Assembly (NCBI RefSeq): GCF_004526345.1
Contig: NZ_CP038213.1
Location: forward strand, 930,001 to 994,000
DNA length: 64,000 nt
Reading direction: 5' to 3'
Source of the DNA: Ornithinimicrobium flavum
GTDB taxonomy: Bacteria; Actinomycetota; Actinomycetes; Actinomycetales; Dermatophilaceae
Below the pieces are notes generated by a model that worked only from the letters and a program-made list of their open reading frames with translations, did no database searches and was not told the origin of the DNA. A program made the position numbers and the translations under genes. Positions 1-64,000 of this stretch are shown here, piece after piece; position 1 is the stretch's first letter, and every line of letters begins with the position of its first letter.

Positions 1-147
1 CGTCAGGGGTGAGAGCTCGGTCGAGGCCGCCACCCGGACCGTGCCGAGCAGACGGTGGTAGGCGGGGCCGTCGACCCGGTGCCGGGAGAGCCCGCGGCCG
101 AGGGCCTCGCTGCGCAGGAACGGCTCGCCCGGCTCGTAGATCGTCAT
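1..147 (-). CDS. Truncated N-terminus, possible DUF559/AbiEi-like protein
   Basis: Only the first 49 codons lie in the window; the gene runs off the left edge. It reads leftward from an ATG at 147, opening MTIYEPGEPF and followed by SEALGRGLSRHRV. A short 'EALxxGLSRxRL' stretch near the N-terminus is typical of the small winged-helix domain of actinobacterial DUF559 (endonuclease-like) and AbiEi-type proteins, but too little is visible to assign a family. There is no convincing Shine-Dalgarno sequence directly before this ATG, so the start could lie elsewhere. Confidence 0.4.
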   Translation of the reverse strand, partial: MTIYEPGEPFLRSEALGRGLSRHRVDGPAYHRLLGTVRVAASTELSPLT

Positions 148-215
148 GCCCAGGATCGTGCCGTCTCCAGCCTCCCTCGGGCGGGTCGCGACCGTGGGGC
201 TCAGCCCCGGGGGCC

Positions 216-1583
216 CTACGCGATGCCGCGGCCGGGGTTCATGATCCCCAGCGGGTCGAAGACCGCCTTGATCGCACGCTGACGTCCCACCTCCGGTTCG
301 CCGAGCTCCTCGGCCAGCCACGGCCGCTTCTGCTGACCGATGCCGTGCTCCCCGGTGAGGGTGCCGCCGAGCGCCCAGGCCGCCCGGACGAGGTCGTCGA
401 AGGCACCCTCGGCCGCCGCGACGCTGGCGGGGTCCGTGCGGTCGTAGAAGAAGCACGGGTGCAGGTTGCCGTCACCGGCGTGCCCGCCGCAGGTTGCCTC
501 CAGCCCGCGAAGGCCGGCGATCTCGTGGACGGCGAGGACCAGGTCACCCAGCCTGGAGAGGGGCACGCAGACGTCCTCGATGAAGCGGTCCCCCTTGGCC
601 CGCAGCGCCGGGTTGAGCACCCGCCGTCCCTCGAGCAGCAGGTCGGCCTCGGTGCGGTCCTCGGCCACGGCTACCTCGGTGGCGCCCGCTGCGGTGAGGG
701 AGACGGCATACTCCTTCACGTCCTGCGCGGCGTGACCGGGTCGGTCGGACTGCACCAGCAGCACACCACCGGCCCCGAGCGGGAAGCCGTAGTCGCCGTA
801 CGCCTGGACGGCGTCCACGCTCGCCCCGTCGAGCAGCTCGACCAGGCTCGGGGTGTGCCGCTCGTCCCGCAGGGCGGCCACGCCCGCCATCGTCGCCTCG
901 AGAGTGGGGAAGACGGCCAGGACGGTCAGCGGCGGGTCGCCCGCGGGGACGAGGCGCAGCACCGCCTCGGTGACCACGCCGAGCGTGCCCTCGGACCCCA
1001 CGAACAGACCGGTCAGGTCGTAGCCCGCCACCCCCTTGGCCGTCCGCCGCCCCGTCCGCATCACCTCGCCACCGGGCAGGACCACCTCGAGCCCGCGCAC
1101 GTAGTCGGCGGTCACGCCGTACTTCACGCAGCACAGGCCGCCGGCGTTGGTGGCGATGTTGCCACCGATGGTGCACATCGCGCTGCTCGCCGGGTCCGGT
1201 GGGTAGGCCAGACCGTGCTCGGCGGCGGCCGCCTTGAGGTCCCGGTTGACGACCCCGGGCCCGACGACCGCGACGCGCTCCACCGGATCGATCTGCATCG
1301 AGCTCATGCGCTCGGTGGACAGGACGACGGCGCCGGGCGCGGCGCACGCCGAGCCGGTGGTGGAGGAGCGACCCCCCTGGGGCACGACCGGTATGCCGTG
1401 CCGGGCGGCATACCGCAGCGTCGTGACCACGTCCTGCCGGTCCCGCGCCCGGACGACCGTGAACTCCCCAGGGGCGATCGCCCGCGCCTGGGGGAAGGCG
1501 TCGACGGCGTACCCGGCACGGATGTCGGGGTCGGTGACGACGCGGCCGGGCAGCAGGGAGTCCAGATCGGAGGTGGTGGGCAT
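216..1583 (-). CDS. FAD-binding oxidase, GlcD/D-lactate dehydrogenase-like
   Basis: Flavoprotein of the vanillyl-alcohol-oxidase/PCMH fold that oxidises 2-hydroxy acids such as glycolate or D-lactate. The N-terminal half is the FAD-binding domain (PQGGRSSTTG loop and GGNIATNAGG, which contact the cofactor); the C-terminal half is the FAD-oxidase C domain ending with TGEHGIGQQKR. The 455-residue length fits single-subunit GlcD-type enzymes. The ATG at 1583 is preferred over an in-frame GTG at 1592 because a TACCGT box at 1596-1591 lies 7 nt before it, suggesting a leaderless transcript. The substrate cannot be told from sequence. No partner Fe-S subunit (GlcE/GlcF) is adjacent. Confidence 0.88.
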   Translation of the reverse strand: MPTTSDLDSLLPGRVVTDPDIRAGYAVDAFPQARAIAPGEFTVVRARDRQDVVTTLRYAARHGIPVVPQGGRSSTTGSACAAPGAVVLSTERMSSMQIDPVERVAVVGPGVVNRDLKAAAAEHGLAYPPDPASSAMCTIGGNIATNAGGLCCVKYGVTADYVRGLEVVLPGGEVMRTGRRTAKGVAGYDLTGLFVGSEGTLGVVTEAVLRLVPAGDPPLTVLAVFPTLEATMAGVAALRDERHTPSLVELLDGASVDAVQAYGDYGFPLGAGGVLLVQSDRPGHAAQDVKEYAVSLTAAGATEVAVAEDRTEADLLLEGRRVLNPALRAKGDRFIEDVCVPLSRLGDLVLAVHEIAGLRGLEATCGGHAGDGNLHPCFFYDRTDPASVAAAEGAFDDLVRAAWALGGTLTGEHGIGQQKRPWLAEELGEPEVGRQRAIKAVFDPLGIMNPGRGIA

Positions 1584-1590
1584 GAGTCCC

Positions 1591-1596
1591 ACGGTA
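1591..1596 (-). promoter_or_regulatory. -10-like box of the FAD oxidase
   Basis: TACCGT on the minus strand ends 7 nt before the ATG at 1583, the spacing expected if transcription starts at or next to the start codon (leaderless mRNA). Confidence 0.4.
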
Positions 1597-1647
1597 TGTC
1601 GTGACGTCCTTGGGGTCGTCGGCCGTCGACCGTCCCCGCCGGGCGCC

Positions 1648-1896
1648 TCAGCGCACGGGGGAGCCCGGGCCGAGGGGCAGCCCCACGACGTACCAGAGCA
1701 CGAAGAAGGTCACCCACTTAAGCAGGTAGGTCAGCAGCACGACCAGCAGGATGACGGCGATCGGAGGCACGCCGAGGCTGTCGATGAGGCTGGCGCCCCC
1801 GACCGCCAGCACGGTGCCCAGGTTGGACCAGGAGAACCACGCGATGAACTGCGCGGCGGCGAAGAAGAGCACCAGCACCGGCGCCAGGTCAGACAA
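1648..1896 (-). CDS. Small two-helix membrane protein (possibly part of a frameshifted gene)
   Basis: An 82-codon reading frame with two strongly hydrophobic segments (LVLFFAAAQFIAWF, then VILLVVLLTYLLKWVTFFV), consistent with a small integral membrane protein. In this frame the only usable start is a TTG at 1896. Directly upstream, another frame (ending 1889) encodes a plausible extension (PISVTVAYGLTARP), and an ATG at 2028 has a good AAGGGGAGG ribosome binding site but soon meets a stop. One gene from 2028 to 1648 broken by two indels is therefore as likely as an independent 82-aa protein. The family was not recognised. Confidence 0.4.
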   Translation of the reverse strand: MSDLAPVLVLFFAAAQFIAWFSWSNLGTVLAVGGASLIDSLGVPPIAVILLVVLLTYLLKWVTFFVLWYVVGLPLGPGSPVR

Positions 1897-2108
1897 TGCC
1901 CTTGGCCATGAAGGCGGGCAGGTCGGCCCAGGAGGTGATGGGCCGGGCGGTGAGGCCGTAGGCCACCGTCACGCTGATGGGCAGGCGGCTGAGCGCGCCT
2001 TGTGTCCGGCACCGGTCTGCGTCGCCATCGCCTCCCCTTCTGCGGTCGTGCCAACCTAGCCGGGCCGGCAGGGACGCGCGACCGGGGCGGGTCGCCACTG
2101 GTTCGGGC

Positions 2109-2114
2109 TAGCAT
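2109..2114 (+). promoter_or_regulatory. Candidate -10 of the ileS leader
   Basis: TAGCAT lies just before the first conserved part of the T-box leader, so transcription would start near 2121. No clear -35 is visible. Confidence 0.4.
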
Positions 2115-2117
2115 GGG

Positions 2118-2388
2118 AGGCAGCAGCGTCCGAGCCGTCATCAGCGGCGAGCTTGCGGAAGAAAGGCCCCCGTCGCCAGCGGGTGCGCCCACTAGACCCG
2201 CACGGGGCAGGCCCGTCACAGCCGTCGCGAGTGAGTGGTGCACGACCGGCCCGAGCGGCAGGACGTGCGCAAGCGAGGTGGTACCGCGGCACCCGCCGAC
2301 CCGGCACGGGAACGGTGAGGGCGTCGTCCTCGACGGACAGACCTGACCGAGGACCGCACCACCCACCGCACCACCGAGGAGCCGACCC
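2118..2388 (+). ncRNA. T-box riboswitch (tRNA-Ile sensing) of ileS
   Basis: The invariant T-box sequence TGGTACCGCG is at 2279-2288, directly upstream of ileS. An ATC triplet (isoleucine codon) at 2140-2142, inside GTCATCAGCGG, is placed as the specifier of an ultrashort stem I like those of actinobacterial ileS leaders. Downstream there is a hairpin CGTCG-TCCT-CGACG (2322-2335). GTCCTCG (2325-2331) is complementary to CGAGGAC (2348-2354) and nearly so to the CGAGGAG that forms the ileS ribosome binding site (about 2374-2380). With no T-run terminator, this suggests control of translation: uncharged tRNA-Ile would free the ribosome site. The pairing scheme is inference; the T-box core is seen directly. 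Confidence 0.85.
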
Positions 2389-5300
2389 ATGGCCTACCCG
2401 CTCGCCAGCACCTCCGGCCACGCGCTGACCAGCTCGCCGCGCTTTCCGGAGATCGAGGAGGCGGTGCTCGCCTACTGGAAGGAGCACGACACCTTCGTCC
2501 GTAGCGTCGAGGCGCGCGAGGCGGGGGAGAACGGCGCCAACGAGTACGTCTTCTACGACGGGCCGCCCTTCGCCAACGGTCTGCCGCACTACGGCCACCT
2601 GCTCACGGGCTACGTCAAGGATGTCGTGCCGCGCTACCAGACGATGCGGGGCCGGCGGGTCGAGCGCCGCTTCGGCTGGGACACGCACGGGCTGCCGGCC
2701 GAGCTGGAGGCGATGGACCAGCTGGGCATCAAGACCAAGGACGAGATCCTCGAGCTCGGCGTGGAGGCCTTCAACGCCAAGTGCCGCGAGTCGGTGCTGA
2801 AGTACACCCAGCAGTGGGAGGACTACGTCACCCGGCAGGCGCGCTGGGTCGACTTCGAGCAGGACTACAAGACGCTCAACGTCTCCTTCATGGAGTCGGT
2901 GCTCTGGGCCTTCAAGAGCCTCTACGACAAGGGGCTGGTCTACGAGGGCTTCCGCGTCCTGCCCTACTGCTGGAACGACGAGACGCCGCTGTCCAACCAC
3001 GAGCTGCGCATGGACGACGAGGTCTACCAGGTCCGGCAGGACCCGGCCGTGACCGTGGGGATGCGGCTGCTGCCCGGGCCCGACGGGGCCGGCCCGGAGA
3101 CCGACCCGCTCACGGGTGCGCTGGTGCTCGTCTGGACGACCACCCCGTGGACCCTGCCGGCGAACCTGGCGGTCATGGTCGGGGAGGACGTGGAGTATGT
3201 CGTGGTGCGCGCACCGCTGCCCGGCGCCGGGGCGGAGGCGCAGGGGGATCGGTACCTCCTCGCGAAGGAGCGGCTCGCCGCATACCAGGCCGAGCTCGGG
3301 GATGACCCCGAGGTGCTCGCGACCTTCCGCGGCGCCGACCTCGTGGACCGCGCCTACGTCCCGCCGTTCGGCTACTACCAGGGGTGGGAGCGGGCGCACC
3401 GGCTCGTCGTCGCCGAGTTCGTGACGACCACGGACGGCACCGGCCTGGTGCACACCGCCGGCGCGTTCGGCGAGGACGACAAGGTGGTGACCGACCGGGA
3501 GGGGATCGAGCCGGTCATGCCGGTTGACGTGGACGGCACCTTCATGCACCCGGTGGGGGAGTACACCGGCATGCTCGTCTTCGACGCCAACGCCCCGATC
3601 CAGGACCACCTGCGGGCGGCCACCCTCAACCAGCTGCCCCGCACGGCCGAGCACCCGGACCTGCTCGACCAGGGCTCGGTCACCGAGGGCACCGTGCTGC
3701 TGCGGCGGGAGACCTACGCCCACTCCTACCCGCACTGCTGGCGGTGCAAGCAGCCGCTCATCTACAAGGCGGTGTCGTCCTGGTTCGTCGAGGTGACGGC
3801 CATCAAGGACGACATGCTGCGGACCAACGAGGAGATCACCTGGGTCCCCGGGCACGTCAAGCACGGGCAGTTCGGCCGGTGGCTGGAGAACGCCCGCGAC
3901 TGGTCGATCTCGCGCAACCGCTTCTGGGGCAGCCCGATCCCGGTCTGGCGCTCGGACGACCCGGCCTACCCGCGGATCGACGTCTACGGGTCGCTGGAGG
4001 AGATCGAGCGCGACTTCGGCACCCTGCCCCGGGACCGCGACGGCCAGGTCGACCTGCACCGGCCCTTCGTCGACGAGCTGACGCGCCCGAACCCCGACGA
4101 CCCGACCGGGCGGAGCACCATGCGCCGGGTCGAGGACGTGCTGGACGTGTGGTTCGACTCCGGCTCGATGAGCTACGCCCAGGTGCACTACCCGTTCGAG
4201 AACGCCGACTGGTTCGAGCACCACTTCCCGGCCGACTTCATCGTGGAGTACATCGGGCAGACCCGCGGCTGGTTCTACACGCTGCACATCCTGGCCACGG
4301 CCCTCTTCGACCGGCCGGCCTTCAGCGAGTGCATCTCGCACGGGATCGTCCTGGGCAACGACGGGCAGAAGATGTCCAAGTCGCTCAAGAACTACCCGGA
4401 CGTGCGCGAGGTCTTCGACCGGGACGGCGCGGACGCGATGCGCTGGTTCCTCATGTCCAGCCCGATCCTGCGCGGCGGCAACCTCATCGTCACCGAGCAG
4501 GGCATCCGCGACGGGGTGCGCCAGACCATGATCCCGCTGTGGAACGCGTGGTACTTCTTCGGTCTCTACGCCAACGCCGCGGGCTACCAGGCCCGGTGGT
4601 CGACCTCGTCCACGCACGAGCTCGACCGCTACGTCCTGGCCAAGACCCGGGAGTTCGTGCAATCCGCGGAGGCGGCCTACGACGCCAACGAGATCGCGGT
4701 TGCCTGCGACACCATCCGGGACTTCGTGGACGTCCTCACCAACTGGTACATCCGGCGCTCCCGGGACCGCTTCTGGGCCGAGGACCGGGAGGCTTTCGAC
4801 ACCCTCTACACCGTGCTCGAGATCGTGTGCCGCGTCGCGGCGCCCCTGCTGCCGCTCACGACCGAGGAGGTATGGCGCGGCCTCACCGGGGGTGAGTCGG
4901 TGCACCTCACCGACTGGCCGGCGGTGGCGGACCTGCCGGAGGACCCCGAGCTCGTGGCGGCCATGGACACCGTCCGTGAGGTGTGCTCCGCAGCCCTGGG
5001 GCTGCGCAAGGCGGAGCGGTTGCGCGTGCGGCTGCCGCTGGCCTCGCTCACGGTCGCCACCGCGTCGTCCGAGGGTCTGACGCGCTACCCCCTCCTGACC
5101 GGGATCGTGAAGGACGAGGTCAACGTGCGGGAGGTGGTGGTGCTCGACCTGGACAGCGAGGAGGCATCCTCCTCCGCGCACCTGGTGGAGCAGCGGCTCA
5201 CCGTCAACGCCCGCGCGGCCGGGCCGCGGCTGGGCAAGGACGTGCAGGCGGCCATCCGGGGCAGCAAGTCCGGGAACTGGTCGGTGGCCGAGGACGGCAC

Positions 5301-5799
5301 CGTCACCAGCGGCGGTCTGACGCTGCACGAGGGGGAGTACACCCTGGAGACGGTCGTGGCGGACGGCGGCGAGGGCGGCTCGCGCGCGACGACGATGCTG
5401 CGCGGACCGGGCGGTGGCTTCGTCGTGCTCGACACCGAGGTCACCGAGGAGCTGCAGCGCGAGGGTCTGGCTCGTGACCTGGTGCGCGCCGTGCAGGGTG
5501 CGCGCAAGGACGCCGGCCTGGAGATCACCGACCGGATCAGCCTCACCGTGGTGGGCGACGACGAGGTGTGGCAGGCCGCCACCGAGCACCAGCGCCTGGT
5601 GATGGAGGAGACGCTGGCGGTGCAGTTCGGGGCCGCGGGCGCCGGCACGCCGCTGCCCAGGCACCGGCGGCCCAGCCTGGGCGGTGGCACCGACCCCGAC
5701 GGCAGCACCCAGCCCCGCCCCACGGCATACCGGACCTCGGCGACGCTCGACGGCGGGCGCACGGTCGACCTGATGATCAGCAAGGTGGAGACGCGATGA
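2389..5799 (+). CDS. ileS: Isoleucyl-tRNA synthetase
   Basis: Cytosolic class I aminoacyl-tRNA synthetase charging tRNA-Ile. The HIGH motif appears as HYGH at residues 67-70, after GPPFANGLP. The CP1 editing domain follows, and the KMSKS loop is intact at residues 661-665 ([12 protein letters not shown]). The anticodon-binding and long C-terminal region completes 1136 residues, as expected for actinobacterial enzymes. The ATG at 2389 has GAGGAG upstream. It is controlled by the T-box leader and coupled to folC by an ATGA overlap. Confidence 0.98.
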
Positions 5800-7242
5800 G
5801 TGACGACCGGTTCTTCGAGGGCAACGAGCTGCCGCTGGAGGCGGGGGCCGCGGTCCCCCGGTCGGGCACCGGGCCCGAGGAGGCCAGCCCGGAGCAGGAG
5901 GCGCGCTACGCCGAGGTCGTCGAGGCCATCCTCGCCCGCACGCCCGAGCACATGCCTGAGCCGACCCTGCACCGGGTGACGCGGGTGATGGAGCTGCTGG
6001 GCGACCCCCAGCGGGCCTTCCCGATGATCCACCTGACCGGCACCAACGGCAAGACGTCCACGACCCGGATGGTCGAGCGGCTGCTGCGCGAGATGGGGCT
6101 GCGCACGGGGCGGTTCACCAGTCCCCACCTGCACGACATGCGCGAGCGGATCAGCCTGGACGGGGAGCCGATCGGGATCGAGCGGTTCATCGCGACCTAC
6201 GACGACGTCCTCCCGTTCATCGAGATGGTCGACGCCGAGTCGATGGCCGACGAGGACCCGCAGCGCCGGGTGCGGATGACCTACTTCGAGGTCGTGGTCT
6301 GCCTGGCGTACGCGGCCTTCGCCGACGCTCCCGTCGACGTGGCCGTGGTCGAGGTGGGCCTGGGCGGCGTGTGGGACGCGACGTCGGTCGCCGACGGGGT
6401 CGTCGCGGTCGTCACCCCGATCTCGATCGACCACACCCGGCTGCTGGGCTCCACGGTCGAGGAGATCGCGACCGAGAAGGCCGGGATCGTCAAGGGGGGG
6501 TCGATCGCCGTCGTCAGCGTCCAGGAGCCCGAGGCGATGAGCGTGCTCGTCGACCGGGCCGACGCCGTCGGGGCCGACCTGAGGGCCGAGGGCGTGTCCT
6601 TCGGCGTCCTCTCGCGCGAGGTCGCCGTGGGCGGCCAGCTCGTCTCGGTCCGGGGCCTCGCCGGTGACTACACCGACCTTTTCCTGCCGGTCTTCGGTCC
6701 CTACCAGGCGCACAACGCCGCGGCGGCGATCGCGGCGGTCGAGGCCTTCGTGGGTGGGGGTGAGCAGCCGCTCAGCGACGAGGTCGTCCGGGCCGGGCTC
6801 GCGGGGGTGACCTCACCGGGCCGGCTGGAGATCGTCCGGCGCTCGCCCACCGTGGTCGTCGACGCCGCACAACCCCGGCGGGGTCGACGCGCTGGTCCAG
6901 GGCGTGGAGGAGTCGTTCACCTTCACCCGCCTCGTGGGGCTGCTGTGCGTCCTGGAGGACAAGGACGTCGAGCCGATGGTCCGGGCGCTGGAGCCGGTCC
7001 TCGACCACGTCGTGGTCTCCCGCACCACCTCGCCGAGGGCGATCCGCCCGGCCCGCCTCGGCGAGCTCGTCGCGGAGTTCTTCGGCGAGGACCGCGTGAC
7101 GGTCGTCGCCGACCTCCCCGAGGCCCTGGACGTCGCCGCCGGCCTCGCGGACGAGGCGGGCCCCGGGGGAGCGGTGCTCGCGACCGGCTCGGTGACCACC
7201 GCCGCCGAGGTGCGCGCCCTCCTCGGCGTCACCACCACCTGA
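5796..7242 (+). CDS. folC: Folylpolyglutamate/dihydrofolate synthase (frameshifted)
   Basis: Mur-ligase-family enzyme that adds glutamate to folates. The P-loop is visible in [18 protein letters not shown], with [12 protein letters not shown] and [14 protein letters not shown] following. The start ATG overlaps the ileS stop. The frame breaks at about 6866-6872 inside the conserved DAAHNPGGV motif: two bases (CC or CA) appear to be missing. The correct C-terminal domain continues in another frame from about 6880 to the TGA at 7240-7242. Because folC is normally essential and the break falls in an invariant motif with clean sequence on both sides, a sequence or assembly error is more likely than a real pseudogene. 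Confidence 0.88.
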
Positions 7243-7344
7243 CCGGACGCGCGTTCCTGCCACACCGGACGCGCGTTCCTGACGCTTTTCCACACGGGGG
7301 CGGGCCCCATACCTGTGGATAACCGTCAGGAACGCGCGTCCGGT
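7242..7344. repeat. Three-copy repeat with 21-bp inverted arms around DnaA-box-like sites
   Basis: The 18-bp word ACCGGACGCGCGTTCCTG occurs at 7242-7259 and again at 7264-7281. Its exact complement is within 7327-7344. Extended copies give perfect 21-bp inverted arms at 7264-7284 and 7324-7344 with a 39-nt spacer. The spacer holds TGTGGATAA (7314-7322, a perfect DnaA box read on the minus strand) and TTTTCCACA (7286-7294, one mismatch to TTATCCACA). It sits between the convergent ends of folC and the DUF305 gene, so it could be a bidirectional terminator or a dispersed repeat. Confidence 0.7.
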
Positions 7345-7347
7345 CGC

Positions 7348-8208
7348 TCAGTGGCCGTCCTCATGGGTGCTGCCGGAGCCGTCGTCGGAGCCCTCGTCGT
7401 CGCTGCCGTCCTCGCCGCTCCCGCCGTGCGAGCGGGCCTGCGCCAGCCAGGCGTCCACGTCCTCGCGCGGCTCGGCGCCACGGTCGGCGAGCATGTCGCG
7501 CATGAGCGAGACCTCGCTGGCCTGGGTGTCGATCATCCGCTGGGCGGCGGCACGCACGCGCGGGTCGTCCGCATCCAGGGCCGCCTGCGCCATCTCCACG
7601 CCGGACATGTGGTGGGTGGTCATGAGCTGCAGGTAGAGAACCTCCGCCTCCTCGCCGGTAGCGTCGGTGAGGGCCTGGATCTCGGAGGGCGCGGCCATCC
7701 CCGGCATGGGCACGCCGGCGGGCAGCTCCATCTCCGTGTGGTCGTGACCGGACATCCACTGCATCCGCTCCCCGGTGCGGGCGCGGGGCAGGCCCCAGTC
7801 CTCGAGCCAGGTCGCCATCATGCCGCGCTCGAACTCCTGGTTGTTGACGATGTCCTGGGCCACGCGCTGCACGGCCTCGTCGTCCGAGCGCGCCATCACC
7901 AGCAGCGACATCTGCGTCGCCTGCGCGTGGTGCTCACTCATGTCGCGGGCGAAACCGGCGTCGACGCTGCCCTCCCCGGGGGACCGGTCCCCGAAGGCCA
8001 GCCAGCCCAGCAGCACCCCCAGGCACAGGGTCGGGATGATGAGGGCGGCGAGCATCGGGGCGCCGAAGCTGCGCCAGCGGTCACGGACCGGCACCGCGGT
8101 GGGCGTCGGCCCCGCCTCCTGCGCCGCTGACCCCCCACCGGGCTCTCCGGCCGCTCCCTCCGGGGGCGTGCCCACCGGCCCCTCGCCGTCCGGGTCCTGG
8201 GTGGTCAC
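7348..8208 (-). CDS. DUF305 family membrane-anchored protein
   Basis: A 286-residue protein with a Pro/Gly-rich cytoplasmic N-terminus, one transmembrane helix (about residues 50-72, MLAALIIPTLCLGVLLGWLAFG) and an extracytoplasmic DUF305 domain. The domain shows the paired His motifs of the family, SEHHAQATQM and TTHHMSGVEM, and several Met/His-rich stretches that suggest metal (copper) contact, although DUF305 biochemistry is poorly known. The C-terminus is a low-complexity acidic tail (GSDDEGSDDG) ending HEDGH. The GTG start overlaps the stop of the upstream DUF3105 gene, so the two are coupled. Confidence 0.85.
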   Translation of the reverse strand: MTTQDPDGEGPVGTPPEGAAGEPGGGSAAQEAGPTPTAVPVRDRWRSFGAPMLAALIIPTLCLGVLLGWLAFGDRSPGEGSVDAGFARDMSEHHAQATQMSLLVMARSDDEAVQRVAQDIVNNQEFERGMMATWLEDWGLPRARTGERMQWMSGHDHTEMELPAGVPMPGMAAPSEIQALTDATGEEAEVLYLQLMTTHHMSGVEMAQAALDADDPRVRAAAQRMIDTQASEVSLMRDMLADRGAEPREDVDAWLAQARSHGGSGEDGSDDEGSDDGSGSTHEDGH

Positions 8209-8837
8209 GAGCGATTGACCAGGTCGGTGACCGTCCCCCCGGTGCACGCGGCGCCGGGCTCGGGCGCGGTGGGGCCCTGCTTGTACGCGCGCACGAAGGC
8301 CTGCAGGGTCCTCTCGTCGGCCGTGTCCAGGCTCAGCTGGTGGTCCCAGGCGGTGGCCACCACGGGGGACTCCTGGTCGGGGTGCGGGCTGACCAGCATG
8401 AAGTCCTGGTCGCCGAGATCCTCGAGGGTGGCGATCTGGTCGGCGGGCAGGTCCGGCTGGTAGGTGAGCCAGACCGCGCCGTGCTCGAGGGAGTGCACCG
8501 CGTGCTCGTCCGGGATGGGGTCGGCGTAGACGCCGCAGTTCCACCACGCGGGGTGGTGCGGGCCGCCGGCGGGCGGCGTCTGGTCGTACTCGACGGGGGT
8601 GGCGGTGTGGTCCAGCGCCTGGTGGTCGTACTCCTGCACCCCTGCGAGGTCGGCCGTCGCGGGCGAGTCGAGGACGACCGCCGTGACCACCGCACCCACG
8701 ATGAGGGCGAGGACGAGAGCGGCGGCCCCCCAGATCATCCCGCTGCGGCGGCGCTCGGCGGCGGCCCCCGCCTTCTGGATCTTCGCCACCTTGGTGGCGC
8801 GGTCGCCGCCGGCTGGGGTGCGGTCGGGTCTGGGCAT
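8205..8837 (-). CDS. DUF3105 family membrane protein
   Basis: A 210-residue protein with one N-terminal transmembrane helix (GAAALVLALIVGAVVTAVVL) and the DUF3105 domain, recognised by the string of conserved histidines and aromatics around PPAGGPHHPAWWNCGVY and HSLEHGAVWLTYQP. The ATG at 8837 has CAGGAG upstream. It forms a two-gene unit with the DUF305 gene through a GTGA overlap. The function is not established; the frequent DUF3105-DUF305 pairing suggests a shared envelope role, perhaps in metal handling (inference). Confidence 0.85.
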   Translation of the reverse strand: MPRPDRTPAGGDRATKVAKIQKAGAAAERRRSGMIWGAAALVLALIVGAVVTAVVLDSPATADLAGVQEYDHQALDHTATPVEYDQTPPAGGPHHPAWWNCGVYADPIPDEHAVHSLEHGAVWLTYQPDLPADQIATLEDLGDQDFMLVSPHPDQESPVVATAWDHQLSLDTADERTLQAFVRAYKQGPTAPEPGAACTGGTVTDLVNRS

Positions 8838-8945
8838 GGATCGGCTCCTGGGGGTTTCCGTCGGGGACGCTTCAGGCCCAGGGTATGCGGTGCCGCTGGT
8901 GGCTTCCTGGACGGGCCGGCCGGGTCGTTCTGGGAGGATGTCCCG

Positions 8946-9317
8946 GTGACTCCCGGCATCCTCACCCGCCGCCTGTGCGGCACGACCCTTCTCGCGCAGG
9001 CGATGTCCGTCTTCTTCGGGGCGCTGGTGGCGTGGCGGCTCGCGGGCACCACCGGCGACGACCGGGCCACGCTCTACCTGTGGGGCGGGGTGGGCATCGC
9101 GGTGCTGTGCGTGGTGGCCGCGGGTGCCCTGCGCGGACGCGCCGGCATCGCGCTGGGCTGGGCGGCCCAGGCGCTCACGCTGCTGTCCGGCATCGTGCTC
9201 CCGGCCATGCTCGTCGTGGGCATCCTCTTCGGCGTCCTGTGGTGGCTGTGCCTGAGCCAGGGTCTGCGGATGGACCGGCTCGACGCGCAGCGTGCGGCCC
9301 AGGACGGGGTGGGCTGA
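8946..9317 (+). CDS. DUF4233 small membrane protein
   Basis: A 123-residue protein with three to four hydrophobic helices (QAMSVFFGALVAWRLAG, LWGGVGIAVLCVVAAGAL, LPAMLVVGILFGVLWWLCL). DUF4233 normally lies between folC and ndk in actinobacteria and is often cotranscribed with folC. Here it keeps its side of ndk but is parted from folC by the reverse DUF305/DUF3105 pair. The GTG at 8946 follows GGGAGGATGTCCCG; either GGAGG as ribosome site or GAGGAT as a -10 could serve. The role is unknown. Confidence 0.8.
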   Translation: MTPGILTRRLCGTTLLAQAMSVFFGALVAWRLAGTTGDDRATLYLWGGVGIAVLCVVAAGALRGRAGIALGWAAQALTLLSGIVLPAMLVVGILFGVLWWLCLSQGLRMDRLDAQRAAQDGVG

Positions 9318-9320
9318 CCG

Positions 9321-10151
9321 GTGGACCTGCTCACCGCCATGATCCTCGGCCTCGTCCAGGGCCTCACCGAGTTCCTCCCGATCTCCTCCAGCGCGCACGT
9401 CTCGATCGCCGGGCGCCTCCTGGGCGTGGACGACCCGGGGGCGGCCTTCACCGCCATCTCCCAGCTGGGGACCGAGACGGCGGTGCTCATCTACTTCCGG
9501 CGTGACATCGTCCGCATCGTCCGGCGCTGGACCGGCTCGCTCACGGGCCGGGTGCCCCGCTCCGACCCCGACGCCCTGCTCGGCTGGTGGGTCATCCTCG
9601 GCACCGTCCCGATCAGCGTCCTCGGTCTGCTCTTCCAGGACCGCATCGAGACCGGGCTGCGCAGCCTGTGGATCACCGCCACGATGCTGCTGGTCTTCGC
9701 GCTGGTCATCCTGGCCGCGGAGCGGGTCGGTGCCCAGCGACGCGAGCTGCGGGAGCTGACCTGGCGGCACGGCCTGGCCTTCGGCCTCTGGCAGGCGCTG
9801 GCCCTGGTGCCGGGCGTCTCGCGCAGCGGCGGCACGATCGCCGGCGGCCTGTTCATGGGGTACACCCGTGAGGCCGCCGCCCGCTACTCCTTCCTGCTCG
9901 CGATCCCCGCGGTCCTGGCCTCCGGCGGGCTGCAGCTGGTCAAGGTGTTCACCGGTGACGCCGTCGGCTCCGGCACGCAGTGGGGGCCGATCGTGGCGGC
10001 GACGCTGATCGCCTTTGGCGTGGGGTATGCCGTCATCGCCTGGTTCATGCGCTACATCACCACGCACACGTTCACGCCGTTCATGGTCTACCGGATCGTG
10101 CTGGCGCTGGTGCTCTTCGCGCTGCTGGGGTTCGGCGTCCTGGAGGCCTGA
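9321..10151 (+). CDS. uppP: Undecaprenyl-diphosphate phosphatase
   Basis: Integral membrane BacA/UppP enzyme that removes a phosphate from undecaprenyl pyrophosphate to recycle the lipid carrier for cell-wall synthesis. Both signature motifs are intact: the N-terminal [13 protein letters not shown] (with the catalytic Glu) and [14 protein letters not shown]. The 276 residues and multiple hydrophobic helices are usual for the family; loss causes bacitracin sensitivity. It starts 3 nt after the DUF4233 stop, so the two are cotranscribed. Confidence 0.97.
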
Positions 10152-10175
10152 CCCGGTCCGGTCCGGGCGGCGTCA

Positions 10176-10181
10176 TACCCT
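10176..10181 (+). promoter_or_regulatory. -10-like box of ndk
   Basis: TACCCT ends 7 nt before the ndk GTG at 10189, as in a leaderless promoter. Confidence 0.4.
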
Positions 10182-10188
10182 TGGTGCC

Positions 10189-10626
10189 GTGACCGACACC
10201 ACCCAGACCGAACGTTCCCTCGTCCTCGTCAAGCCCGACGGCTACCGTCGCGGGTTGACCGGCGAGGTGCTGCGCCGCATCGAGGCCAAGGGCTACACCC
10301 TGGCCGCGCTCGCCGTCCTGACGCCCACCCGTGAGCAGCTGGGTGCGCACTACGCCGAGCACGATGGCAAGCCCTTCTACGAGCCGCTGCTGGAGTTCAT
10401 GAGCTCCGGCCCGGTGACGGCGGCGATCATCGAGGGTCAGGGGTGCGTGGCCGGTTTCCGCTCGCTCGCCGGCGCGACCGACCCCACCGGCGCCGCGCCC
10501 GGGACGATCCGCGGTGATCTCGGACGGGACTGGGGCGTGGCGGTCCAGCAGAACATCGTGCACGGCTCGGACGCCCGGGAGTCCGCCGAGCAGGAGATCG
10601 CCATCTGGTTCCCCGACCACGCCTGA
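10189..10626 (+). CDS. ndk: Nucleoside-diphosphate kinase
   Basis: Transfers the gamma-phosphate of ATP to other NDPs through a phospho-histidine. The family signature with the catalytic His is intact (QQNIVHGSDARESA), as is the start region SLVLVKPDGYRRG. 145 residues is standard. No ribosome binding site is evident; the TACCCT box 7 nt upstream suggests a leaderless mRNA independent of uppP. Confidence 0.97.
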   Translation: MTDTTQTERSLVLVKPDGYRRGLTGEVLRRIEAKGYTLAALAVLTPTREQLGAHYAEHDGKPFYEPLLEFMSSGPVTAAIIEGQGCVAGFRSLAGATDPTGAAPGTIRGDLGRDWGVAVQQNIVHGSDARESAEQEIAIWFPDHA

Positions 10627-10754
10627 GCGCCGGTCGCCACACCCGAGCCGCGCGGCCGGGGTGAGCCCCGGGTCCACCCCTGAGGTGCCGGACGTGCCCC
10701 GCGCCGCCCCCTGCAGCGGCACGAGGCACGTCCGACGACGGCCACGAGGCTGAG

Positions 10755-10793
10755 CGTGGACGAGCCCTGTCAGGGGTCTGCCCCGCGTCCACG
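10755..10793. terminator. Hairpin downstream of ndk
   Basis: Nested inverted repeats: CGTGGACG (10755-10762) with CGTCCACG (10786-10793), enclosing GGGG-TCTG-CCCC (10773-10784). There is no T-run. It could end ndk transcription or be part of the regulatory region of the downstream protease operon. The rest of the 340-bp gap shows only the palindrome at 10867-10893. Confidence 0.4.
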
Positions 10794-10866
10794 TGCAGCG
10801 TTCCTGCCCGTGCCGTCCGGTGATCCCGGGGAGGATCACACCTGGATAGAGGGCGCAGACGTCCGG

Positions 10867-10893
10867 CAGATACATCCCCGGCCGAGGTATCTG
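10867..10893. promoter_or_regulatory. Palindrome upstream of the protease-sigma-CHAT operon
   Basis: CAGATAC (10867-10873) and its exact complement GTATCTG (10887-10893) are separated by 13 nt, about 80 bp before the protease start. It looks like a dimeric-regulator operator, but no known family motif was recognised. Confidence 0.4.
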
Positions 10894-10974
10894 TCCCTGC
10901 CCTGATCCCCTCCCACGGAGGAACGGAACCCACTAGGCTGCCGACCAGACGGCGGTGCGGGGCGAGGAGTGACC

Positions 10975-12580
10975 ATGGCCGAGTCGGACCAGATGCCGGT
11001 GCTGCACGTCCCCCCGGACGTGCTGCGGCGGTATGCCGCACGGCTCCTCGACCCGGTCACCGCGCCCCCCGACCCCACGCGCAAGGGTTCGGACCCGACG
11101 CGCCGGGGACCCGGGCCCACGGCATACCTGACGACGAGCCTGCTCGTGCGGGGCCTGCCGGGGCCCGAGGTCGATGCCGTCGTCGAGCGCATCCAGGAGG
11201 CGGCCGACCGCGCGGGACGTGCGGTCCGGCTGGTGGTGGACCCGGCTGAGGACGGTCATCTGGCGTGGTTCCGTCGGGTCGGGGAGGCCTACCTGGAGGA
11301 GCTGCAGGGCGCCTACCAGACCCGGGTGCTGCTGGCTGCACCGCGGGACGGAAGCACCACGGGCCTGGACCCCTGGGAGCTGCTGACCCTGGCGCGGGCC
11401 GACGGCCGCGGCCCGCTGGCCGCCGACCTGGAGCACCTCGTCCTGGCAGCCGGCGGAGAGGTGCAGGGCGGGGGCGGCTACTGGGGCGGCCACGGAGGTG
11501 GCGGTGGTTACTGGGGCGGGCACGGAGGTGGCGGCGGCTACTGGGGCGGCCACCACCGGACCTCCGGTGCGGACGACCCGGTGCCCGGGCGGACACCCCT
11601 GGGCGTGAGCCTTCCCGACCCCTCCCGCGACGCGCCGAAGCCTGCCCGCGCGCCCGTCGTGGCGGTCCCGGACACCGGGATCGGGGCGCACCCCTGGTTC
11701 GAGGGTCACCCCGGGGTGCGGGTGACCACCGACCTCGACGGGATGCCGGTCGGCCCCGAGGGCGGTCTCGACCCGGACCCCGAGGGGACGGGTGTGCGCC
11801 ACGACCTCACCGGGGCGCTGGACGCGCTGTCCGGGCACGGCACCTTCATCGCGGGGGTGGTCCGGCAGGCCGCCCCGTCCGCCCGGATCCTCGCGCTGCC
11901 GGTGATGGACTCCGGCGGGGCTGCCTCCGAGCACGACGTCCACCGCACCCTCACGGCGCTGTGGGTCAGCCATGCCCGGGCCCAGGACGAGGGCCGTCAG
12001 GACGACGTCGTGGACGTGCTCTCCGTGTCGATGGGTTTTTACCACCAGGACGGGACGGTCGAGGAGCACCCGGTGCGCTCCCTGATGGACCTCTTCGCCC
12101 GGCGCGGCGTGCTGGTCGTCGCCGCCGCCGGCAACGAGGCGACCCGGTGGCCGCTCTACCCGCGCGGGCTGGGCGGCCGGAGGGGCGGGGCGTCCTGCCA
12201 CCGGCCCGCCGCCCCTGGTCTCCGTGGGCGCCCTCAACCCGGACGGCCGCACGGTCGCCCTCTTCAGCAACGCCGGGTCGTGGGTCACGACCCACCGCCT
12301 CGGGGTGAACGTCGTCAGCACCCTGCCCACCACCTTCCAGGCCGCGGCCCAGGCCGGGTGGGCGACCGAGGTCCCCGAGGGTCATCGACGCGCGACCCTC
12401 GACGCCGACGACCACGCCGGCGGGTTCGCGGTATGGAGCGGCACCAGCTTCGCCGCCCCGCTGCTCGCCGGCCAGCTCGCCGCCCACGTGGCGCGGGTGA
12501 AGGACCAGTCGCCCGACCCGGCGTCCGCGGTGAAGCGCGCCTGGGACGCCCTCGACCGGGAGATCGGATGGTCCTCGTGA
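10975..12580 (+). CDS. Cytosolic S8 (subtilisin-like) serine protease (frameshifted)
   Basis: Subtilase without a signal peptide. Residues 1-165 form an uncharacterised N-terminal domain; a Gly/Tyr/Trp/His repeat follows; then the peptidase domain. The catalytic triad is present: Asp233 in VAVPDTGIG, His288 in SGHGTFIAG, oxyanion Asn387 in AAAGNEAT, and the Ser codon at 12446-12448 in SGTSFAAP. The frame breaks between about 12160 and 12215 and resumes from VSVGALNPDG to the stop at 12580; one extra base or two missing bases explain it. The ATG at 10975 is preached best by GAGGAG just upstream (a GTG at 10969 is in frame). It heads an operon with a sigma factor and a CHAT protein, suggesting a regulated intracellular protease. 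Confidence 0.82.
11467..11553 (+). repeat. In-frame 30-bp tandem repeat encoding YWGGHGGGGG
   Basis: Two 30-bp units plus a partial third, with Tyr codons at 11479, 11509 and 11539. They encode a flexible Gly-rich linker with YWGGH blocks between the N-terminal domain and the subtilase domain. Confidence 0.85.
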
Positions 12581-13182
12581 GGCGGGACGGGGCGGGAGCG
12601 GAGGTAGAGCCGGAGCAGCTGTCGACGGGCCACCTCGCAGGTCGTTGCTTCGCCGCCTACCGGGACGGGGACGCCCATCGGCTGGGGGAGCTGGTCACCC
12701 TGGTGAGCCCCCTGCTGTGGCGCGTCGCCCGGGCCCACGGCTGCGACCCGCACGCCGCGCAGGACGTGGTCCAGGAGGTGTTCCTGCGCCTGGTGGACCG
12801 GGCCACCAGCATCCGCGACCCCGGTGCGGTGCTCGGCTGGCTGGTCGTGGCGACCAAGCGTGAGGCGTGGCGGGTGGCCCGCTCCACGCGGCGGGACGTC
12901 CCCGTGGAGAATGCCGCGTCCGAGCACCTCAGTGCCGAGCCCGGGCCGGAGGCCTCGGCGATCCTCACCGAGCAGCAGCAGCTGCTGTGGTCGGCCGTGA
13001 AGGACCTGAACGAGCGGTGCCAGCAGCTGCTGCGCATCGTGGCCTTCGTGGACCGACCCGACTACGACCAGGTCTCGGCGGCGCTGGGGATGCCCCGCGG
13101 CAGCATCGGCCCGACCCGCGGCCGGTGCCTGGACAAGCTGAGGCGCAGCCTCTCCGACGACCCGAGGTGGGCCCAGGCATGA
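12568..13182 (+). CDS. ECF-like sigma-70 family RNA polymerase sigma factor
   Basis: A 204-residue two-domain sigma factor. Region 2 is visible in HAAQDVVQEVFLRLVDRA and DPGAVLGWLVVATKREAWR (core and -10 binding). Region 4 is the helix-turn-helix near CQQLLRIVAFVDRPDYDQ and ALGMPRGSIGPTRGRCLDK (-35 binding). The ATG at 12568 has GGGAG upstream and overlaps the protease gene; a GTG at 12577 is an alternative. The next gene starts within its stop codon (ATGA). It may direct transcription of its own operon; the small downstream protein is its likely partner (inference). Confidence 0.88.
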   Translation: MVLVRRDGAGAEVEPEQLSTGHLAGRCFAAYRDGDAHRLGELVTLVSPLLWRVARAHGCDPHAAQDVVQEVFLRLVDRATSIRDPGAVLGWLVVATKREAWRVARSTRRDVPVENAASEHLSAEPGPEASAILTEQQQLLWSAVKDLNERCQQLLRIVAFVDRPDYDQVSAALGMPRGSIGPTRGRCLDKLRRSLSDDPRWAQA

Positions 13183-13657
13183 CGACGATCCCAGGTATGC
13201 AGCCCTTCGACGCCACCGACGCGGCGATCCTGCGTGAGCTGCGGGAGATCCAGGCGCGGGTCGACCCGTGCCCCGCCGGGCTGGTCGAGCGCACACCTTC
13301 GCGCTGACCGTGCAGGCCCTGCACGCCGAGGTCGCCGAGCTGACGTCGACGGCCGGCCTGCTGACCCGCGCCGCGGTGGAGGACGCGGAGGAGGCCGTCA
13401 CCGTGACCTTCAGCGCCGAGTCGATGAGCATCATGCTGACGGTGTCCGACGCGGGGCCGGGTCGCGCCCGCATCGACGGCTGGCTGACCGGTGGCGGTGC
13501 CGAGGTCGAGCTGACCGGCCCGGACGGGGCGACGACCCGCACGCTCGCCGACCCCGACGGGCGCTTCGTGCTCGACGCGGTCCCCCGCGGCGCTGCCCGG
13601 CTGCTGGTGCGTCGGGGCCAGGAGCGACCGGTGCTGACCCCCACCTTCGTGCTCTGA
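13179..13657 (+). CDS. Carboxypeptidase-regulatory-like small protein, putative sigma partner (frameshifted)
   Basis: The start ATG overlaps the sigma stop. The N-terminal part (FDATDAAILRELREIQARVD, then CPAGLVER) resembles the short helical segment of anti-sigma-like proteins found beside ECF sigma genes. The C-terminal part (GAEVELTGPDGATTRTLADP, GRFVLDAVP) is a carboxypeptidase-regulatory-like beta-sandwich. One base is missing at about 13292-13295: an extra C restores ERTTFALTV and a protein of about 159 residues. No transmembrane helix is present, so any anti-sigma action would be cytosolic. Confidence 0.65.
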
Positions 13658-13664
13658 GGAGCGG

Positions 13665-16284
13665 ATGAGCAGCAGCCACCGGGTGAGCGAGCTCTTCGAC
13701 CGGGGCCGGCAGGCCAACGCCGCCGGTCGCCCGGGGGAGGGTGAGCGCCTGCTGAGGCGGGCCCTGGCCCAGGTGGAGCGCGACGGGGCGGCGGCCGCCG
13801 GCGCCCTGGACGCGGTCGCCGGTGGCCCGGCCGACGTCGAGGAGGTGAAGGCCCGTCTCCTGCTGTCCCTGAGCACCTCCCTGGTCGAGCGACGGGGGCC
13901 GGGCGCGGCCCTGGACGTGGCCGGGCAGGCGCTGGAGATCGCCCGGGGCCGTCCCGTGGGGATGCGGGGAGCGGGTGCGTTGCAGGCGCTGTGCCGCTCC
14001 CAGTTGGCCATGATCCACGGACGGGCGGGTGACCCGGCAGCCGCCCTGGCCGAGCTCCGGGCCGCCTCCTCGACGGCCCACGAGCTCGGGCCGCGGGAGC
14101 GCGCGACGAACCTCGGTCTGCAGGGCCTGCTGCACCTCGAGCAACCCGATCCGGCCCGGGCGGCCGTGGCCTTCCGGCAGGCTGCCGATCTGGCTGCCGG
14201 CCATGGCCTCCAGCAGCACGAGTTCATGGCGCGCCACAACCTCGGTCTTGCGGCCTACGTGGCCGGCGACCTCAGCCGGGCCCTCACCCTCATGCGGGAG
14301 GCGGACCGGATCCCGGCGGACGTCTCCCGTGCCGTGGCCTGGCACGGTCGCGCCAGGGTGCTCATGGAGGCAGGGCTGGTGGACGAGGCCGCGCAGCTGC
14401 TCGCCCGGGCCGCGGCGGAGGGCGAGCGGGACGGGCAACGCCTGGTCACCGGCCAGGCGCTCATCGACCTCGCGACCTGCCAGCTGATGCTGGGACGCCC
14501 GGAGGCTGCGGTGTCCCTGTCCCGCCAGGCCCGGGACTCGCTGGGCCGTCGCCTCGCGCCCGGTCTGCGCCGCCAGGCGGAGCTCGTCCTCATCAGCGCC
14601 CGACGGCGGACCGGCACCGGTCTCGCGCAGGTCGTGACGGGAGCGCTCGGCCTGGCCGCGCACTTCGACCGGGCGGGGGACGTGGTCGCGGCGGACGTCG
14701 CGAGGGTCGTCGCCGCCGAGGCCCTGGTCGCCCTCGGCCGCCCCGTCGAGGCGGTCGCGACGCTGGGCGCGACGGGACGCACGAGCCGGCTGGTCTCTCT
14801 CACCACCCGGCTGCGGGTCCGGACCGTCCGCATCGCGGCAGCCCACCGCGAGGGCCGGGCAGGGGTGGCGAGACGACACCTGCGTGCGGCTCTGGAGGAC
14901 GTGGAGGAAGCCCTCGGCCAGAGCGCCAGCCTGGACCTGCGCGCCGCGCTGCTCGTCCACACCCAGGAGCTCGCCGACCTCGACCTCGAGGTGGCCGGTG
15001 GCCGGGCCCTGGACCGTCTGGTCGCCGTGGAGCGGTGGCGGGAGGTCGCCAGCCGGACGCCGACGCTGCGCGCCCCCTCCGAGCCCGGGCTGGCGCGCAA
15101 GGTGGCCGAGCTGCGGCAGCTCCGTCAGCAGGCAAGCGAGGACCCCGGTCGGGCGGCGGCACTCGCCGGGCCGGTGAGCCTCCTCGAGCGGGAGGTCGCC
15201 GAAGCCTCGTGGGCCGCGCGGTCCGACGCCGTGCCCGGTCGCCAGGGGCCGGTCACGCGGCAGGGTGCTGGGCTGAGGGAACGGCTGCGGGAGCAGGACT
15301 GCGCGCTCGTCGCCTACTCCGAGTCGAGGGGCCGGGTCGGCGCGGTGGCCGTGGACGGGGCGGGTCGAGATGGGTCGACCTGGGTGACAGCGCCGAGGTC
15401 GCGGAGGTCGCGCGGCGCCTGACCGCCGACCTGGAGGCGCGGGCCCGGGTCGCCGACGGTCCGCTGCGCGGGGCCGTGGAGTCGGCCCTGTCCGGCTCGC
15501 TCGCCCGGCTGGACGACCTGCTCCTGGGGCCCCTGCAGCTCGAGGGCAGGCTCCTCGTGGTCCCGACCCCCACCTTGTCGGCCCTGCCGTGGGGGATGGC
15601 GCCCAGCCGACGGGGGAGGCCCACCACCATCGCGCCCAGCCTGACGTCCTGGGGCAGGGGGGAGACCACGGTGGCCGGTCCCCGGGTCCGGGTCCTCACC
15701 GGTCCGGGACTGCCCCTGGGGGAGGCGAGGTCGCGGCCGTGAGCTCGGCGTGGGACGGAGCCGCCGGCGCCGCTCCGCCCGGCGCCCCTGGGGCGGGTGG
15801 TCACGGGATCCCGCACGCCACGGCGGCCGAGCTCGGCGAGGCACTGGCCGGTCACGACGTGGTGCACGTGGCCGCCCACGGCAGCCACCGGTCCGACAGC
15901 CCGATGTTCTCCTCGCTGTGGCTCGCCGACGGCCCGGTGTCCCTCGCCGATCTCGAGCAGCTCCGGCACGGTGCCTCCCACGTCGTCGTGTCCGCCTGCG
16001 AGGCCGGTCGATCCCGGAGCAGGGGAGGAGCGGCTCTGGGTCTGGCCAGCGGGCTGCTGAGCCTGGGGGCGGCGTCGGTCGTCGCCTCCGTCTGCCGGGT
16101 GCCCGACGAGACGGCGGCCGACCTCATGCCCCGCTACCACGCCCACCTCAGCTCCGGTCTGCCCGTGGACGAGGCCCTGGCCGCTGCCGTCGAGGCCTGC
16201 GACCTCCCCCTGGCGGGGTCCTTCGTGGCGTGGGGGTCGCCGTGGCGACGCCGGGGGAGCGCCACCGGTTGCGGGGGCACCTGA
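13665..16284 (+). CDS. TPR-CHAT (caspase-like) protein (frameshifted)
   Basis: About 870 residues once two breaks are repaired. Residues 1 to about 560 are alpha-helical TPR-like repeats (for example GEGERLLRRALAQVERDG and AAVAFRQAADLAAGHG). The C-terminal part is a CHAT peptidase domain with catalytic His (codon 15877-15879, HVAAHGSH) and Cys (codon 15997-15999, VVVSACEAG). The breaks are at about 15357-15370 (one G added to GGGG gives GGGSRWVDLGD) and 15714-15723 (one C added gives LPPGGGEVAAV). GAGGAG precedes the ATG. CHAT proteases with TPRs, such as the type III-E CRISPR effector partner, act as triggered proteases. With a subtilase and sigma factor in the same operon, a proteolytic stress or defence cascade is plausible but unproven. 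Confidence 0.82.
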
Positions 16285-16307
16285 GCCGCGTCAGAGTGTG
16301 AGCCAGG

Positions 16308-16330
16308 CCACGCCGCGCCTCGCGGCGTGG
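16308..16330 (+). terminator. Hairpin after the CHAT gene
   Basis: Perfect 10-bp stem CCACGCCGCG / CGCGGCGTGG with a 3-nt loop and no T-run, between the CHAT gene and the next ribosome binding site; it separates the two accessory operons. Confidence 0.55.
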
Positions 16331-16357
16331 AGGCTGAACCGACCAGGAGGGCACAGC

Positions 16358-16777
16358 ATGAGCGACGAGACCACCCCCACGGGCCAGGATGAGGGAGATC
16401 TGGGCGACCAGTTCGCTGCAGCCGGAGGCAACGACGGCCGGACCGCCGGAGGCGCCGGTGCGGAGGAGGGTTTCCGGGACAGCCACCTGAGCGAGGACAC
16501 GCTCGGCCAGGCCTTCGAGGACATGGGGGACGCGTCCGAGAGCGGCACCGACCCATCCGGTGACGGTGGCGCTGACGGCGGTGCGGACGGCGGTGCGGAC
16601 CCGACCGGTGACGGGGGCGCTGATGGCGGTGCGGACGGCGGTGCGGACCCGACCGGTGACGGTGGCGCGGACGGTGGCGCGGACGGTGGCGCGGACCCGA
16701 CCGGTGACGGTGGCGCGGACGGCGGTGCGGACCCGACCGGTGACGGTGGCGCCGACGGCGGCGCGAACCCCCTCTGA
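16358..16777 (+). CDS. Acidic Asp/Gly tandem-repeat protein, possible peptide substrate
   Basis: A 139-residue soluble, very acidic protein with AGGAGG 7 nt before its ATG. Residues 1 to about 65 are non-repetitive (ending TLGQAFEDMGDASESG). The rest is five copies of DP(S/T)GDGGADGGA-type units (16, 16, 16, 12 and 12 residues), finishing GGANPL. It has no Cys and no signal peptide. The repeats recall Ca-binding Asp/Gly turns or a multi-core precursor peptide. It lies first in an operon with a second acidic peptide, a JmjC oxygenase and a ferredoxin-like protein, so it could be the modified substrate (inference). No family was recognised. Confidence 0.75.
   Translation: MSDETTPTGQDEGDLGDQFAAAGGNDGRTAGGAGAEEGFRDSHLSEDTLGQAFEDMGDASESGTDPSGDGGADGGADGGADPTGDGGADGGADGGADPTGDGGADGGADGGADPTGDGGADGGADPTGDGGADGGANPL
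16555..16769 (+). repeat. 48/36-bp in-frame tandem repeats
   Basis: Three 48-bp and two 36-bp units, built from 12-bp GGNGCNGAYGGN modules, encode the Asp/Gly repeat. The near-identity of units makes copy number prone to slippage. Confidence 0.85.
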
Positions 16778-16790
16778 CCTGGAGACGACG

Positions 16791-16991
16791 ATGAGCATCA
16801 GCGACGACAACGGTCGGCAGCCCTCCCAGGAGGAGACCGAGCGGACCACCGACATGGAGCGGACCGAGGACCTGGAGGACGCCCGCAGCGCGGACATGGG
16901 GTCGGAGTCCATGGACTCCGCCTTCGACGAGCTCGACGGGGACGGGGTGAACCCGCCCGAGGACGGCGGTGAGGTGGACGGCGGCCGGTGA
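16791..16991 (+). CDS. Small acidic protein coupled to the JmjC oxygenase
   Basis: A 66-residue, highly charged protein with about one third Asp/Glu, no Cys, no transmembrane helix and no signal peptide. It starts 13 nt after the repeat protein, with GGAG before the ATG. Its end DSAFDELDGDGVNPP resembles GQAFEDMGDASES of the repeat protein, hinting at a common ancestor or recognition motif. Its TGA overlaps the GTG of the oxygenase gene, so both are translated together, as is common for a substrate and its modifying enzyme. The function is unknown. Confidence 0.7.
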   Translation: MSISDDNGRQPSQEETERTTDMERTEDLEDARSADMGSESMDSAFDELDGDGVNPPEDGGEVDGGR

Positions 16992-18295
16992 CCGACCGCG
17001 ACCACCTGCGGAGGGCCGGGCGACCGGCCCTTCGTCGTCTGCTCGGGCCGACCTCGCCCGAGACCTTCGCCACCCAGATCTGGGGTCGGACCCTCCACCT
17101 GTCCTCGGCGGCGGACCGGGGAGGTGACCGCTTCGAGGACCTCTTCTCCCTCGACGCGGTCGACGAGCTCGTCTCGGACCGAGGCCTGCGGACGCCCTTC
17201 CTGCGGGTCGCCAGGGACGGGGCGACGTTGCCCGACCGGGCCTTCACCTCCGGTGGCGGCATCGGTGCCGCCATCGCCGACCAGGTGAGCGACGACAAGC
17301 TGCTGCAGCTCTTCGCCGACGGGGCCACCATCGTGCTCCAGGGCCTGCACCGCACCTGGGGGCCGGTGCGGGAGTTCAGCGCCGCGCTGTCGGCCGACCT
17401 CGGGCACCCGGTCCAGGTGAACGGCTACGTCACGCCGCCGCAGAACCAGGGCTTCTCCGACCACTACGACGTGCACGACGTCTTCGTCCTGCAGGTGCAC
17501 GGCGAGAAGCGGTGGTCGCTGCGCGAACCCGTCCTCCCGCACCCGCTGCGGGACCAGCCGTGGGGTGACCGGCAGGACGAGGTGGCCCGCCGGGCCGGGG
17601 AGGAGGCCTACCTGGAGACGACGCTGCGGCCGGGCGACTGCCTCTACCTGCCCCGCGGCTGGATCCACGCCGCCCGCGCCCTGGGCGGGGTGAGCACGCA
17701 CCTGACGATCGGCGTCCACGCCTGGACGCGCCACCACCTGGCCGAGTCGCTGCTCCGCCGCGCCGGGACCGCCCTGAGCGGGCACGACGCGGTGCGCGAG
17801 AGCCTGCCGCTGGGCGTCGACCTGACGGACCCGGCCGGTGCGGCCGACGACGTCGAGCTGGCCCGGGAGGCTCTGCTCCGGGTCATCCGGGAGCTCCCGG
17901 CGGAGGAGGTCGTCCGCGAGCTCAGGGGCCGCGAGCGCGCGGCGCAGCGCCCGGCACCCGTGCCCCCGCTCGCCCAGCTGGCCGCCGCCGACGCCCTGGG
18001 CACTGACACCACCGTGCGGCTGCGCCCGCACCTGATGGCCGACCTCCTCCCGGCACCGGACGGCACCGTCGTCGTCTCCTCGCGCGCCGGTCGGTTCTCC
18101 CTGCCGTCCGCCGCACGTCCCGCCGTCGAGCTGCTGCTGCGGGAGGGATCCGCCCGTGTCACCGACCTGACCGCCGCCGCCGGGCTGGACGAGCAGGCGG
18201 GGCTGGAGCTGGCCCGGACCCTGCTGCGCCGGGGCCTTGCGATGCCCGGGAGCCGGGCGGCCGACGGCGTGGGTGACACTGGGGGACATGGCTGA
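16988..18295 (+). CDS. JmjC/cupin_4 2-oxoglutarate oxygenase with winged-helix tail
   Basis: A 435-residue member of the ribosomal-oxygenase-like JmjC family (YcfD/NO66/MINA53 type), Fe(II) and 2-oxoglutarate dependent protein hydroxylases. The metal ligands are His159 and Asp161 (SDHYDVHDVF) and the distal His227 (PRGWIHAARA). After a helical linker, residues about 338-425 (RLRPHLMADLL, GTVVVSSRAGRFSLP, DLTAAAGLDEQAGLELART) form a beta-hairpin plus winged-helix module. This matches the ROX C-terminal domain and also the layout of PqqD-like peptide-recognition domains. The GTG start overlaps the stop of the acidic peptide gene, suggesting that peptide as substrate. Confidence 0.85.
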   Translation: MTDRDHLRRAGRPALRRLLGPTSPETFATQIWGRTLHLSSAADRGGDRFEDLFSLDAVDELVSDRGLRTPFLRVARDGATLPDRAFTSGGGIGAAIADQVSDDKLLQLFADGATIVLQGLHRTWGPVREFSAALSADLGHPVQVNGYVTPPQNQGFSDHYDVHDVFVLQVHGEKRWSLREPVLPHPLRDQPWGDRQDEVARRAGEEAYLETTLRPGDCLYLPRGWIHAARALGGVSTHLTIGVHAWTRHHLAESLLRRAGTALSGHDAVRESLPLGVDLTDPAGAADDVELAREALLRVIRELPAEEVVRELRGRERAAQRPAPVPPLAQLAAADALGTDTTVRLRPHLMADLLPAPDGTVVVSSRAGRFSLPSAARPAVELLLREGSARVTDLTAAAGLDEQAGLELARTLLRRGLAMPGSRAADGVGDTGGHG

Positions 18296-19304
18296 GGACG
18301 TGCGCTGCAGCGACGCCGCCCGCGAGCGGGAGGACCCGATGGTCGGCACCGCGCCGCCCCAGCGCCGGCTCCTGCTCGTGGAGCAGGACGGCGGGTGGCG
18401 GCCGGACGCCATCTCCTCCCTCCCGGTCGAGGAGGCGCTGCGCGAGGAGATCACCCGACGTGCCGGGCAGGCCCGGGCTCGCGTCCTGCTCATCCGGCGT
18501 CCTGGTCGGCAGACCTCCGGCGTGTGCCTCATGCGCTCCTGGTGCGTGGTGGACCCCTACGCCCCGGCCGGGCACCGGGTGACCTGGGGCACCTGGGCCT
18601 ACCCGGTCGAGCTCCTGTCGGCCCTGGACCGCCTGGAGGAGCTCGCCGCCATGGGCGAGGAGGCGACCTCCTCCCCGGACCCCGGGACCTCCAGCACCCC
18701 GCCCGGGCACGACGACCCGGTCCTGCTCGTCTGCACGCACGGCAAGAAGGACGTGTGCTGCGCGGTGCGCGGCAGACCCGTCTCCGCGGCGCTGGCGGCC
18801 CGGTGGCCGGAGGAGACCTGGGAGTGCTCGCACACCGGCGGCGACCGGTTCGCGGCCAACCTCATCGTCGCTCCGGAGGGGGCCACCTACGGGGGGCTGG
18901 ACCCCGACCGCGCGGTCGAGGTCGTGGAGCGGCACCACCAGGGACGCCCGGAGACGGCATACCTCAGGGGCCAGATCGGGCTCTCCCGACCCGCCCAGGC
19001 CGCCGTGGTGGCTGTTCAGTCGCGGACCGGCGCAGGATGGGCGAGCCTCGGGGACCTGCAGGTGGTGCCGGTCCCGGGCACCGTCCTGGACGAGCGGGAG
19101 GTGAGCGCCCGCGCCGACGAGCTCGGCACCTCCGGCGACCCGGTGGCCCGCTGGCAGGTCAGCCTCACGGGGTCGCACGGTGAGCGCTGGCTCGCCGAGG
19201 TCAGCGAGCACCTGCGCCCCGCCGCGGCCCTGACCTGCACGAGCCTGCGGCTCAAGCACAGCCGCGTCCCGGTCGTGGAGTCGCTGACTACGATGCCGGG
19301 GTGA
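18288..19304 (+). CDS. Sucrase/ferredoxin-like family protein
   Basis: A 338-residue protein with a C-terminal thioredoxin-like [2Fe-2S] ferredoxin fold of the Suc/Fer-like family: CTHGKKDVCCAVRGRP and WECSHTGGDRFAANLIV are the Cys-containing signatures. An N-terminal extension of about 130 residues precedes it. The family has been described as electron carrier-like; no sucrase activity is implied. The ATG at 18288 overlaps the JmjC stop by 8 bp, so it may supply electrons or keep the oxygenase iron reduced (inference). Confidence 0.82.
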   Translation: MAEDVRCSDAAREREDPMVGTAPPQRRLLLVEQDGGWRPDAISSLPVEEALREEITRRAGQARARVLLIRRPGRQTSGVCLMRSWCVVDPYAPAGHRVTWGTWAYPVELLSALDRLEELAAMGEEATSSPDPGTSSTPPGHDDPVLLVCTHGKKDVCCAVRGRPVSAALAARWPEETWECSHTGGDRFAANLIVAPEGATYGGLDPDRAVEVVERHHQGRPETAYLRGQIGLSRPAQAAVVAVQSRTGAGWASLGDLQVVPVPGTVLDEREVSARADELGTSGDPVARWQVSLTGSHGERWLAEVSEHLRPAAALTCTSLRLKHSRVPVVESLTTMPG

Positions 19305-20396
19305 GTTCCGCCACCGCTGTCGACGACCCGCGCAGGGGGAGGCGGGAGGCGACGGTCGCGGCCGGGGGAGCGAGGGTCCCCGGGCTGCTCGGACGGGACC
19401 TGGCGATCGACCTGGGCACGGCCTCGACCCAGGTCCACGTCCGCGGCCGTGGCGTCCTGCTGGACGAGCCGACGCTGGTGGCCGTGGACACCGGGACCGG
19501 CCGGCTGGTCGCCGCCGGCGGGGACGCCCTGGAGATGCTGGGGCGCACCCCCGAGCACATGCTCACCCTGCGTCCCCTCACCGACGGGGTGATCACCGAC
19601 GCCGAGGTCACCGAGCAGCTGCTGAGGCACTTCATCCAGCGGGTCCGGCCCAGCCGGCTGGTCCGCCCCCGTGCGGTCGTGGCCGTCCCCAGCGGCGTCA
19701 CCGCGGTCGAGCGGCGGGCCCTGGAGGACGCCGCCCTGCGCTGCGGCGCGCGGCGGGTCTACGTGCTGGAGGAGGCGATGGCCGCGGCGATCGGCGCCGG
19801 CCTGCCGGTCGAGTCCGCGGCGGCGAGCATGGTCGTCGACATGGGGGGCGGCACGACCGACGTCGCCGTCATCTCCCTCGGCGGGGTCGTCAACGCCCGC
19901 AGCCTGCGGGTGGGGGGCGACGAGGTGGACGAGGCCGTGGTGGCGGGGGTGCGCCAGGCCCACGACCTGCTCCTCGGGGAACGCTCGGCCGAGCACATCA
20001 AGACCTCGGTCGGGTCGGTCTGGCCGCTGGCCGAGGAGCTCACCGCCCGGGGTCCGCGGGCGGGACCTCGCCACGGGGCTGCCGCGCACGGTCGAGCTGG
20101 GCAGCGCCGAGGTGCGCCGGATGATCGAGCCGGTCACCGCCCAGGTCGTCGAGGTCGTCCGCTCGGTCCTGGACGTGTGCCCGCCCGAGCTGTCAGGGGA
20201 CCTGCTGGACGCCGGGATCGTCCTCACCGGGGGCGGGGCCCTGCTGCGGGGCTGGACCGAGCGGCTCCGGCACGAGCTGGGCGTCCCGGTCCGGCTGGCC
20301 GACGACCCGCGGCACGCCGTGATCCGCGGTGCGGGCGCGTGCGTCGACGACATGACGGCCCTGCGCCGCCTGCTGGCCGGGAGCCCCCGGGGGTGA
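19301..20396 (+). CDS. mreB: Rod-shape protein MreB (frameshifted)
   Basis: Bacterial actin homologue that guides lateral wall synthesis. Actin-fold motifs are clear: AIDLGTASTQVHV (phosphate 1), VVDMGGGTTDVAVISLGG (phosphate 2) and IVLTGGGALLRG (adenosine). The GTG overlaps the previous stop (GTGA), but TACGAT 6 nt before it could be an own promoter. The frame breaks at the G-run 20049-20052: removing one G restores TARVRGRDLATGLP. Downstream mreC and mreD follow with 4-bp overlaps. Confidence 0.87.
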
Positions 20397-21220
20397 GGAC
20401 ACGTCCGGCACGCGGGACGCGCCGGGGCCGGGGTATGCCGGTCCTCGCCGCGGTCCTGACCTTCCTCACCGGCGCCGCCCTGGTCGTGGACCTGGCCCGC
20501 CCCGGCCTGGCGGCCCCGCTGCGGGAGGGGGTCGCGACGGTGGCCGGCCCGGCCCAGGCCGTCCTGGCCGGCTGGGACGACGGCGAGCTGACCCGGCTGA
20601 CGCAGGAGCGCAACGCGCTCGCCGCCGAGGTGGCACGGCTCGAGGAGCAGCTGCGCCGGGCCGAGCAGCTCGCCTCGCTCGACCGGTCCACGACGTGGGG
20701 CGACCACGAGCTCGTCCCGGCGCGCGTGGTGTCCTTCGCCCCGAGCACCTCCCCGGTCGCCGGTCGCACCGTCACGATCGACCTGGGCTCGGAGGACGGC
20801 GTGCGGCAGGACGCGACCGTCATCTCCGTCGACGGCCTGGTCGGCCGTGTGCTCCGGGTCGCGCCACGCACCGCGGACGTGGTGCTGCTGGGCGACGCCG
20901 GTGTGGTCGTCGGCGTGCGCTTCGGGCCGGACGGTGCCCTGGGCAGCGTCGAGGCCGTCCCCCGGCCGGGCCTTCCCGCCCGCGGCCACGGCGAGCTGAC
21001 CCTCACCGCCCTGGGGACACCGAGATCTCGGTCGGCGACGAGGTGACCACCCTCGGCAGCCCCGACGACCGGCCCTACGTCGCCCGCGTCCCCTGGGCAC
21101 CGTCACCGGCGTCGACCCCGACCGTGGGCAGCTGGGGCGCACCGCCGTCGTCACCCCGCACGTGGACACCGACACCCTCGACCTCGTCGCCGTCGTCCGG
21201 ATCGACCGGGGGAGCCGTGA
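20393..21220 (+). CDS. mreC: Rod-shape protein MreC (frameshifted)
   Basis: One N-terminal helix (PVLAAVLTFLTGAALVVDL), a coiled coil (LTQERNALAAEVARLEEQ) and the extracytoplasmic MreC beta domain (TVTIDLGSEDGVRQDATV). Three homopolymer breaks are apparent: 21013-21016 (an added G gives LGDTEISVGDEV), 21090-21093 (an added C gives RVPLGTVTGVD) and 21208-21212 (an added G makes the frame end at TGA 21218-21220). Repaired, it is a normal MreC of about 275 residues. Confidence 0.85.
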
Positions 21221-21701
21221 GCCTGCTCCCGGGGGTCCTGCTGCGGGCGCTGCTGCTGGTCGTGGCCGTGGTGCTCCCGAGCGCCTGGCCGTCCGGCCTG
21301 GCCCGCCCCGACTCGTCCTGCTCGTGGTGGCGGCGGGTGCCCTGCTGCACCGGCCGAGCACCGGGCTGCTGGTGGGCCTGGCCGGCGGCTGGCTCCTCGA
21401 CCTCGTCCCGCCGGGCGCCGCACCGCTGGGCGGCACCGCCCTCACCTACGCGGCCGTCGGGCTGGCCCTCGGTCTGGCCCGGAGGGTGTCCGCGGCCTCG
21501 CCCGTCCTGCCTTGGCTGCTCACGGGTGCCGCAGCCGCCGCCGTCCTCGGCGTCCGGTGGGTGGCCTCAGCCGCCGGTGTCGGCCGCGCGCTCCCGACCG
21601 ACCTGCTGTGGTCGTGGGGTATGACGATGCTGGTCGCGGTCGTGGTCCTGCCGGTGCTCATGGCCACCGAGCGGCGGCTGGCCGACCGGGGCAGGGCGTG
21701 A
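21217..21701 (+). CDS. mreD: Rod-shape protein MreD (frameshifted)
   Basis: Multi-pass membrane protein of the elongasome, recognised by its hydrophobic helices and position between mreC and a PBP2. The GTG at 21217 overlaps the repaired mreC stop. A missing C at 21312 breaks the frame: CGACCTCGTC would give ARPDLVLLVVAAGALL. The rest (GLLVGLAGGWLLDLVPPGA, TMLVAVVVLPVLMA) is open to 21701. About 161 residues after repair. Confidence 0.8.
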
Positions 21702-23764
21702 CCGGCCCGCGCCGTCCCGACCGTCGGCCCCCCGTCCGGGTGCCGAGGCCGGGGCTGACGCCGCCGCGGGTGCGGCGCCAGCTCTCCACCCGGCCCCTGT
21801 GGGGTGTCGTCGTGGTCGTCCTGCTCCTCGGTGTCGTCCTCGCCGGACGGCTGGGCCAGCTCCAGCTGTCGCAGCACGAGGAGCTGGCCGCGCAGGCGGC
21901 CGAGGTGAGCACCAGGACGGTGCACACCCCGGCCCTGCGGGGCCGCATCCTGGCCGCCGACGGCACCCCGCTCGTGGTCAACGCACCCACCTCGGTGGTG
22001 ACCGTCGACCCGGAGCTGCTGCTGGAGGAGCCCGAGCAGGTGCGCGGCCTGCTGGCCGGGGTCGCCGAGGTGCTGGGCGTGAGCGCCGATGACCTGTTCG
22101 GGCGGACCCGGCTCTGCGGCACCGCGGACGCGCCCCCGGCGCCCGCCTGCTTCTCCGGGTCCCCCTACGAGCCGGTGCCGGTCGCCTTCGGCGTGGACCC
22201 CGTCCGCGCCCTCGCCGTGCTGGAGCGGCCGGAGGACTTCCCCGGGGTGGGGGTGCGGACGGTGCCCGTCCGCGACTACCCCGCCCCGCAGGGGGTGAAC
22301 CTGGCGCACGTCCTGGGGTACCTCGGGCGACCCACCCAGGAGGAGGTGGACCGACCGGGGGGCGGGGTCGGCCCCCAGGACCTGCTGGGGCGCGCCGGGC
22401 TCGAGGCGGTCTACGACGAGGCCCTGCGAGGGAGTCCGGGTGCCACCACGGTGACCGTGGACCCCCGGGGTCTGGTCACCGGCCGGCGGGGGAGCACCGA
22501 CCCGCAGCCGGGGGCGGACCTGCGCACCTCCCTGGACGTCGGGATCCAGGCCGCTACCGAGCAGGCGCTGCTGGACGCGGTCCGGGCCGCGCGCCGGGCG
22601 GGGGCCCCGGCACCCAGCGGTGCCGCCGTCGTGCTCCGTCCGGACGACGGCGCGGTGGTGGCCGCGACCAGCTTCCCCACCTACGACCCGGGGATCTGGA
22701 CCAGCGGGGTCGGGCAGCGGGAGTACGACCGGCTGCTGGACCCGGAGCGGGGACAGCCCCTGGTCAGCCGTCTGGTGGCGCAGACCTTCCCGCCCGCCTC
22801 CACCTTCAAGGTCGTCACCCTCCCGGCCGCCCTGCAGACCGGCATCGACCCGGAGGGGGAGTACCCGTGCCCCGGCGCCGTGAGCATCGCCGGCCAGCGG
22901 TTCACGAACTACGAGTCGGAGGAGCACGGCGAGCTGGACCTGCCCGGCATCCTGGCCGTCTCCTGCGACACCTCGTTCTACCGGTGGGCCTACGACGCGT
23001 GGCGGGACCAGGGTGGCGTCGGGCAGGCCAGCGACGACGGGGACCGCTTCCTCGCCGTCGCCCGGGGTTTCGGGCTGGGGCGTCCCACCGGGGTCGACCT
23101 GCCGGCCGAGGTGGCGGGCCACCTCCCCTCGCGGGCGTGGAAGCGGGACTACTGGGAGGCGACGAGGGAGGCCTCCTGCGAGCGGGCCGGGACGGGCTAC
23201 CCGGAGGTGGAGGACGAGGAGCGCCGGGAGTTCCTGGAGCAGCTCGCGCGGGAGAACTGCGTCGACGGCTGGCAGTGGCGTCCCGGGGACGCCGTCAATT
23301 TCTCGATCGGCCAGGGCGACGTCGCGACGACCCCCCTCCAGGTCGCGACGGTGTATGCGGCGATCGCCAACGGCGGCCGGCTGTGGGCGCCACGGGTCGG
23401 CGCGGCCCTGGAGCGCCCGGACGGCACCGTGGTCGAGGAGGTCCAGCCGGTCGACCAGGGCAGGGTCGCCCTCGACGACACCACGCTCGACCTGGTCCGG
23501 GAGGGGCTCGCGGAGGTGATGACCGAGGGCACCGCGGCCGGCGCCTTCGCCGGGTGGCCGCACGAGGACCTCCCGCTGGCGGGCAAGACCGGCTCGGCGG
23601 AGGTCTTCGGCGCGGACTGGGCCACGTCGTGGTTCGCGTCCTACGGACCTACGACCGACCCGGAGCACGTGGTAGTGGTCCTGGTGGAGCAGGCCGGCCT
23701 CGGCGCGGACGTGGCGGCCCCGGCCGCCAGGGCCATCTGGGAGGCCATCCGCGAGGGTCGGTAG
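21698..23764 (+). CDS. mrdA: Class B penicillin-binding protein 2 (transpeptidase)
   Basis: Cross-links peptidoglycan during cell elongation. One N-terminal transmembrane helix (about residues 34-54, WGVVVVVLLLGVVLAGRL), a PBP-dimer domain, then the transpeptidase domain with active-site Ser368 (PASTFK), SCD at 422-424 (SxN box variant) and KTGSAE from Lys630. 688 residues, intact, in contrast to the three broken mre genes before it. The GTG overlaps the mreD stop. No rodA follows. Confidence 0.93.
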   Translation: MTGPRRPDRRPPVRVPRPGLTPPRVRRQLSTRPLWGVVVVVLLLGVVLAGRLGQLQLSQHEELAAQAAEVSTRTVHTPALRGRILAADGTPLVVNAPTSVVTVDPELLLEEPEQVRGLLAGVAEVLGVSADDLFGRTRLCGTADAPPAPACFSGSPYEPVPVAFGVDPVRALAVLERPEDFPGVGVRTVPVRDYPAPQGVNLAHVLGYLGRPTQEEVDRPGGGVGPQDLLGRAGLEAVYDEALRGSPGATTVTVDPRGLVTGRRGSTDPQPGADLRTSLDVGIQAATEQALLDAVRAARRAGAPAPSGAAVVLRPDDGAVVAATSFPTYDPGIWTSGVGQREYDRLLDPERGQPLVSRLVAQTFPPASTFKVVTLPAALQTGIDPEGEYPCPGAVSIAGQRFTNYESEEHGELDLPGILAVSCDTSFYRWAYDAWRDQGGVGQASDDGDRFLAVARGFGLGRPTGVDLPAEVAGHLPSRAWKRDYWEATREASCERAGTGYPEVEDEERREFLEQLARENCVDGWQWRPGDAVNFSIGQGDVATTPLQVATVYAAIANGGRLWAPRVGAALERPDGTVVEEVQPVDQGRVALDDTTLDLVREGLAEVMTEGTAAGAFAGWPHEDLPLAGKTGSAEVFGADWATSWFASYGPTTDPEHVVVVLVEQAGLGADVAAPAARAIWEAIREGR

Positions 23765-23797
23765 CCCCGACCGACCGGGAGCGGGAGTCTGTTCGGC

Positions 23798-23813
23798 ATA
23801 CCCCTGGGGGTAT
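23798..23813. promoter_or_regulatory. CsoR/CstR-type operator over the sulfur-operon promoter
   Basis: Perfect 7-bp inverted repeat ATACCCC-TG-GGGGTAT, the form bound by CsoR-family copper or persulfide repressors. TATAGT (23811-23816), a likely -10, overlaps its right arm, so binding would block transcription. The genes downstream handle reactive sulfur, favouring a CstR-like regulator. No csoR/cstR gene is in the window. Confidence 0.75.
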
Positions 23814-23853
23814 AGTCTCATCACGAACCGCACCCGACTCCGGAGGGACCCCC

Positions 23854-25260
23854 ATGCTGCTCGAGCGCATCTACGACCAAGACCTGGCCCAGGCGAGCTA
23901 CGTCATCGGCTGCCAGGCCAGGGGCGAGGCGATCGTCGTCGACGCCCGCCGCGACATCCAGCCCTACCTCGACCTCGCCGCCGCGAACGGGATGACGATC
24001 GTCGCCGTCACCGAGACCCACATCCACGCCGACTACCTGTCCGGCACCCGTGAGCTGGCCGCGGCCACCGGGGCCCAGATCTACGTCTCCGGCGAGGGCG
24101 GGAAGGACTGGCAGTACGCCTTCGAGGGCACCCGCCTGCACCACGGCGACACCATCACCCTCGGCAACATCACCGTCCAGGCCCTGCACACCCCCGGTCA
24201 CACGCCGGAGCACCTGGTCTTCCTCGTCACCGACGGTGCCTTCACCGACCAGCCCGGCTACCTGCTGTCCGGCGACCTCGTCTTCTCCGGCGACCTCGGT
24301 CGTCCCGACCTGCTCGACGAGGCCGCGGGCGGTGTCGACACCCGCTTCGCCGGCGCCAAGCAGCTCTTCCGCTCGCTGAAGGAGTCCTTCCTGACGCTCG
24401 CCGACCATGTCCAGGTCTACCCGGCGCACGGTGCCGGCTCGGCCTGCGGCAAGGCGCTGGGCGCCCTCCCGTCCACGACCGTCGGTTACGAGCGCCTCTA
24501 CGCCTGGTGGGCCCCCTACCTGGCGGCCGACGACGAGCAGGGCTTTCTCGACGAGCTGCTCGACGGGCAGCCCGACGCCCACGCCTACTTCGCCCGGATG
24601 AAGCGGCAGAACAAGCTGGGCCCGGCCGTCATGGGCGAGCGGGCCCCGCTCGCCGAGCTGGGCGCCGAGGCGGTCCGCGCCGACCTCGAGGCCGACCGGA
24701 TCACCCTGGTCGACACCCGCCCCGTGGCCGAGGTCCACGCCGGCACCGTGCCCGGTGCGCTGTCCGTCCCTGACCCGGACAAGGCCGCCACGTACGGCGG
24801 CTGGGCCTACGACCCTGAGCAGGACTCCCGCCCGCTCGTCCTGCTGGCCCCCGACCAGGAGGCCGCCCAGCAGATCTGGGACCACCTGGTGCGCGTCGGC
24901 ATCGACGACGTCAGCGGCTACGTCACCTCCTTCGACGGGCTCCCGCTGGAGAAGCCGGCGACCGTCAGCCCGGCCGGCCTCGACTCCGTGGAGCGCGCCC
25001 TGCTGCTCGACGTCCGCAACCGCACCGAGCACACCGCCGGCACCATCCCGGGGGCCGAGCAGCTCTCCGCCGGCAAGGTGCTCTGGCACCAGGACCGCCT
25101 TCCGCGCGAGGGCACGATCGTGACCTTCTGCCAGTCCGGCCTGCGCAACAGCGTGGCCGCCTCGGCGCTGCGCCGTGCCGGGTTCGACGTCGTCGAGCTC
25201 AAGGGCAGCTACGCGGCCTGGCTCGAGGACCAGTCCCGGCGGGCCGCCGTCGCCGGCTGA
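23854..25260 (+). CDS. Persulfide dioxygenase-rhodanese fusion (CstB/Blh-like)
   Basis: A 468-residue cytosolic protein. Residues 1 to about 240 are a metallo-beta-lactamase domain with THIHADYLSG, HTPGHTPEH and YLLSGDLVFSGDLGRPD (the ETHE1-type iron site). Two rhodanese domains follow: the first (VDTRPVAEVHAGTVPGA) lacks an obvious catalytic Cys, the second has FCQSGLRNS with the active Cys. Such fusions oxidise glutathione or bacillithiol/mycothiol persulfides to sulfite or thiosulfate. GGAGGG precedes the ATG. It is the first gene of the operator-controlled operon. Confidence 0.9.
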   Translation: MLLERIYDQDLAQASYVIGCQARGEAIVVDARRDIQPYLDLAAANGMTIVAVTETHIHADYLSGTRELAAATGAQIYVSGEGGKDWQYAFEGTRLHHGDTITLGNITVQALHTPGHTPEHLVFLVTDGAFTDQPGYLLSGDLVFSGDLGRPDLLDEAAGGVDTRFAGAKQLFRSLKESFLTLADHVQVYPAHGAGSACGKALGALPSTTVGYERLYAWWAPYLAADDEQGFLDELLDGQPDAHAYFARMKRQNKLGPAVMGERAPLAELGAEAVRADLEADRITLVDTRPVAEVHAGTVPGALSVPDPDKAATYGGWAYDPEQDSRPLVLLAPDQEAAQQIWDHLVRVGIDDVSGYVTSFDGLPLEKPATVSPAGLDSVERALLLDVRNRTEHTAGTIPGAEQLSAGKVLWHQDRLPREGTIVTFCQSGLRNSVAASALRRAGFDVVELKGSYAAWLEDQSRRAAVAG

Positions 25261-25316
25261 CCTTGCCCCTCCTCCGCCCCGACCCCGGCACGACCGGGAC
25301 CCACGGAAGGATCTTC

Positions 25317-25907
25317 GTGAGCACCACCACCGACATCAGCACCATCATCGACGCCGACACCCTCAAGGCCTGGCTCGACCGCCACGATGACGTCATCATC
25401 CTCGACGTCCGTTCGGCCGCCGAGTTCGAGTCCCTGCACATCCGGGGCTCCTACAACGTCCCGCTGCAGCTGCTGGCCGAGCACACGGAGGAGGTGGCCC
25501 AGCGGGTCGGGCGCCGGGTCGTGCTGGTCTGCCACTCCGGCGTCCGCGCCGAGCAGGCCCGCCTGCGCCTGCACGAGGTAGGCATGGACTCGGCCGTCGT
25601 CCTGGACGGCGGCGCCCCCGCCTATGCCGCGGCCGGCGGTGACGTCGTGCGCGGCGAGCAGCGGTGGGCGATGGACCGGCAGGTCCGCATGGTGGCCGGC
25701 ACCCTCGTCACCACCGGCCTGCTCGCCGGTGAGCTCGTCTCGCCCAGGCTGCGTCTCGTGGCGGGGGCCGTCGGGGCCGGCCTGGCCTTCTCCGCGGCGA
25801 CGAACACCTGCGCCATGGGCGCGGCCCTGGCCAGGATGCCCTGGAACCAGGGTGCGCAGGACCCCGAGGCCTCCGTGACCCTGGACCGGCTGCCGCAGGC
25901 GGGCTGA
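25317..25907 (+). CDS. Rhodanese with C-terminal membrane segment (YgaP-like)
   Basis: A rhodanese domain (about residues 12-105, ILDVRSAAEFESLHIRGS; catalytic Cys in LVCHSGVRAEQA) followed by a DUF2892-type hydrophobic region (VAGTLVTTGLLAGELVSP, LVAGAVGAGLAFSAATNTC). Membrane-anchored sulfurtransferase moving persulfide sulfur. The GTG at 25317 is chosen for its GGAAGG ribosome site; an ATG at 25263 is in frame but has none. 196 residues. Confidence 0.87.
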   Translation: MSTTTDISTIIDADTLKAWLDRHDDVIILDVRSAAEFESLHIRGSYNVPLQLLAEHTEEVAQRVGRRVVLVCHSGVRAEQARLRLHEVGMDSAVVLDGGAPAYAAAGGDVVRGEQRWAMDRQVRMVAGTLVTTGLLAGELVSPRLRLVAGAVGAGLAFSAATNTCAMGAALARMPWNQGAQDPEASVTLDRLPQAG

Positions 25908-25931
25908 CGCCCCCGGGCGAGAAGGAGAATC

Positions 25932-26804
25932 GTGACCGCCACCCTCGTCATCACGCTGCTGCTGTCCGTCCTGGTCGGGGTCTCCCTGGGTCTCCTGGGC
26001 GGGGGCGGGTCGATCCTGACCGTCCCCATCCTGGCCTACGTCGCCGGGCTGGAGGCCAAGGAGGCGATCGCCGCCTCGCTCTTCGTCGTCGGGGTGACCT
26101 CCGCCGTGAGCGTGGTCTCGCACGCCCGCAACGGGCGGGTCCGGTGGCGGACCGGTCTCATCTTCGGGGCCGCCGGCATGGCGGGCGCCTTCGTCGGGGG
26201 GCTGCTGGGCGGCTTCATCCCCGGCACGGTCCTCATGATCGCCTTCGCCCTCATGATGCTCGCGACGGCCGCGGCGATGGTCCGCGGCCGTCGCGGCCAG
26301 GCCGCCGCCCCGGCGACCCACGAGCTGCCGGTCCTCAAGGTCGTGCTCGAGGGTCTCGTCGTCGGCCTGGTGACCGGCATCGTCGGCGCCGGCGGGGGGT
26401 TCCTCGTGGTCCCGGCGCTCGTGCTCCTCGGCGGTCTGTCCATGTCCGTGGCGGTCGGCACCTCGCTGCTGGTCATCGCCATGAAGTCGTTCGCCGGCCT
26501 CGCCGGCTACCTCACCACCGTCCAGCTCGACTGGCCCCTCGTGCTGGGGGTGACCGCAGCCGCCGTGGCCGGATCCTTCGTCGGTGCCAGGCTGGCGGGG
26601 GTCATCCCCGAGCAGGTGCTGCGCAAGGGCTTCGGCGTCTTCGTCCTGGTCATGGCCGTCCTCGTCCTCGTCCAGGAACTCTCGGTGCCGCTGTGGGCCG
26701 TGGGTGCGCTGGTGGGTCTGGTCGGCGTCGCGGCCGTCGTGTGCTGGCTCGCCGTCCGGTCCTGCCCCCTGCGTCGGACCAGGACCGCCGTGGCCGTCGC
26801 GTGA
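25932..26804 (+). CDS. TauE/SafE family sulfite exporter-like permease
   Basis: A 290-residue integral membrane protein with the two-fold TauE repeat: LGLLGGGGSILTVPILAYV in the first half and GIVGAGGGFLVVPALVLLG in the second. Its place after two reactive-sulfur enzymes and the CstR-type operator suggests it exports sulfite or a related anion made by them. GAAGGAGA precedes the GTG. Confidence 0.9.
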   Translation: MTATLVITLLLSVLVGVSLGLLGGGGSILTVPILAYVAGLEAKEAIAASLFVVGVTSAVSVVSHARNGRVRWRTGLIFGAAGMAGAFVGGLLGGFIPGTVLMIAFALMMLATAAAMVRGRRGQAAAPATHELPVLKVVLEGLVVGLVTGIVGAGGGFLVVPALVLLGGLSMSVAVGTSLLVIAMKSFAGLAGYLTTVQLDWPLVLGVTAAAVAGSFVGARLAGVIPEQVLRKGFGVFVLVMAVLVLVQELSVPLWAVGALVGLVGVAAVVCWLAVRSCPLRRTRTAVAVA

Positions 26805-26833
26805 GGGTTTTCGGGGGTCACGCCGCGGCTCGG

Positions 26834-26839
26834 TAGGGT
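26834..26839 (+). promoter_or_regulatory. -10-like box of ppc
   Basis: TAGGGT ends 7 nt before the ppc GTG at 26847; no ribosome binding site is present, so a leaderless mRNA is likely. Confidence 0.5.
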
Positions 26840-26846
26840 CGGGTGC

Positions 26847-29672
26847 GTGACGCAGCCGGAGCACGCCCCACCCGTCGACCCCACGCCCGACCCCATCAGC
26901 CCGGAGCTGAGGGCCGACGTGCGGAGGGTCTCGACGCTGCTGGGCCAGTCGCTGGTGCGGCACCACGGGCAGGACCTGCTCGACGCCGTGGAGCAGGTCC
27001 GACTGACCACGAAGGCCAGCGAGCAGGGTGACGAGGGCGCCGTCGAGGAGGTGCGCCGGGTCCTGGCCGCGCTGCCCCTGGACCGGGCCACCCAGCTCGT
27101 GCGGGCCTTCGCGGAGTACTTCCACCTGGCCAACGCCGCCGAGCAGGTGCACCGTGTGCGCACCCATGCCGCGCGCCCGGAGGCCGACGGATGGCTGGTC
27201 TCGGCGGTGCGGGACGTGGTGGCCGCCGGGGGTCCGGAGCTGCTCGCCCGGAGCGTCGCCGAGCTCGACGTGCGACCGGTCTTCACCGCCCACCCCACCG
27301 AGGCCTCCCGGCGCAGCGTGCTGACCAAGCTGCGCCACCTGTCCGACCTCCTCGCCACCCCGACCGAGCCCGACACCCTGGCCCGCCGTCGGCAGGATCG
27401 CGACCTCGCCGAGCTGGTGGATCTGCTCTGGCAGACCGACGAGCTGCGGCAGAGCCGGCCCACGCCGATGGACGAGGCCCGCAACGCCATGTACTACCTG
27501 GACGAGGTCCTCACCACCACGGTCCCCGGGCTGCTGGGTGAGCTGGCCGACCTGCTGGCGGAGCACGGCGTCGCCATCGACCCCACGCGGCCCCCGCTGC
27601 GGTTCGGGTCCTGGATCGGCGGGGACCGGGACGGCAACCCCTACGTCACCCCGGAGGTCACCCGGGAGGTGCTGCGCCTGCAGGCACGGCACGCGATCGG
27701 GGTGGCCCTGACCCTGGTCGACGTCCTCATCTCGCAGCTGTCCTCCTCCACCGTGGTCGTCCCGGTGACCGTGGAGCTGGAGGAGTCGGTGCGCCAGGAC
27801 CTGGCCCGGCTGCCGGGGCTGGACCAGCGGGTGCTGGAGCTCAACGCCCAGGAGCCCTACCGGCTCAAGCTGACCTGCGTCCGGGCCAAGCTGCTCAACA
27901 CCCGGCGCCGGGTGGATGCGGGGACCCCCCACGAGCCGGGCCGGGACTACCGCAGCGGCCGGGAGATCCTCGAGGACCTGCTGCTCGTCCAGAGCTCGCT
28001 GCGCACCCACGGTGGCGGCCTCGTGGCCGACGGGCGCGTCGCACAGGCCGTCCAGACCCTCGCCGGGTCCGGTCTGCACCTGGCCACCCTGGACGTGCGG
28101 GAGCACTCCGAGCGGCACCACGAGGCTCTCGCGCCGGTCCTGGACGCCACCGGCGTCACCGGACCGCAGGGGTATGCCGTCCTCGACCGGGCGGCGCGCG
28201 TCCGCCTGCTGGGTGAGGAGCTCGGGTCCCGCAGACCCCTGCTGACCAGGTCGGCGCACCGCGGCACGGTGCTGCGGGTCTTCGACGAGATCCGGCACGC
28301 GATCGCCTCCTACGGGGAGGAGGTCGTGGAGACCTACATCATCTCGATGACGCAGGGGGTCGACGACGTCCTGGCCGCCGCCGTCCTGGCGCGCGAGGCC
28401 GGCCTCATCGACCTGCACGGCGACGCGAGCGGGGAGGGGGCCTTCGCCCGGATCGGGTTCGCCCCCCTGCTGGAGACGATCGACGAGCTCCGCGGGGCCG
28501 CCGAGCTCGTCGACGAGCTCCTGTCGGTGCCCGCCTACCGGGAGGTGGTGCGGCTGCGCGGCGACCTGCAGGAGGTGATGCTCGGCTACTCCGACTCCAA
28601 CAAGCAGGCGGGGGTCCTCACCAGCCAGTGGGCCATCCACCGGGCCCAGCGGGCGCTGCGCGACGTCGCCCACCGGCACGGGGTGCGCCTGCGGCTGTTC
28701 CACGGGCGGGGCGGCTCGGTCGGCCGCGGTGGCGGACCGACCTACGACGCCATCCTGGCCCAGCCCAACGGCGTCCTGGAGGGGGAGATCAAGTTCACCG
28801 AGCAGGGGGAGGTCATCTCCGACAAGTACTCCCTGCCGGCGCTCGCGTCGGAGAACCTCGAGCTGTCCCTGGCCGCCGTCCTGCGGGCCGGTGCGCTGCA
28901 CCGGGACCCCCGCACCACCGCCGAGGAGCGGGTCCGGTTCGGCGTGGTGATGGACTGCGCGAGCGACGCCGCCTACGCCGCCTACCGTCGGCTGATCGAC
29001 GACCCCGACCTGCCCGCGTACTTCGTGGCGGCCACGCCCGTGGACCAGCTGGGCGAGCTGAACATCGGCTCCCGCCCCAGCAAGCGGCCGGACACCGGGA
29101 AGGGCCTGGACGGCCTGCGGGCGATCCCGTGGGTCTTCGGCTGGACCCAGACGCGACAGATCGTGCCGGGGTGGTTCGGCGTCGGGTCGGGTCTGCGGGC
29201 GGCCCGGGAGGCCGGCCACGAGGACACCCTCACCGAGATGCTGGAGCACTGGCACTTCTTCCGCTCCGTGGTCTCCAACGTGGAGATGACGGTGGCCAAG
29301 ACCGACCTGGGGGTGGCGGCCTACTACGTCGACACGCTGGTGCCGGAGGAGCTGCGCCACCTCTTCGACGTCATCCGCGAGGAGTTCGAGCTGACCGTCG
29401 AGGAGCTCAAGCGGCTCACCGGTGAGGACGACCTGCTGGACGACCAGCCCGTGCTCAAGCGCACCCTGGCGGTCCGCGACACCTACCTGGACCCGATCAG
29501 CTACCTCCAGGTGGAGCTGCTGCGGCGGCTGCGCGAGGACCACCAGGCGGAGGTGGCCGCCGGCACGCGGCCGGGCCGGGGGACCGACGAGGAGGCGCGG
29601 GTCGCCGAGCTGCGGCGAGCGCTCCTGGTCACCGTCAACGGGGTCGCCGCCGGGCTGCGCAACACGGGCTGA
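26847..29672 (+). CDS. ppc: Phosphoenolpyruvate carboxylase
   Basis: Carboxylates PEP to oxaloacetate to refill the TCA cycle. Catalytic His149 is in [27 protein letters not shown] binds PEP; His619 opens the [13 protein letters not shown] loop; the conserved C-terminus (GLRNTG) is intact. 941 residues is full length, with no breaks. It is monocistronic between tauE and a lipoprotein gene. Confidence 0.98.
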
Positions 29673-29755
29673 GGCCCGGAGGGCGGCCGGGACCGGAGGT
29701 ATGCGGAGGCCGTTCATGAGAGCGGCTCTCACCTCGGGTTGGTTCACTGGATGTC

Positions 29756-30391
29756 ATGACGAAGACCACCAGCCTGACCATCGCCCTCGCACTGTCGGCC
29801 ACCCTGGGCCTGGCCGCCTGCGGATCCGACGACGACGTGACCGGGCCCGGCGTGAGCGCCGGCACGACCGACGCCGTCGCGACCGCGGACGAGACCGGCG
29901 ACGACGACAGCACCGGCTCCGACGACCCGGCCACCGGCACGACCGAGGGCAGCACCAGCGGCGCGGTGCCGCCCGGCGCGGAGGACGTGACGAGCCTGGC
30001 CCTGGCGGCCGTCGCGACCGCCGAGACCGAGACCGCAGGCATCGCCTACGAGATCGACGACCAGGACGACGACGGCACCTGGGAGGTCGACGTGCGGGCC
30101 GGCGACCGGTCCGTCGAGGTGACCGTCTCGCCCGACGGCACCACCGTGGAGAGCACCGAGGAGGACGACCTCGACGCGGAGGACCGGGACGCCCTGGACG
30201 CCGCCAGCATCACGGTGGTCGAGGCGATCGAGATCGCGGTGGGTGAGGTCGGCGGCGTCCTGGACGACGTCGAGCTGGACGAGGAGGACGGGACCTACGC
30301 CTGGGAGGTCACCCTGGACGGGACCGACAGCGGCGACGACGTCGAGGTGCTGGTCTCCGTCACCGGTGAGGTCCTCCGCGCGGACGCCTGA
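29756..30391 (+). CDS. PepSY-domain lipoprotein
   Basis: A 211-residue secreted lipoprotein. A signal peptide with lipobox LGLAACGS (Cys21) is followed by an Asp/Thr-rich linker and two PepSY-like units (IAYEIDDQDDDGTWEVDV; AYAWEV-like DGTYAWEVTLDGTDSGDD). Very acidic. PepSY domains often inhibit peptidases or bind partners in the envelope; the target is unknown. TTCACT lies 7 nt before the ATG. The stop codon lies in the target duplication of the adjacent IS, so the reading frame is complete but its original 3' region has been pushed 1.6 kb away. Confidence 0.85.
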   Translation: MTKTTSLTIALALSATLGLAACGSDDDVTGPGVSAGTTDAVATADETGDDDSTGSDDPATGTTEGSTSGAVPPGAEDVTSLALAAVATAETETAGIAYEIDDQDDDGTWEVDVRAGDRSVEVTVSPDGTTVESTEEDDLDAEDRDALDAASITVVEAIEIAVGEVGGVLDDVELDEEDGTYAWEVTLDGTDSGDDVEVLVSVTGEVLRADA

Positions 30392-30392
30392 G
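30388..30392 (+). repeat. Left target-site duplication of the IS
   Basis: CTGAG, repeated exactly at 32026-32030. It contains the TGA stop codon of the lipoprotein gene. Confidence 0.8.
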
Positions 30393-30510
30393 CCTCGATC
30401 CGCCGATGTATTGGGTGACCAAGCCGGGTCGTAACACACGAATGCCCCTGTGACCTGGGACGATTGGACTTGCGACAGTTCGATCGACCAGAAAACAGGA
30501 GCACCCGATA

Positions 30511-31878
30511 ATGCGAGTCTGCCACAACATCTCCGCCGTGTTCGATGACCCGAACCTGATCGGCACGGCCGGCCTGGTCCCGGTGATGGGCTTGGCCGAG
30601 GAGGCCGGGCTGGAGGATCTGGTGGCCGGGCACGTCAGCGTGCCCGGCTCGGCCGGCGCCAACGCCGACCTCAAGGTCAGTTCGCTGGTCGCGGGCATGG
30701 TCGCCGGCGCGGACAGCATCGAGGACATGGACGTGGTGCGCCACGGTGGGATGGACCGGGTCTTCACCGGACTCCGGGCGCCGACCACGCTGGGCACCCA
30801 CCTGCGCGGCTACACCTTCGGCCACGTCCGCCAGCTGGACGCCGTCGGCTCCCGTGTCCTGGCCAACCTGGCCGGTATCGTCCCGGGCCTGCTGGCCGGC
30901 GCCGATCAGGTCGCCTACCTGGACGTCGATGACACGATCCGCGCCACCCACGGGTACGCCAAGCAGGGCAGCGGGTACGGCTACACCGGCGTCAAGGGCC
31001 TGAACGTGCAGGTCGCGACCCTGTCCACCCCGACCGCGGCACCGGTGCTCGCAGCCACGAGGCTGCGCAAGGGCAACGCCGCCTCCGCCCACGGCGCGGC
31101 CCGGCTGATCGCCGACGCGCTGGCCACCGCCCGCCGGGCCGGCGCGACCGGCACTCTGACCGTCCGCGCGGACTCGGCCTACTACAACCACGACGTCGTC
31201 GCCGCGACCCGCCGGGCCGGGGCCCGGTTCTCCCTGACCGCCCGGATGGACCCGGCCGTGACCGCCGCGATCTCCCGGATCCCCGAGGACGACTGGGTGT
31301 CCATCAAGTACCCGAACGCGATCTGGGACCAGGCCGAGGACCGGTGGGTCTCCGACGCCCAGGTCACCGAGGTCGAGTACACAGCGTTCACGTCCCGGAA
31401 GAAGGCCGAGCACGTCACCGCCCGGCTCATCGTGCGCCGCGTCAGACGCCTGAACCCCAAGGCGACCAAGGCCGGGCAGGACGAGCTGTTCGCGACCTAC
31501 CGCCACCACGCCGTGTTCACCGACTCACCCCTGTCCATGCTGGCCGCGGAGGCCTCGCACCGTGACCACGCGATCGTCGAGCAGGTCATCGCCGACCTGA
31601 AATCAGGGCCGCTGGCTCACGTCCCTTCCGGATCGTTCTCGGCCAACGGTGCGTGGACGGTGCTGGCCGCGATCGCCTACAACCTGACCCGCGCCGCCGG
31701 CGTCCTGGCCTCGACCCGGCACGCCTGGGCCCGACCCGCCACGATCCGCGACGAGCTGATCAAGATCCCCGCCCGGATCGCCAACCGGGCCCGACGACTC
31801 CACCTGCACCTGCCCACGAACTGGCCCTGGCAGCACCCCTGGCTTGGCCTCCACGACGCCGCCTACGCCCCCTCCTGA
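30511..31878 (+). CDS. IS1380-family DDE transposase
   Basis: 455 residues, full length. DDE catalytic core: Asp in AYLDVDDTIRATHGYAKQG, Asp in TVRADSAYYNHDVV, Glu in DHAIVEQVIADLKSGPLAH; the last segment carries the family Y-(2)-R/K-like region. CAGGAGC lies 9 nt before the ATG. Cut-and-paste or copy-out mobility of the surrounding element is its role. Confidence 0.93.
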   Translation: MRVCHNISAVFDDPNLIGTAGLVPVMGLAEEAGLEDLVAGHVSVPGSAGANADLKVSSLVAGMVAGADSIEDMDVVRHGGMDRVFTGLRAPTTLGTHLRGYTFGHVRQLDAVGSRVLANLAGIVPGLLAGADQVAYLDVDDTIRATHGYAKQGSGYGYTGVKGLNVQVATLSTPTAAPVLAATRLRKGNAASAHGAARLIADALATARRAGATGTLTVRADSAYYNHDVVAATRRAGARFSLTARMDPAVTAAISRIPEDDWVSIKYPNAIWDQAEDRWVSDAQVTEVEYTAFTSRKKAEHVTARLIVRRVRRLNPKATKAGQDELFATYRHHAVFTDSPLSMLAAEASHRDHAIVEQVIADLKSGPLAHVPSGSFSANGAWTVLAAIAYNLTRAAGVLASTRHAWARPATIRDELIKIPARIANRARRLHLHLPTNWPWQHPWLGLHDAAYAPS

Positions 31879-32011
31879 CCCAGCCCCCTGACCCTTCGAG
31901 GAACGACCACAAGTGGAAAAGCCGGGCAGACCGGCGGACCTCCCACGCCCAGAACCCCGACCCGCTCCAAAAATCGTCTTCAGCGACGCGCGACCTCCTC
32001 ACGAAACCCGC

Positions 32012-32025
32012 TCGGCGGATCCAGG
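32012..32025 (-). repeat. Right inverted repeat of the IS
   Basis: Complement of the left end with one mismatch; followed directly by the duplicated CTGAG (32026-32030). Confidence 0.85.
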
Positions 32026-32039
32026 CTGAGACCTCCTCC

Positions 32040-32074
32040 GACGCCCCGACGAGCCCCGTGCTCAACGGGGCGTC
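32040..32074 (+). terminator. Probable terminator of the lipoprotein gene, displaced by the IS
   Basis: 9-bp perfect arms GACGCCCCG (32040-32048) and CGGGGCGTC (32066-32074). Before the insertion it would have started about 9 bp after the lipoprotein stop codon, an ordinary terminator position. Confidence 0.6.
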
Positions 32075-32168
32075 GTGCTGTCCTCATGACCGTTGGGGAC
32101 GTTGTGGTGGCAAATTGCCTGGCGGACGCGTGTGACACCTGTGGTGACCTGCGGGGACACCCTGTCAG

Positions 32169-32184
32169 TGTGACGAAGGTCACG
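32169..32184. promoter_or_regulatory. CRP-like binding site upstream of the NlpC/P60 gene
   Basis: TGTGACGAAGGTCACG matches TGTGA-N6-TCACA at 9 of 10 defined bases. It lies 205 bp before the start of the hydrolase gene. CRP-type control of cell-wall hydrolases (for example rpfA in Mycobacterium) is known. Confidence 0.5.
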
Positions 32185-32388
32185 CGTGTTGCCGTTGATT
32201 TCTTGCCATGAACGCATGTTTTCGCAGGTCGAGGCCCTTGCGCCGACCTCAGGACGTTGTTAGTTTTCGTCTCGGTCGGTCCCGAGACGTCCCTCTCAGG
32301 TCCGACTGTTCCACCACCTGCACCACCCACGGGCCGGGGCCATCCCCGACCGGTGTCCTGTCCCGCCCCTGCACCCTTTGGATGGCCC
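32185..32388 (+). other. Long untranslated leader of the NlpC/P60 gene
   Basis: About 200 bp without a credible ORF. It holds a hairpin GTCTCGG-TCGGTC-CCGAGAC (32269-32288) and arms AGGTCG/CGACCT near 32226-32248. AT-rich patches around 32190-32225 may carry the promoter. Actinobacterial NlpC/P60 genes can have c-di-AMP riboswitches, but the conserved core of that element was not found. Confidence 0.4.
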
Positions 32389-33888
32389 ATGGTCTCGCGC
32401 TCGGCACACCGTGCCTCTCGTCCCTCCTCGTTCCCCCGGGTCGCCTCCCTGGGTCTCGTCGCCGCCACGGCGGCCAGCCCGTTCGCCACCGCGGTGCCCG
32501 CGCTCGCGACTCCGTCGGTCGGTGGCCTGGCGGCCACGCCGCTGCTGCCGACGACGCCGCTGCCGACGACGCCGATCGCCACCACGCCGCTGCCGGCCAC
32601 GCCGATCGTGACCACACCGCTGCCGGCCACGCCGACCACGACCGTCACCCGGTGGGTGACCGTCGGGTCCAACGTGCGCTCCGGCCCCGGGACCTCGTAC
32701 TCCGTGGTGGGCGGGTTGTCCGCCGGCACGCGGGTGACCGGCACCTACACCTCGAACAACTGGCTCGACCTGGGCAACGGTCGGTTCGTCGCCGGATCGC
32801 TGCTCACCGCGACCGACCCCGGTGGCAGCACGCCCACGCCCCCGTCGGAGACCGTCCGCTGGGTCACCGTCGGCTCCAACGTCCGGTCCGGGCCGGGCAC
32901 CTCCTACCCCGTCGTCGGGGGCCTGTCCGCCGGGACCAGGGTGACGGGGACCCTGACGTCCAACGGGTGGTTCGACATGGGGAACAACCGCTTCGTCGCC
33001 GCCTCCCTGCTCACGGCCACCGACCCGGGTGGGGGAGGCGGCGATCCGGCCCCGGCGCCCCCGCAGGCGCCGCCCACCGCCGAGACCCGCTGGATCAGCT
33101 CCGGCGCGAACGTGCGCTCCGGTCCCGGCACGCAGCACCCCGTCGTCGGCGGTCTGACGCAGGGCACGCAGGTCAGCGGGTCGATGACCAGCAACAACTG
33201 GTTCGACCTGGGCAACAACCGGTTCGTCTACGGGCCGCTCACCACGACCTCCCCGCCGTCGAGCCCGACGCCCCCCGCTCCCACGCCGCCGGCTCCCACG
33301 CCGCCGCAGGACCCGCCCGCGAGCACCGTCACGCGGTGGGCCACCACGACGATCAACGTCCGCTCCGGCCCGGGCACCAACCACCCGGTCGTCGGCGCCC
33401 TCACCGCCGGCGCGCAGGTGAGCGGCAGCACCTCCAACAACTGGTTCGACCTCGGGGACGGCCGCTTCGTCGCCGGCTGGCTGCTCGCCGAGACCGCACC
33501 GGGCCAGCCCGCCCCCGCACCGGCCCCCGGTCAGGTCACAGGCGCGGTCATCCTCGCCGAGGCCGCGAAGTACGCGGGCGTCCCCTACCTGTGGGCCGGC
33601 AGCACCCCGGCGGGCTTCGACTGCTCCGGATTCACCTCCTACGTCTTCGCCCAGCTGGGGATCAGCCTGCCCCGCACGGCGGCCCAGCAGAAGAACTACG
33701 TGACCCCGGTCTCCGACCCCCGCCCGGGCGACCTGGTCTTCTACGGCTCGCCGGCCTACCACGTGGGCATCTACGCCGGGAACAACACCATGTGGGACTC
33801 GGCCCGCCCCGGCACGGTCGTCTCCCTGCACACGATCTGGGACTCCGGCGACCTCAGCTACGGCCGGGTCCCCGGCGTGTCCGCCTGA
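32389..33888 (+). CDS. Secreted peptidoglycan hydrolase, four SH3 domains plus NlpC/P60
   Basis: 499 residues. A signal peptide (to about residue 42, ending AVPALA) is followed by a Thr/Pro-rich linker (PLPTTPIATTPLPATP). Then come four bacterial SH3 repeats, each with a (I/A/S)NVRSGPGT motif, separated by Pro-rich linkers, and a C-terminal NlpC/P60 endopeptidase. Active-site Cys412 (GFDCSGFTSYVF) and His458 (AYHVGIYAG) are present. It cleaves stem peptides in the wall, probably at cell separation. The ATG at 32389 gives the clean signal peptide. Confidence 0.93.
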   Translation: MVSRSAHRASRPSSFPRVASLGLVAATAASPFATAVPALATPSVGGLAATPLLPTTPLPTTPIATTPLPATPIVTTPLPATPTTTVTRWVTVGSNVRSGPGTSYSVVGGLSAGTRVTGTYTSNNWLDLGNGRFVAGSLLTATDPGGSTPTPPSETVRWVTVGSNVRSGPGTSYPVVGGLSAGTRVTGTLTSNGWFDMGNNRFVAASLLTATDPGGGGGDPAPAPPQAPPTAETRWISSGANVRSGPGTQHPVVGGLTQGTQVSGSMTSNNWFDLGNNRFVYGPLTTTSPPSSPTPPAPTPPAPTPPQDPPASTVTRWATTTINVRSGPGTNHPVVGALTAGAQVSGSTSNNWFDLGDGRFVAGWLLAETAPGQPAPAPAPGQVTGAVILAEAAKYAGVPYLWAGSTPAGFDCSGFTSYVFAQLGISLPRTAAQQKNYVTPVSDPRPGDLVFYGSPAYHVGIYAGNNTMWDSARPGTVVSLHTIWDSGDLSYGRVPGVSA

Positions 33889-33901
33889 CGCGCCGCCGAG
33901 G

Positions 33902-34738
33902 ATGCCCGAGGGTCACACCCTGCACCGGCTCGCCGGTGCGCTGGACGGGGCCTTCGGGGGCAGGACACCCGAGGTCTCGAGCCCGCAGGGACGTTTCGCC
34001 GACGGGGCGGCCGTCCTCGACGGGGTCGCCGTGGACCGCGCCTGGGCCCACGGCAAGCTCCTGTTCGTCGACTTCGCCGGCGGCCGCACCCTCTACGTCC
34101 ACCTGGGGCTGATCGGCACGTGGTTCGTCGTCCCGGTCACCCCGGCGGGCACCGTGCCGGAGGTGACCGGGGCGGTCCGGCTGCGCCTGCTGTCCGAGCA
34201 CCACGTGGCGGACCTGCGGGGGCCCATGGCGTGCGAGGTGCTCGACGAGGCCCGGGTCGACGCCCTCGTCGCCCGGCAGGGCCCGGACCCGCTGCAACCG
34301 GTGGGTGAGCACAACGACCCGGACGCGGCCTACCGCCGCATCGTCGGATCCGGCCGGACGATCGCCGAGCTCCTCATGGACCAGACGGTGCTGGCCGGCG
34401 TCGGCAACATCTACCGCTGCGAGGTGCTGTGGCGTCACCGGCTGCACCCGCTGCGGCCGGGCCGGTCGCTGAAGCGCGCGTCCTGGCAGCTGGTCTGGGA
34501 CGACCTGGTGCGGTTGATGCCCTGGGGCGTGCGGACCGGCTCGATCATCACCCTGGACGACGTGCTCGTCGACACCGAGGCCGCCTGGGACAGGGGCGAG
34601 CGGTCGGAGGTCCCCCGCGAGTTCGCGGTCTACCAGCGCACCGGGCTGCCGTGCCTGCGGTGCGGCTCGACGGTGCGGCACAAGGTGGTCGCCGGTCGCA
34701 ACCTCTTCTGGTGCGGCGGGTGCCAGCGCCGCACCTGA
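33902..34738 (+). CDS. nei: Fpg/Nei-family DNA glycosylase (Nei-like)
   Basis: Base-excision repair enzyme with AP-lyase activity. The N-terminal MPEGHTLHRLA holds the catalytic Pro/Glu (PEGH is typical for Nei2-type), the H2TH region is around TIAELLMDQTVLAGVGNIYR, and the C-terminal zinc finger is CLRCGSTVRHKVVAGRNLFW followed by CGGC. 278 residues, 13 nt after the NlpC/P60 gene. Confidence 0.93.
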   Translation: MPEGHTLHRLAGALDGAFGGRTPEVSSPQGRFADGAAVLDGVAVDRAWAHGKLLFVDFAGGRTLYVHLGLIGTWFVVPVTPAGTVPEVTGAVRLRLLSEHHVADLRGPMACEVLDEARVDALVARQGPDPLQPVGEHNDPDAAYRRIVGSGRTIAELLMDQTVLAGVGNIYRCEVLWRHRLHPLRPGRSLKRASWQLVWDDLVRLMPWGVRTGSIITLDDVLVDTEAAWDRGERSEVPREFAVYQRTGLPCLRCGSTVRHKVVAGRNLFWCGGCQRRT

Positions 34739-34757
34739 GCGGACGCCGTACCCGGCC

Positions 34758-35495
34758 TCAGGCGCCCGCGACCTCGGCGGTCCAGCGGTAGCGCGTCGGT
34801 CGGCCGTCCGGACCCACGCTCCCCGGATCTCCCAGGATGCCGGTGAGCAGGACGCGCGGTGAGGGGAAGTCCGGCGGCAGGGCCTCGTTGTAGCGGCGGT
34901 GGGCCTCCAGGGACCGCACCGCGGCCTCGACGTGGTCGGTGACGTCCACCTCGTGCGAGACGTCGGCCCCGCCGCTCCAGCACTGGTAGCGCACGCCCGC
35001 CCACGGCTCGAAGCCCTCGGCCAGCAGCTCGGGGAAGATCCACCGGTTGCCGGCGGCGGCCACCGCGTCCAGCACCTCTAGGCCGACGACGCGGTGGTCG
35101 GCCTGGTTGAGGTGCCCGCCCCCGAAGCGGGGTGCGTACGTCCCGGTGGCGACCAGGTCCGGGCGGCGCCGCCTGATCTCCCGGGCCAGCGCGCGCCGCA
35201 GCTCCAGCGAGTGCTGGAGCGTCCCGTCGGGGAAGCCGTCGAGGAAGTCCACGACCTCGACGCCGACCTCCCGGGCACCGTCGCGTTCCTCCTGCTCCCG
35301 CACGACCGCCGCCTCCTGGGGGTCGAGGGTGTCGATGCCCGCCTCACCACGGGTCACGAGCAGGTAGGTCACGTCCTTGCCGGCGGCGACCCACGCGGCG
35401 ACCGCGGCCGCCGTGCCGTACTCGATGTCGTCGGGGTGGGCGGCGACGACCAGGGCGGTCTGCCAGTCCTCGGGCAGGGGTGGGAGAGTGGTCAT
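34758..35495 (-). CDS. PIG-L family deacetylase
   Basis: 245 residues, LmbE/MshB-like zinc-dependent deacetylase. Metal-binding AAHPDDIEYG near residue 18, a second region GHLNQADHRVVG with the distal His, and the RGEAG loop are all present. Family members act on N-acetylglucosamine-containing lipids or thiols such as mycothiol and bacillithiol precursors. The substrate here is uncertain. The ATG at 35495 gives the standard N-terminus. Convergent with nei. Confidence 0.88.
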   Translation of the reverse strand: MTTLPPLPEDWQTALVVAAHPDDIEYGTAAAVAAWVAAGKDVTYLLVTRGEAGIDTLDPQEAAVVREQEERDGAREVGVEVVDFLDGFPDGTLQHSLELRRALAREIRRRRPDLVATGTYAPRFGGGHLNQADHRVVGLEVLDAVAAAGNRWIFPELLAEGFEPWAGVRYQCWSGGADVSHEVDVTDHVEAAVRSLEAHRRYNEALPPDFPSPRVLLTGILGDPGSVGPDGRPTRYRWTAEVAGA

Positions 35496-35631
35496 GGTCC
35501 CAGCGTGGCACGGATTAGGGGTGCCCGCCGGGGCGCTGATATCCTGAACGACGCCGTCGAACGGCCGCGGATCCAGAGTGCCCCGGTGGACATGCCCGGG
35601 ATGCGCCGCGCAACGAGAGAAGGAGTCGCCC

Positions 35632-35901
35632 ATGGCGATGGACACTGCCGCCAAGCAGGAGATCATCAAGGAGTACGCCACGACCGAGGGCGACACCGGC
35701 TCGCCGGAGGTCCAGGTCGCGCTCCTGACCGCCCGGATCAAGGAGCTCACCGAGCACTCCCGTGAGCACAAGCACGACCACCACAGCCGCCGCGGCCTGC
35801 TGCTGCTGGTCGGCAAGCGCAAGCGCCTGCTCCGTTACCTCGAGCAGACCGACATCGAGCGCTACCGGTCGCTGATCAAGCGTCTCGGCCTGCGCCGCTG
35901 A
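35632..35901 (+). CDS. rpsO: 30S ribosomal protein S15
   Basis: 89 residues, binds 16S rRNA early in assembly. [17 protein letters not shown] and the [18 protein letters not shown] rRNA-binding region are intact. GAAGGAG lies 7 nt before the ATG at 35632 (an in-frame ATG at 35578 is not supported). It is followed by a terminator, then pnp, the common bacterial order. Confidence 0.98.
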
Positions 35902-35911
35902 GCTTCGCAGG

Positions 35912-35943
35912 GAAGCGGTTCCCCGACCGGGAGCCGCTTCTTT
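35912..35943 (+). terminator. Rho-independent terminator of rpsO
   Basis: 12-bp arms GAAGCGGTTCCC (35912-35923) and GGGAGCCGCTTC (35929-35940), one G-U pair, 5-nt loop, TTT tail. Confidence 0.85.
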
Positions 35944-36075
35944 GCGTATGACGTGCGGGGCCGACCCGGTCCGGCACGTCACCGGGGACTGCCGTGACGG
36001 CATACCCGAGAAGGACCCAGCCGGGCACAACGATGATGCCCCGCGCTGCGAGAGAGAACACGAAAAGGAGGGCCC

Positions 36076-38604
36076 ATGGAGGGTCCAGAGATCACCTTCA
36101 CCGAAGCCACGATCGACAACGGCAGCTTCGGCACCCGCACCGTCCGGTTCGAGACCGGGCGCCTGGCCAGGCAGGCCGGCGGCTCCGTCACCGCCTACCT
36201 CGACGACGAGACCATGCTGCTGTCGACCACCACGGCCAGCAAGCACCCCAAGGACTTCCTCGACTTCTTCCCGCTGACGGTGGACGTCGAGGAGCGCATG
36301 TACGCCGCGGGCAAGATCCCCGGCAGCTTCTTCCGGCGTGAGGGCCGGCCCTCCACCGAGGCCATCCTCACCTGCCGGTTGATCGACCGCCCGCTGCGCC
36401 CGACCTTCGCCAAGGGTCTGCGCAACGAGGTGCAGGTCGTCATCACCGTGCTGTCCCTCGACCCCGACCACCAGTACGACGTCGTGGCCATCAACGCCGC
36501 GTCGGCGTCGACCCAGATCTCGGGCCTGCCCTTCAGCGGCCCGATCGGCGCGACCCGGGTCTCGCTCATCGACGGCCAGTGGGTCGCCTTCCCCAACTTC
36601 TCCGACAGCCAGCGCTCGACCTTCGACATGGTCGTGGCCGGTCGCGTCGCCGGTGATGACGTCGCGATCATGATGGTCGAGGCCGAGTCCACCGACGCGA
36701 CCTGGGACCTGGTGCGGAACGAGGGCAAGCAGGCCCCGACCGAGGAGGTCGTCGCCCAGGGTCTGGAGGAGTCCAAGAAGTTCATCAAGGTGCTGTGCGA
36801 GGCGCAGGCCGAGCTGGCGACCAAGGCCGCCAAGGAGACCCAGGACTTCCCGCGCTTCCTCGACTACGAGGACGACGCCTACGCCGCGGTCGAGGGCTTC
36901 GCCGCCGCCGACCTCGCCGAGGCGCTGCAGATCGCGGGCAAGCAGGAGCGCGAGTCCCGCATCGACGAGATCAAGATCGCGATGAAGGGCCAGCTCCTCG
37001 GCCTGCACTGGGACGCCGCGGGCGACAGCGACGTGTCCCAGGACGCGCCCTTCGCCGGTCGCGACAAGGAGCTGGACGCCGCCTACCGCGCCGTGCAGAA
37101 GAAGCTCATCCGCGAGCGCATCCTGCGCGACGAGGTGCGCATCGACGGCCGTGGCCTCAAGGACATCCGCGCGCTCAGCGCCGAGGTCGAGGTCATCCCG
37201 CGGGCGCACGGCTCGGCGATCTTCGAGCGCGGCGAGACCCAGATCATGGGTGTCACCACGCTGAACATGCTGCGCATGGAGCAGCAGCTGGACACCCTGT
37301 CCCCGGTGACCCGCAAGCGCTACATGCACAACTACAACTTCCCGCCCTACAGCACCGGTGAGACCGGCCGCGTGGGCTCCCCGAAGCGGCGCGAGATCGG
37401 GCACGGTGCGCTCGCCGAGCGTGCGCTCATGCCGGTCCTGCCGAGCCGCGAGGAGTTCCCCTACGCCATCCGTCAGGTGTCCGAGGCCCTGGGCTCCAAC
37501 GGCTCGACGTCGATGGGCTCGGTGTGCGCGTCCACCATGTCGCTGCTCAACGCCGGTGTGCCGCTGCGCGCCCCGGTCGCGGGCATCGCGATGGGTCTGG
37601 TCTCGGCGGAGATCGACGGTCAGATGCGGTATGCCGCGCTGACCGACATCCTCGGCGCCGAGGACGCCTTCGGCGACATGGACTTCAAGGTCGCCGGCAC
37701 CCAGGAGTTCGTCACGGCGATCCAGCTGGACACCAAGCTCGACGGCATCCCCGCCGACGTGCTGGCTGGTGCCCTGACGCAGGCCCGTGACGCGCGCCTG
37801 CACATCCTGGACGTCATGAACGAGGCGATCGACGCCCCCGACGAGATGAGCCCCTACGCCCCGCGCGTCATCTCGGTGAAGGTCCCGGTCGACAAGATCG
37901 GCGAGGTCATCGGCCCGAAGGGCAAGATGATCAACCAGATCCAGGAGGACACCGGCGCCGACATCTCGATCGAGGACGACGGCACCGTCTACATCGGCGC
38001 CACCGACGGCCCGTCCGCCGAGGCCGCCCGCGCGGCGGTCAACGCGATCGCGAACCCGCAGATGCCCGAGATCGGGGAGCGCTTCCTGGGCACCGTGGTG
38101 AAGACCACGACCTTCGGCGCGTTCATCTCGCTGCTGCCCGGCAAGGACGGCCTGCTGCACATCTCCGAGATCCGCAAGCTCGTCGGCGGTCGTCGCATCG
38201 ACGCCGTCGAGGACGTCCTCGGCGTGGGCCAGAAGGTCCAGGTCGAGCTCAAGGAGATCGACCCCCGCGGCAAGCTCTCGCTGGGCGCCGTCGTCGACGC
38301 CGAGCAGTCCGGCGGCTCGGCGGAGGCTTCCGCCGCCCCGGTCGAGGTCGAGGCCCCGGTCCAGGCCGGTGGCCCCTCGGAGACGCCGGTGGGCGCCCAG
38401 TCCGAGGCGGTCGAGGCCCACGTGCCCCCGGCCCCCGAGGCGGCCGCGCCGTCCGGCGACGCCGAGGGCGACGAGGGTGCTGAGGGCTCCGAGGACTCCG
38501 GCGGTGAGCGTCCGCGTCGTCAGCGTCGCCGTCGTGGCGGTCGTGGCCGCGGCAGCAGCGCCGGCGGCGACGAGCAGACCGCGGGTGGCTCCGACCAGGA
38601 GTGA
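36076..38604 (+). CDS. pnp: Polyribonucleotide nucleotidyltransferase (PNPase)
   Basis: 3'-5' phosphorolytic exoribonuclease, 842 residues. Two RNase PH domains (first ending near residue 250; second with [23 protein letters not shown] core), KH domain (about 597-655, [18 protein letters not shown]) and S1 domain (about 668-738, [20 protein letters not shown]). A tail of about 100 residues ends in Arg/Gly-rich [13 protein letters not shown], probably extra RNA binding. AAGGAGG precedes the ATG. Confidence 0.98.
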
Positions 38605-38652
38605 CCAGGGGTCGGGCGCGCCGTGAGCGCGCCCGACCACGGCCCGCACGCA

Positions 38653-38693
38653 GCACGAGGCCCGGACGGATCAGATCCGTCCGGGCCTCGTGC
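38653..38693 (+). terminator. Strong hairpin after pnp
   Basis: Near-continuous self-complementary arms (38653-38672 and 38674-38693, about 18 paired bases with a small loop). There is no T-run, but stability is very high. The divergence of the flanks fits termination of pnp. Confidence 0.75.
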
Positions 38694-38748
38694 GTCGTGG
38701 GTGGGCCGGGTGGGGGGCCGGATGGGCTCCTCGGGGGCCGGGCCCGGC

Positions 38749-38871
38749 TCAGGGCCGGGGGACGACCGGGGCGCAGTCCTCGACGAGCCAGCGCATCTCC
38801 ATGATGGCGCGGCCGTGGGCGTCGGTCCCGGGGACCCATGCGATCTCGACCGTGCGGCGACGTGTGTTCAC
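38749..38871 (-). CDS. 40-aa small protein with a perfect Shine-Dalgarno sequence
   Basis: GTG at 38871 with AGGAGGTGATT (38877-38887) upstream, an 11-nt complement to the 16S 3' end and the strongest ribosome site noticed in the window. The peptide opens VNTRRRTVEIAW and contains AHGRAIMEMRWLVEDC. It is neither hydrophobic nor repetitive; one Cys. It ends before the pnp terminator, convergent with pnp. No family was recognised. The ribosome site and clean stop support a real gene. Confidence 0.6.
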   Translation of the reverse strand: MNTRRRTVEIAWVPGTDAHGRAIMEMRWLVEDCAPVVPRP

Positions 38872-39019
38872 CGTCGAATCACCTCCTGCCGTGTGTGTAG
38901 CGCGTGGCCATCACCATAACAAGAAATGTCGGGAAAGTGAACAACAGGTGAACGGGCGCGTCGCGAGGGTAGGTTGTCGGTCACGGTCGCGGCGGGCGAC
39001 CGGGCAGGAGGTGGTCCGG

Positions 39020-40078
39020 GTGCCGGAGAGGGTCGACCTGGCGCTGCGGCTGCTGGCCCGGCTGGAGCGGCGCGAGCAGGTGCTGCCCGCGGCCCGGTCG
39101 CCCCGGGAGTTCCTCCGGCAGGGGCGCACCGTCGTGGCGGCGGACCTGGAGGTCGGCGGGTCGGAGCTGGTCCCGCCGTCCGTGCGAGACACCCTCCGCG
39201 CGGGGGCGGAAGGGGTGGACCTGCTCAGCGCCCCGGTGGCGGCCGACGTGCTGGCGCTGGCGAAGTTCGACCTCGGGGACCAGCTCAAGCTGCGGGCGCA
39301 CTACGTGGGCGGGGGACTGACCATGGCGGTGGCGCCGATGCCGCGCGGCCGGAACGCGACCGACGGCATCGGCAACGCGGTGCGCGCCCACGAGGTGGTG
39401 TCGGCGGGTGCGCCGGGCCTGCGCCCCCGGCTCGTCGCCCACGGCCGGCACGGGCGGTCGCTTCGCTACCTGGTGGAGGAGTGGGTGGACGCCGCCCCCG
39501 TCCTGACGTCCGGGGGTCTGGCGGACGCGGTGGCCGAGGTCGTCGCCGGCCTCGCCGCGGTGCACCGGGTGCACGGTCTCGAGCTGGTGCCGGCCGGCCG
39601 CTCCTGGGGGAGCGGGCTCGCCGGGCGGTGGGAGGCGGTGCGGGCTGCCGGTCTGGTGCCCGCCGCGACTGGGCGGCAGGTGGCCGCGCTCGTCGCCCGG
39701 GACCCGCAGGTGCGCGTCTCCTGGACCCACGGGGACCTCGTCGCCTCCAACGTGCTCCGCACCCCCGACGGGCAGGTCGTCCTCGTGGACTGGGAGCACT
39801 CCGGGGTCGGGGTGGTCGGGCAGGACGCGGCCAAGCTGCACCTCTTCAGCGCTCGTCCGGAGGAGACGCTCGACGCGGTGCTCGACGGCTGGGGTCACGG
39901 CGTGGGAGCTCCCGCCTGCACCGCGGCGGAGGAGCTGGCGCTCGCCCACGCCTACCTGCTGGGCCGCTACCCCGCCCGTCGCGCCGCCCTCGAGGGGCAC
40001 CCGCGCGCGCGGGTCTACGAGCGCCAGGTGCGGAGGCAGGTCGAGCGGCTGGAGCAGGTGCTCGCCCGCTGCGGCTAG
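39020..40078 (+). CDS. Aminoglycoside phosphotransferase-family (kinase-fold) protein
   Basis: 352 residues. The catalytic loop is WTHGDLVASNVLRTPDG (HGDxxxxN) and the Mg site is LVDWEHSG, both hallmarks of the APH/choline-kinase family. The N-lobe lacks a clear Gly-rich loop. AGGAGG lies 7 nt before the GTG at 39020. The substrate is unknown; it need not be an antibiotic, as many family members phosphorylate small metabolites. It is divergent from the 40-aa gene. Confidence 0.8.
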   Translation: MPERVDLALRLLARLERREQVLPAARSPREFLRQGRTVVAADLEVGGSELVPPSVRDTLRAGAEGVDLLSAPVAADVLALAKFDLGDQLKLRAHYVGGGLTMAVAPMPRGRNATDGIGNAVRAHEVVSAGAPGLRPRLVAHGRHGRSLRYLVEEWVDAAPVLTSGGLADAVAEVVAGLAAVHRVHGLELVPAGRSWGSGLAGRWEAVRAAGLVPAATGRQVAALVARDPQVRVSWTHGDLVASNVLRTPDGQVVLVDWEHSGVGVVGQDAAKLHLFSARPEETLDAVLDGWGHGVGAPACTAAEELALAHAYLLGRYPARRAALEGHPRARVYERQVRRQVERLEQVLARCG

Positions 40079-41347
40079 CTAGCCGGAGGGGGGAGGGGGG
40101 CTCGTGCGGGCGTCCGGGACGGCGGCGAGGGTCGCCGCCCCCACCCACCGCTCCAGAGGTCCCCGCCGCCGCGCGAGCGCGAACCCGGCGCCGAGGAGCA
40201 CCGCCGCCGCGGCGTGCAGCAGCAGGGCGTGCTCGCCCTCCCGACCCAGTGCCCCCTGCCGGCCCGCGGTCCCGAGCACCACGACGTGAGCGGCATACAG
40301 GGTCAGTGTCATCGCCCCGGCGCCGGAGAGCACCCGCCACGGCAGGGTCCCCGTCACCCGGACGAGCAGGAGGCAGGACGCGAGGACCACCAGGGCCGCG
40401 CCGGTCGTGTGCGCCAGGTCGACGACGCTGCCGCTGTGCGGCGCCCAGACCGCGAGCCACCACCACGACCCCTCCGGGTGCGTGCCGTAGAACCCCGTCC
40501 GCAGCACGGTCGCCAGGTCGCTCCAGCGGTCCGTGACGCCCCAGCTGTCGAGCAGGGCCTGGCGCACCCCGGGGGAGCGGGTGGCCCAGGCGGACACCCC
40601 CAGCGCCAGGGCCGCCAGCCAGACCCCGACCAGCAGGAGGATCCGCAGGGTCCGCAGGGGCACCCGGTGGTCGGCGCTCCGACCCCTCCCGGCGGGTCCG
40701 TCCCCGCCCTCCGCCCGGCCGGCCCGCGCGCCGGTGAGTGCGGGCGCGAGAGCCCGCCCGGCGGCCATACCCGCGAAGAGGTAGGTCGCCCACGTCAGCA
40801 CCGGGTAGTAGCCCGTGACGGCCAGCTCGGTGAGCAGCTGCCACGGGTTGGCCAGGCTCAGCAGGGAGGGCACCTGGTAGCTGCTCGGGGGCAGCACCGA
40901 CCGCAGCACGAGGCTCAGGGCCGGGCTCGCCAGACCCCAGGCCAGGGCCAGCCAGGCCAGGGACGAGGCACGCCAGCGCAGGACCGGCAGCGCGCAGCAG
41001 AAGAGCAGCCCGTAGTAGGTGAGGATCACCGCCACGCCCGAGTCGAGCAGACCCAGCACCAGCCCGACGAGCGCGACCACCCCGGCCCGCACGAGCAGCC
41101 GGGCCCGGTGCACCCCGATCGTCCCTACGCCCACGTCCCGGGTGACCAGCACCAGGCTCACGCCCGCGAGCAGGGCGAACAGGGCCGAGGACCGCCCCGC
41201 CACCACCTGGAAGAGGACGGGGACCTCGGCGCCGTCGACGACGGTCAGGTGCGCGGCGAACATCCCCACGAGGGCCAGCAGGCGGGCCAGGTCCACCCCC
41301 AGCAGCCGGCTCGGGTATGCCGTCCCGACGGTGCTCAGCCCCACCAC
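40079..41347 (-). CDS. Multi-pass membrane protein, HGSNAT/DUF418 acyltransferase-like
   Basis: 422 residues with about ten hydrophobic helices. The N-terminus (RLLGVDLARLLALVGMFAAH) matches the start of DUF1624/heparan-glucosaminide acetyltransferase-like proteins. The C-terminus (GAGAMTLTLYAAHVVVLG) matches the DUF418 end. Such proteins may acylate envelope sugars. The GTG at 41347 overlaps azlD by 13 bp, so it is the last gene of a four-gene unit. The specific substrate is unknown. Confidence 0.72.
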   Translation of the reverse strand: MVGLSTVGTAYPSRLLGVDLARLLALVGMFAAHLTVVDGAEVPVLFQVVAGRSSALFALLAGVSLVLVTRDVGVGTIGVHRARLLVRAGVVALVGLVLGLLDSGVAVILTYYGLLFCCALPVLRWRASSLAWLALAWGLASPALSLVLRSVLPPSSYQVPSLLSLANPWQLLTELAVTGYYPVLTWATYLFAGMAAGRALAPALTGARAGRAEGGDGPAGRGRSADHRVPLRTLRILLLVGVWLAALALGVSAWATRSPGVRQALLDSWGVTDRWSDLATVLRTGFYGTHPEGSWWWLAVWAPHSGSVVDLAHTTGAALVVLASCLLLVRVTGTLPWRVLSGAGAMTLTLYAAHVVVLGTAGRQGALGREGEHALLLHAAAAVLLGAGFALARRRGPLERWVGAATLAAVPDARTSPPPPSG

Positions 41348-41643
41348 CTCAGCAGGGCGGCCGTGAGGGCGGCTGCGGCCACCACGACGATGAAGGGGGC
41401 CCGGAGCAGCAGGAGCCCCACCGCGACCCCGAGGCCTGCGGCCCGGGCGTCGAGCGTGGGCAGCCGGTCGCCGTCCAGGAGGCCCTGGGTGACGACCAGC
41501 GCGCTCAGGAGCGCGACCGTCAGCAGGGGCACGACCCGGTCCACCCAGGGCACGTGCAGGACCCGCTCGGGCACGAGGTAGCCGCCGAGCTTGAGCAGCC
41601 AGGCGAGCAGGCACGCGGCCAGGACGGCCAGCCAGAGCGTCAC
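41335..41643 (-). CDS. azlD: AzlD-like branched-chain amino acid transporter subunit
   Basis: 102 residues, three to four helices (LWLAVLAACLLAWLLKLGGY; LLLLRAPFIVVVAAAALTAA). Small partner of AzlC in LIV-E family exporters. The GTG overlaps the azlC stop (GTGA). Confidence 0.85.
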   Translation of the reverse strand: MTLWLAVLAACLLAWLLKLGGYLVPERVLHVPWVDRVVPLLTVALLSALVVTQGLLDGDRLPTLDARAAGLGVAVGLLLLRAPFIVVVAAAALTAALLRWWG

Positions 41644-42458
41644 CGGTGTCCTCCCTCGAGCTGCCGCAGGACGTCGGCGTCCCGGGTCACGGGGGGCACG
41701 GGCAGGTCCGGGCCGGTGCCCTGGGTCGGCCGGGTGCGGCCGGTGGGGTCGGTGCGGTCGGTCGGCTCGCCGGAGGCCCGGCGCGGCAGTCCCACGACGA
41801 GGGCCGCGGTCGCGCCCACGAGGACCTCGACGCCCGTCGGCACGAAGGGGGCCGAGACGAGCGTGAGCACCAGGGCCAGCCCTGCGGTCGCCACCGGTCC
41901 CCGGCCCCGCAGCCGTGGCCACACCAGGGCCACGAAGGCCGCGGCCGCCGCGGCGTCCAGACCGTAGGCCCGGGGGTCGCCCATGGCCTCGCCGGCGAGC
42001 GCGCCGAGGAGCGTCGTCGTGTTCCAGATCACGAAGAGGGCGGCGCCGGTGACGTAGAACCCGATGCGGGCGTCGCGGTCCTGCGGCTGGCCCACGGCGA
42101 CCGCCGTCGACTCGTCGATGGTGAGGTGGGCGGTGAGCGGCCGCAGCAGCGCGGACGGGCGCAGCCGTCGGGACAGCTCCAGGCCGTAGAAGCCGTTGCG
42201 CACCCCGAGCAGGCTGGCCGTGGCGACGGCCGCCACCGGGTGCCCTCCGGCACCGATCACGCCGTAGAAGGCGAACTGCGACCCACCGGTGAACATGAGC
42301 AGCGAGGTCAGCACCGTCTGCCACACCGTCAGCCCGGCGGCCACCCCGAGCGCGCCGGCACTGACGCCGTAGAGGCCGACCATCCCCACGGCCAGACCCT
42401 GCCGGGCCGCCGCCGTGCGCCACCACGGCGGCTGCACCTCCGTCGCGGACGGGGTCAC
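41640..42458 (-). CDS. azlC: AzlC-like amino acid exporter subunit
   Basis: 272 residues. AzlC core: [15 protein letters not shown] in the first half and [17 protein letters not shown], then [13 protein letters not shown], as in the family. With AzlD it exports branched-chain amino acids or analogues. The C-terminal tail (about residues 230-272) is Thr/Arg/Pro-rich and cytoplasmic. The GTG overlaps the upstream GNAT stop. Confidence 0.9.
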
Positions 42459-43078
42459 AGGCTCACCACGAGGCGCACCTCCCGGGCCGTGCGCCCGTCC
42501 TCGTCCACCACCCGGTCGCGCCACGCGCCGTCGGGCTCGAACCCGGCACCGGCGAGGAAGGCCCGGGTCGCCCCCGCGTCCGCGAGCACCCACGTGGCCA
42601 CGGCCTCGAGGTCGTCGTTGCCCGCCCGCAGGGTGTCGACGGCCGCGTTGAGCAGCCGCGACCCGTGCCCGGTGCGTCGACCCTGCGGGTGCACCCCGCC
42701 GTCCAGGATGACCCCGGTCCGGTCGGGGTCGAGCCCGGGCTCGTCCTCCGCCGGCCCCAGCGCGACGTAGCCCACGACCTGCGGGCCGGCGCAGGCGACC
42801 AGGAGGCGGTGCCGGGGGGTGGGCGGCTGCTCCAGGGACCGGCGCCAGACCGCCGCGAACCGCGGACCGGTGAGGGCGTCGACGACTTCGGGCGCCAGGA
42901 GGTCGGCATACTCCGTCTGCCAGACCCACGCCTGGACCAGGCCCACGGCCGGGGCGTCGCTGGGCCGGGCCGTGCGGACGCTCGCGTCCGCCACCGGGCC
43001 GGGGCCGGTGGCCGCCCCGTGGTCGTGGTCGTGCTGGTGCGGGTGGTCGTGCTGGTGATCGTGCTGGGAGTCGCTCAC
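42455..43078 (-). CDS. GNAT N-acetyltransferase with His-rich N-terminus
   Basis: 207 residues. Residues 1-20 are a run of His/Asp/Gln ([16 protein letters not shown]), likely metal-binding. A GNAT domain follows, with the acetyl-CoA loop in [18 protein letters not shown]. It heads the azlC-azlD operon by GTGA overlap. The acetyl acceptor is unknown; an amino acid or amine later exported by AzlCD is one idea (inference). Confidence 0.83.
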
Positions 43079-43101
43079 CGGCCCAGTCTCCCACCCGGGT
43101 C

Positions 43102-43143
43102 GTGTGACAGCTCCACCGTCGACGGACGGTCGGAGTGTCACAC
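43102..43143. promoter_or_regulatory. Inverted repeat upstream of paaA
   Basis: GTGTGACA (43102-43109) and TGTCACAC (43136-43143), extended by CTCC/GGAG after one bulged base; the centre holds CCGTCGACGG. Its right arm lies where the -35 of the paaA promoter would be (-10-like CACACT at 43160-43165). Probably an operator for the paa genes; the regulator is not in the window. Confidence 0.5.
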
Positions 43144-43171
43144 CGGGGGTCGGTTCTGGCACACTGGGGGG

Positions 43172-44200
43172 ATGTACGGCAACGACTTCGGCGACGGTCC
43201 CGGCGCTCCGCTCAACGCCGCGGAGACCCAGGACTACGCGGACGCCCTGGCGGAGCACCTGGCGGCCTTCGACGCCCTGGTCGAGGACGACCAGCGGATC
43301 GAGCCGTGGGACGCGATGCCCGAGGGCTACCGCTCGACCCTCATCCGCCAGATCGCCCAGCACGCCCACTCCGAGATCATCGGTATGCAGCCCGAGGGCA
43401 ACTGGATCAGCCGGGCCCCCAGCCTGCGACGCAAGGCGATCCTCATGGCCAAGGTGCAGGACGAGGCCGGCCACGGGCTCTACCTCTACTCCGCCGCCGA
43501 GACGCTGGGCGTGGACCGGGAGGAGCTGCTGGACAAGCTCCACACCGGCCGGCAGAAGTACTCCTCGATCTTCAACTACCCCACCCTCACCTGGGCCGAC
43601 GTGGGGGCCATCGGCTGGCTGGTCGACGGCGCCGCGATCATGAACCAGGTGCCGCTGTGCCGCTGCTCCTACGGGCCCTACGCCCGGGCGATGATCCGGG
43701 TCTGCAAGGAGGAGTCCTTCCACCAGCGCCAGGGCTTCGAGATCCTGTGGACGCTGTCACGGGGCACCGAGGCCCAGCGCGCGATGCTCCAGGACGCCGC
43801 CGACCGGTGGTGGTGGCCGGCGCTGATGATGTTCGGCCCGCCGGACTCGGGCGAGAAGGCCAAGGAGGGTCACACGGCGCAGTCGATGGCCTGGGGGATC
43901 AAGCGGTTCACCAACGACGACCTCCGGCAGAAGTTCGTCGACATGACGGTGCCGCAGGCCCACAAGCTCGGCATCACCCTGCCCGACCCCGACCTGCGCC
44001 GGAACGAGGAGCGTGGGCACTGGGACTTCGGGGAGATCGACTGGGACGAGTTCTGGCGTGTGCTCAAGGGTGACGGCCCCTGCAACGAGCAGCGGATCGC
44101 CACCCGCGTCGCCGCCCACGAGGACGGCGCCTGGGTGCGTGAGGCGGCGGTGGCGTACGCCGCGAAGGCGGCGGCCCGGTCGGCCGGGGCGGTCGCGTGA
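43172..44200 (+). CDS. paaA: Phenylacetyl-CoA epoxidase subunit A
   Basis: Catalytic di-iron subunit of the PaaABC(D)E multicomponent oxygenase that epoxidises phenylacetyl-CoA. 342 residues, ferritin-like, with iron ligand motifs [18 protein letters not shown] and [22 protein letters not shown] lies 6 nt before the ATG, hinting at leaderless transcription. First of five coupled genes. Confidence 0.97.
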
Positions 44201-44484
44201 GCGCCGACGGCTGGCCCCTCTTCGAGGTCTTCGTCCGGGCCCGGCGCGGGCTCAACCACGTCCACGTCGGCAGCCTGCACGCCCCCGACGCGCAGATGGC
44301 GCTGCGCAACGCGCGCGACCTCTACACGCGGCGGCAGGAGGGTGTCTCGCTGTGGGTCGTGGCCTCCGAGGACATCACCGCCTCGAGCCCGGAGGAGAAG
44401 GACCCGTTCTTCGACCCGGCCGCGGACAAGGTCTACCGCCACCCCACCTTCTACGACGTGCCCGAGGACGTGGAGTACCTGTGA
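44197..44484 (+). CDS. paaB: Phenylacetyl-CoA epoxidase subunit B
   Basis: 95 residues, structural partner bridging PaaA-PaaC pairs. The family start [20 protein letters not shown] is intact. GTGA overlap with paaA and with paaC. Confidence 0.96.
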
Positions 44485-45230
44485 GCACGACCGCCTACCT
44501 GCTGGGCCTGGGGGACGACGCGCTGATCTACGCCCAGCGGCTGGGGGAGTGGCTCACGCACGCCCCCCAGATCGAGGAGGACATGGCGCTGGGCAACGTC
44601 GGCCTGGACCTCCTGGGTCAGGCACGCGCGCTGCTCACCCGCGCCGGGGAGCTCGAGGGCCGGGGCAGGGACGAGGACGCCCTGGCGATGACGCGTGACG
44701 AGCGGGAGTTCCGCAACGTCCAGCTGGTCGAGCAGCCGCGCCGGGACTTCGCCTTCGAGATGGCGCGCATGCTCTGGTTCTCCAGCTACCAGCTGGAGCT
44801 CTACTCCGCGCTGCGGACCTCCGCGGACGCGACCCTGGCCGCGGTCGCGGGCAAGGCGGTCAAGGAGGTCGACTACCACCGCGACCACGCGACCCAGTGG
44901 GTCCTGCGCCTCGGGGACGGGACCGGCCTCAGCCACGAGCGGATGCAGGCGGGGCTGGTCGCCGTGAACCCCTACGTCGCCGAGCTCGGGGAGGACCACG
45001 ACGCGGCCCGGTATGCCGTCGAGCAGGGCGTCGGGGTGCTCCCCTCCTCCCTCGCCGACGCGGTCAACGCCTACGTGTCCCAGGTGGTGGAGCAGGCCAC
45101 GCTCACCATGCCCGACCCGCCCCGCTGGCTTGCCCGCGGCGGCCGGGAGGGGATCCACTCCGAGTCGATGGGCTACCTGCTCGCCGAGATGCAGCACATC
45201 GCGCGCAGCCACCCCGGCGCGAGCTGGTGA
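44481..45230 (+). CDS. paaC: Phenylacetyl-CoA epoxidase subunit C
   Basis: 249 residues, non-catalytic ferritin-like scaffold of PaaA. LLGLGDDALIYAQRLGEW and EEDMALGNVGLDLLGQAR are typical. GTGA overlaps on both sides. Confidence 0.96.
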   Translation: MSTTAYLLGLGDDALIYAQRLGEWLTHAPQIEEDMALGNVGLDLLGQARALLTRAGELEGRGRDEDALAMTRDEREFRNVQLVEQPRRDFAFEMARMLWFSSYQLELYSALRTSADATLAAVAGKAVKEVDYHRDHATQWVLRLGDGTGLSHERMQAGLVAVNPYVAELGEDHDAARYAVEQGVGVLPSSLADAVNAYVSQVVEQATLTMPDPPRWLARGGREGIHSESMGYLLAEMQHIARSHPGASW

Positions 45231-45766
45231 GGACCGCCGCCGTGGGCCCCGCACCCGCCTCCGAGCACGCCGCCGGCGACCTGCTGCCCCTGGTCGAGCG
45301 GGAGGTCAGGGCGGTCCTGGACCCGGAGATCCCGGTCCTCACCATCGAGGACCTGGGCGTGATCAGGGCGGTCGACCGGGTCGGTGACGGGCTCGTCGTC
45401 ACCCTCACCCCGACCTACTCCGGCTGCCCGGCCATGCACGCGATGGAGCAGTCCGTGCTCGAGGTGGGCCGTCGGCACGGCGTGCCGCTCGAGGTGCGGA
45501 CCCGGCTCGCGCCGGCCTGGACGACCGACTGGATGAGCGAGGCGGGCCGGGACAAGCTCAGGCGCTTCGGGATCGCCCCGCCGTCCGGGGCGGCACCGCA
45601 TACCTCCGGGCCGGTGCCGCTGACCCTCACCGCCCGGGTGGTGGCCTGCCCCCGCTGCGGCTCCGAGGACACCGAGGAGCTCGCCCGCTTCGGCTCGACC
45701 GCCTGCAAGGCGCTGCGGCGCTGCCGCGGCTGCCGCGAGCCCTTCGACGAGTTCAAGCCGATCTGA
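45227..45766 (+). CDS. paaD: Phenylacetate degradation protein PaaD (Fe-S assembly, DUF59-like)
   Basis: 179 residues. An N-terminal MIP18/DUF59 domain (VLDPEIPVLTIEDLGVIR; TPTYSGCPAM) and a C-terminal zinc-ribbon-like CPRCGS ... CRGC. It probably matures the Fe-S cluster of PaaE. The GTG overlaps the paaC stop. Confidence 0.94.
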   Translation: MRTAAVGPAPASEHAAGDLLPLVEREVRAVLDPEIPVLTIEDLGVIRAVDRVGDGLVVTLTPTYSGCPAMHAMEQSVLEVGRRHGVPLEVRTRLAPAWTTDWMSEAGRDKLRRFGIAPPSGAAPHTSGPVPLTLTARVVACPRCGSEDTEELARFGSTACKALRRCRGCREPFDEFKPI

Positions 45767-45817
45767 GCCCACCGGGGCGGTCCGACCCCCCCCGCACCCG
45801 CACCAGCCAGGAGAGAG

Positions 45818-46942
45818 ATGTCCCTGCTGCAGCAGCCGACGCGTCGCCGCGCCACCTTCCACGACCTCACCGTCAGCCGGGTGGACCGGCTCACCGACGA
45901 CGCCGTGGCGGTCAGCTTCGCGGTCCCGCCCGAGCTGGCGGGGGAGTTCCTGTCCTTCGAGCCGGGGCAGCACCTTACGATCCGGGCCGAGATCGACGGG
46001 CAGGACGTCCGGCGCTCCTACTCCTGCTGCATCTCCCGGGCCCAGGCCCGGGCCCGAGGGGAGGTCCGGGTCGCCTCGGCGCGCGTGCCGGGCGGGCTGA
46101 TGTCGACCTGGCTCAACGAGCACGTGGGCGTCGGCGACGTCCTGCAGGTGATGACCCCCACGGGGTCCTTCACCCGTGCGGTCGAGCCGACCGCGGCCAA
46201 GCACCACGTGGGCATCGCCGCCGGGTCGGGGATCACCCCGGTGCTGTCGATCCTGACGACCGTGCTGGAGGAGGAGCCGGCCTCGCGCGTCACCCTCGTC
46301 CTGGGCAACCGGCGCACCGACAGCATCATGTTCCTCGAGGAGCTGATGGACCTCAAGAACCGCTACCCCGGGCGGCTCACCCTGCTCAACGTCCTCTCGC
46401 GCGAGATCCAGGACGTCCCCCTGCTCACCGGGCGGATCGACCGCGACAAGCTGGAGGAGCTGATGGCCACCTTCACCCCGGAGGACGAGGTGGACGAGTG
46501 GTACCTCTGCGGGCCGTTCGGGCTGGTCGGGACGGCGCAGGCGGTGCTGGCCGAGCGGGGCGTGGACCCCCAGCACGTGCACCACGAGATCTTCCACGTG
46601 GACGACGCGGGGTCCCCGGTCACCCAGGCCCGCGCCCTCCCGGTCGACCCGACGGCGCCGCCGGAGGCGGTGGTGACGGTGACCCTGGACGGGCGCACCA
46701 CCACGGTCCCGATGCCCACCCGGGCCGAGAGCATCCTCGACGCGACGCTGCGCGAACGCCCCGACGCCCCCTTCTCCTGCACCGGCGGCGTCTGCGGCAC
46801 CTGCCGGGCCAAGGTCGTCGCCGGCGAGGTGCGTATGGAGCGCAACTACGCCCTGGAGGAGGACGAGGTCGGACGGGGCTACCGCCTCATGTGCCAGTCG
46901 CACCCTGTCAGCGACACGGTGGAGATCGACTACGACGCCTGA
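45818..46942 (+). CDS. paaE: Phenylacetyl-CoA epoxidase reductase PaaE
   Basis: 374-residue NADPH reductase passing electrons to PaaA. FAD domain (RRSYSCCIS), NAD domain (GIAAGSGITPVLSI; LCGPFGLV) and a C-terminal plant-type [2Fe-2S] ferredoxin (CTGGVCGTCRAKVV, then C in RLMCQSHP). AGGAGAG precedes the ATG; the 51-nt gap to paaD is the largest in the operon. Confidence 0.96.
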   Translation: MSLLQQPTRRRATFHDLTVSRVDRLTDDAVAVSFAVPPELAGEFLSFEPGQHLTIRAEIDGQDVRRSYSCCISRAQARARGEVRVASARVPGGLMSTWLNEHVGVGDVLQVMTPTGSFTRAVEPTAAKHHVGIAAGSGITPVLSILTTVLEEEPASRVTLVLGNRRTDSIMFLEELMDLKNRYPGRLTLLNVLSREIQDVPLLTGRIDRDKLEELMATFTPEDEVDEWYLCGPFGLVGTAQAVLAERGVDPQHVHHEIFHVDDAGSPVTQARALPVDPTAPPEAVVTVTLDGRTTTVPMPTRAESILDATLRERPDAPFSCTGGVCGTCRAKVVAGEVRMERNYALEEDEVGRGYRLMCQSHPVSDTVEIDYDA

Positions 46943-47004
46943 GCGCCGCCGGGGGTGCCGCGCCCCGCGTCGCGCCCCCGTCCCGAGCGGTCAGCCGCGA
47001 TCCG

Positions 47005-47637
47005 TCAGCCGCGCAGGTCGTGCCAGGCGATGTCCAGCTCGAGCAGCAGCGCGCGCAGCAGCGGGAGGCTGACGCCGACCACGCCGTGGTGGTCGCCCTC
47101 GATCCCGGTGACGTAGGCGCCGCCCAGGCCGTCGACGGTGAACGCCCCGGCGACCTGCAGGGGCTCGCCGGTGGCGACGTAGGAGGAGATCTCCGCGTCG
47201 GTGAGGTCGGCGAAGTGGACGGTCGTCGTGGACGTGGCGCCCAGGGTCGCGCCGGTGCCGCCGTCCTCCTCGTCCCGGTTGTCCACGACCCAGTGCCCGG
47301 TGTGCAGCAGCCCCGTGCGCCCGCGCATCCGGCGCCACCGCTCCACGGCGACCTGGCTGCTGCCGGGCTTGCCGTGCACCTCCCCGTCCAGCTCCAGCAC
47401 CGAGTCGCACCCCAGGACCAGCGCCGCGGGGTCGTGCCCGCGCACCACGTCCTCGCACTTGGCCTGCGCCAGCGTGAGCGCCACGTCGGCCGGCCCCAGG
47501 TCGGCCTGCCGCTCGCGGACGGCGGCCAGGGCCGCCTCCTCGTCCACCCCGGACACGATGACCTCCGGGTGCACCCCGGCGTGGGTGAGCGTCGTCAGGC
47601 GGGCAGGGGAGGCGGAGGCCAGGACCAGGGGGATCAT
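47005..47637 (-). CDS. maf: Maf-family nucleoside-triphosphate pyrophosphatase
   Basis: 210 residues. LVLASASPARLTTL (substrate loop), LGCDSVLELDGEVHGKP and AGAFTVDGLGGAYVTGIEGD are family signatures of dTTP/UTP or modified-nucleotide pyrophosphatases. TACCCT on this strand lies 7 nt before the ATG. In actinobacteria maf often borders accE-accD5, as here after two genes. Confidence 0.93.
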   Translation of the reverse strand: MIPLVLASASPARLTTLTHAGVHPEVIVSGVDEEAALAAVRERQADLGPADVALTLAQAKCEDVVRGHDPAALVLGCDSVLELDGEVHGKPGSSQVAVERWRRMRGRTGLLHTGHWVVDNRDEEDGGTGATLGATSTTTVHFADLTDAEISSYVATGEPLQVAGAFTVDGLGGAYVTGIEGDHHGVVGVSLPLLRALLLELDIAWHDLRG

Positions 47638-47644
47638 GCGGACC

Positions 47645-47650
47645 AGGGTA
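47645..47650 (-). promoter_or_regulatory. -10-like box of maf
   Basis: TACCCT on the minus strand, 7 nt before the start at 47637. Confidence 0.4.
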
Positions 47651-47668
47651 GTGGCCGAGGTCCTGGGC

Positions 47669-49354
47669 TCAGAGCTCGCCGAGGACCGCGGCGCGCAGCG
47701 TGTCAAGGCCGACGCCGCCCACGTCGAGGGCGCGGCGGTGGAAGGCCTTGAGGTCGAAGGACTCGCCCTCCCGCTCGCGGACCGTGTCGCGCAGCTCCAG
47801 CCAGAGGCGCTCGCCGATCTTGTAGGACGGGGCCTGGCCCGGCCAGCCGAGGTAGCGGTCGAGCTCGAAGCGGACGAACCCCTCGTCCATGTTGACGTGG
47901 TTGTTGAGGAACTCCCAGGCCTTGTCGTAGGTCCACTCACCGCCGCCGACCTCCTCCGGGGCCTCGAAGCCGCAGTGCACGCCGATGTCGAGGACGACGC
48001 GGGCGGCCCGCAGCGACTGCGCGTCGAGCAGCCCCATCCGGTCGCCCGGGTCGTCCATGTAGCCCAGGTCGGCCATCAGCCACTCGCTGTAGAGCGCCCA
48101 GCCCTCACCGTGGCCGGAGGTCCAGGAGGCCATCCGGCGCCACCGGTTGAGCAGCTCGGAGCGGTAGACGGTCTGGCCGATCTGCAGGTGGTGACCGGGC
48201 ACGCCCTCGTGGTAGACCGTGGTCAGCTCGCGCCAGGTGCCGAAACTCGTGACCCCCTTGGGGACCGACCACCACATGCGCCCGGGTCGGGAGAAGTCCT
48301 CCGAGGGGCCCGTGTAGTAGATCCCGCCCGTCTGGGACGGCGCGATCATGCACTCGATCCGCCGGACCGGCTCGGGGATGTCGAAGTGGACGTCGGCGAG
48401 CTGGGCCACGGCCTCGTCGGCCTTGACCTGCATCCACTCCCGCAGCGCGTCCGTGCCCTCCAGCTGGTAGGCCGGGTCGGCGTCCAGGACGGCCACCGCC
48501 TCCTTGACCGTGGTCCCCGGCCGGATCTGCTCGGCGGTCTCCTCCATCATCCGGGTGATCCGGGCCAGCTCGTCCTGGCCCCAGCGGTAGGTCTCCTCCA
48601 GGTCGATGACGGCCCCGAGGAAGCCCCGCGAGCGCAGCGCGTAGAGCTCCCTCCCGCAGGCGTCGGACTCCGGGGCCTGCGGGAGCAGCTCGGCCTCGAG
48701 GACCTCGGCCAGCGTCGCGTAGGCTTCCTTGGCGGACGCGACCGCCGCGGCGAGGTCGGCCCGGAGCGGCTCCGGCTGGACCTCGACTTCCCCGGCGAGG
48801 GCGTCGAAGGTGCTGGCCTCGTCCCCGGCCTGGTCGCGGCACTGCTCGGCCACCTTCTCCACCTGGCGTCGGGGAGCGACCTGCCCGTGCCCGGCGGAGA
48901 AGCGCAGCGCGGAGGCGTACTGCTCCAGGGCCGTCGGCACGGCCTCCAGGCGGGCCACGATCGTGCGCCAGTCCTCCTCCGACTCCTTGGCCATGAGGTC
49001 GAAGATGTCGCGGACGGCCTGCGGCGGGGAGGCGATGACGTTCAGGTCCGCGGGGGCGCGGCCCTCCAGGACGAGGTCCACCTCCTCCACGGCCAGCGAC
49101 AGCCGCTCACGCAGGGCCGCCGCGGTCACGCGGTCGACGTCGTCCTCGGGCAGCAGGTCCGCCAGCTGCGCCAGGGTGGCGGCGGCCAGCTCCCGCTGGG
49201 CCCGCAGGCCCTCGACCGACAGGTCGTCGATCCGGTCGTCCTGCCCCGGCACCCCGAGGAAGGTGGCCTCCAGCGGGCTGAGGGCGACGGAGGCGTCCAG
49301 GTGGGCCTCGGCGAGGCGGTCGATGTCGGTCTGGGGGCGGCGGTGCTCGGTCAC
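47669..49354 (-). CDS. DUF885 family metallopeptidase-like protein
   Basis: 561 residues, cytosolic. The zinc motif HEGVPGHHLQ is present, with a downstream EGWALYSEWL that probably supplies the third ligand. DUF885 members are broad-specificity carboxypeptidase-like or hydrolytic proteins; the substrate here is unknown. TAGATT lies 6 nt before the GTG start at 49354. Confidence 0.87.
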   Translation of the reverse strand: MTEHRRPQTDIDRLAEAHLDASVALSPLEATFLGVPGQDDRIDDLSVEGLRAQRELAAATLAQLADLLPEDDVDRVTAAALRERLSLAVEEVDLVLEGRAPADLNVIASPPQAVRDIFDLMAKESEEDWRTIVARLEAVPTALEQYASALRFSAGHGQVAPRRQVEKVAEQCRDQAGDEASTFDALAGEVEVQPEPLRADLAAAVASAKEAYATLAEVLEAELLPQAPESDACGRELYALRSRGFLGAVIDLEETYRWGQDELARITRMMEETAEQIRPGTTVKEAVAVLDADPAYQLEGTDALREWMQVKADEAVAQLADVHFDIPEPVRRIECMIAPSQTGGIYYTGPSEDFSRPGRMWWSVPKGVTSFGTWRELTTVYHEGVPGHHLQIGQTVYRSELLNRWRRMASWTSGHGEGWALYSEWLMADLGYMDDPGDRMGLLDAQSLRAARVVLDIGVHCGFEAPEEVGGGEWTYDKAWEFLNNHVNMDEGFVRFELDRYLGWPGQAPSYKIGERLWLELRDTVREREGESFDLKAFHRRALDVGGVGLDTLRAAVLGEL

Positions 49355-49360
49355 CCCTGG

Positions 49361-49366
49361 AATCTA
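49361..49366 (-). promoter_or_regulatory. -10-like box of the DUF885 gene
   Basis: TAGATT on the minus strand, 6 nt before the GTG at 49354. Confidence 0.45.
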
Positions 49367-49421
49367 CCGCCCGGTCCACGACCGTCCGGGGCCAGGGGCG
49401 GGGCTCCCCGGGGGCGCCGCA

Positions 49422-49427
49422 TACCCT
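49422..49427 (+). promoter_or_regulatory. -10-like box of the MOSC gene
   Basis: TACCCT, 6 nt before the ATG at 49434. Confidence 0.4.
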
Positions 49428-49433
49428 GACCTC

Positions 49434-50090
49434 ATGCTGGCCCGCGTGCGCTCGACCAACCTCGCCGTCCCCCGGCCGGACCCGGGCGCCGGTCGCACCA
49501 CAGGGATCGACAAGCGGCCCGTGGACCGGATCGAGGTGTTCCGGCCCGGGCCCAGGTATGGCGACGGGCCCGGCGTCGTGGGCGACCACGTGGGCGACAC
49601 CCGGCACCACGGCGGTGAGCAGAAGGCGGTTTACGCCTTCAGCCGGGAGGAGCTGGACTGGTGGGAGGGGGAGCTCGGGCGGGGCCTGCCGGACGGGATG
49701 TACGGCGAGAACCTCACGACCGAGGGGCTCGACCTGGAGTCCCTGCTGGTCAACCAGCGGGTGCGGGTGGGGGACGAGGTGGTGCTGGAGGTGTCGGTCC
49801 CGCGGACGCCCTGCGCCACCTTCCAGCGTCACATGGGCGAGAGGGCCTGGGTGCGGCGGTTCACCGAGCGCGGCCGGTGCGGGACCTACCTGCGGGTCGC
49901 GGTGCCCGGCACCGTCCGTCCGGGCGACCCGCTGGAGGTGCTGGAGCCGCCCGCCCACGACGTGGACCTGCGCACCGCCTTCGCCGCGGCCATGGGTGAC
50001 GATCGTGCGGCACGCTCCGTGGTCGACGCCGGCTGCCTGCCGACGATATACCACGAGCGCCTCGCGCGGCATCTCGCCGGGGAGGGCTGA
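49434..50090 (+). CDS. MOSC domain protein (YiiM-like)
   Basis: 218 residues. GIDKRPVDRIEVFRPG near the start, GMYGENLTTEGLDLESL (core) and PRTPCATFQRHMGERAW with the conserved Cys mark the MOSC beta-barrel that binds molybdenum cofactor sulfur. The YiiM type reduces N-hydroxylated compounds. Convergent with accE. Confidence 0.9.
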   Translation: MLARVRSTNLAVPRPDPGAGRTTGIDKRPVDRIEVFRPGPRYGDGPGVVGDHVGDTRHHGGEQKAVYAFSREELDWWEGELGRGLPDGMYGENLTTEGLDLESLLVNQRVRVGDEVVLEVSVPRTPCATFQRHMGERAWVRRFTERGRCGTYLRVAVPGTVRPGDPLEVLEPPAHDVDLRTAFAAAMGDDRAARSVVDAGCLPTIYHERLARHLAGEG

Positions 50091-50141
50091 GGTGAGCGCC
50101 CGGGGAGGCACCGGGGTGACCCTGGGGTGAACGCCCCGGGC

Positions 50142-50405
50142 TCAGCGCGGCAGGGCCGAGGCGCGCCAGCCTCCCGGTCCCACGGCGGGGCGCGGGCGGG
50201 CGAAGCGGGACCGGGCCGTCCACAGGGTCCGCGGCGCGGGCGCCGGTGCGCCCTCGCCCGTGGCCGCCGCCAGCACGACGGTGAGCGCGGCCAGCTGTTC
50301 CGGGGTGGGGTTGCCCCGCTCCACCCTGATCACAGGGGTGTCACCCGCCGGTGCGCCCGCCGGGGGAGCCGCGTGCCCCAGCTCGATCGCGACGTCGCCG
50401 CTCAC
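50142..50405 (-). CDS. accE: Acyl-CoA carboxylase epsilon subunit
   Basis: 87 residues; [20 protein letters not shown] is the family core. The epsilon subunit stabilises actinobacterial acyl-CoA carboxylases. The ATG overlaps the accD5 stop by 4 bp. Confidence 0.92.
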
Positions 50406-52018
50406 AGCGGGATGTTCCCGTGCTTGCGGGGGGCCCGGGTGGAGCGCTTGGAGCGCAGGTGGCGCAGCGCCCGGGCGACCTCGATGCGGGTGTGCGCGGG
50501 CTCGATGACGGCGTCGACGTAGCCGCGTTCGGCGGCGATGTAGGGGTTCGCGAGGGTGTCCTCGTACTCCTGGATCCGACGGGCCCGCTCGGCCTCGACG
50601 TCCCCACCGGCGTCGGCCGTCTCCTGCAGCTGCCGTCGGTAGAGGATGTTCGCGGCGCCCTGGGCACCCATGACGGCGATCTGGGCGGTGGGCCAGGCGA
50701 GGTTGACGTCCGCACCGAGGTGCTTGGAGCCCATGACGTCGTAGGCGCCGCCGTAGGCCTTGCGGGTGATGACGGTGACCAGGGGGACGGTGGCCTCGGC
50801 GTAGGCGTAGAGGAGCTTGGCGCCCCGCCGGATGATGCCCCCGAACTCCTGGTCGGTCCCGGGCAGGAAGCCGGGCACGTCCACGAAGGTGAGGATGGGG
50901 ATGTTGAACGCGTCGCAGGTGCGGACGAACCGGGCGGCCTTCTCCGAGGCGTCGATGTCCAGGGTGCCCGCGAACTGCATGGGCTGGTTGGCCACGACCC
51001 CGACCGAGCGCCCCTCGACCCGGCCGAAGCCGGTGACGATGTTGGGGGCGAACAGCTCCTGGGTGGCCAGGAACTCCTCGTCGTCGAGGACGGCGCGGAC
51101 GGCCTCGGTGATGTCGTAGGGCACGTTGGCCGAGTCGGGGATGAGGGTGTTGAGGGCCTCGTCGGCGTCAGTGACCTCCTCCAGCGCCTCCTGCTCGAAG
51201 GCGGGCGGGTCCTCGAGGTTGTTCTGCGGCAGGTAGCTCAGCAGCTCCTTGACGTAGTCGATCGCGTCGTCCTCGTCCGAGCCCATGTAGTGGGCCACGC
51301 CGGAGGTCGTGTTGTGGGTGCGGGCGCCGCCGAGGTCCTCGAAGGTGACGTCCTCACCGGTGACGGTCTTGATGACGTCGGGTCCGGTGATGAACATGTG
51401 CGAGGTCTGGTCGGCCATGACGATGAAGTCGGTGATGGCCGGGGAGTAGACGGCGCCGCCGGCGCAGGGTCCCAGGACCAGCGAGATCTGCGGGATGACG
51501 CCGGAGGCGTGCACGTTGCGCTTGAAGATCTCGGCGTAGAGGCCCAGGGCGACCACGCCCTCCTGGATGCGGGCGCCACCGGAGTCGTTGATGCCGACGA
51601 CGGGGCAGCCGATCTTCATCGCCAGGTCCATGACCTTGACGATCTTCTCGCCGAAGACCTCACCCAGGGAGCCGCCGAAGACGGTGAAGTCCTGGGAGAA
51701 GACGCAGACCGGTCGTCCGTCGACGGTGCCGTAGCCGGTGACCACGCCGTCGCCGTAGGGGCGCCGGGTCTCCTGCCCGAACGCGGTCGAGCGGTGCCGG
51801 GCCAGGGCGTCCAGCTCGGTGAAGGACCCCTCGTCCAGCAGCGCGTCGATCCGCTCCCTCGCGGTCTTCTTGCCCTTGGCGTGCTGCTTGTCCACCGCGG
51901 TGGCCGAGCCCGCGTGGACGGCCTCGTCCATCCGGGCGCGGTGGTCGGCCAACCGGCCGGCGGTGGTGCGCAGGTCCGGGCCCTCGCCCGCCTGCGGGGC
52001 GTCGACAGTGTCGCTCAT
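50402..52018 (-). CDS. accD5: Acyl-CoA carboxylase beta subunit (propionyl-CoA type)
   Basis: 538-residue carboxyltransferase. Two crotonase-like domains; oxyanion motifs [14 protein letters not shown] and [12 protein letters not shown] in the first, [20 protein letters not shown] and [12 protein letters not shown] in the second. It carboxylates acetyl- or propionyl-CoA with a biotinylated alpha subunit that is not in the window. TAAGTT lies 7 nt before the ATG. Divergent from birA by 24 bp. Confidence 0.95.
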
Positions 52019-52025
52019 GGTGCTC

Positions 52026-52035
52026 AACTTAGCCT
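52026..52035. promoter_or_regulatory. Overlapping divergent -10 boxes of accD5 and birA
   Basis: TAAGTT (minus strand, 52031-52026) and TAGCCT (plus strand, 52030-52035) share two base pairs; each ends 7 nt before its start codon. Confidence 0.55.
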
Positions 52036-52042
52036 TGACGGT

Positions 52043-52855
52043 ATGACGACAGACAGTCGGGACGGTGAGTTCCCCCGGTGGTGGTGGGAGACCCCCGAGC
52101 GGCACGCGAGCATCGGCTCCACCAACACCGAGGCCCTCGCGGACGCCCGGCCGGGGCGGGTGGTCGTCGCCGACCACCAGAGCGCGGGTCACGGCCGTCG
52201 CGGGCGGTCGTGGTCCTCCCCGCCGGGCACCGGGATGGCGATCAGCGCCGTGCTCCCGGGCCTGCCCGCGGCCGTCCTCGGCTGGGTCCCCCTCGCGGCG
52301 GGACTGGCCGTCGTGCAGGCGCTCGCCGACAGCCGGTGGCCCGTCCACGCCGTGCTGAAGTGGCCCAACGACGTGCTCGTCGAGGGTGGCGCGCGCCCCG
52401 GCAAGCTGTGCGGGGTGCTCACGCAGGTGGCCCCGTCCGGGGCGGTGGTCGTGGGCGCCGGGGTCAACGTGGACCACGAGGAGGACCAGCTGCCCGTCCC
52501 GTCGGCGACGTCGTGGCGGCTCGCCCGGGGTGGGGCGCCGCTTCCCGACCAGGCCCGCGAGGTCTTCCTCGAGGACTACCTGCGCCACCTGGCCGAGCGG
52601 CACGAGCAGCTGGCCGCCGGGCGGGTCGGGGCGGTGCGCGCCGCATACCTGGACCGGTCGGCGACCGTCGGCCGGACGGTGGTGGTGCACCTGCCCGACG
52701 GTGGCACTGCGGGAGGCCGGGCGGTCGGGCTGAGCCCGGACGGGGCCCTCGTCGTCGAGGGTGCACAGGGCCGCACCGTCCACCACGCCGGGGACGTGGA
52801 GCACGTGCGACCGGGCCTGCCCGTCGGCCAGGACCCGCACGGGTACCCTGCCTGA
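52043..52855 (+). CDS. birA: Biotin-[acetyl-CoA-carboxylase] ligase
   Basis: 270 residues; biotinylates the alpha subunit of acyl-CoA carboxylases. [10 protein letters not shown], the ligase loop [16 protein letters not shown] and [10 protein letters not shown] are intact. No N-terminal DNA-binding domain, so it is not a BirA repressor. Divergent from accD5. Confidence 0.95.
52844..52849 (+). promoter_or_regulatory. -10-like box of the enoyl-CoA hydratase gene
   Basis: TACCCT inside the end of birA, 7 nt before the ATG at 52857. Confidence 0.4.
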
Positions 52856-52856
52856 C

Positions 52857-53648
52857 ATGGCCTTCACGATGCTCCAGCTGACCCGGCACGGCGAGGGGGC
52901 CCACGTCGTGGAGCTGGCCCTGGACCGGCCGGCGGCGATGAACGCCATCTCGACCGCCTTCGCCGAGGAGATCACCGCGGCGACCGCCGAGCTGGCCGCG
53001 GACCCCTCCGTGCGGGCCGTCGTCGTGACCAGCACCCACCCGAAGGCCTTCTGCGTGGGGGCCGACCTCAAGGAGCGCAACGGCTTCACCGACGCGCAGA
53101 TGATGGAGCACCGGCTCGTCACCCGGAAGGCCTATCGGGGGGTGCTGGACCTCCCCGTGCCCGCGGTGGCGGCCGTCGAGGGCTACGCGATGGGCGGGGG
53201 GATGGAGATCGCCCTGTCCTGCGACCTGGTGGTCGCCGGCGAGCAGGCCACCCTGGCGCTGCCCGAGGTGGGGGTGGGCGTCATCCCCGGCGGAGGCGGC
53301 ACCCAGCTGCTCACCCGGCGCGTCGGCTGGTCCCGCGCCGCGTCCATGATCTTCACCGCGCGCCGGCTCACCGGCGCCGAGGCGCACGCCCTGGGCGCGG
53401 TGGACGAGCTCGCCACCCCCGGTGCCGCCCGGGCCCGGGCCCTGGAGATCGCCGCCCAGATCGCCCGGAACTCGCCGGTCGCCGTGCGCAACGCCAAGTC
53501 CGCCATGCGGCTGGGGATGGGCACCGACCTGGCCGCCGGGCTGGAGATCGAGGACGGCGCCTGGCGGGCGACGGCCTTCAGCGGCGACCGTCGCGAGGGC
53601 GTCGCCGCGTTCGCCGAGAAGCGCACGCCGCAGTGGCCCGGCGCATGA
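52857..53648 (+). CDS. Enoyl-CoA hydratase/isomerase family protein
   Basis: 263 residues, crotonase fold. Oxyanion hole regions [13 protein letters not shown] and [19 protein letters not shown]; catalytic Glu positions in [15 protein letters not shown]. It hydrates or isomerises enoyl-CoA. Overlaps nothing and starts 2 nt after birA. Confidence 0.92.
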
Positions 53649-53703
53649 CGCGGACGGGGGCATACTGGCCCGGGCCCACCACCCACGGAAGGACGGGGAC
53701 GAC

Positions 53704-54393
53704 GTGACGAGGGTGCTGCTCGCCGAGGACGACCCGACGATCTCCGAGCCCCTCGCACGCGCGCTGCGGCGGGAGGGGTATGTCGTCACCCTCGCCGAGG
53801 ACGGCCGGGCGGCCCTGCGGGCCGCGGTCTCGGACGACCCCTACGACCTGCTCGTCCTCGACCTCGGTCTGCCCGTCATGGACGGTGTCGAGGTGTGCCG
53901 GAAGGTGCGGGAGAGCGGCAGCACGCTGCCCGTGCTCATGCTGACCGCCCGCACCGAGGAGATCGACACGGTCGTCGGTCTGGACGCCGGGGCCGACGAC
54001 TACGTCACCAAGCCGTTCCGGCTCGGTGAGCTCATGGCCCGGGTGCGGGCGCTGCTGCGCCGGGGGCCGGGTGCGCCTCCGGTCCGCACCGGGGCACCGC
54101 TGCGCATCGACGTCGACGCCCGTCGGCTCTTCGTGCACGACCGCGAGGTTCGGCTGACGACCAAGGAGTTCGACCTGTTGCGCGTGCTCATGCGCGAGGA
54201 GGGTCGGGTCGTCTCCCGCGAGGTCCTCATGCGTGAGGTGTGGGACACCTGGTTCGGGTCCACCAAGACCCTGGACATGCACGTCTCGGTGCTGCGGCGC
54301 AAGATCGGCGACGACGCCCACGACCCCCGGCACATCGTCACGGTGCGGGGGGTCGGCTTCCGCTTCCAGAACGACCCCGACGGGACGGACTGA
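53704..54393 (+). CDS. OmpR-family response regulator
   Basis: 229 residues. Receiver domain with phospho-acceptor Asp53 (LLVLDLGLPVMDG) and Lys in DDYVTKPFRLGEL; C-terminal winged helix (RLTTKEFDLLRVLMREEGRV; TVRGVGFRFQND). GGAAGGACGGGGACGAC precedes the GTG. The kinase gene follows 6 nt later. Confidence 0.95.
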   Translation: MTRVLLAEDDPTISEPLARALRREGYVVTLAEDGRAALRAAVSDDPYDLLVLDLGLPVMDGVEVCRKVRESGSTLPVLMLTARTEEIDTVVGLDAGADDYVTKPFRLGELMARVRALLRRGPGAPPVRTGAPLRIDVDARRLFVHDREVRLTTKEFDLLRVLMREEGRVVSREVLMREVWDTWFGSTKTLDMHVSVLRRKIGDDAHDPRHIVTVRGVGFRFQNDPDGTD

Positions 54394-54399
54394 CCCGGG

Positions 54400-55464
54400 G
54401 TGCGCACGATCCTGCGGGAGCACAGCACGCGGGTGATGCTCACCGTCACCGCCGTGCTCGTCGCCGTGGGCTCGCTGGCCGCGGTCGTCATGAACGAGGT
54501 CGAGCTGGCCCGTCAGGCCGCGGGGATGAACCTGCTGCCCACCTGGGTCACCGCCCTGGTGGTCCTGGTCTGCACCGGGGTGGCGCTGCTCATCGCCCAC
54601 CCCTGGGCCCGCTCGCTGGCCGACCGCACCTCCGAGACCGTGGCCGTGCCGCTGCGCCGCCTGGCGCACCGGACCGACGAGATGGCCTCCGGGGGGTTCG
54701 CCCTGGATCCCCAGGCCCGCCCCGGACGGCTCGTCGACCCCGGTCCATGGCACTCCGGCATCCTGGAGGTCGACGCCCTGGCCCGGGAGATCGACCGGCA
54801 CCACCAGACCTTCGCCCGGGCCCTGGTCTTCGAGCGGTCGTTCGCCGCCGACGCCTCCCACCAGCTGCGGACGCCGCTGGCGGCGCTGCTGCTGCGGCTG
54901 GAGGAGATCGCCCAGTCCGACGACCCGGCCGTGGCCCGCGCGGAGGCGGACATCGCCATCGCGCAGGTGGAGCGGCTCACCGGCGTCGTGGACGAGCTGC
55001 TGCGCCGCACCCGGGCCGGGCACGCCAGCGGCGGGGCGGTGAGCGCCGTGGACACCGTGCTGGCCGGGATCGACAAGGAGTGGACACCCGCCTTCGAGGA
55101 GGCCGGCCGCACGATCCGGCTCACCTGCGAGCGGGGCGTCATCGTGGAGGCCAGCAGCTCGGCGCTGTCCCAGGTGCTCAACACCCTGGTGGAGAACGCC
55201 CTCATCCACGGTGCGGGGCAGGTCGACGTGCACGTGGCGCGGTCCGGCCCCTCCGCGGTGGTCACCGTGGGCGACCACGGGCCCGGCGTGCCGAGGGAGC
55301 TGTCCCGGGCGATCTTCGACCGGGGCCGCACCACAGGGGACGGCACCGGTCTGGGTCTGGCCGTCGCGCGGGAGACGGTGGAGGCGATCGGCGGGCGGCT
55401 GGAGCTGGTCCAGGCCCGTCCGGCCGTCTTCTCCTGCTACCTGCCGCTGGCCGAGACGTCCTGA
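54400..55464 (+). CDS. Two-component sensor histidine kinase
   Basis: 354 residues. Two transmembrane helices (about 10-32 and 46-66) with almost no external loop, HAMP-like linker, H-box with His154 (FAADASHQLRTPLAALLL), N-box (LNTLVENALIHGAG) and G-boxes (VGDHGPGVPR; GTGLGLAVAR). The short loop suggests it senses the membrane or an internal signal. Its last 28 bp overlap the end of the GtrA gene on the other strand. Confidence 0.93.
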   Translation: MRTILREHSTRVMLTVTAVLVAVGSLAAVVMNEVELARQAAGMNLLPTWVTALVVLVCTGVALLIAHPWARSLADRTSETVAVPLRRLAHRTDEMASGGFALDPQARPGRLVDPGPWHSGILEVDALAREIDRHHQTFARALVFERSFAADASHQLRTPLAALLLRLEEIAQSDDPAVARAEADIAIAQVERLTGVVDELLRRTRAGHASGGAVSAVDTVLAGIDKEWTPAFEEAGRTIRLTCERGVIVEASSSALSQVLNTLVENALIHGAGQVDVHVARSGPSAVVTVGDHGPGVPRELSRAIFDRGRTTGDGTGLGLAVARETVEAIGGRLELVQARPAVFSCYLPLAETS

Positions 55465-56021
55465 CCCGCCGCGGGGCCCGGGGTGGGAGCCGTCGACGGA
55501 GATCCGGCCGCAGGCACGTCATCCCCGGACCCTCGCGCCTCGGCGGCCAGCTCGCCGCGGAAGACGAAGGTGCGGTAGGCCCAGAAGCGGAAGAGGGTAC
55601 CCAGCGCCAGCCCGATCCCGTTGCCGGAGATGTTGTCAGCGAGCTGGCTGTCCAGCCCCAGCACGTAGCGGGAGAACCCCAGGCAGGCCAGCGCGATCCC
55701 CAGCCCGACGACGTTGAAGAAGACGAAGAGCACGAACTCCCGGGGCACCCCCTCGCTGCGCCGGTGCCGGAAGGTCCACCACCGGTTCCCCAGCCATGAG
55801 AAGACCGTCGCGACGCCGGCCGACACCGTCTTGGCCCACAGCGGCGAGTCGGCCATCGGCCCCGGGTCCGCCCCGGGCAGGCCGAAGACGAGCAGGTTGT
55901 AGAGGACGGTGTCGAGCACGAAGGCCAGCGCCCCCACGGTGCCGAACTTCGCCAGCTCCTGCACCAGCACCTGGTAGCCGGCGCGCAGCCGGTCCACCAG
56001 GCCGGGTCGAGGAGAGGTCAC
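55437..56021 (-). CDS. GtrA family membrane protein
   Basis: 194 residues, four helices (KFGTVGALAFVLDTVLYNLL; FVFFNVVGLGIALACLGF). GtrA proteins flip or carry polyprenyl-linked sugars for envelope glycans. In mycobacteria a GtrA gene likewise lies beside purK-purE. TAGAAT lies 8 nt before the GTG. Confidence 0.9.
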   Translation of the reverse strand: MTSPRPGLVDRLRAGYQVLVQELAKFGTVGALAFVLDTVLYNLLVFGLPGADPGPMADSPLWAKTVSAGVATVFSWLGNRWWTFRHRRSEGVPREFVLFVFFNVVGLGIALACLGFSRYVLGLDSQLADNISGNGIGLALGTLFRFWAYRTFVFRGELAAEARGSGDDVPAAGSPSTAPTPGPAAGQDVSASGR

Positions 56022-56050
56022 GGGCGGCGATTCTACGTCGCGGCGCTGGG

Positions 56051-56056
56051 TAGGGT
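56051..56056 (+). promoter_or_regulatory. -10-like box of purK
   Basis: TAGGGT, 6 nt before the GTG at 56063; no ribosome binding site. Confidence 0.5.
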
Positions 56057-56062
56057 TGCTAG

Positions 56063-57301
56063 GTGACCATCTCCGACCCGGCCCCCCCGCCGCTGCGCGC
56101 CGAGGGCGGCTTCCCCGTCGTGGGGATCATCGGCGGGGGCCAGCTCGCCCGCATGTCGCAGCCCCCGGCCGTTGCCCTGTCCATCACGCTGTCGGTCCTC
56201 GCCGAGTCGGAGACCGCCAGCGCGGCGCTCGTCGTCCCGCACAGCCCGGTCGGGGAGCACACCGACCTGGAGGCCGTCCGCGACTTCGCCCGGCACTGCG
56301 ACGTCGTCACCTTCGACCACGAGCACGTGCCGCCGGAGGTGCTCGCCGTGCTCGAGGCCGACGGGGTGCCGCTGCACCCGTCACCGGCGGCGCTCGTGCA
56401 CGCCCAGGACAAGCTCGCCATGCGTCGCCGGCTCTCCGAGCTCGGCCACCCCTGCCCACGCTGGGCCCGGGCCCGCACCGCCGCCGACGTCGAGGCCTTC
56501 GCCGCCGAGGTCGGCTGGCCGCTCGTCGTCAAGGCGCCCCGCGGGGGCTACGACGGCAGGGGCGTGCAGGTGTGCCGTGCCCTCGGGGACGTCGAGCCCT
56601 GGCTCGCGGGGGTGGGTCAGGGCGGGCTGGCCGACGGGCTCCTGCTGGAGGAGGCGGTGTCCTTCCGCCGCGAGCTCGCCGTCCTGGTGGCCCGCAGCCC
56701 CTCCGGCCAGGCGGCCGCCTGGCCGGTCGTGGAGACCGTCCAGACCGACGGCATCTGCACGGAGGTGCTGGCCCCGGCCCCCGACCTCGACCCCGTCCTG
56801 GCGGTCGCCGCCGTGGAGGGCGCCCTGCGCCTGGCCGGGGAGCTGGGGGTCACCGGGGTGATGGCCGTGGAGATGTTCGAGGTCCACCGGGAGGGCGCCG
56901 AGGGCGGCGCGGCCTCCGCCGGCTATCTCGTCAACGAGCTCGCCATGCGCCCGCACAACAGCGGCCACTGGACGATCGAGGGGTCGGTGACCAGCCAGTT
57001 CGAGCAGCACCTGCGGGCGGTCCTCGACCTGCCGCTGGGTGATCCCTCACCCCGCGACGCCTGGACCGTCATGGGCAACGTGCTGGGCGGGGAACACCCG
57101 GACCTGTACCCCACCTACCGCCACCTCATGGCCCGCGACCCCGGGCTGAAGATACACCTCTACGGCAAGGGTGTCCGCCCCGGGCGCAAGCTCGGCCACG
57201 TCACGGTCTTCGGCGGTGACGGCACCACCGGGTCCCTCTCCGCCCTGCGCGAGCGGGCCCGCCACGCGGCCGACTACCTGCAAGGAGTGATCGAGGAGTG
57301 A
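56063..57301 (+). CDS. purK: N5-carboxyaminoimidazole ribonucleotide synthase
   Basis: 412-residue ATP-grasp enzyme of purine synthesis. [11 protein letters not shown] start, [27 protein letters not shown] (ATP lid) and [17 protein letters not shown] are intact. It feeds PurE; GTGA overlap with purE. Confidence 0.97.
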
Positions 57302-57843
57302 GCACCCCGCAGACCCCTGCGACGGCGGCACCGCTGGTCGGGCTCGTCATGGGCAGCGACAGCGACTGGCCGGTCATGGAGGCCGCGGCCCTGACGCTGG
57401 AGGAGTTCGGCGTCCCCTACGAGGCCGACGTCGTCTCGGCCCACCGCATGCCGGGCGAGATGATCGACTACGGCCGGCAGGCGGAGGCCCGCGGCCTGCG
57501 GGTCATCGTCGCCGGGGCGGGGGGCGCGGCGCACCTGCCCGGCATGCTCGCCTCGGTCACCGTGCTCCCCGTGATCGGCGTGCCGGTCCCGCTCAGGCAC
57601 CTGGACGGCATGGACAGCCTGCTCTCGATCGTGCAGATGCCCGCGGGCATCCCGGTCGCCACCGTCTCGGTGGCCGGCGCCCGCAACGCCGGCCTGCTGG
57701 CCGTGCGGGTGCTGGCCGCGGGGGAGGGCGAGCAGGCGGCCCGGTGGCGCGAGCGGCTGGGCCGGTTCGCCGAGGACCTGCGCGACCAGGCCCACGCCAA
57801 GGGGGCCCGGCTGCGGGAGCGGCGGGCCGGCACCCAGGGCTAG
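57298..57843 (+). CDS. purE: N5-carboxyaminoimidazole ribonucleotide mutase
   Basis: 181 residues, class I Pur[29 protein letters not shown] with the conserved His, and [17 protein letters not shown] are present. Coupled to purK. Confidence 0.97.
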
Positions 57844-57846
57844 GTT
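57841..57846 (+). promoter_or_regulatory. -10-like box of the LLM gene
   Basis: TAGGTT, overlapping the purE stop codon and 6 nt before the ATG at 57853. Confidence 0.4.
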
Positions 57847-57852
57847 GGGCCC

Positions 57853-58872
57853 ATGCGTTTCGGAGTGTTCGTGCCCCAGGGCTGGCGGATGGACCTCGTC
57901 GGGATCGCTCCCGAGCGGCAGTGGGGGGTGATGCTGGACCTCGCCCAGCGGCTGGACGCCGAGGAGTCCTGGGAGTCGCTGTGGGTCTACGACCACTTCC
58001 ACACCACGCCCGAGCCGACGCAGGAGGCCACGCACGAGGCGTGGACCCTCATGGCGGCGCTCGCCGCGACCACGGGCCGGGTGCGGCTGGGGCAGATGTG
58101 CACCTGCATGAGCTACCGCGAGCCGACCTACCTGGCCAAGGTGGCTGCGACCGTGGACGCCATCTCCGGCGGCCGGGTCGAGATGGGCATCGGTGCGGGG
58201 TGGTACGAGCACGAGTGGCGCGCCTACGGCTACGGCTTCCCCAGCGCCGGGGAGCGGCTGGCCCGGCTCCGCGAGGGCGTGGAGATCTTCCGACAGATGT
58301 GGACGACGGGCAGCGCCACCCTCGAGGGCGAGCACTACCGGGTCGACGGGGCCCTCTGCCACCCCCGACCCCTCCAGGGGACGGCCTTCGAGGGCAGCCC
58401 GCGCAACGGCATACCGATGTGGATCGCGGGCGGCGGGGAGCGCAAGACGCTGCGCATCGCGGCGGAGTATGCCGACTGCACCAACTTCGACGGCTCCCCG
58501 GAGGGTTTCACCCGAAAGTCCGAGATCCTGCGTCAGCACTGCGCGGACGCCGGGACGGACTTCGAGGCCATCGTCCGCTCCGCCAACTACAACGTCGTCA
58601 TCGGCCGCGACGAGGCGGAGGTGGAGGAGCGGCTCGCCGGGGTCAAGGACCGGTTCCTGCGGGCCGGCCTGGACGAGGACCGCGCCGAGGCGCAGGTCGC
58701 CAGCCTGCGGAACCAGCCCGCCGTCGGCACCCCCGAGCAGATCGTCGAGACGCTGCAGGGGCTGCAGGAGCGAGGCATGACCTACGCCATCACCTACTTC
58801 GCCGAGGCCGCCTACGACACCTCCGGCGTCGACCTCTTCGAGGACGAGGTCATCCCCGAGCTGCAGGGCTGA
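57853..58872 (+). CDS. F420-dependent LLM-class oxidoreductase
   Basis: 339 residues, luciferase-like TIM barrel. MRFGVFVPQGWRMDL start, VRLGQMCTCMSYREP, GRVEMGIGAGWYEHEW and IWIAGGGERKTL-type (MWIAGGGERKTLRI) segments are typical of F420-binding members. The substrate is unknown. Confidence 0.9.
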   Translation: MRFGVFVPQGWRMDLVGIAPERQWGVMLDLAQRLDAEESWESLWVYDHFHTTPEPTQEATHEAWTLMAALAATTGRVRLGQMCTCMSYREPTYLAKVAATVDAISGGRVEMGIGAGWYEHEWRAYGYGFPSAGERLARLREGVEIFRQMWTTGSATLEGEHYRVDGALCHPRPLQGTAFEGSPRNGIPMWIAGGGERKTLRIAAEYADCTNFDGSPEGFTRKSEILRQHCADAGTDFEAIVRSANYNVVIGRDEAEVEERLAGVKDRFLRAGLDEDRAEAQVASLRNQPAVGTPEQIVETLQGLQERGMTYAITYFAEAAYDTSGVDLFEDEVIPELQG

Positions 58873-58911
58873 GGCGGGCAGCCTCCCGGCGGGAGGGGCG
58901 GCGGCCCCGAG

Positions 58912-58917
58912 TAGGCT
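58912..58917 (+). promoter_or_regulatory. -10-like box of the acyl-CoA dehydrogenase gene
   Basis: TAGGCT, 7 nt before the ATG at 58925. Confidence 0.45.
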
Positions 58918-58924
58918 CGGCGCC

Positions 58925-60085
58925 ATGAGCGACTTCGACCTGTTCCGGATCAACGAGGACCACGAGGCACTGCGGGAGGCGGTCCGCGAGATCGCCGAGG
59001 AGCAGATCGCGCCGCACGCCGCGGCGGTCGACGAGGAGAGCCGGTTCCCGCACGAGGCGCTCAAGGCCCTGACCTCCACCGACATGCACGCCCCGCACAT
59101 CCCGGAGGAGTACGACGGCGTCGGTGCCGACGCGCTCGCCACCTGCATCGTCATCGAGGAGGTGGCCCGCGCCTGCGCCTCCAGCTCGCTCATCCCGGCG
59201 GTCAACAAGCTCGGCACGATGCCGCTCATCCTTGCCGCCAGCGAGGAGGTCAAGGCGAAGTACCTCCCGCCGGTCGCCCGCGGGGAGGCGATGTTCTCCT
59301 ACGGTCTGTCCGAGGCGGGGGCCGGGTCGGACACCGCGGGTATGCGGTGCCGCGCGGTCGAGCAGGGCGACGGCTCGTGGGTCCTCAACGGCCAGAAGTC
59401 CTGGATCACCAACGCCGGCGAGTCTGAGTTCTACACCGTCATGGCGGTCACCGACCCCGACGGCCCGCGCGGACGCAACGTCACGGCCTTCGTGGTGGAG
59501 AAGGGCGATCAGGGCTTCACCTTCGGCGAGCCGGAGAAGAAGCTCGGCATCAAGGGCTCACCCACCCGGGAGCTGCACTTCGACAACTGCCGCATCCCCG
59601 GTGACCGGATGGTCGGCGGCCTGGGCGAGGGCCTGAAGATCGCCCTGAGGACGCTCGACCACACCCGCGTCACCATCGGGGCCCAGGCCGTCGGCATCGC
59701 CCAGGGCGCGCTCGACGCCTCGCTGGCGTACGTCAAGGAACGGCAGCAGTTCGGCAAGGCGATCGCCGAGTTCCAGGGCGTCCAGTTCATGCTCGCCGAC
59801 ATGGGGATGAAGCTGGAGGCCGCCCGGCAGATGGTGTACGTCGCGGCCTCGAAGTCCGAGCGCGGGGACGCCGACCTGCCCTTCTTCGGAGCGGCGGCCA
59901 AGTGCTTCGCCTCCGACGTGGCGATGGAGGTGACGACCGACGCCGTGCAGCTCTTCGGTGGCTACGGCTACACCAAGGACTTCCCCGTCGAGCGGATGAT
60001 GCGGGACGCCAAGATCACCCAGATCTACGAGGGGACCAACCAGGTCCAGCGGGTCGTCATGGCCCGGCAGCTGCTCAAGGGCTGA
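58925..60085 (+). CDS. Acyl-CoA dehydrogenase (FadE25-like)
   Basis: 386-residue flavoenzyme of beta-oxidation. FSYGLSEAGAGSDTAGM and QKSWITNAGESEFYTV (FAD contact), GGYGYTKDFPVERMMRDAKI and catalytic Glu in QIYEGTNQVQR. Its place after purK-purE matches fadE25 in mycobacteria. Confidence 0.94.
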   Translation: MSDFDLFRINEDHEALREAVREIAEEQIAPHAAAVDEESRFPHEALKALTSTDMHAPHIPEEYDGVGADALATCIVIEEVARACASSSLIPAVNKLGTMPLILAASEEVKAKYLPPVARGEAMFSYGLSEAGAGSDTAGMRCRAVEQGDGSWVLNGQKSWITNAGESEFYTVMAVTDPDGPRGRNVTAFVVEKGDQGFTFGEPEKKLGIKGSPTRELHFDNCRIPGDRMVGGLGEGLKIALRTLDHTRVTIGAQAVGIAQGALDASLAYVKERQQFGKAIAEFQGVQFMLADMGMKLEAARQMVYVAASKSERGDADLPFFGAAAKCFASDVAMEVTTDAVQLFGGYGYTKDFPVERMMRDAKITQIYEGTNQVQRVVMARQLLKG

Positions 60086-60092
60086 GCGCGGC

Positions 60093-61781
60093 TCAGTCCT
60101 CCTCGGCCGTGGTGGCCTCGGCGTCCTGCTGCTCCGGCTCCTCCGTGGAGCGCAGCAGCACCAGCGGCTCACCGCCAGCCTCGGTGCGGCCGACGACGAG
60201 CTCCTCGTCCTGGCGCCGCGTGCTCGTGCCGTAGGTGTAGGTGACCGTCGAGGTCACGAGCACCGAGCCGTCCTCGCGCTGGGTGCCCACCATGCCCTCG
60301 TAGCGCAGGCCGGTGAGCCCGTCACGGATCTCCGGATCCACCTCGACGTCGGGGCCCAGCAGCGGGGCCACCCCGGCGGCGCCCTCACGGGACAGGACCA
60401 CGTAGAACCGGTCCGCCAGACCGACGGCCTCCGCCACCGTGACCGGCGCCGCGTCGGTGGGCTGGGTCACCGACGTCGGGTCGGTGCCCCCGGGGTCGTC
60501 GAGGCCCTGGGCGATGGTCCACACGAGCCAGCCCAGGGCGGCCAGGAGCGGGACGACGAGCAGCCACCCCAGCCACATCGAGCGGCGGACCGGCCCGCGA
60601 CGTGCGGGGGCCCGACCGCGCGTCGTGCGGGTCCGCGACGCCGGACCGGGAGCCGGGGCGCGGTGCTGCTCGGGTCCGCCCGGCCGGGGCCCGGCGTGCG
60701 GGTCCCGCCCGCCCGGCCAGGGCTCGGGGCCGCGCTCCGCGGCATGAGGTATGGAGCGGGTCGGGTCGACGACCGGGACGGCCTGGGTGGAGGGGGGACC
60801 GGCCCGGCCGTCCCCCAGCGCGGCACCCACGGCCGCGCCGGCCGCAGCACCGGACCCCGCGGCCCACGCGGCGTCGTCCCGGTGACCGGGTGAGGACCCC
60901 GGCGTCCCCGGTCCGCCCCCGCCGGCGATCCGGCGCAGCTCGGTGGCGGCGTGCTCGGCGGTCCAGCGACGGGCGGGGTCGAGCTCCAGCATCCCGCGCA
61001 GCACGGGCGTCAGCGCCCCGGCCCGCGTGGGCGGGGCCGGGGAGTCCCGGGCGATCGTGTGGAGCTGGGCGACGCTGTTGGGCTCCTCCCGGAACGGTCG
61101 CCGGCCCTCGACCGCCGCATACAGGGTCGCCCCGAGGGCCCACACGTCGGAGGCCGGCGAGGGGTCCTCGCCGCGGGCCAGCTCGGGGGAGAAGTAGGCG
61201 GCGGTGCCGGCGACGAAACCGGTCTTGGTGAGGGCCGCGTCCTCCTCCGCCCGGGCGATCCCGAAGTCGGTGAGCTTGGCGTTGCGCCCGGTGTCGTCGG
61301 TGAGCAGGACGTTGCCGGGCTTGACGTCCCGGTGGACGATCCCGGCCCGGTGGGCGGCCGACAGCGCGGTCGCGACCTGCGCGCCGATCCCCGCCACGAG
61401 GTCGACGGGCAGCGCGCGTCCCCCCTCCATGAGGGCGGCCAGCGAGGGCCCCGGGACGTACTCCATGACGATCCAGGGGGTTCCCTCGAACTCGAACGCG
61501 TCGTAGACACGCACGACGTGCTCGTGGGCCAGGGTGGCGCTGGTCCGCGCCTCCCGCAGGCCACGCGTCACCAGGACCTCGGCGTCGGTCTCGCCGGCGA
61601 CCCGCTTGAGCGCCACCTCCCGCCCCAGCTTCTCGTCGAGGGCGAGCCAGACGATCCCGCCTCCGCCGCGCCCCAGGGTCCGCAGGATGCGGTAGCGGTC
61701 GGCGACCCGGCCGGGGTCGTCCCCGGCCCGGGCGACGTCCGTGGTCTCGGGCTCGTGCCGGTCATCGTGGTTGTCGCTCAT
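60093..61781 (-). CDS. Membrane Ser/Thr protein kinase (PknB-like, no PASTA)
   Basis: 562 residues. Kinase domain about 30-285: Gly loop LGRGGGGIVWLAL, Lys59, HRD at 150-152, DFG at 172-174. A long Pro/Gly/Arg-rich juxtamembrane region and one transmembrane helix (WLGWLLVVPLLAALGWLVW) are followed by an external domain of about 130 residues without PASTA repeats. The ATG follows GGAGGTGATCC, a very strong ribosome site. Confidence 0.94.
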   Translation of the reverse strand: MSDNHDDRHEPETTDVARAGDDPGRVADRYRILRTLGRGGGGIVWLALDEKLGREVALKRVAGETDAEVLVTRGLREARTSATLAHEHVVRVYDAFEFEGTPWIVMEYVPGPSLAALMEGGRALPVDLVAGIGAQVATALSAAHRAGIVHRDVKPGNVLLTDDTGRNAKLTDFGIARAEEDAALTKTGFVAGTAAYFSPELARGEDPSPASDVWALGATLYAAVEGRRPFREEPNSVAQLHTIARDSPAPPTRAGALTPVLRGMLELDPARRWTAEHAATELRRIAGGGGPGTPGSSPGHRDDAAWAAGSGAAAGAAVGAALGDGRAGPPSTQAVPVVDPTRSIPHAAERGPEPWPGGRDPHAGPRPGGPEQHRAPAPGPASRTRTTRGRAPARRGPVRRSMWLGWLLVVPLLAALGWLVWTIAQGLDDPGGTDPTSVTQPTDAAPVTVAEAVGLADRFYVVLSREGAAGVAPLLGPDVEVDPEIRDGLTGLRYEGMVGTQREDGSVLVTSTVTYTYGTSTRRQDEELVVGRTEAGGEPLVLLRSTEEPEQQDAEATTAEED

Positions 61782-61819
61782 GGATCACCTCCGGTCCAGT
61801 CTGGCGTACGCGGCGGGGG

Positions 61820-63196
61820 TCAGGGGGTGGGGACCGTCACGGCCTGGCCGTTCCGGAGCGCGGTGAACAGGGCCGCAGCCCCTTCCTCGTTCCACAGGAC
61901 CGCGCTGCCCACCGGGCTGGCGAAGTTGGCCTGGGCCACCGGGACGGTGACCGAGGTGCCGGAGCCGTTCGCGACCGACCGCATGGCCAGGGCGAGCCGG
62001 CCGGCCTCGATCAGCGAGGTGTCGTCCCCGAGGGCCAGCGCGCCCCCGGTGGCGGTGCCCACCTGGTGCAGCCGCCAGGGGTTGAGGACCGTGGCGGGGG
62101 TGGCGAGCTCCTGGACGAGGGCGCCGAGGAACTCGCGCTGGCGCTCCACGCGCCCGATGTCCCCCCGGGGATCGCTGTAGCGCATCCGTACGTAGCCTAG
62201 GGCCGAGGCCCCGTCGAGCACCTGGCAGCCGGCCGGCAGGTCGAGGTGGGCCTTGTCGTCCTGGATGGGCTCGTCGAGGCACATCTCCACCCCGCCGACA
62301 CCGTCGACGACGGTGACGAACCCGCCGAAGCCGATCTCCAGGTAGCCGTCGACCCGCATGCCGGTGGCGCGCTCGACGGTGTCGGTCAGCAGCTCGGGGC
62401 CGCCGCGGCTGTGCGCGGCGTTGAGCTTGTCCCACCCGTGGTCGCGGATGTCCACGTAGCTGTCCCGCGGCAGGCTCACCAGCGTCGGGCTGCCCAGGGT
62501 GGGCACGTGCAGCAGCATGACCGTGTCGGCCCGCGAGCCCTCGGTGAAGCCGGTGCCGAAGTCGTCCCGCTGGTCCTCGGTCAGCTGCTCACGGCTGTCC
62601 GTGCCGACGAGCAGGAAGGTCGACCCGGCGGCGCCGCCCGGCCGGTCCGCGACGTCCGGCGTGGCGTCCACCCGGTTGACGCTGCCCCACACCAGGGAGA
62701 GCACGACGATCATGGTCACGACGTAGGCCACGACCAGCAGGGCCAGGAGAGCGAGGAACCGGCGGAAGCCGTAACGGGGCCGGCGCCGGCGCCGGCGGGG
62801 CGCGGGGGCGGTACGGCGCCGCGGCGGCGGTCCGGAAGGGGCCCGACGCTCGTCGTAGCGCTCGTCGTACGGGTCGTAGCCCTGGCGACGGTCGTCGTAA
62901 CGCTCGTCGTAAAGGTCGTAGCCCTGGCGACGGTCGTCGTAGCGCTCGTCGTAAGGGTCGTAGCCCTGGCGACGGTCGTCGTAGCGGTCGTCGTAGGCGT
63001 CGTAGCCCTGGCGCCGGTCGTCGTAGCGCTGGCGAGGGTCGTCGTAGCGGTCGTCGTAGGCGTCGTGGCCCTGCTCGTCGCGGCGCGGCGGCCGCGGCAT
63101 GCGCTGCGTCGGGTCGCCCTGCGGGGACCGGTCGTCCCGCCCCCGCGCAGGGCGCGGCACGGGGCGGGTCCAGTCGTCGTCGGGTGGGCGAGGCAC
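61820..63196 (-). CDS. LytR-CpsA-Psr family wall glycopolymer ligase
   Basis: 458 residues; attaches wall glycopolymers to peptidoglycan. A cytoplasmic N-terminus with Tyr/Asp/Arg repeats (residues about 45-120), one transmembrane helix (FLALLALLVVAYVVTMIVVL), then the LCP domain: FLLVGTDSREQL, VSLPRDSYVDI, DKLNAAHSRGG and RYSDPRGDIGRVERQREFL (substrate Arg/Asp residues). TAGGCT lies 8 nt before the GTG at 63196. Confidence 0.93.
   Translation of the reverse strand: MPRPPDDDWTRPVPRPARGRDDRSPQGDPTQRMPRPPRRDEQGHDAYDDRYDDPRQRYDDRRQGYDAYDDRYDDRRQGYDPYDERYDDRRQGYDLYDERYDDRRQGYDPYDERYDERRAPSGPPPRRRTAPAPRRRRRRPRYGFRRFLALLALLVVAYVVTMIVVLSLVWGSVNRVDATPDVADRPGGAAGSTFLLVGTDSREQLTEDQRDDFGTGFTEGSRADTVMLLHVPTLGSPTLVSLPRDSYVDIRDHGWDKLNAAHSRGGPELLTDTVERATGMRVDGYLEIGFGGFVTVVDGVGGVEMCLDEPIQDDKAHLDLPAGCQVLDGASALGYVRMRYSDPRGDIGRVERQREFLGALVQELATPATVLNPWRLHQVGTATGGALALGDDTSLIEAGRLALAMRSVANGSGTSVTVPVAQANFASPVGSAVLWNEEGAAALFTALRNGQAVTVPTP
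62844..63063 (-). repeat. Tandem repeats encoding (Y/R)YDDRRQGYDPYDE
   Basis: In-frame repeats of about 39 bp in the LCP gene, five to six units with small changes (YDPYDE, YDLYDE, YDAYDD), giving a Tyr/Asp/Arg-rich cytoplasmic tail. Confidence 0.8.
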
Positions 63197-63204
63197 GGAC
63201 AGAC

Positions 63205-63210
63205 AGCCTA
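63205..63210 (-). promoter_or_regulatory. -10-like box of the LCP gene
   Basis: TAGGCT on the minus strand, 8 nt before the GTG at 63196. Confidence 0.35.
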
Positions 63211-63279
63211 GGCCAGGTGCCTTGTGGTCGGCTGGACGTGGCCCGCGCGAGCCGCAGCGGGGCGTCCCCGCCCGGAAGG

Positions 63280-63285
63280 TAGCCT
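63280..63285 (+). promoter_or_regulatory. -10-like box of the glycosyltransferase gene
   Basis: TAGCCT, 7 nt before the GTG at 63293. Confidence 0.4.
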
Positions 63286-63292
63286 CGCGGAC

Positions 63293-64000
63293 GTGACCCC
63301 GACGCCCGACCGCACCGCATACCCGCCCGTCTCGGTCATCATGCCCATCCTCAACGAGGAGGGGCACCTCGAGGAGGCGGTGCGCTCGGTGCTGGCGCAG
63401 GACTACCCCGGGGGGATGGAGGTGGTGGTCGCGGTCGGGCCGAGCCGTGACCGCACGCGGGAGGTCGCCGACCGGCTCGCCGCGGGTGACCCCCGGGTGC
63501 TCGTGGTGGACAACCCGGGCGGCCGCACGCCGGACGGTCTCAACGCGGCCCTGGCCGCCTCCCACCACGGGATCGTCGTGCGGATGGACGGCCACGGCGC
63601 GATGAGCGAGGGCTACGTGCGGCGGGCGGTGGAGCTCCTGGAGGAGACGGGGGCGGCCAACGTCGGGGGCCTCATGCTCGCCGAGGGCTCGACCGACATG
63701 CAGCAGGCCGTCGCGATCGCCATGCGCTCACCGCTGGGCATCGGTGGGGCCCGCTTCCACGTCGGAGGACGGGCGGGACCGGCCGAGACCGTCTTCCTCG
63801 GGGTCTTCCGCCGGGCCTGGCTGGAGCAGGTCGGCGGCTACGACCCGTCCTACACCCGCGCGCAGGACTGGGAGCTCAACCACCGGATCCGCAAGGCCGG
63901 CGGGGTCGTGTGGTTCACGCCCGAGCTGACGGTCACCTACCGGCCCCGGTCCAGCTTCGGTGACCTGGCCCGGCAGTTCTACACCAGCGGCCAGTGGCGG
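63293..64000 (+). CDS. Family 2 glycosyltransferase, 3' truncated by the window
   Basis: 236 codons are visible. GT-A fold: VSVIMPILNEEGHLEEAVRS start, nucleotide-sugar region VVAVGPSRDRTREVAD, metal motif VVRMDGHGAMSEGY (DxH variant of DxD) and acceptor-side RAQDWELNHRIRKAGG. Similar to ExoA/succinoglycan-type transferases. Divergent from the LCP gene, fitting an envelope glycan role. Confidence 0.88.
   Translation, partial: MTPTPDRTAYPPVSVIMPILNEEGHLEEAVRSVLAQDYPGGMEVVVAVGPSRDRTREVADRLAAGDPRVLVVDNPGGRTPDGLNAALAASHHGIVVRMDGHGAMSEGYVRRAVELLEETGAANVGGLMLAEGSTDMQQAVAIAMRSPLGIGGARFHVGGRAGPAETVFLGVFRRAWLEQVGGYDPSYTRAQDWELNHRIRKAGGVVWFTPELTVTYRPRSSFGDLARQFYTSGQWR

Follow-up and report, generated by a model that had tools for sequence, protein, structure and literature searches.

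A conserved actinobacterial operon of a subtilase, an ECF sigma factor, a candidate anti-sigma factor and a TPR-CHAT protease is a putative protease-gated transcription switch

The window analyzed here, 64,000 nucleotides of the Ornithinimicrobium flavum genome (NZ_CP038213.1), contains an operon of an S8 subtilase, an ECF-type sigma factor, a small protein named here reg, and a TPR-CHAT protease (Table 1). All four members of the gene set given in a preliminary description of this DNA were found in the window, and the spacing it reported, overlaps of 13 bp and 4 bp and a 7-nt gap between the four genes, is correct. The operon is real and widespread.

Table 1. Coordinates of genes, sites and frame changes in the window.
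Feature	Coordinates	Strand	Remarks
Candidate ECF promoter GTATCTG-N15-CTCT	10848..10873	-	points away from operon; only strict match in genome G000
Inverted repeat CAGATAC-N13-GTATCTG	10867..10893	.	two back-to-back -35-like elements; upstream of operon
S8 subtilase, pro-subtilisin like	10975..12580	+	ATG 10975; one frame break; pro-subtilisin likeness from the fold of a relative
Three tandem peptide repeats, GGGGYWGGH type	11467..11553	+	linker between propeptide-like and catalytic domains
S8 catalytic codons	Asp 11671-11673, His 11836-11838, Ser 12446-12448	+	
S8 frame change	about 12156-12206	+	one break
ECF-type sigma factor	12568..13182	+	intact; PF04542, 1.6e-10
reg	13179..13657	+	proposed soluble anti-sigma factor, C-terminal beta domain; PF13620 below cut-off
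reg frame change	about 13292-13298	+	one break
reg linker Arg codon	13367..13369	+	candidate cleavage site
TPR-CHAT protease	13665..16284	+	PF13424, PF12770 (4.2e-25, above cut-off); two frame breaks
CHAT frame changes	about 15344-15371 and 15715-15817	+	two breaks
CHAT catalytic His codon	15877..15879	+	invariant in alignment A4 (15 sequences)
CHAT catalytic Cys codon	15997..15999	+	conserved in alignment A4 (15 sequences)

The subtilase (PF00082) has the catalytic Asp, His and Ser, and D215, H269 and S482 are invariant in alignment A5 (65 sequences chosen from 120 listed S8 homologues). Like pro-subtilisins it joins a propeptide-like domain to a catalytic domain, and it differs from them in carrying homogeneous, species-specific aromatic repeats between the two and no secretion signal evident by eye; the preliminary description had both proteases without a signal peptide, and the inspection of the subtilase agrees with it. 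The repeats, which that description did not mention, are short aromatic tandem units before the catalytic domain. In most members the linker consists of such repeats and is hypervariable, which makes the earlier suggestion that CHAT cuts the subtilase there less likely. Neighboring repeat units differ by 374 silent and 3 non-silent codon differences, the non-silent count being lowered by repeat boundaries that were set by amino-acid identity. A neutral simulation (470 runs) gave 8,864 non-silent and 991 silent changes, with repeats still detected in 48 runs; simulated silent changes were far below the real ones, so many runs evidently hit the mutation cap and the simulation is a rough control. 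Despite its internal uniformity, the unit differs between species, and its variation follows the TPR of the partner CHAT protein best (partial Mantel with 14 and then 51 loci; the statistics are liberal and the loci related). With 51 loci the permutation test was also passed for CHAT, the S8 catalytic domain and the S8 pro-domain, and the TPR is favored as the tracked partner because effect size alone favors it. Tentatively, the repeats may be a peptide code read by the partner's TPR, either through multivalent docking or, after release, as an intracellular signal activating CHAT; by co-diversification of code and reader, each lineage would insulate its switch.

The sigma gene encodes a short ECF-type protein (PF04542 is region 2), and its L033 orthologue matches TIGR02937 at 6.5e-17 over 165/165 positions. 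In the passages of PMC8999054 that deal with the ECF54 sigma group, the genomic context is given as carboxypeptidase, subtilase and CHAT proteins, and proteolysis without an anti-sigma factor is proposed as the mode of control (section 3.3). Carboxypeptidase-like, subtilase and CHAT neighbors are likewise present here. In this operon the gene corresponding to the "carboxypeptidase" encodes just a carboxypeptidase-regulatory-like beta domain, preceded by a helical N-terminus (anti-sigma-like in one family), with a candidate cleavage site between them, and the present analysis adds the repeats and a promoter motif. For this context the paper cites its references 7 and 47, which are probably ECF classification papers. 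The earlier statement that no function had been described was nearly right: the neighborhood is listed as ECF54 context together with the proteolysis proposal, and those passages of PMC8999054 hold no ECF54 experiment. No other direct study of the gene set was found among open-licence PMC papers, and a text find in the conflict-systems paper PMC7159879 returned neither "CHAT" nor "sigma factor", and "subtilisin" in one passage.

reg consists of a helical N-terminus, a disordered linker and a beta C-terminus, with no membrane segment by eye. An Arg in the linker is present in 88/89 reg sequences (49/49 in a subset of them), followed in all 88 by a small set of residues (G39/S29/A13/T7), and the aligned Arg is absent from L143. 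The same Arg is present in 77/77 homologues of alignment A2, chosen from 120 listed (in alignment A6, L170 was left out, being near-identical to L169). The residues with a pLDDT below 50 in an AF2 model are precisely 64-66, with R65 in the middle. One family, the f30 type, combines an anti-sigma-like N-terminus with the same linker Arg (10/10); an NCBIfam anti-sigma model matches 7 of these 10 members, at best with 5.8e-4 (below its cut-off), and RskA (4nqw) matches at E 0.33. Profile searches with ordinary reg gave no anti-sigma domain match, no N-terminus of either type exceeds a curated anti-sigma cut-off, and a PDB profile search with ordinary reg gave a best E of 0.44. A Foldseek search of the reg model against PDB gave Fn3/CBM-like beta matches (best E 3e-3), so no fold name can be given to the N-terminal helices. 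Taken together, these features suggest that reg probably acts as an anti-sigma factor of the soluble kind. It is very unlikely that sigma is itself the substrate, its level held down by proteolysis with no anti-sigma factor involved; this would agree with the proposal for ECF54 in section 3.3 of PMC8999054, but it accounts neither for reg, the most regular neighbor of sigma, nor for the linker Arg, and the anti-sigma-like N-termini of the f30-type proteins speak against it.

The fourth gene encodes a protease with a His...Cys motif present in 74/74 CHAT sequences; conservation of the active site, which the preliminary description had named as a check, is thus borne out. A profile of the relatives' CHAT sequences (A4) searched against PDB matched Csx29 chains at 5e-7 to 3.4e-6, with 8d9f, 8d9g, 7x8a and 7y83 at 5e-7 to 6e-7. 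Among the routes suggested earlier, cutting of the small protein by CHAT to free sigma is the best supported, through the near-invariant Arg in a disordered linker and the anti-sigma-like N-termini of one family.

The neighborhood, whose conservation had been set beforehand as a test, is kept in relatives across the order and the phylum. In the order, 47/297 genomes are S8-positive (including G000), and all four genes occur in 45/45 examined of the 46 others (G423 was left out). Across the phylum, 32 stretches with a reg hit contain an adjoining sigma gene in 28 and all four genes in 20, with varying gene order. Among 296 genomes, reg (E<=1e-3) and CHAT (E<=1e-60) occur together in 29, reg only in 3, CHAT only in 11 and neither in 253 (Fisher p 8e-28). 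Ten genomes have a reg stretch without CHAT; eight of them encode a full-length CHAT elsewhere, and G306 and G273 have just weak CHAT matches. Of 12 stretches examined around CHAT in reg-negative genomes, three show neither reg nor an anti-sigma-like ORF: L172, L173 and L164, the last truncated where its contig begins. A genome-contig scan with the window's sigma factor found no relative; the relatives came from whole-genome searches. S8 adjoins CHAT in six genomes where sigma and reg lie elsewhere, which would suit a different order of events, in which S8 cuts reg at the linker Arg and CHAT activates S8 via the repeat linker or the propeptide of S8. A preference for basic P1 residues is typical of kexin-type S8 enzymes, and the operon enzyme is pro-subtilisin-like with repeats at the propeptide/catalytic junction. 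This order of events is nevertheless unlikely, in that sigma, reg and CHAT persist in G001, G013 and G208 with no S8 of the operon's kind (E<=1e-15), and reg there keeps the linker Arg.

In the O. flavum record, four reading-frame breaks lie in three of the four operon genes (S8, reg and CHAT) and sigma is intact; the preliminary description missed the frameshifts. Relatives in the genus have each operon gene in a single frame, except L043 (a 74%-complete genome). In the window, 12/41 matching proteins from eight relative stretches were split (several name the same gene), and four control stretches had 0 split among 28, 30, 30 and 38 matches. The simplest reading is a local run of sequencing or assembly indels. 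Decay of an operon no longer functional in this genome would fit four breaks in three genes and the apparent rarity of breaks elsewhere (in ten further 20-kb stretches of the same genome, searched with the window, 0/13 proteins from a relative were split). It is quite unlikely, however, given that the nearby folC-type (Mur ligase), mreB and mreC genes are split too, that intact copies exist in near-identical strains for S8 (P0129, 97% identical) and reg (P0048, 94-97%), the two genes looked up, and that the gene set is conserved elsewhere. With three frame-shifted genes in the record, the switch proposed below may therefore not work in O. flavum.

Upstream of the operon, the inverted repeat occurs at one place per genome in 5/7 genus genomes (reversed-pattern control 0). 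The motif GTATCWG-N15-CTCY gave 75 matches at spacing 17 (0.00 in shuffles by single base) and is a likely autoregulatory promoter; in strict form it occurs at 46/85 loci and is absent at 39, and the window's forward copy is one base off the strict spacing. An operator for an unnamed regulator was rejected as an explanation of the inverted repeat; two divergent ECF promoters are more likely because the spacing to CTCY is fixed on both strands. Visual comparison also shows a TAGGCT box (10934-10939) shared by several relatives, which may serve as a housekeeping -10 element. Motif sites precede the operon and a NAL1-like gene that lies divergently to it in several genera; in relatives they precede CHAT genes and recurring trypsin-like, AMIN-like and lipoprotein-like genes, and also a nuclease/phosphatase-family gene (eight proteins were checked separately, the rest assigned by eye). 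Sites before trypsin-like, CHAT and nuclease/phosphatase-family genes could indicate a regulated-suicide or defense module, with a proteolytic arsenal as the sigma regulon and phage or damage sensing by CHAT/S8 killing the cell, and CHAT proteases are often effectors. We regard this as rather doubtful, since PADLOC returned just weak matches and no system, and the other recurrent targets are AMIN-like and lipoprotein-like genes.

The reading that we favor, with a probability of roughly 0.6, is a protease-gated transcription switch in which CHAT would free the ECF sigma factor by cutting reg. The N-terminal helices of reg would hold sigma inactive. A signal would reach the TPR part of TPR-CHAT, probably via the S8 zymogen, whose repeat peptides would dock on the TPR superhelix; active CHAT would then cut reg after the linker Arg, parting the sigma-binding helices from the beta domain. 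Released sigma would drive GTATCWG-N15-CTCY promoters of the operon (positive feedback) and of the NAL1-like, trypsin-like, AMIN-like, lipoprotein-like and CHAT genes. Computed support comes from the gene set, the linker Arg, the kinship of CHAT with Csx29, the catalytic residues, the silent divergence of the repeats and the promoter motif. On the other side stand the anti-sigma matches, all below curated cut-offs, L143, the two genomes with reg and just weak CHAT matches, the three CHAT stretches lacking a reg or anti-sigma-like gene, and the loci without a strict motif; S8 or a host protease could also be what cuts reg. Taken as a whole, the earlier interpretation is partly supported.

The closest parallel is type III-E CRISPR, for which PMC10028731, in the parts consulted, describes a TPR-CHAT protease (Csx29) that cuts a separate inhibitor with a sigma-binding N-terminal domain (Csx30), relieving an ECF sigma factor (CASP-sigma) with sites in its own locus. 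The operon would share these elements. It differs in the size of reg, which falls well short of the 565 residues of Csx30, in the presence of an S8 partner, and in that no Cas7-11/RAMP effector (PF03787) was found in 7 genomes (4/14 control genomes were positive). No single residue of Csx30 is essential for its cleavage according to the same parts of PMC10028731, so the Arg preference would not be inherited from Csx29. As in RseA/RsiW-type regulated proteolysis, which acts on anti-sigma factors in the membrane, a protease cut would release an ECF sigma factor, but reg has no membrane segment by eye and would be cut by a caspase-like protease at one internal linker site. HetF of Anabaena, which gave CHAT its name (PMC8999054, in part), cuts the negative regulator PatU3 (PMC12288457, in part). 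Cutting of a negative regulator by a CHAT protease would be common to both, although HetF and PatU3 do not involve a sigma/anti-sigma pair. We know of no S8 partner of HetF-PatU3.

Candidates for substrate, cut site and promoter are all named, which makes each step of the switch testable. If true, many actinobacteria would have a circuit related to Csx29-Csx30-sigma but independent of CRISPR, and the subtilase, through its repeat array, would be a rare example of an enzyme in which a peptide that changes fast yet is internally uniform is present in several copies. ECF54, for which control has so far just been proposed, would become a caspase-like transcription switch.

The overlaps between adjacent genes of the S8 subtilase, ECF sigma, small protein (here reg) and TPR-CHAT protease operon, given in the preliminary description, were borne out. 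In a sample across the phylum, the reg profile matches 32 of 296 genomes and the CHAT profile (E<=1e-60) matches 40; 29 genomes have both, 3 reg only, 11 CHAT only and 253 neither (p 8e-28), and G279, one of the three reg-only genomes, has CHAT in pieces. Among 32 stretches around reg matches (31 genomes besides the window's, one represented twice), the sigma gene is present in 28, CHAT in 21 and S8 in 20, the same 20 holding all four genes, and gene order and orientation vary. Within the order, the S8 profile (E<=1e-60) matches 47 of 297 genomes, and all four genes were found in 45/45 inspected S8-positive genomes besides the window's (40 newly fetched and five earlier; a 46th, G423, was left out). 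Ten genomes lack CHAT in the reg stretch; eight of these carry a full-length CHAT elsewhere, adjoined by S8 in six, which suggests that sigma-reg and S8-CHAT are the natural pairs. Sigma, reg and CHAT are kept without S8 in G001 and G013. Named homologues come from Serinicoccus, Ornithinimicrobium, Isoptericola and Occultella, with additional S8 homologues from Amycolatopsis, Nakamurella and others.

Aligned reg proteins comprise a predicted-helical N-terminus, a variable-length linker and a beta domain. The linker contains a near-invariant arginine (49/49, then 88/89 with added loci, the exception being L143; 77/77 homologues chosen from the 120 matches listed), preceded by Val in 65/88 and followed by Gly, Ser, Ala or Thr in 88/88. 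In the AlphaFold model (mean pLDDT 89.4, pTM 0.59), two helices are followed by a drop in pLDDT to below 50, precisely at residues 64-66 around R65, and after it by seven strands. Because it is conserved within a disordered linker, this arginine looks like a candidate protease site. In family f30, nine of the 296 genomes have CHAT but no reg match. In 9/10 stretches from these genomes (L164, the tenth, is truncated at the start of its contig), as in L090 and L091, the protein encoded next to sigma combines an anti-sigma-like N-terminus with a site of this kind and a beta domain. The arginine is invariant in an alignment covering 10 of these 11 proteins. An NCBIfam anti-sigma model matches 7/10 (best 5.8e-4, below its cut-off), Pfam gives weak matches to zf-HC2 (2/10) and RskA_N (1/10), and a PDB search returned RskA at E 0.33. 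From the arginine, linker and model of reg together with these matches, we infer that reg is an anti-sigma factor. No reg- or anti-sigma-like gene was found in stretches L172 and L173, which have CHAT without a reg match.

The His/Cys motif is present in 74/74 CHAT members with >600 matched residues. The CHAT profile retrieved Csx29 chains at 5e-7 to 3.4e-6, along with many kinds of TPR protein. In type III-E CRISPR, Csx29 cuts Csx30, an inhibitor of an ECF sigma (PMC10028731). A RAMP protein was not found in any of seven operon-bearing genomes, so in these genomes the operon genes do not belong to a type III CRISPR system. The window's genome also encodes a second, different small CHAT protein, adjoining an integrase-like ORF.

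The S8 model of a relative, whose best Foldseek matches are pro-subtilisins, has a propeptide-like domain, a disordered region (152-186) with a repeat array, and a catalytic domain. Tandem arrays occur at this position in 72 of the 120 S8 homologues listed (188 found) with 50 different units, such as GGGLYWGGQ, PYWMSM, NPFTRS, GYGSGV and PFIETN; 0/2,400 shuffles reach the same score. Adjacent units show 374 silent vs 3 non-silent codon differences in 1,157 comparisons from 48/51 genes (at least one silent difference in 47), the count of 3 being biased down by array ends set on amino-acid identity. Repeat similarity follows the identity of the partner's TPR region most closely, with a partial rank correlation of 0.39 once all other modules are controlled for (51 loci); next come S8 catalytic (0.22), pro-domain (0.14) and CHAT (0.125), with reg and sigma at about -0.18; since TPR, S8 catalytic, pro-domain and CHAT all pass permutation tests, TPR is favoured by ranking only. 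Sixteen of 68 four-gene loci fall below the repeat score and one more failed the motif search; two diverged copies are visible by eye in L040, L045, L122-L124 and L132 despite sub-threshold scores. Side-by-side operons of one genome differ in repeat unit at L095, a tandem pair of S8-CHAT-reg sets (PFTSGG x7 vs HPMYDG x4). Repeats with an NPF/NPY or TNP core (such as NPFSRT, NPYGRT and PFIETN) occur in L096, L147-L150, L152, L153, L155-L158 and L160, and other loci have GYG/GWG or PYW cores; a few motif classes seem to recur across the order.

A candidate promoter, GTATCW-N16-CTCY, occurs 75 times at that exact spacing in the 450 bp upstream of first genes (shuffles 0.00; no other spacing between 8 and 25 gives more than 6). 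The stricter GTATCWG-N15-CTCY is found at 46/85 loci, on both strands in several, and upstream of unlinked sigma-reg pairs (L088, L103, L107); in the window the outward copy is strict and the inward copy one base off. A search of 12 genomes gave 57 matches to the strict pattern vs 10 to a reversed control, and downstream genes were inspected at 51 of the 57, with Pfam run on eight proteins and the others matched by eye. A divergent NAL1-like protein (Pfam NAL1_N below cut-off) lies downstream in L032, L034, L092, L133, L138 and L140; NAL1 is a trypsin-like protease. The motif also precedes genes for a trypsin-like protein (four genomes; the one tested narrowly exceeds the PF00089 cut-off), an AMIN-like protein (four), a lipoprotein-like protein (five), a small protein (two) and CHAT (once). 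Many single sites are probably chance.

Three of the four operon genes are out of frame in the window record: S8 and reg are each broken once and CHAT twice. In genus relatives every gene keeps to one frame, L043 (from a 74%-complete genome) being the exception. Matched to proteins of eight relative stretches, the window splits 12/41, several of which name one gene; four control stretches split none (28, 30, 30 and 38 matches), nor did ten other 20-kb stretches of the same genome searched with the window (0/13). Median ORF length in the genome's other stretches is slightly lower than in a relative (312 vs 322.5 residues), with 23 vs 31 ORFs of 500 or more residues. In near-identical strains both S8 (P0129) and reg (P0048) are uninterrupted. 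We interpret the breaks as sequence errors clustered in this region; real decay is the other possible explanation.

Features of the window and of a second locus (L003) of the same genome
Feature	Position	Remark
S8 subtilase, ECF sigma, reg, TPR-CHAT protease	10975-16284	all four co-directional
Frame breaks in window orthologues	about 6870, 20051, 21014	folC-type Mur ligase, mreB, mreC
Acidic protein of 48-bp repeat	16358-16774	DPTGDGGADGGADGG type; upstream of cupin-like gene
Cupin-like gene	16988-18295	name by eye
Second, small CHAT protein	L003:6220-7287 (minus)	

A second small acidic ORF lies between the 48-bp-repeat gene and the cupin-like gene, and the three resemble a precursor-plus-enzyme layout.

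The neighbourhood is known: a review (PMC8999054) already describes these genes as neighbours of group ECF54 sigma factors and mentions a proposal that proteolysis, with no anti-sigma factor involved, exerts the control. No study devoted to the four-gene set appeared among the open-licence papers listed. As far as these searches go, the anti-sigma reading, the cut site, the repeats and the promoter are new.
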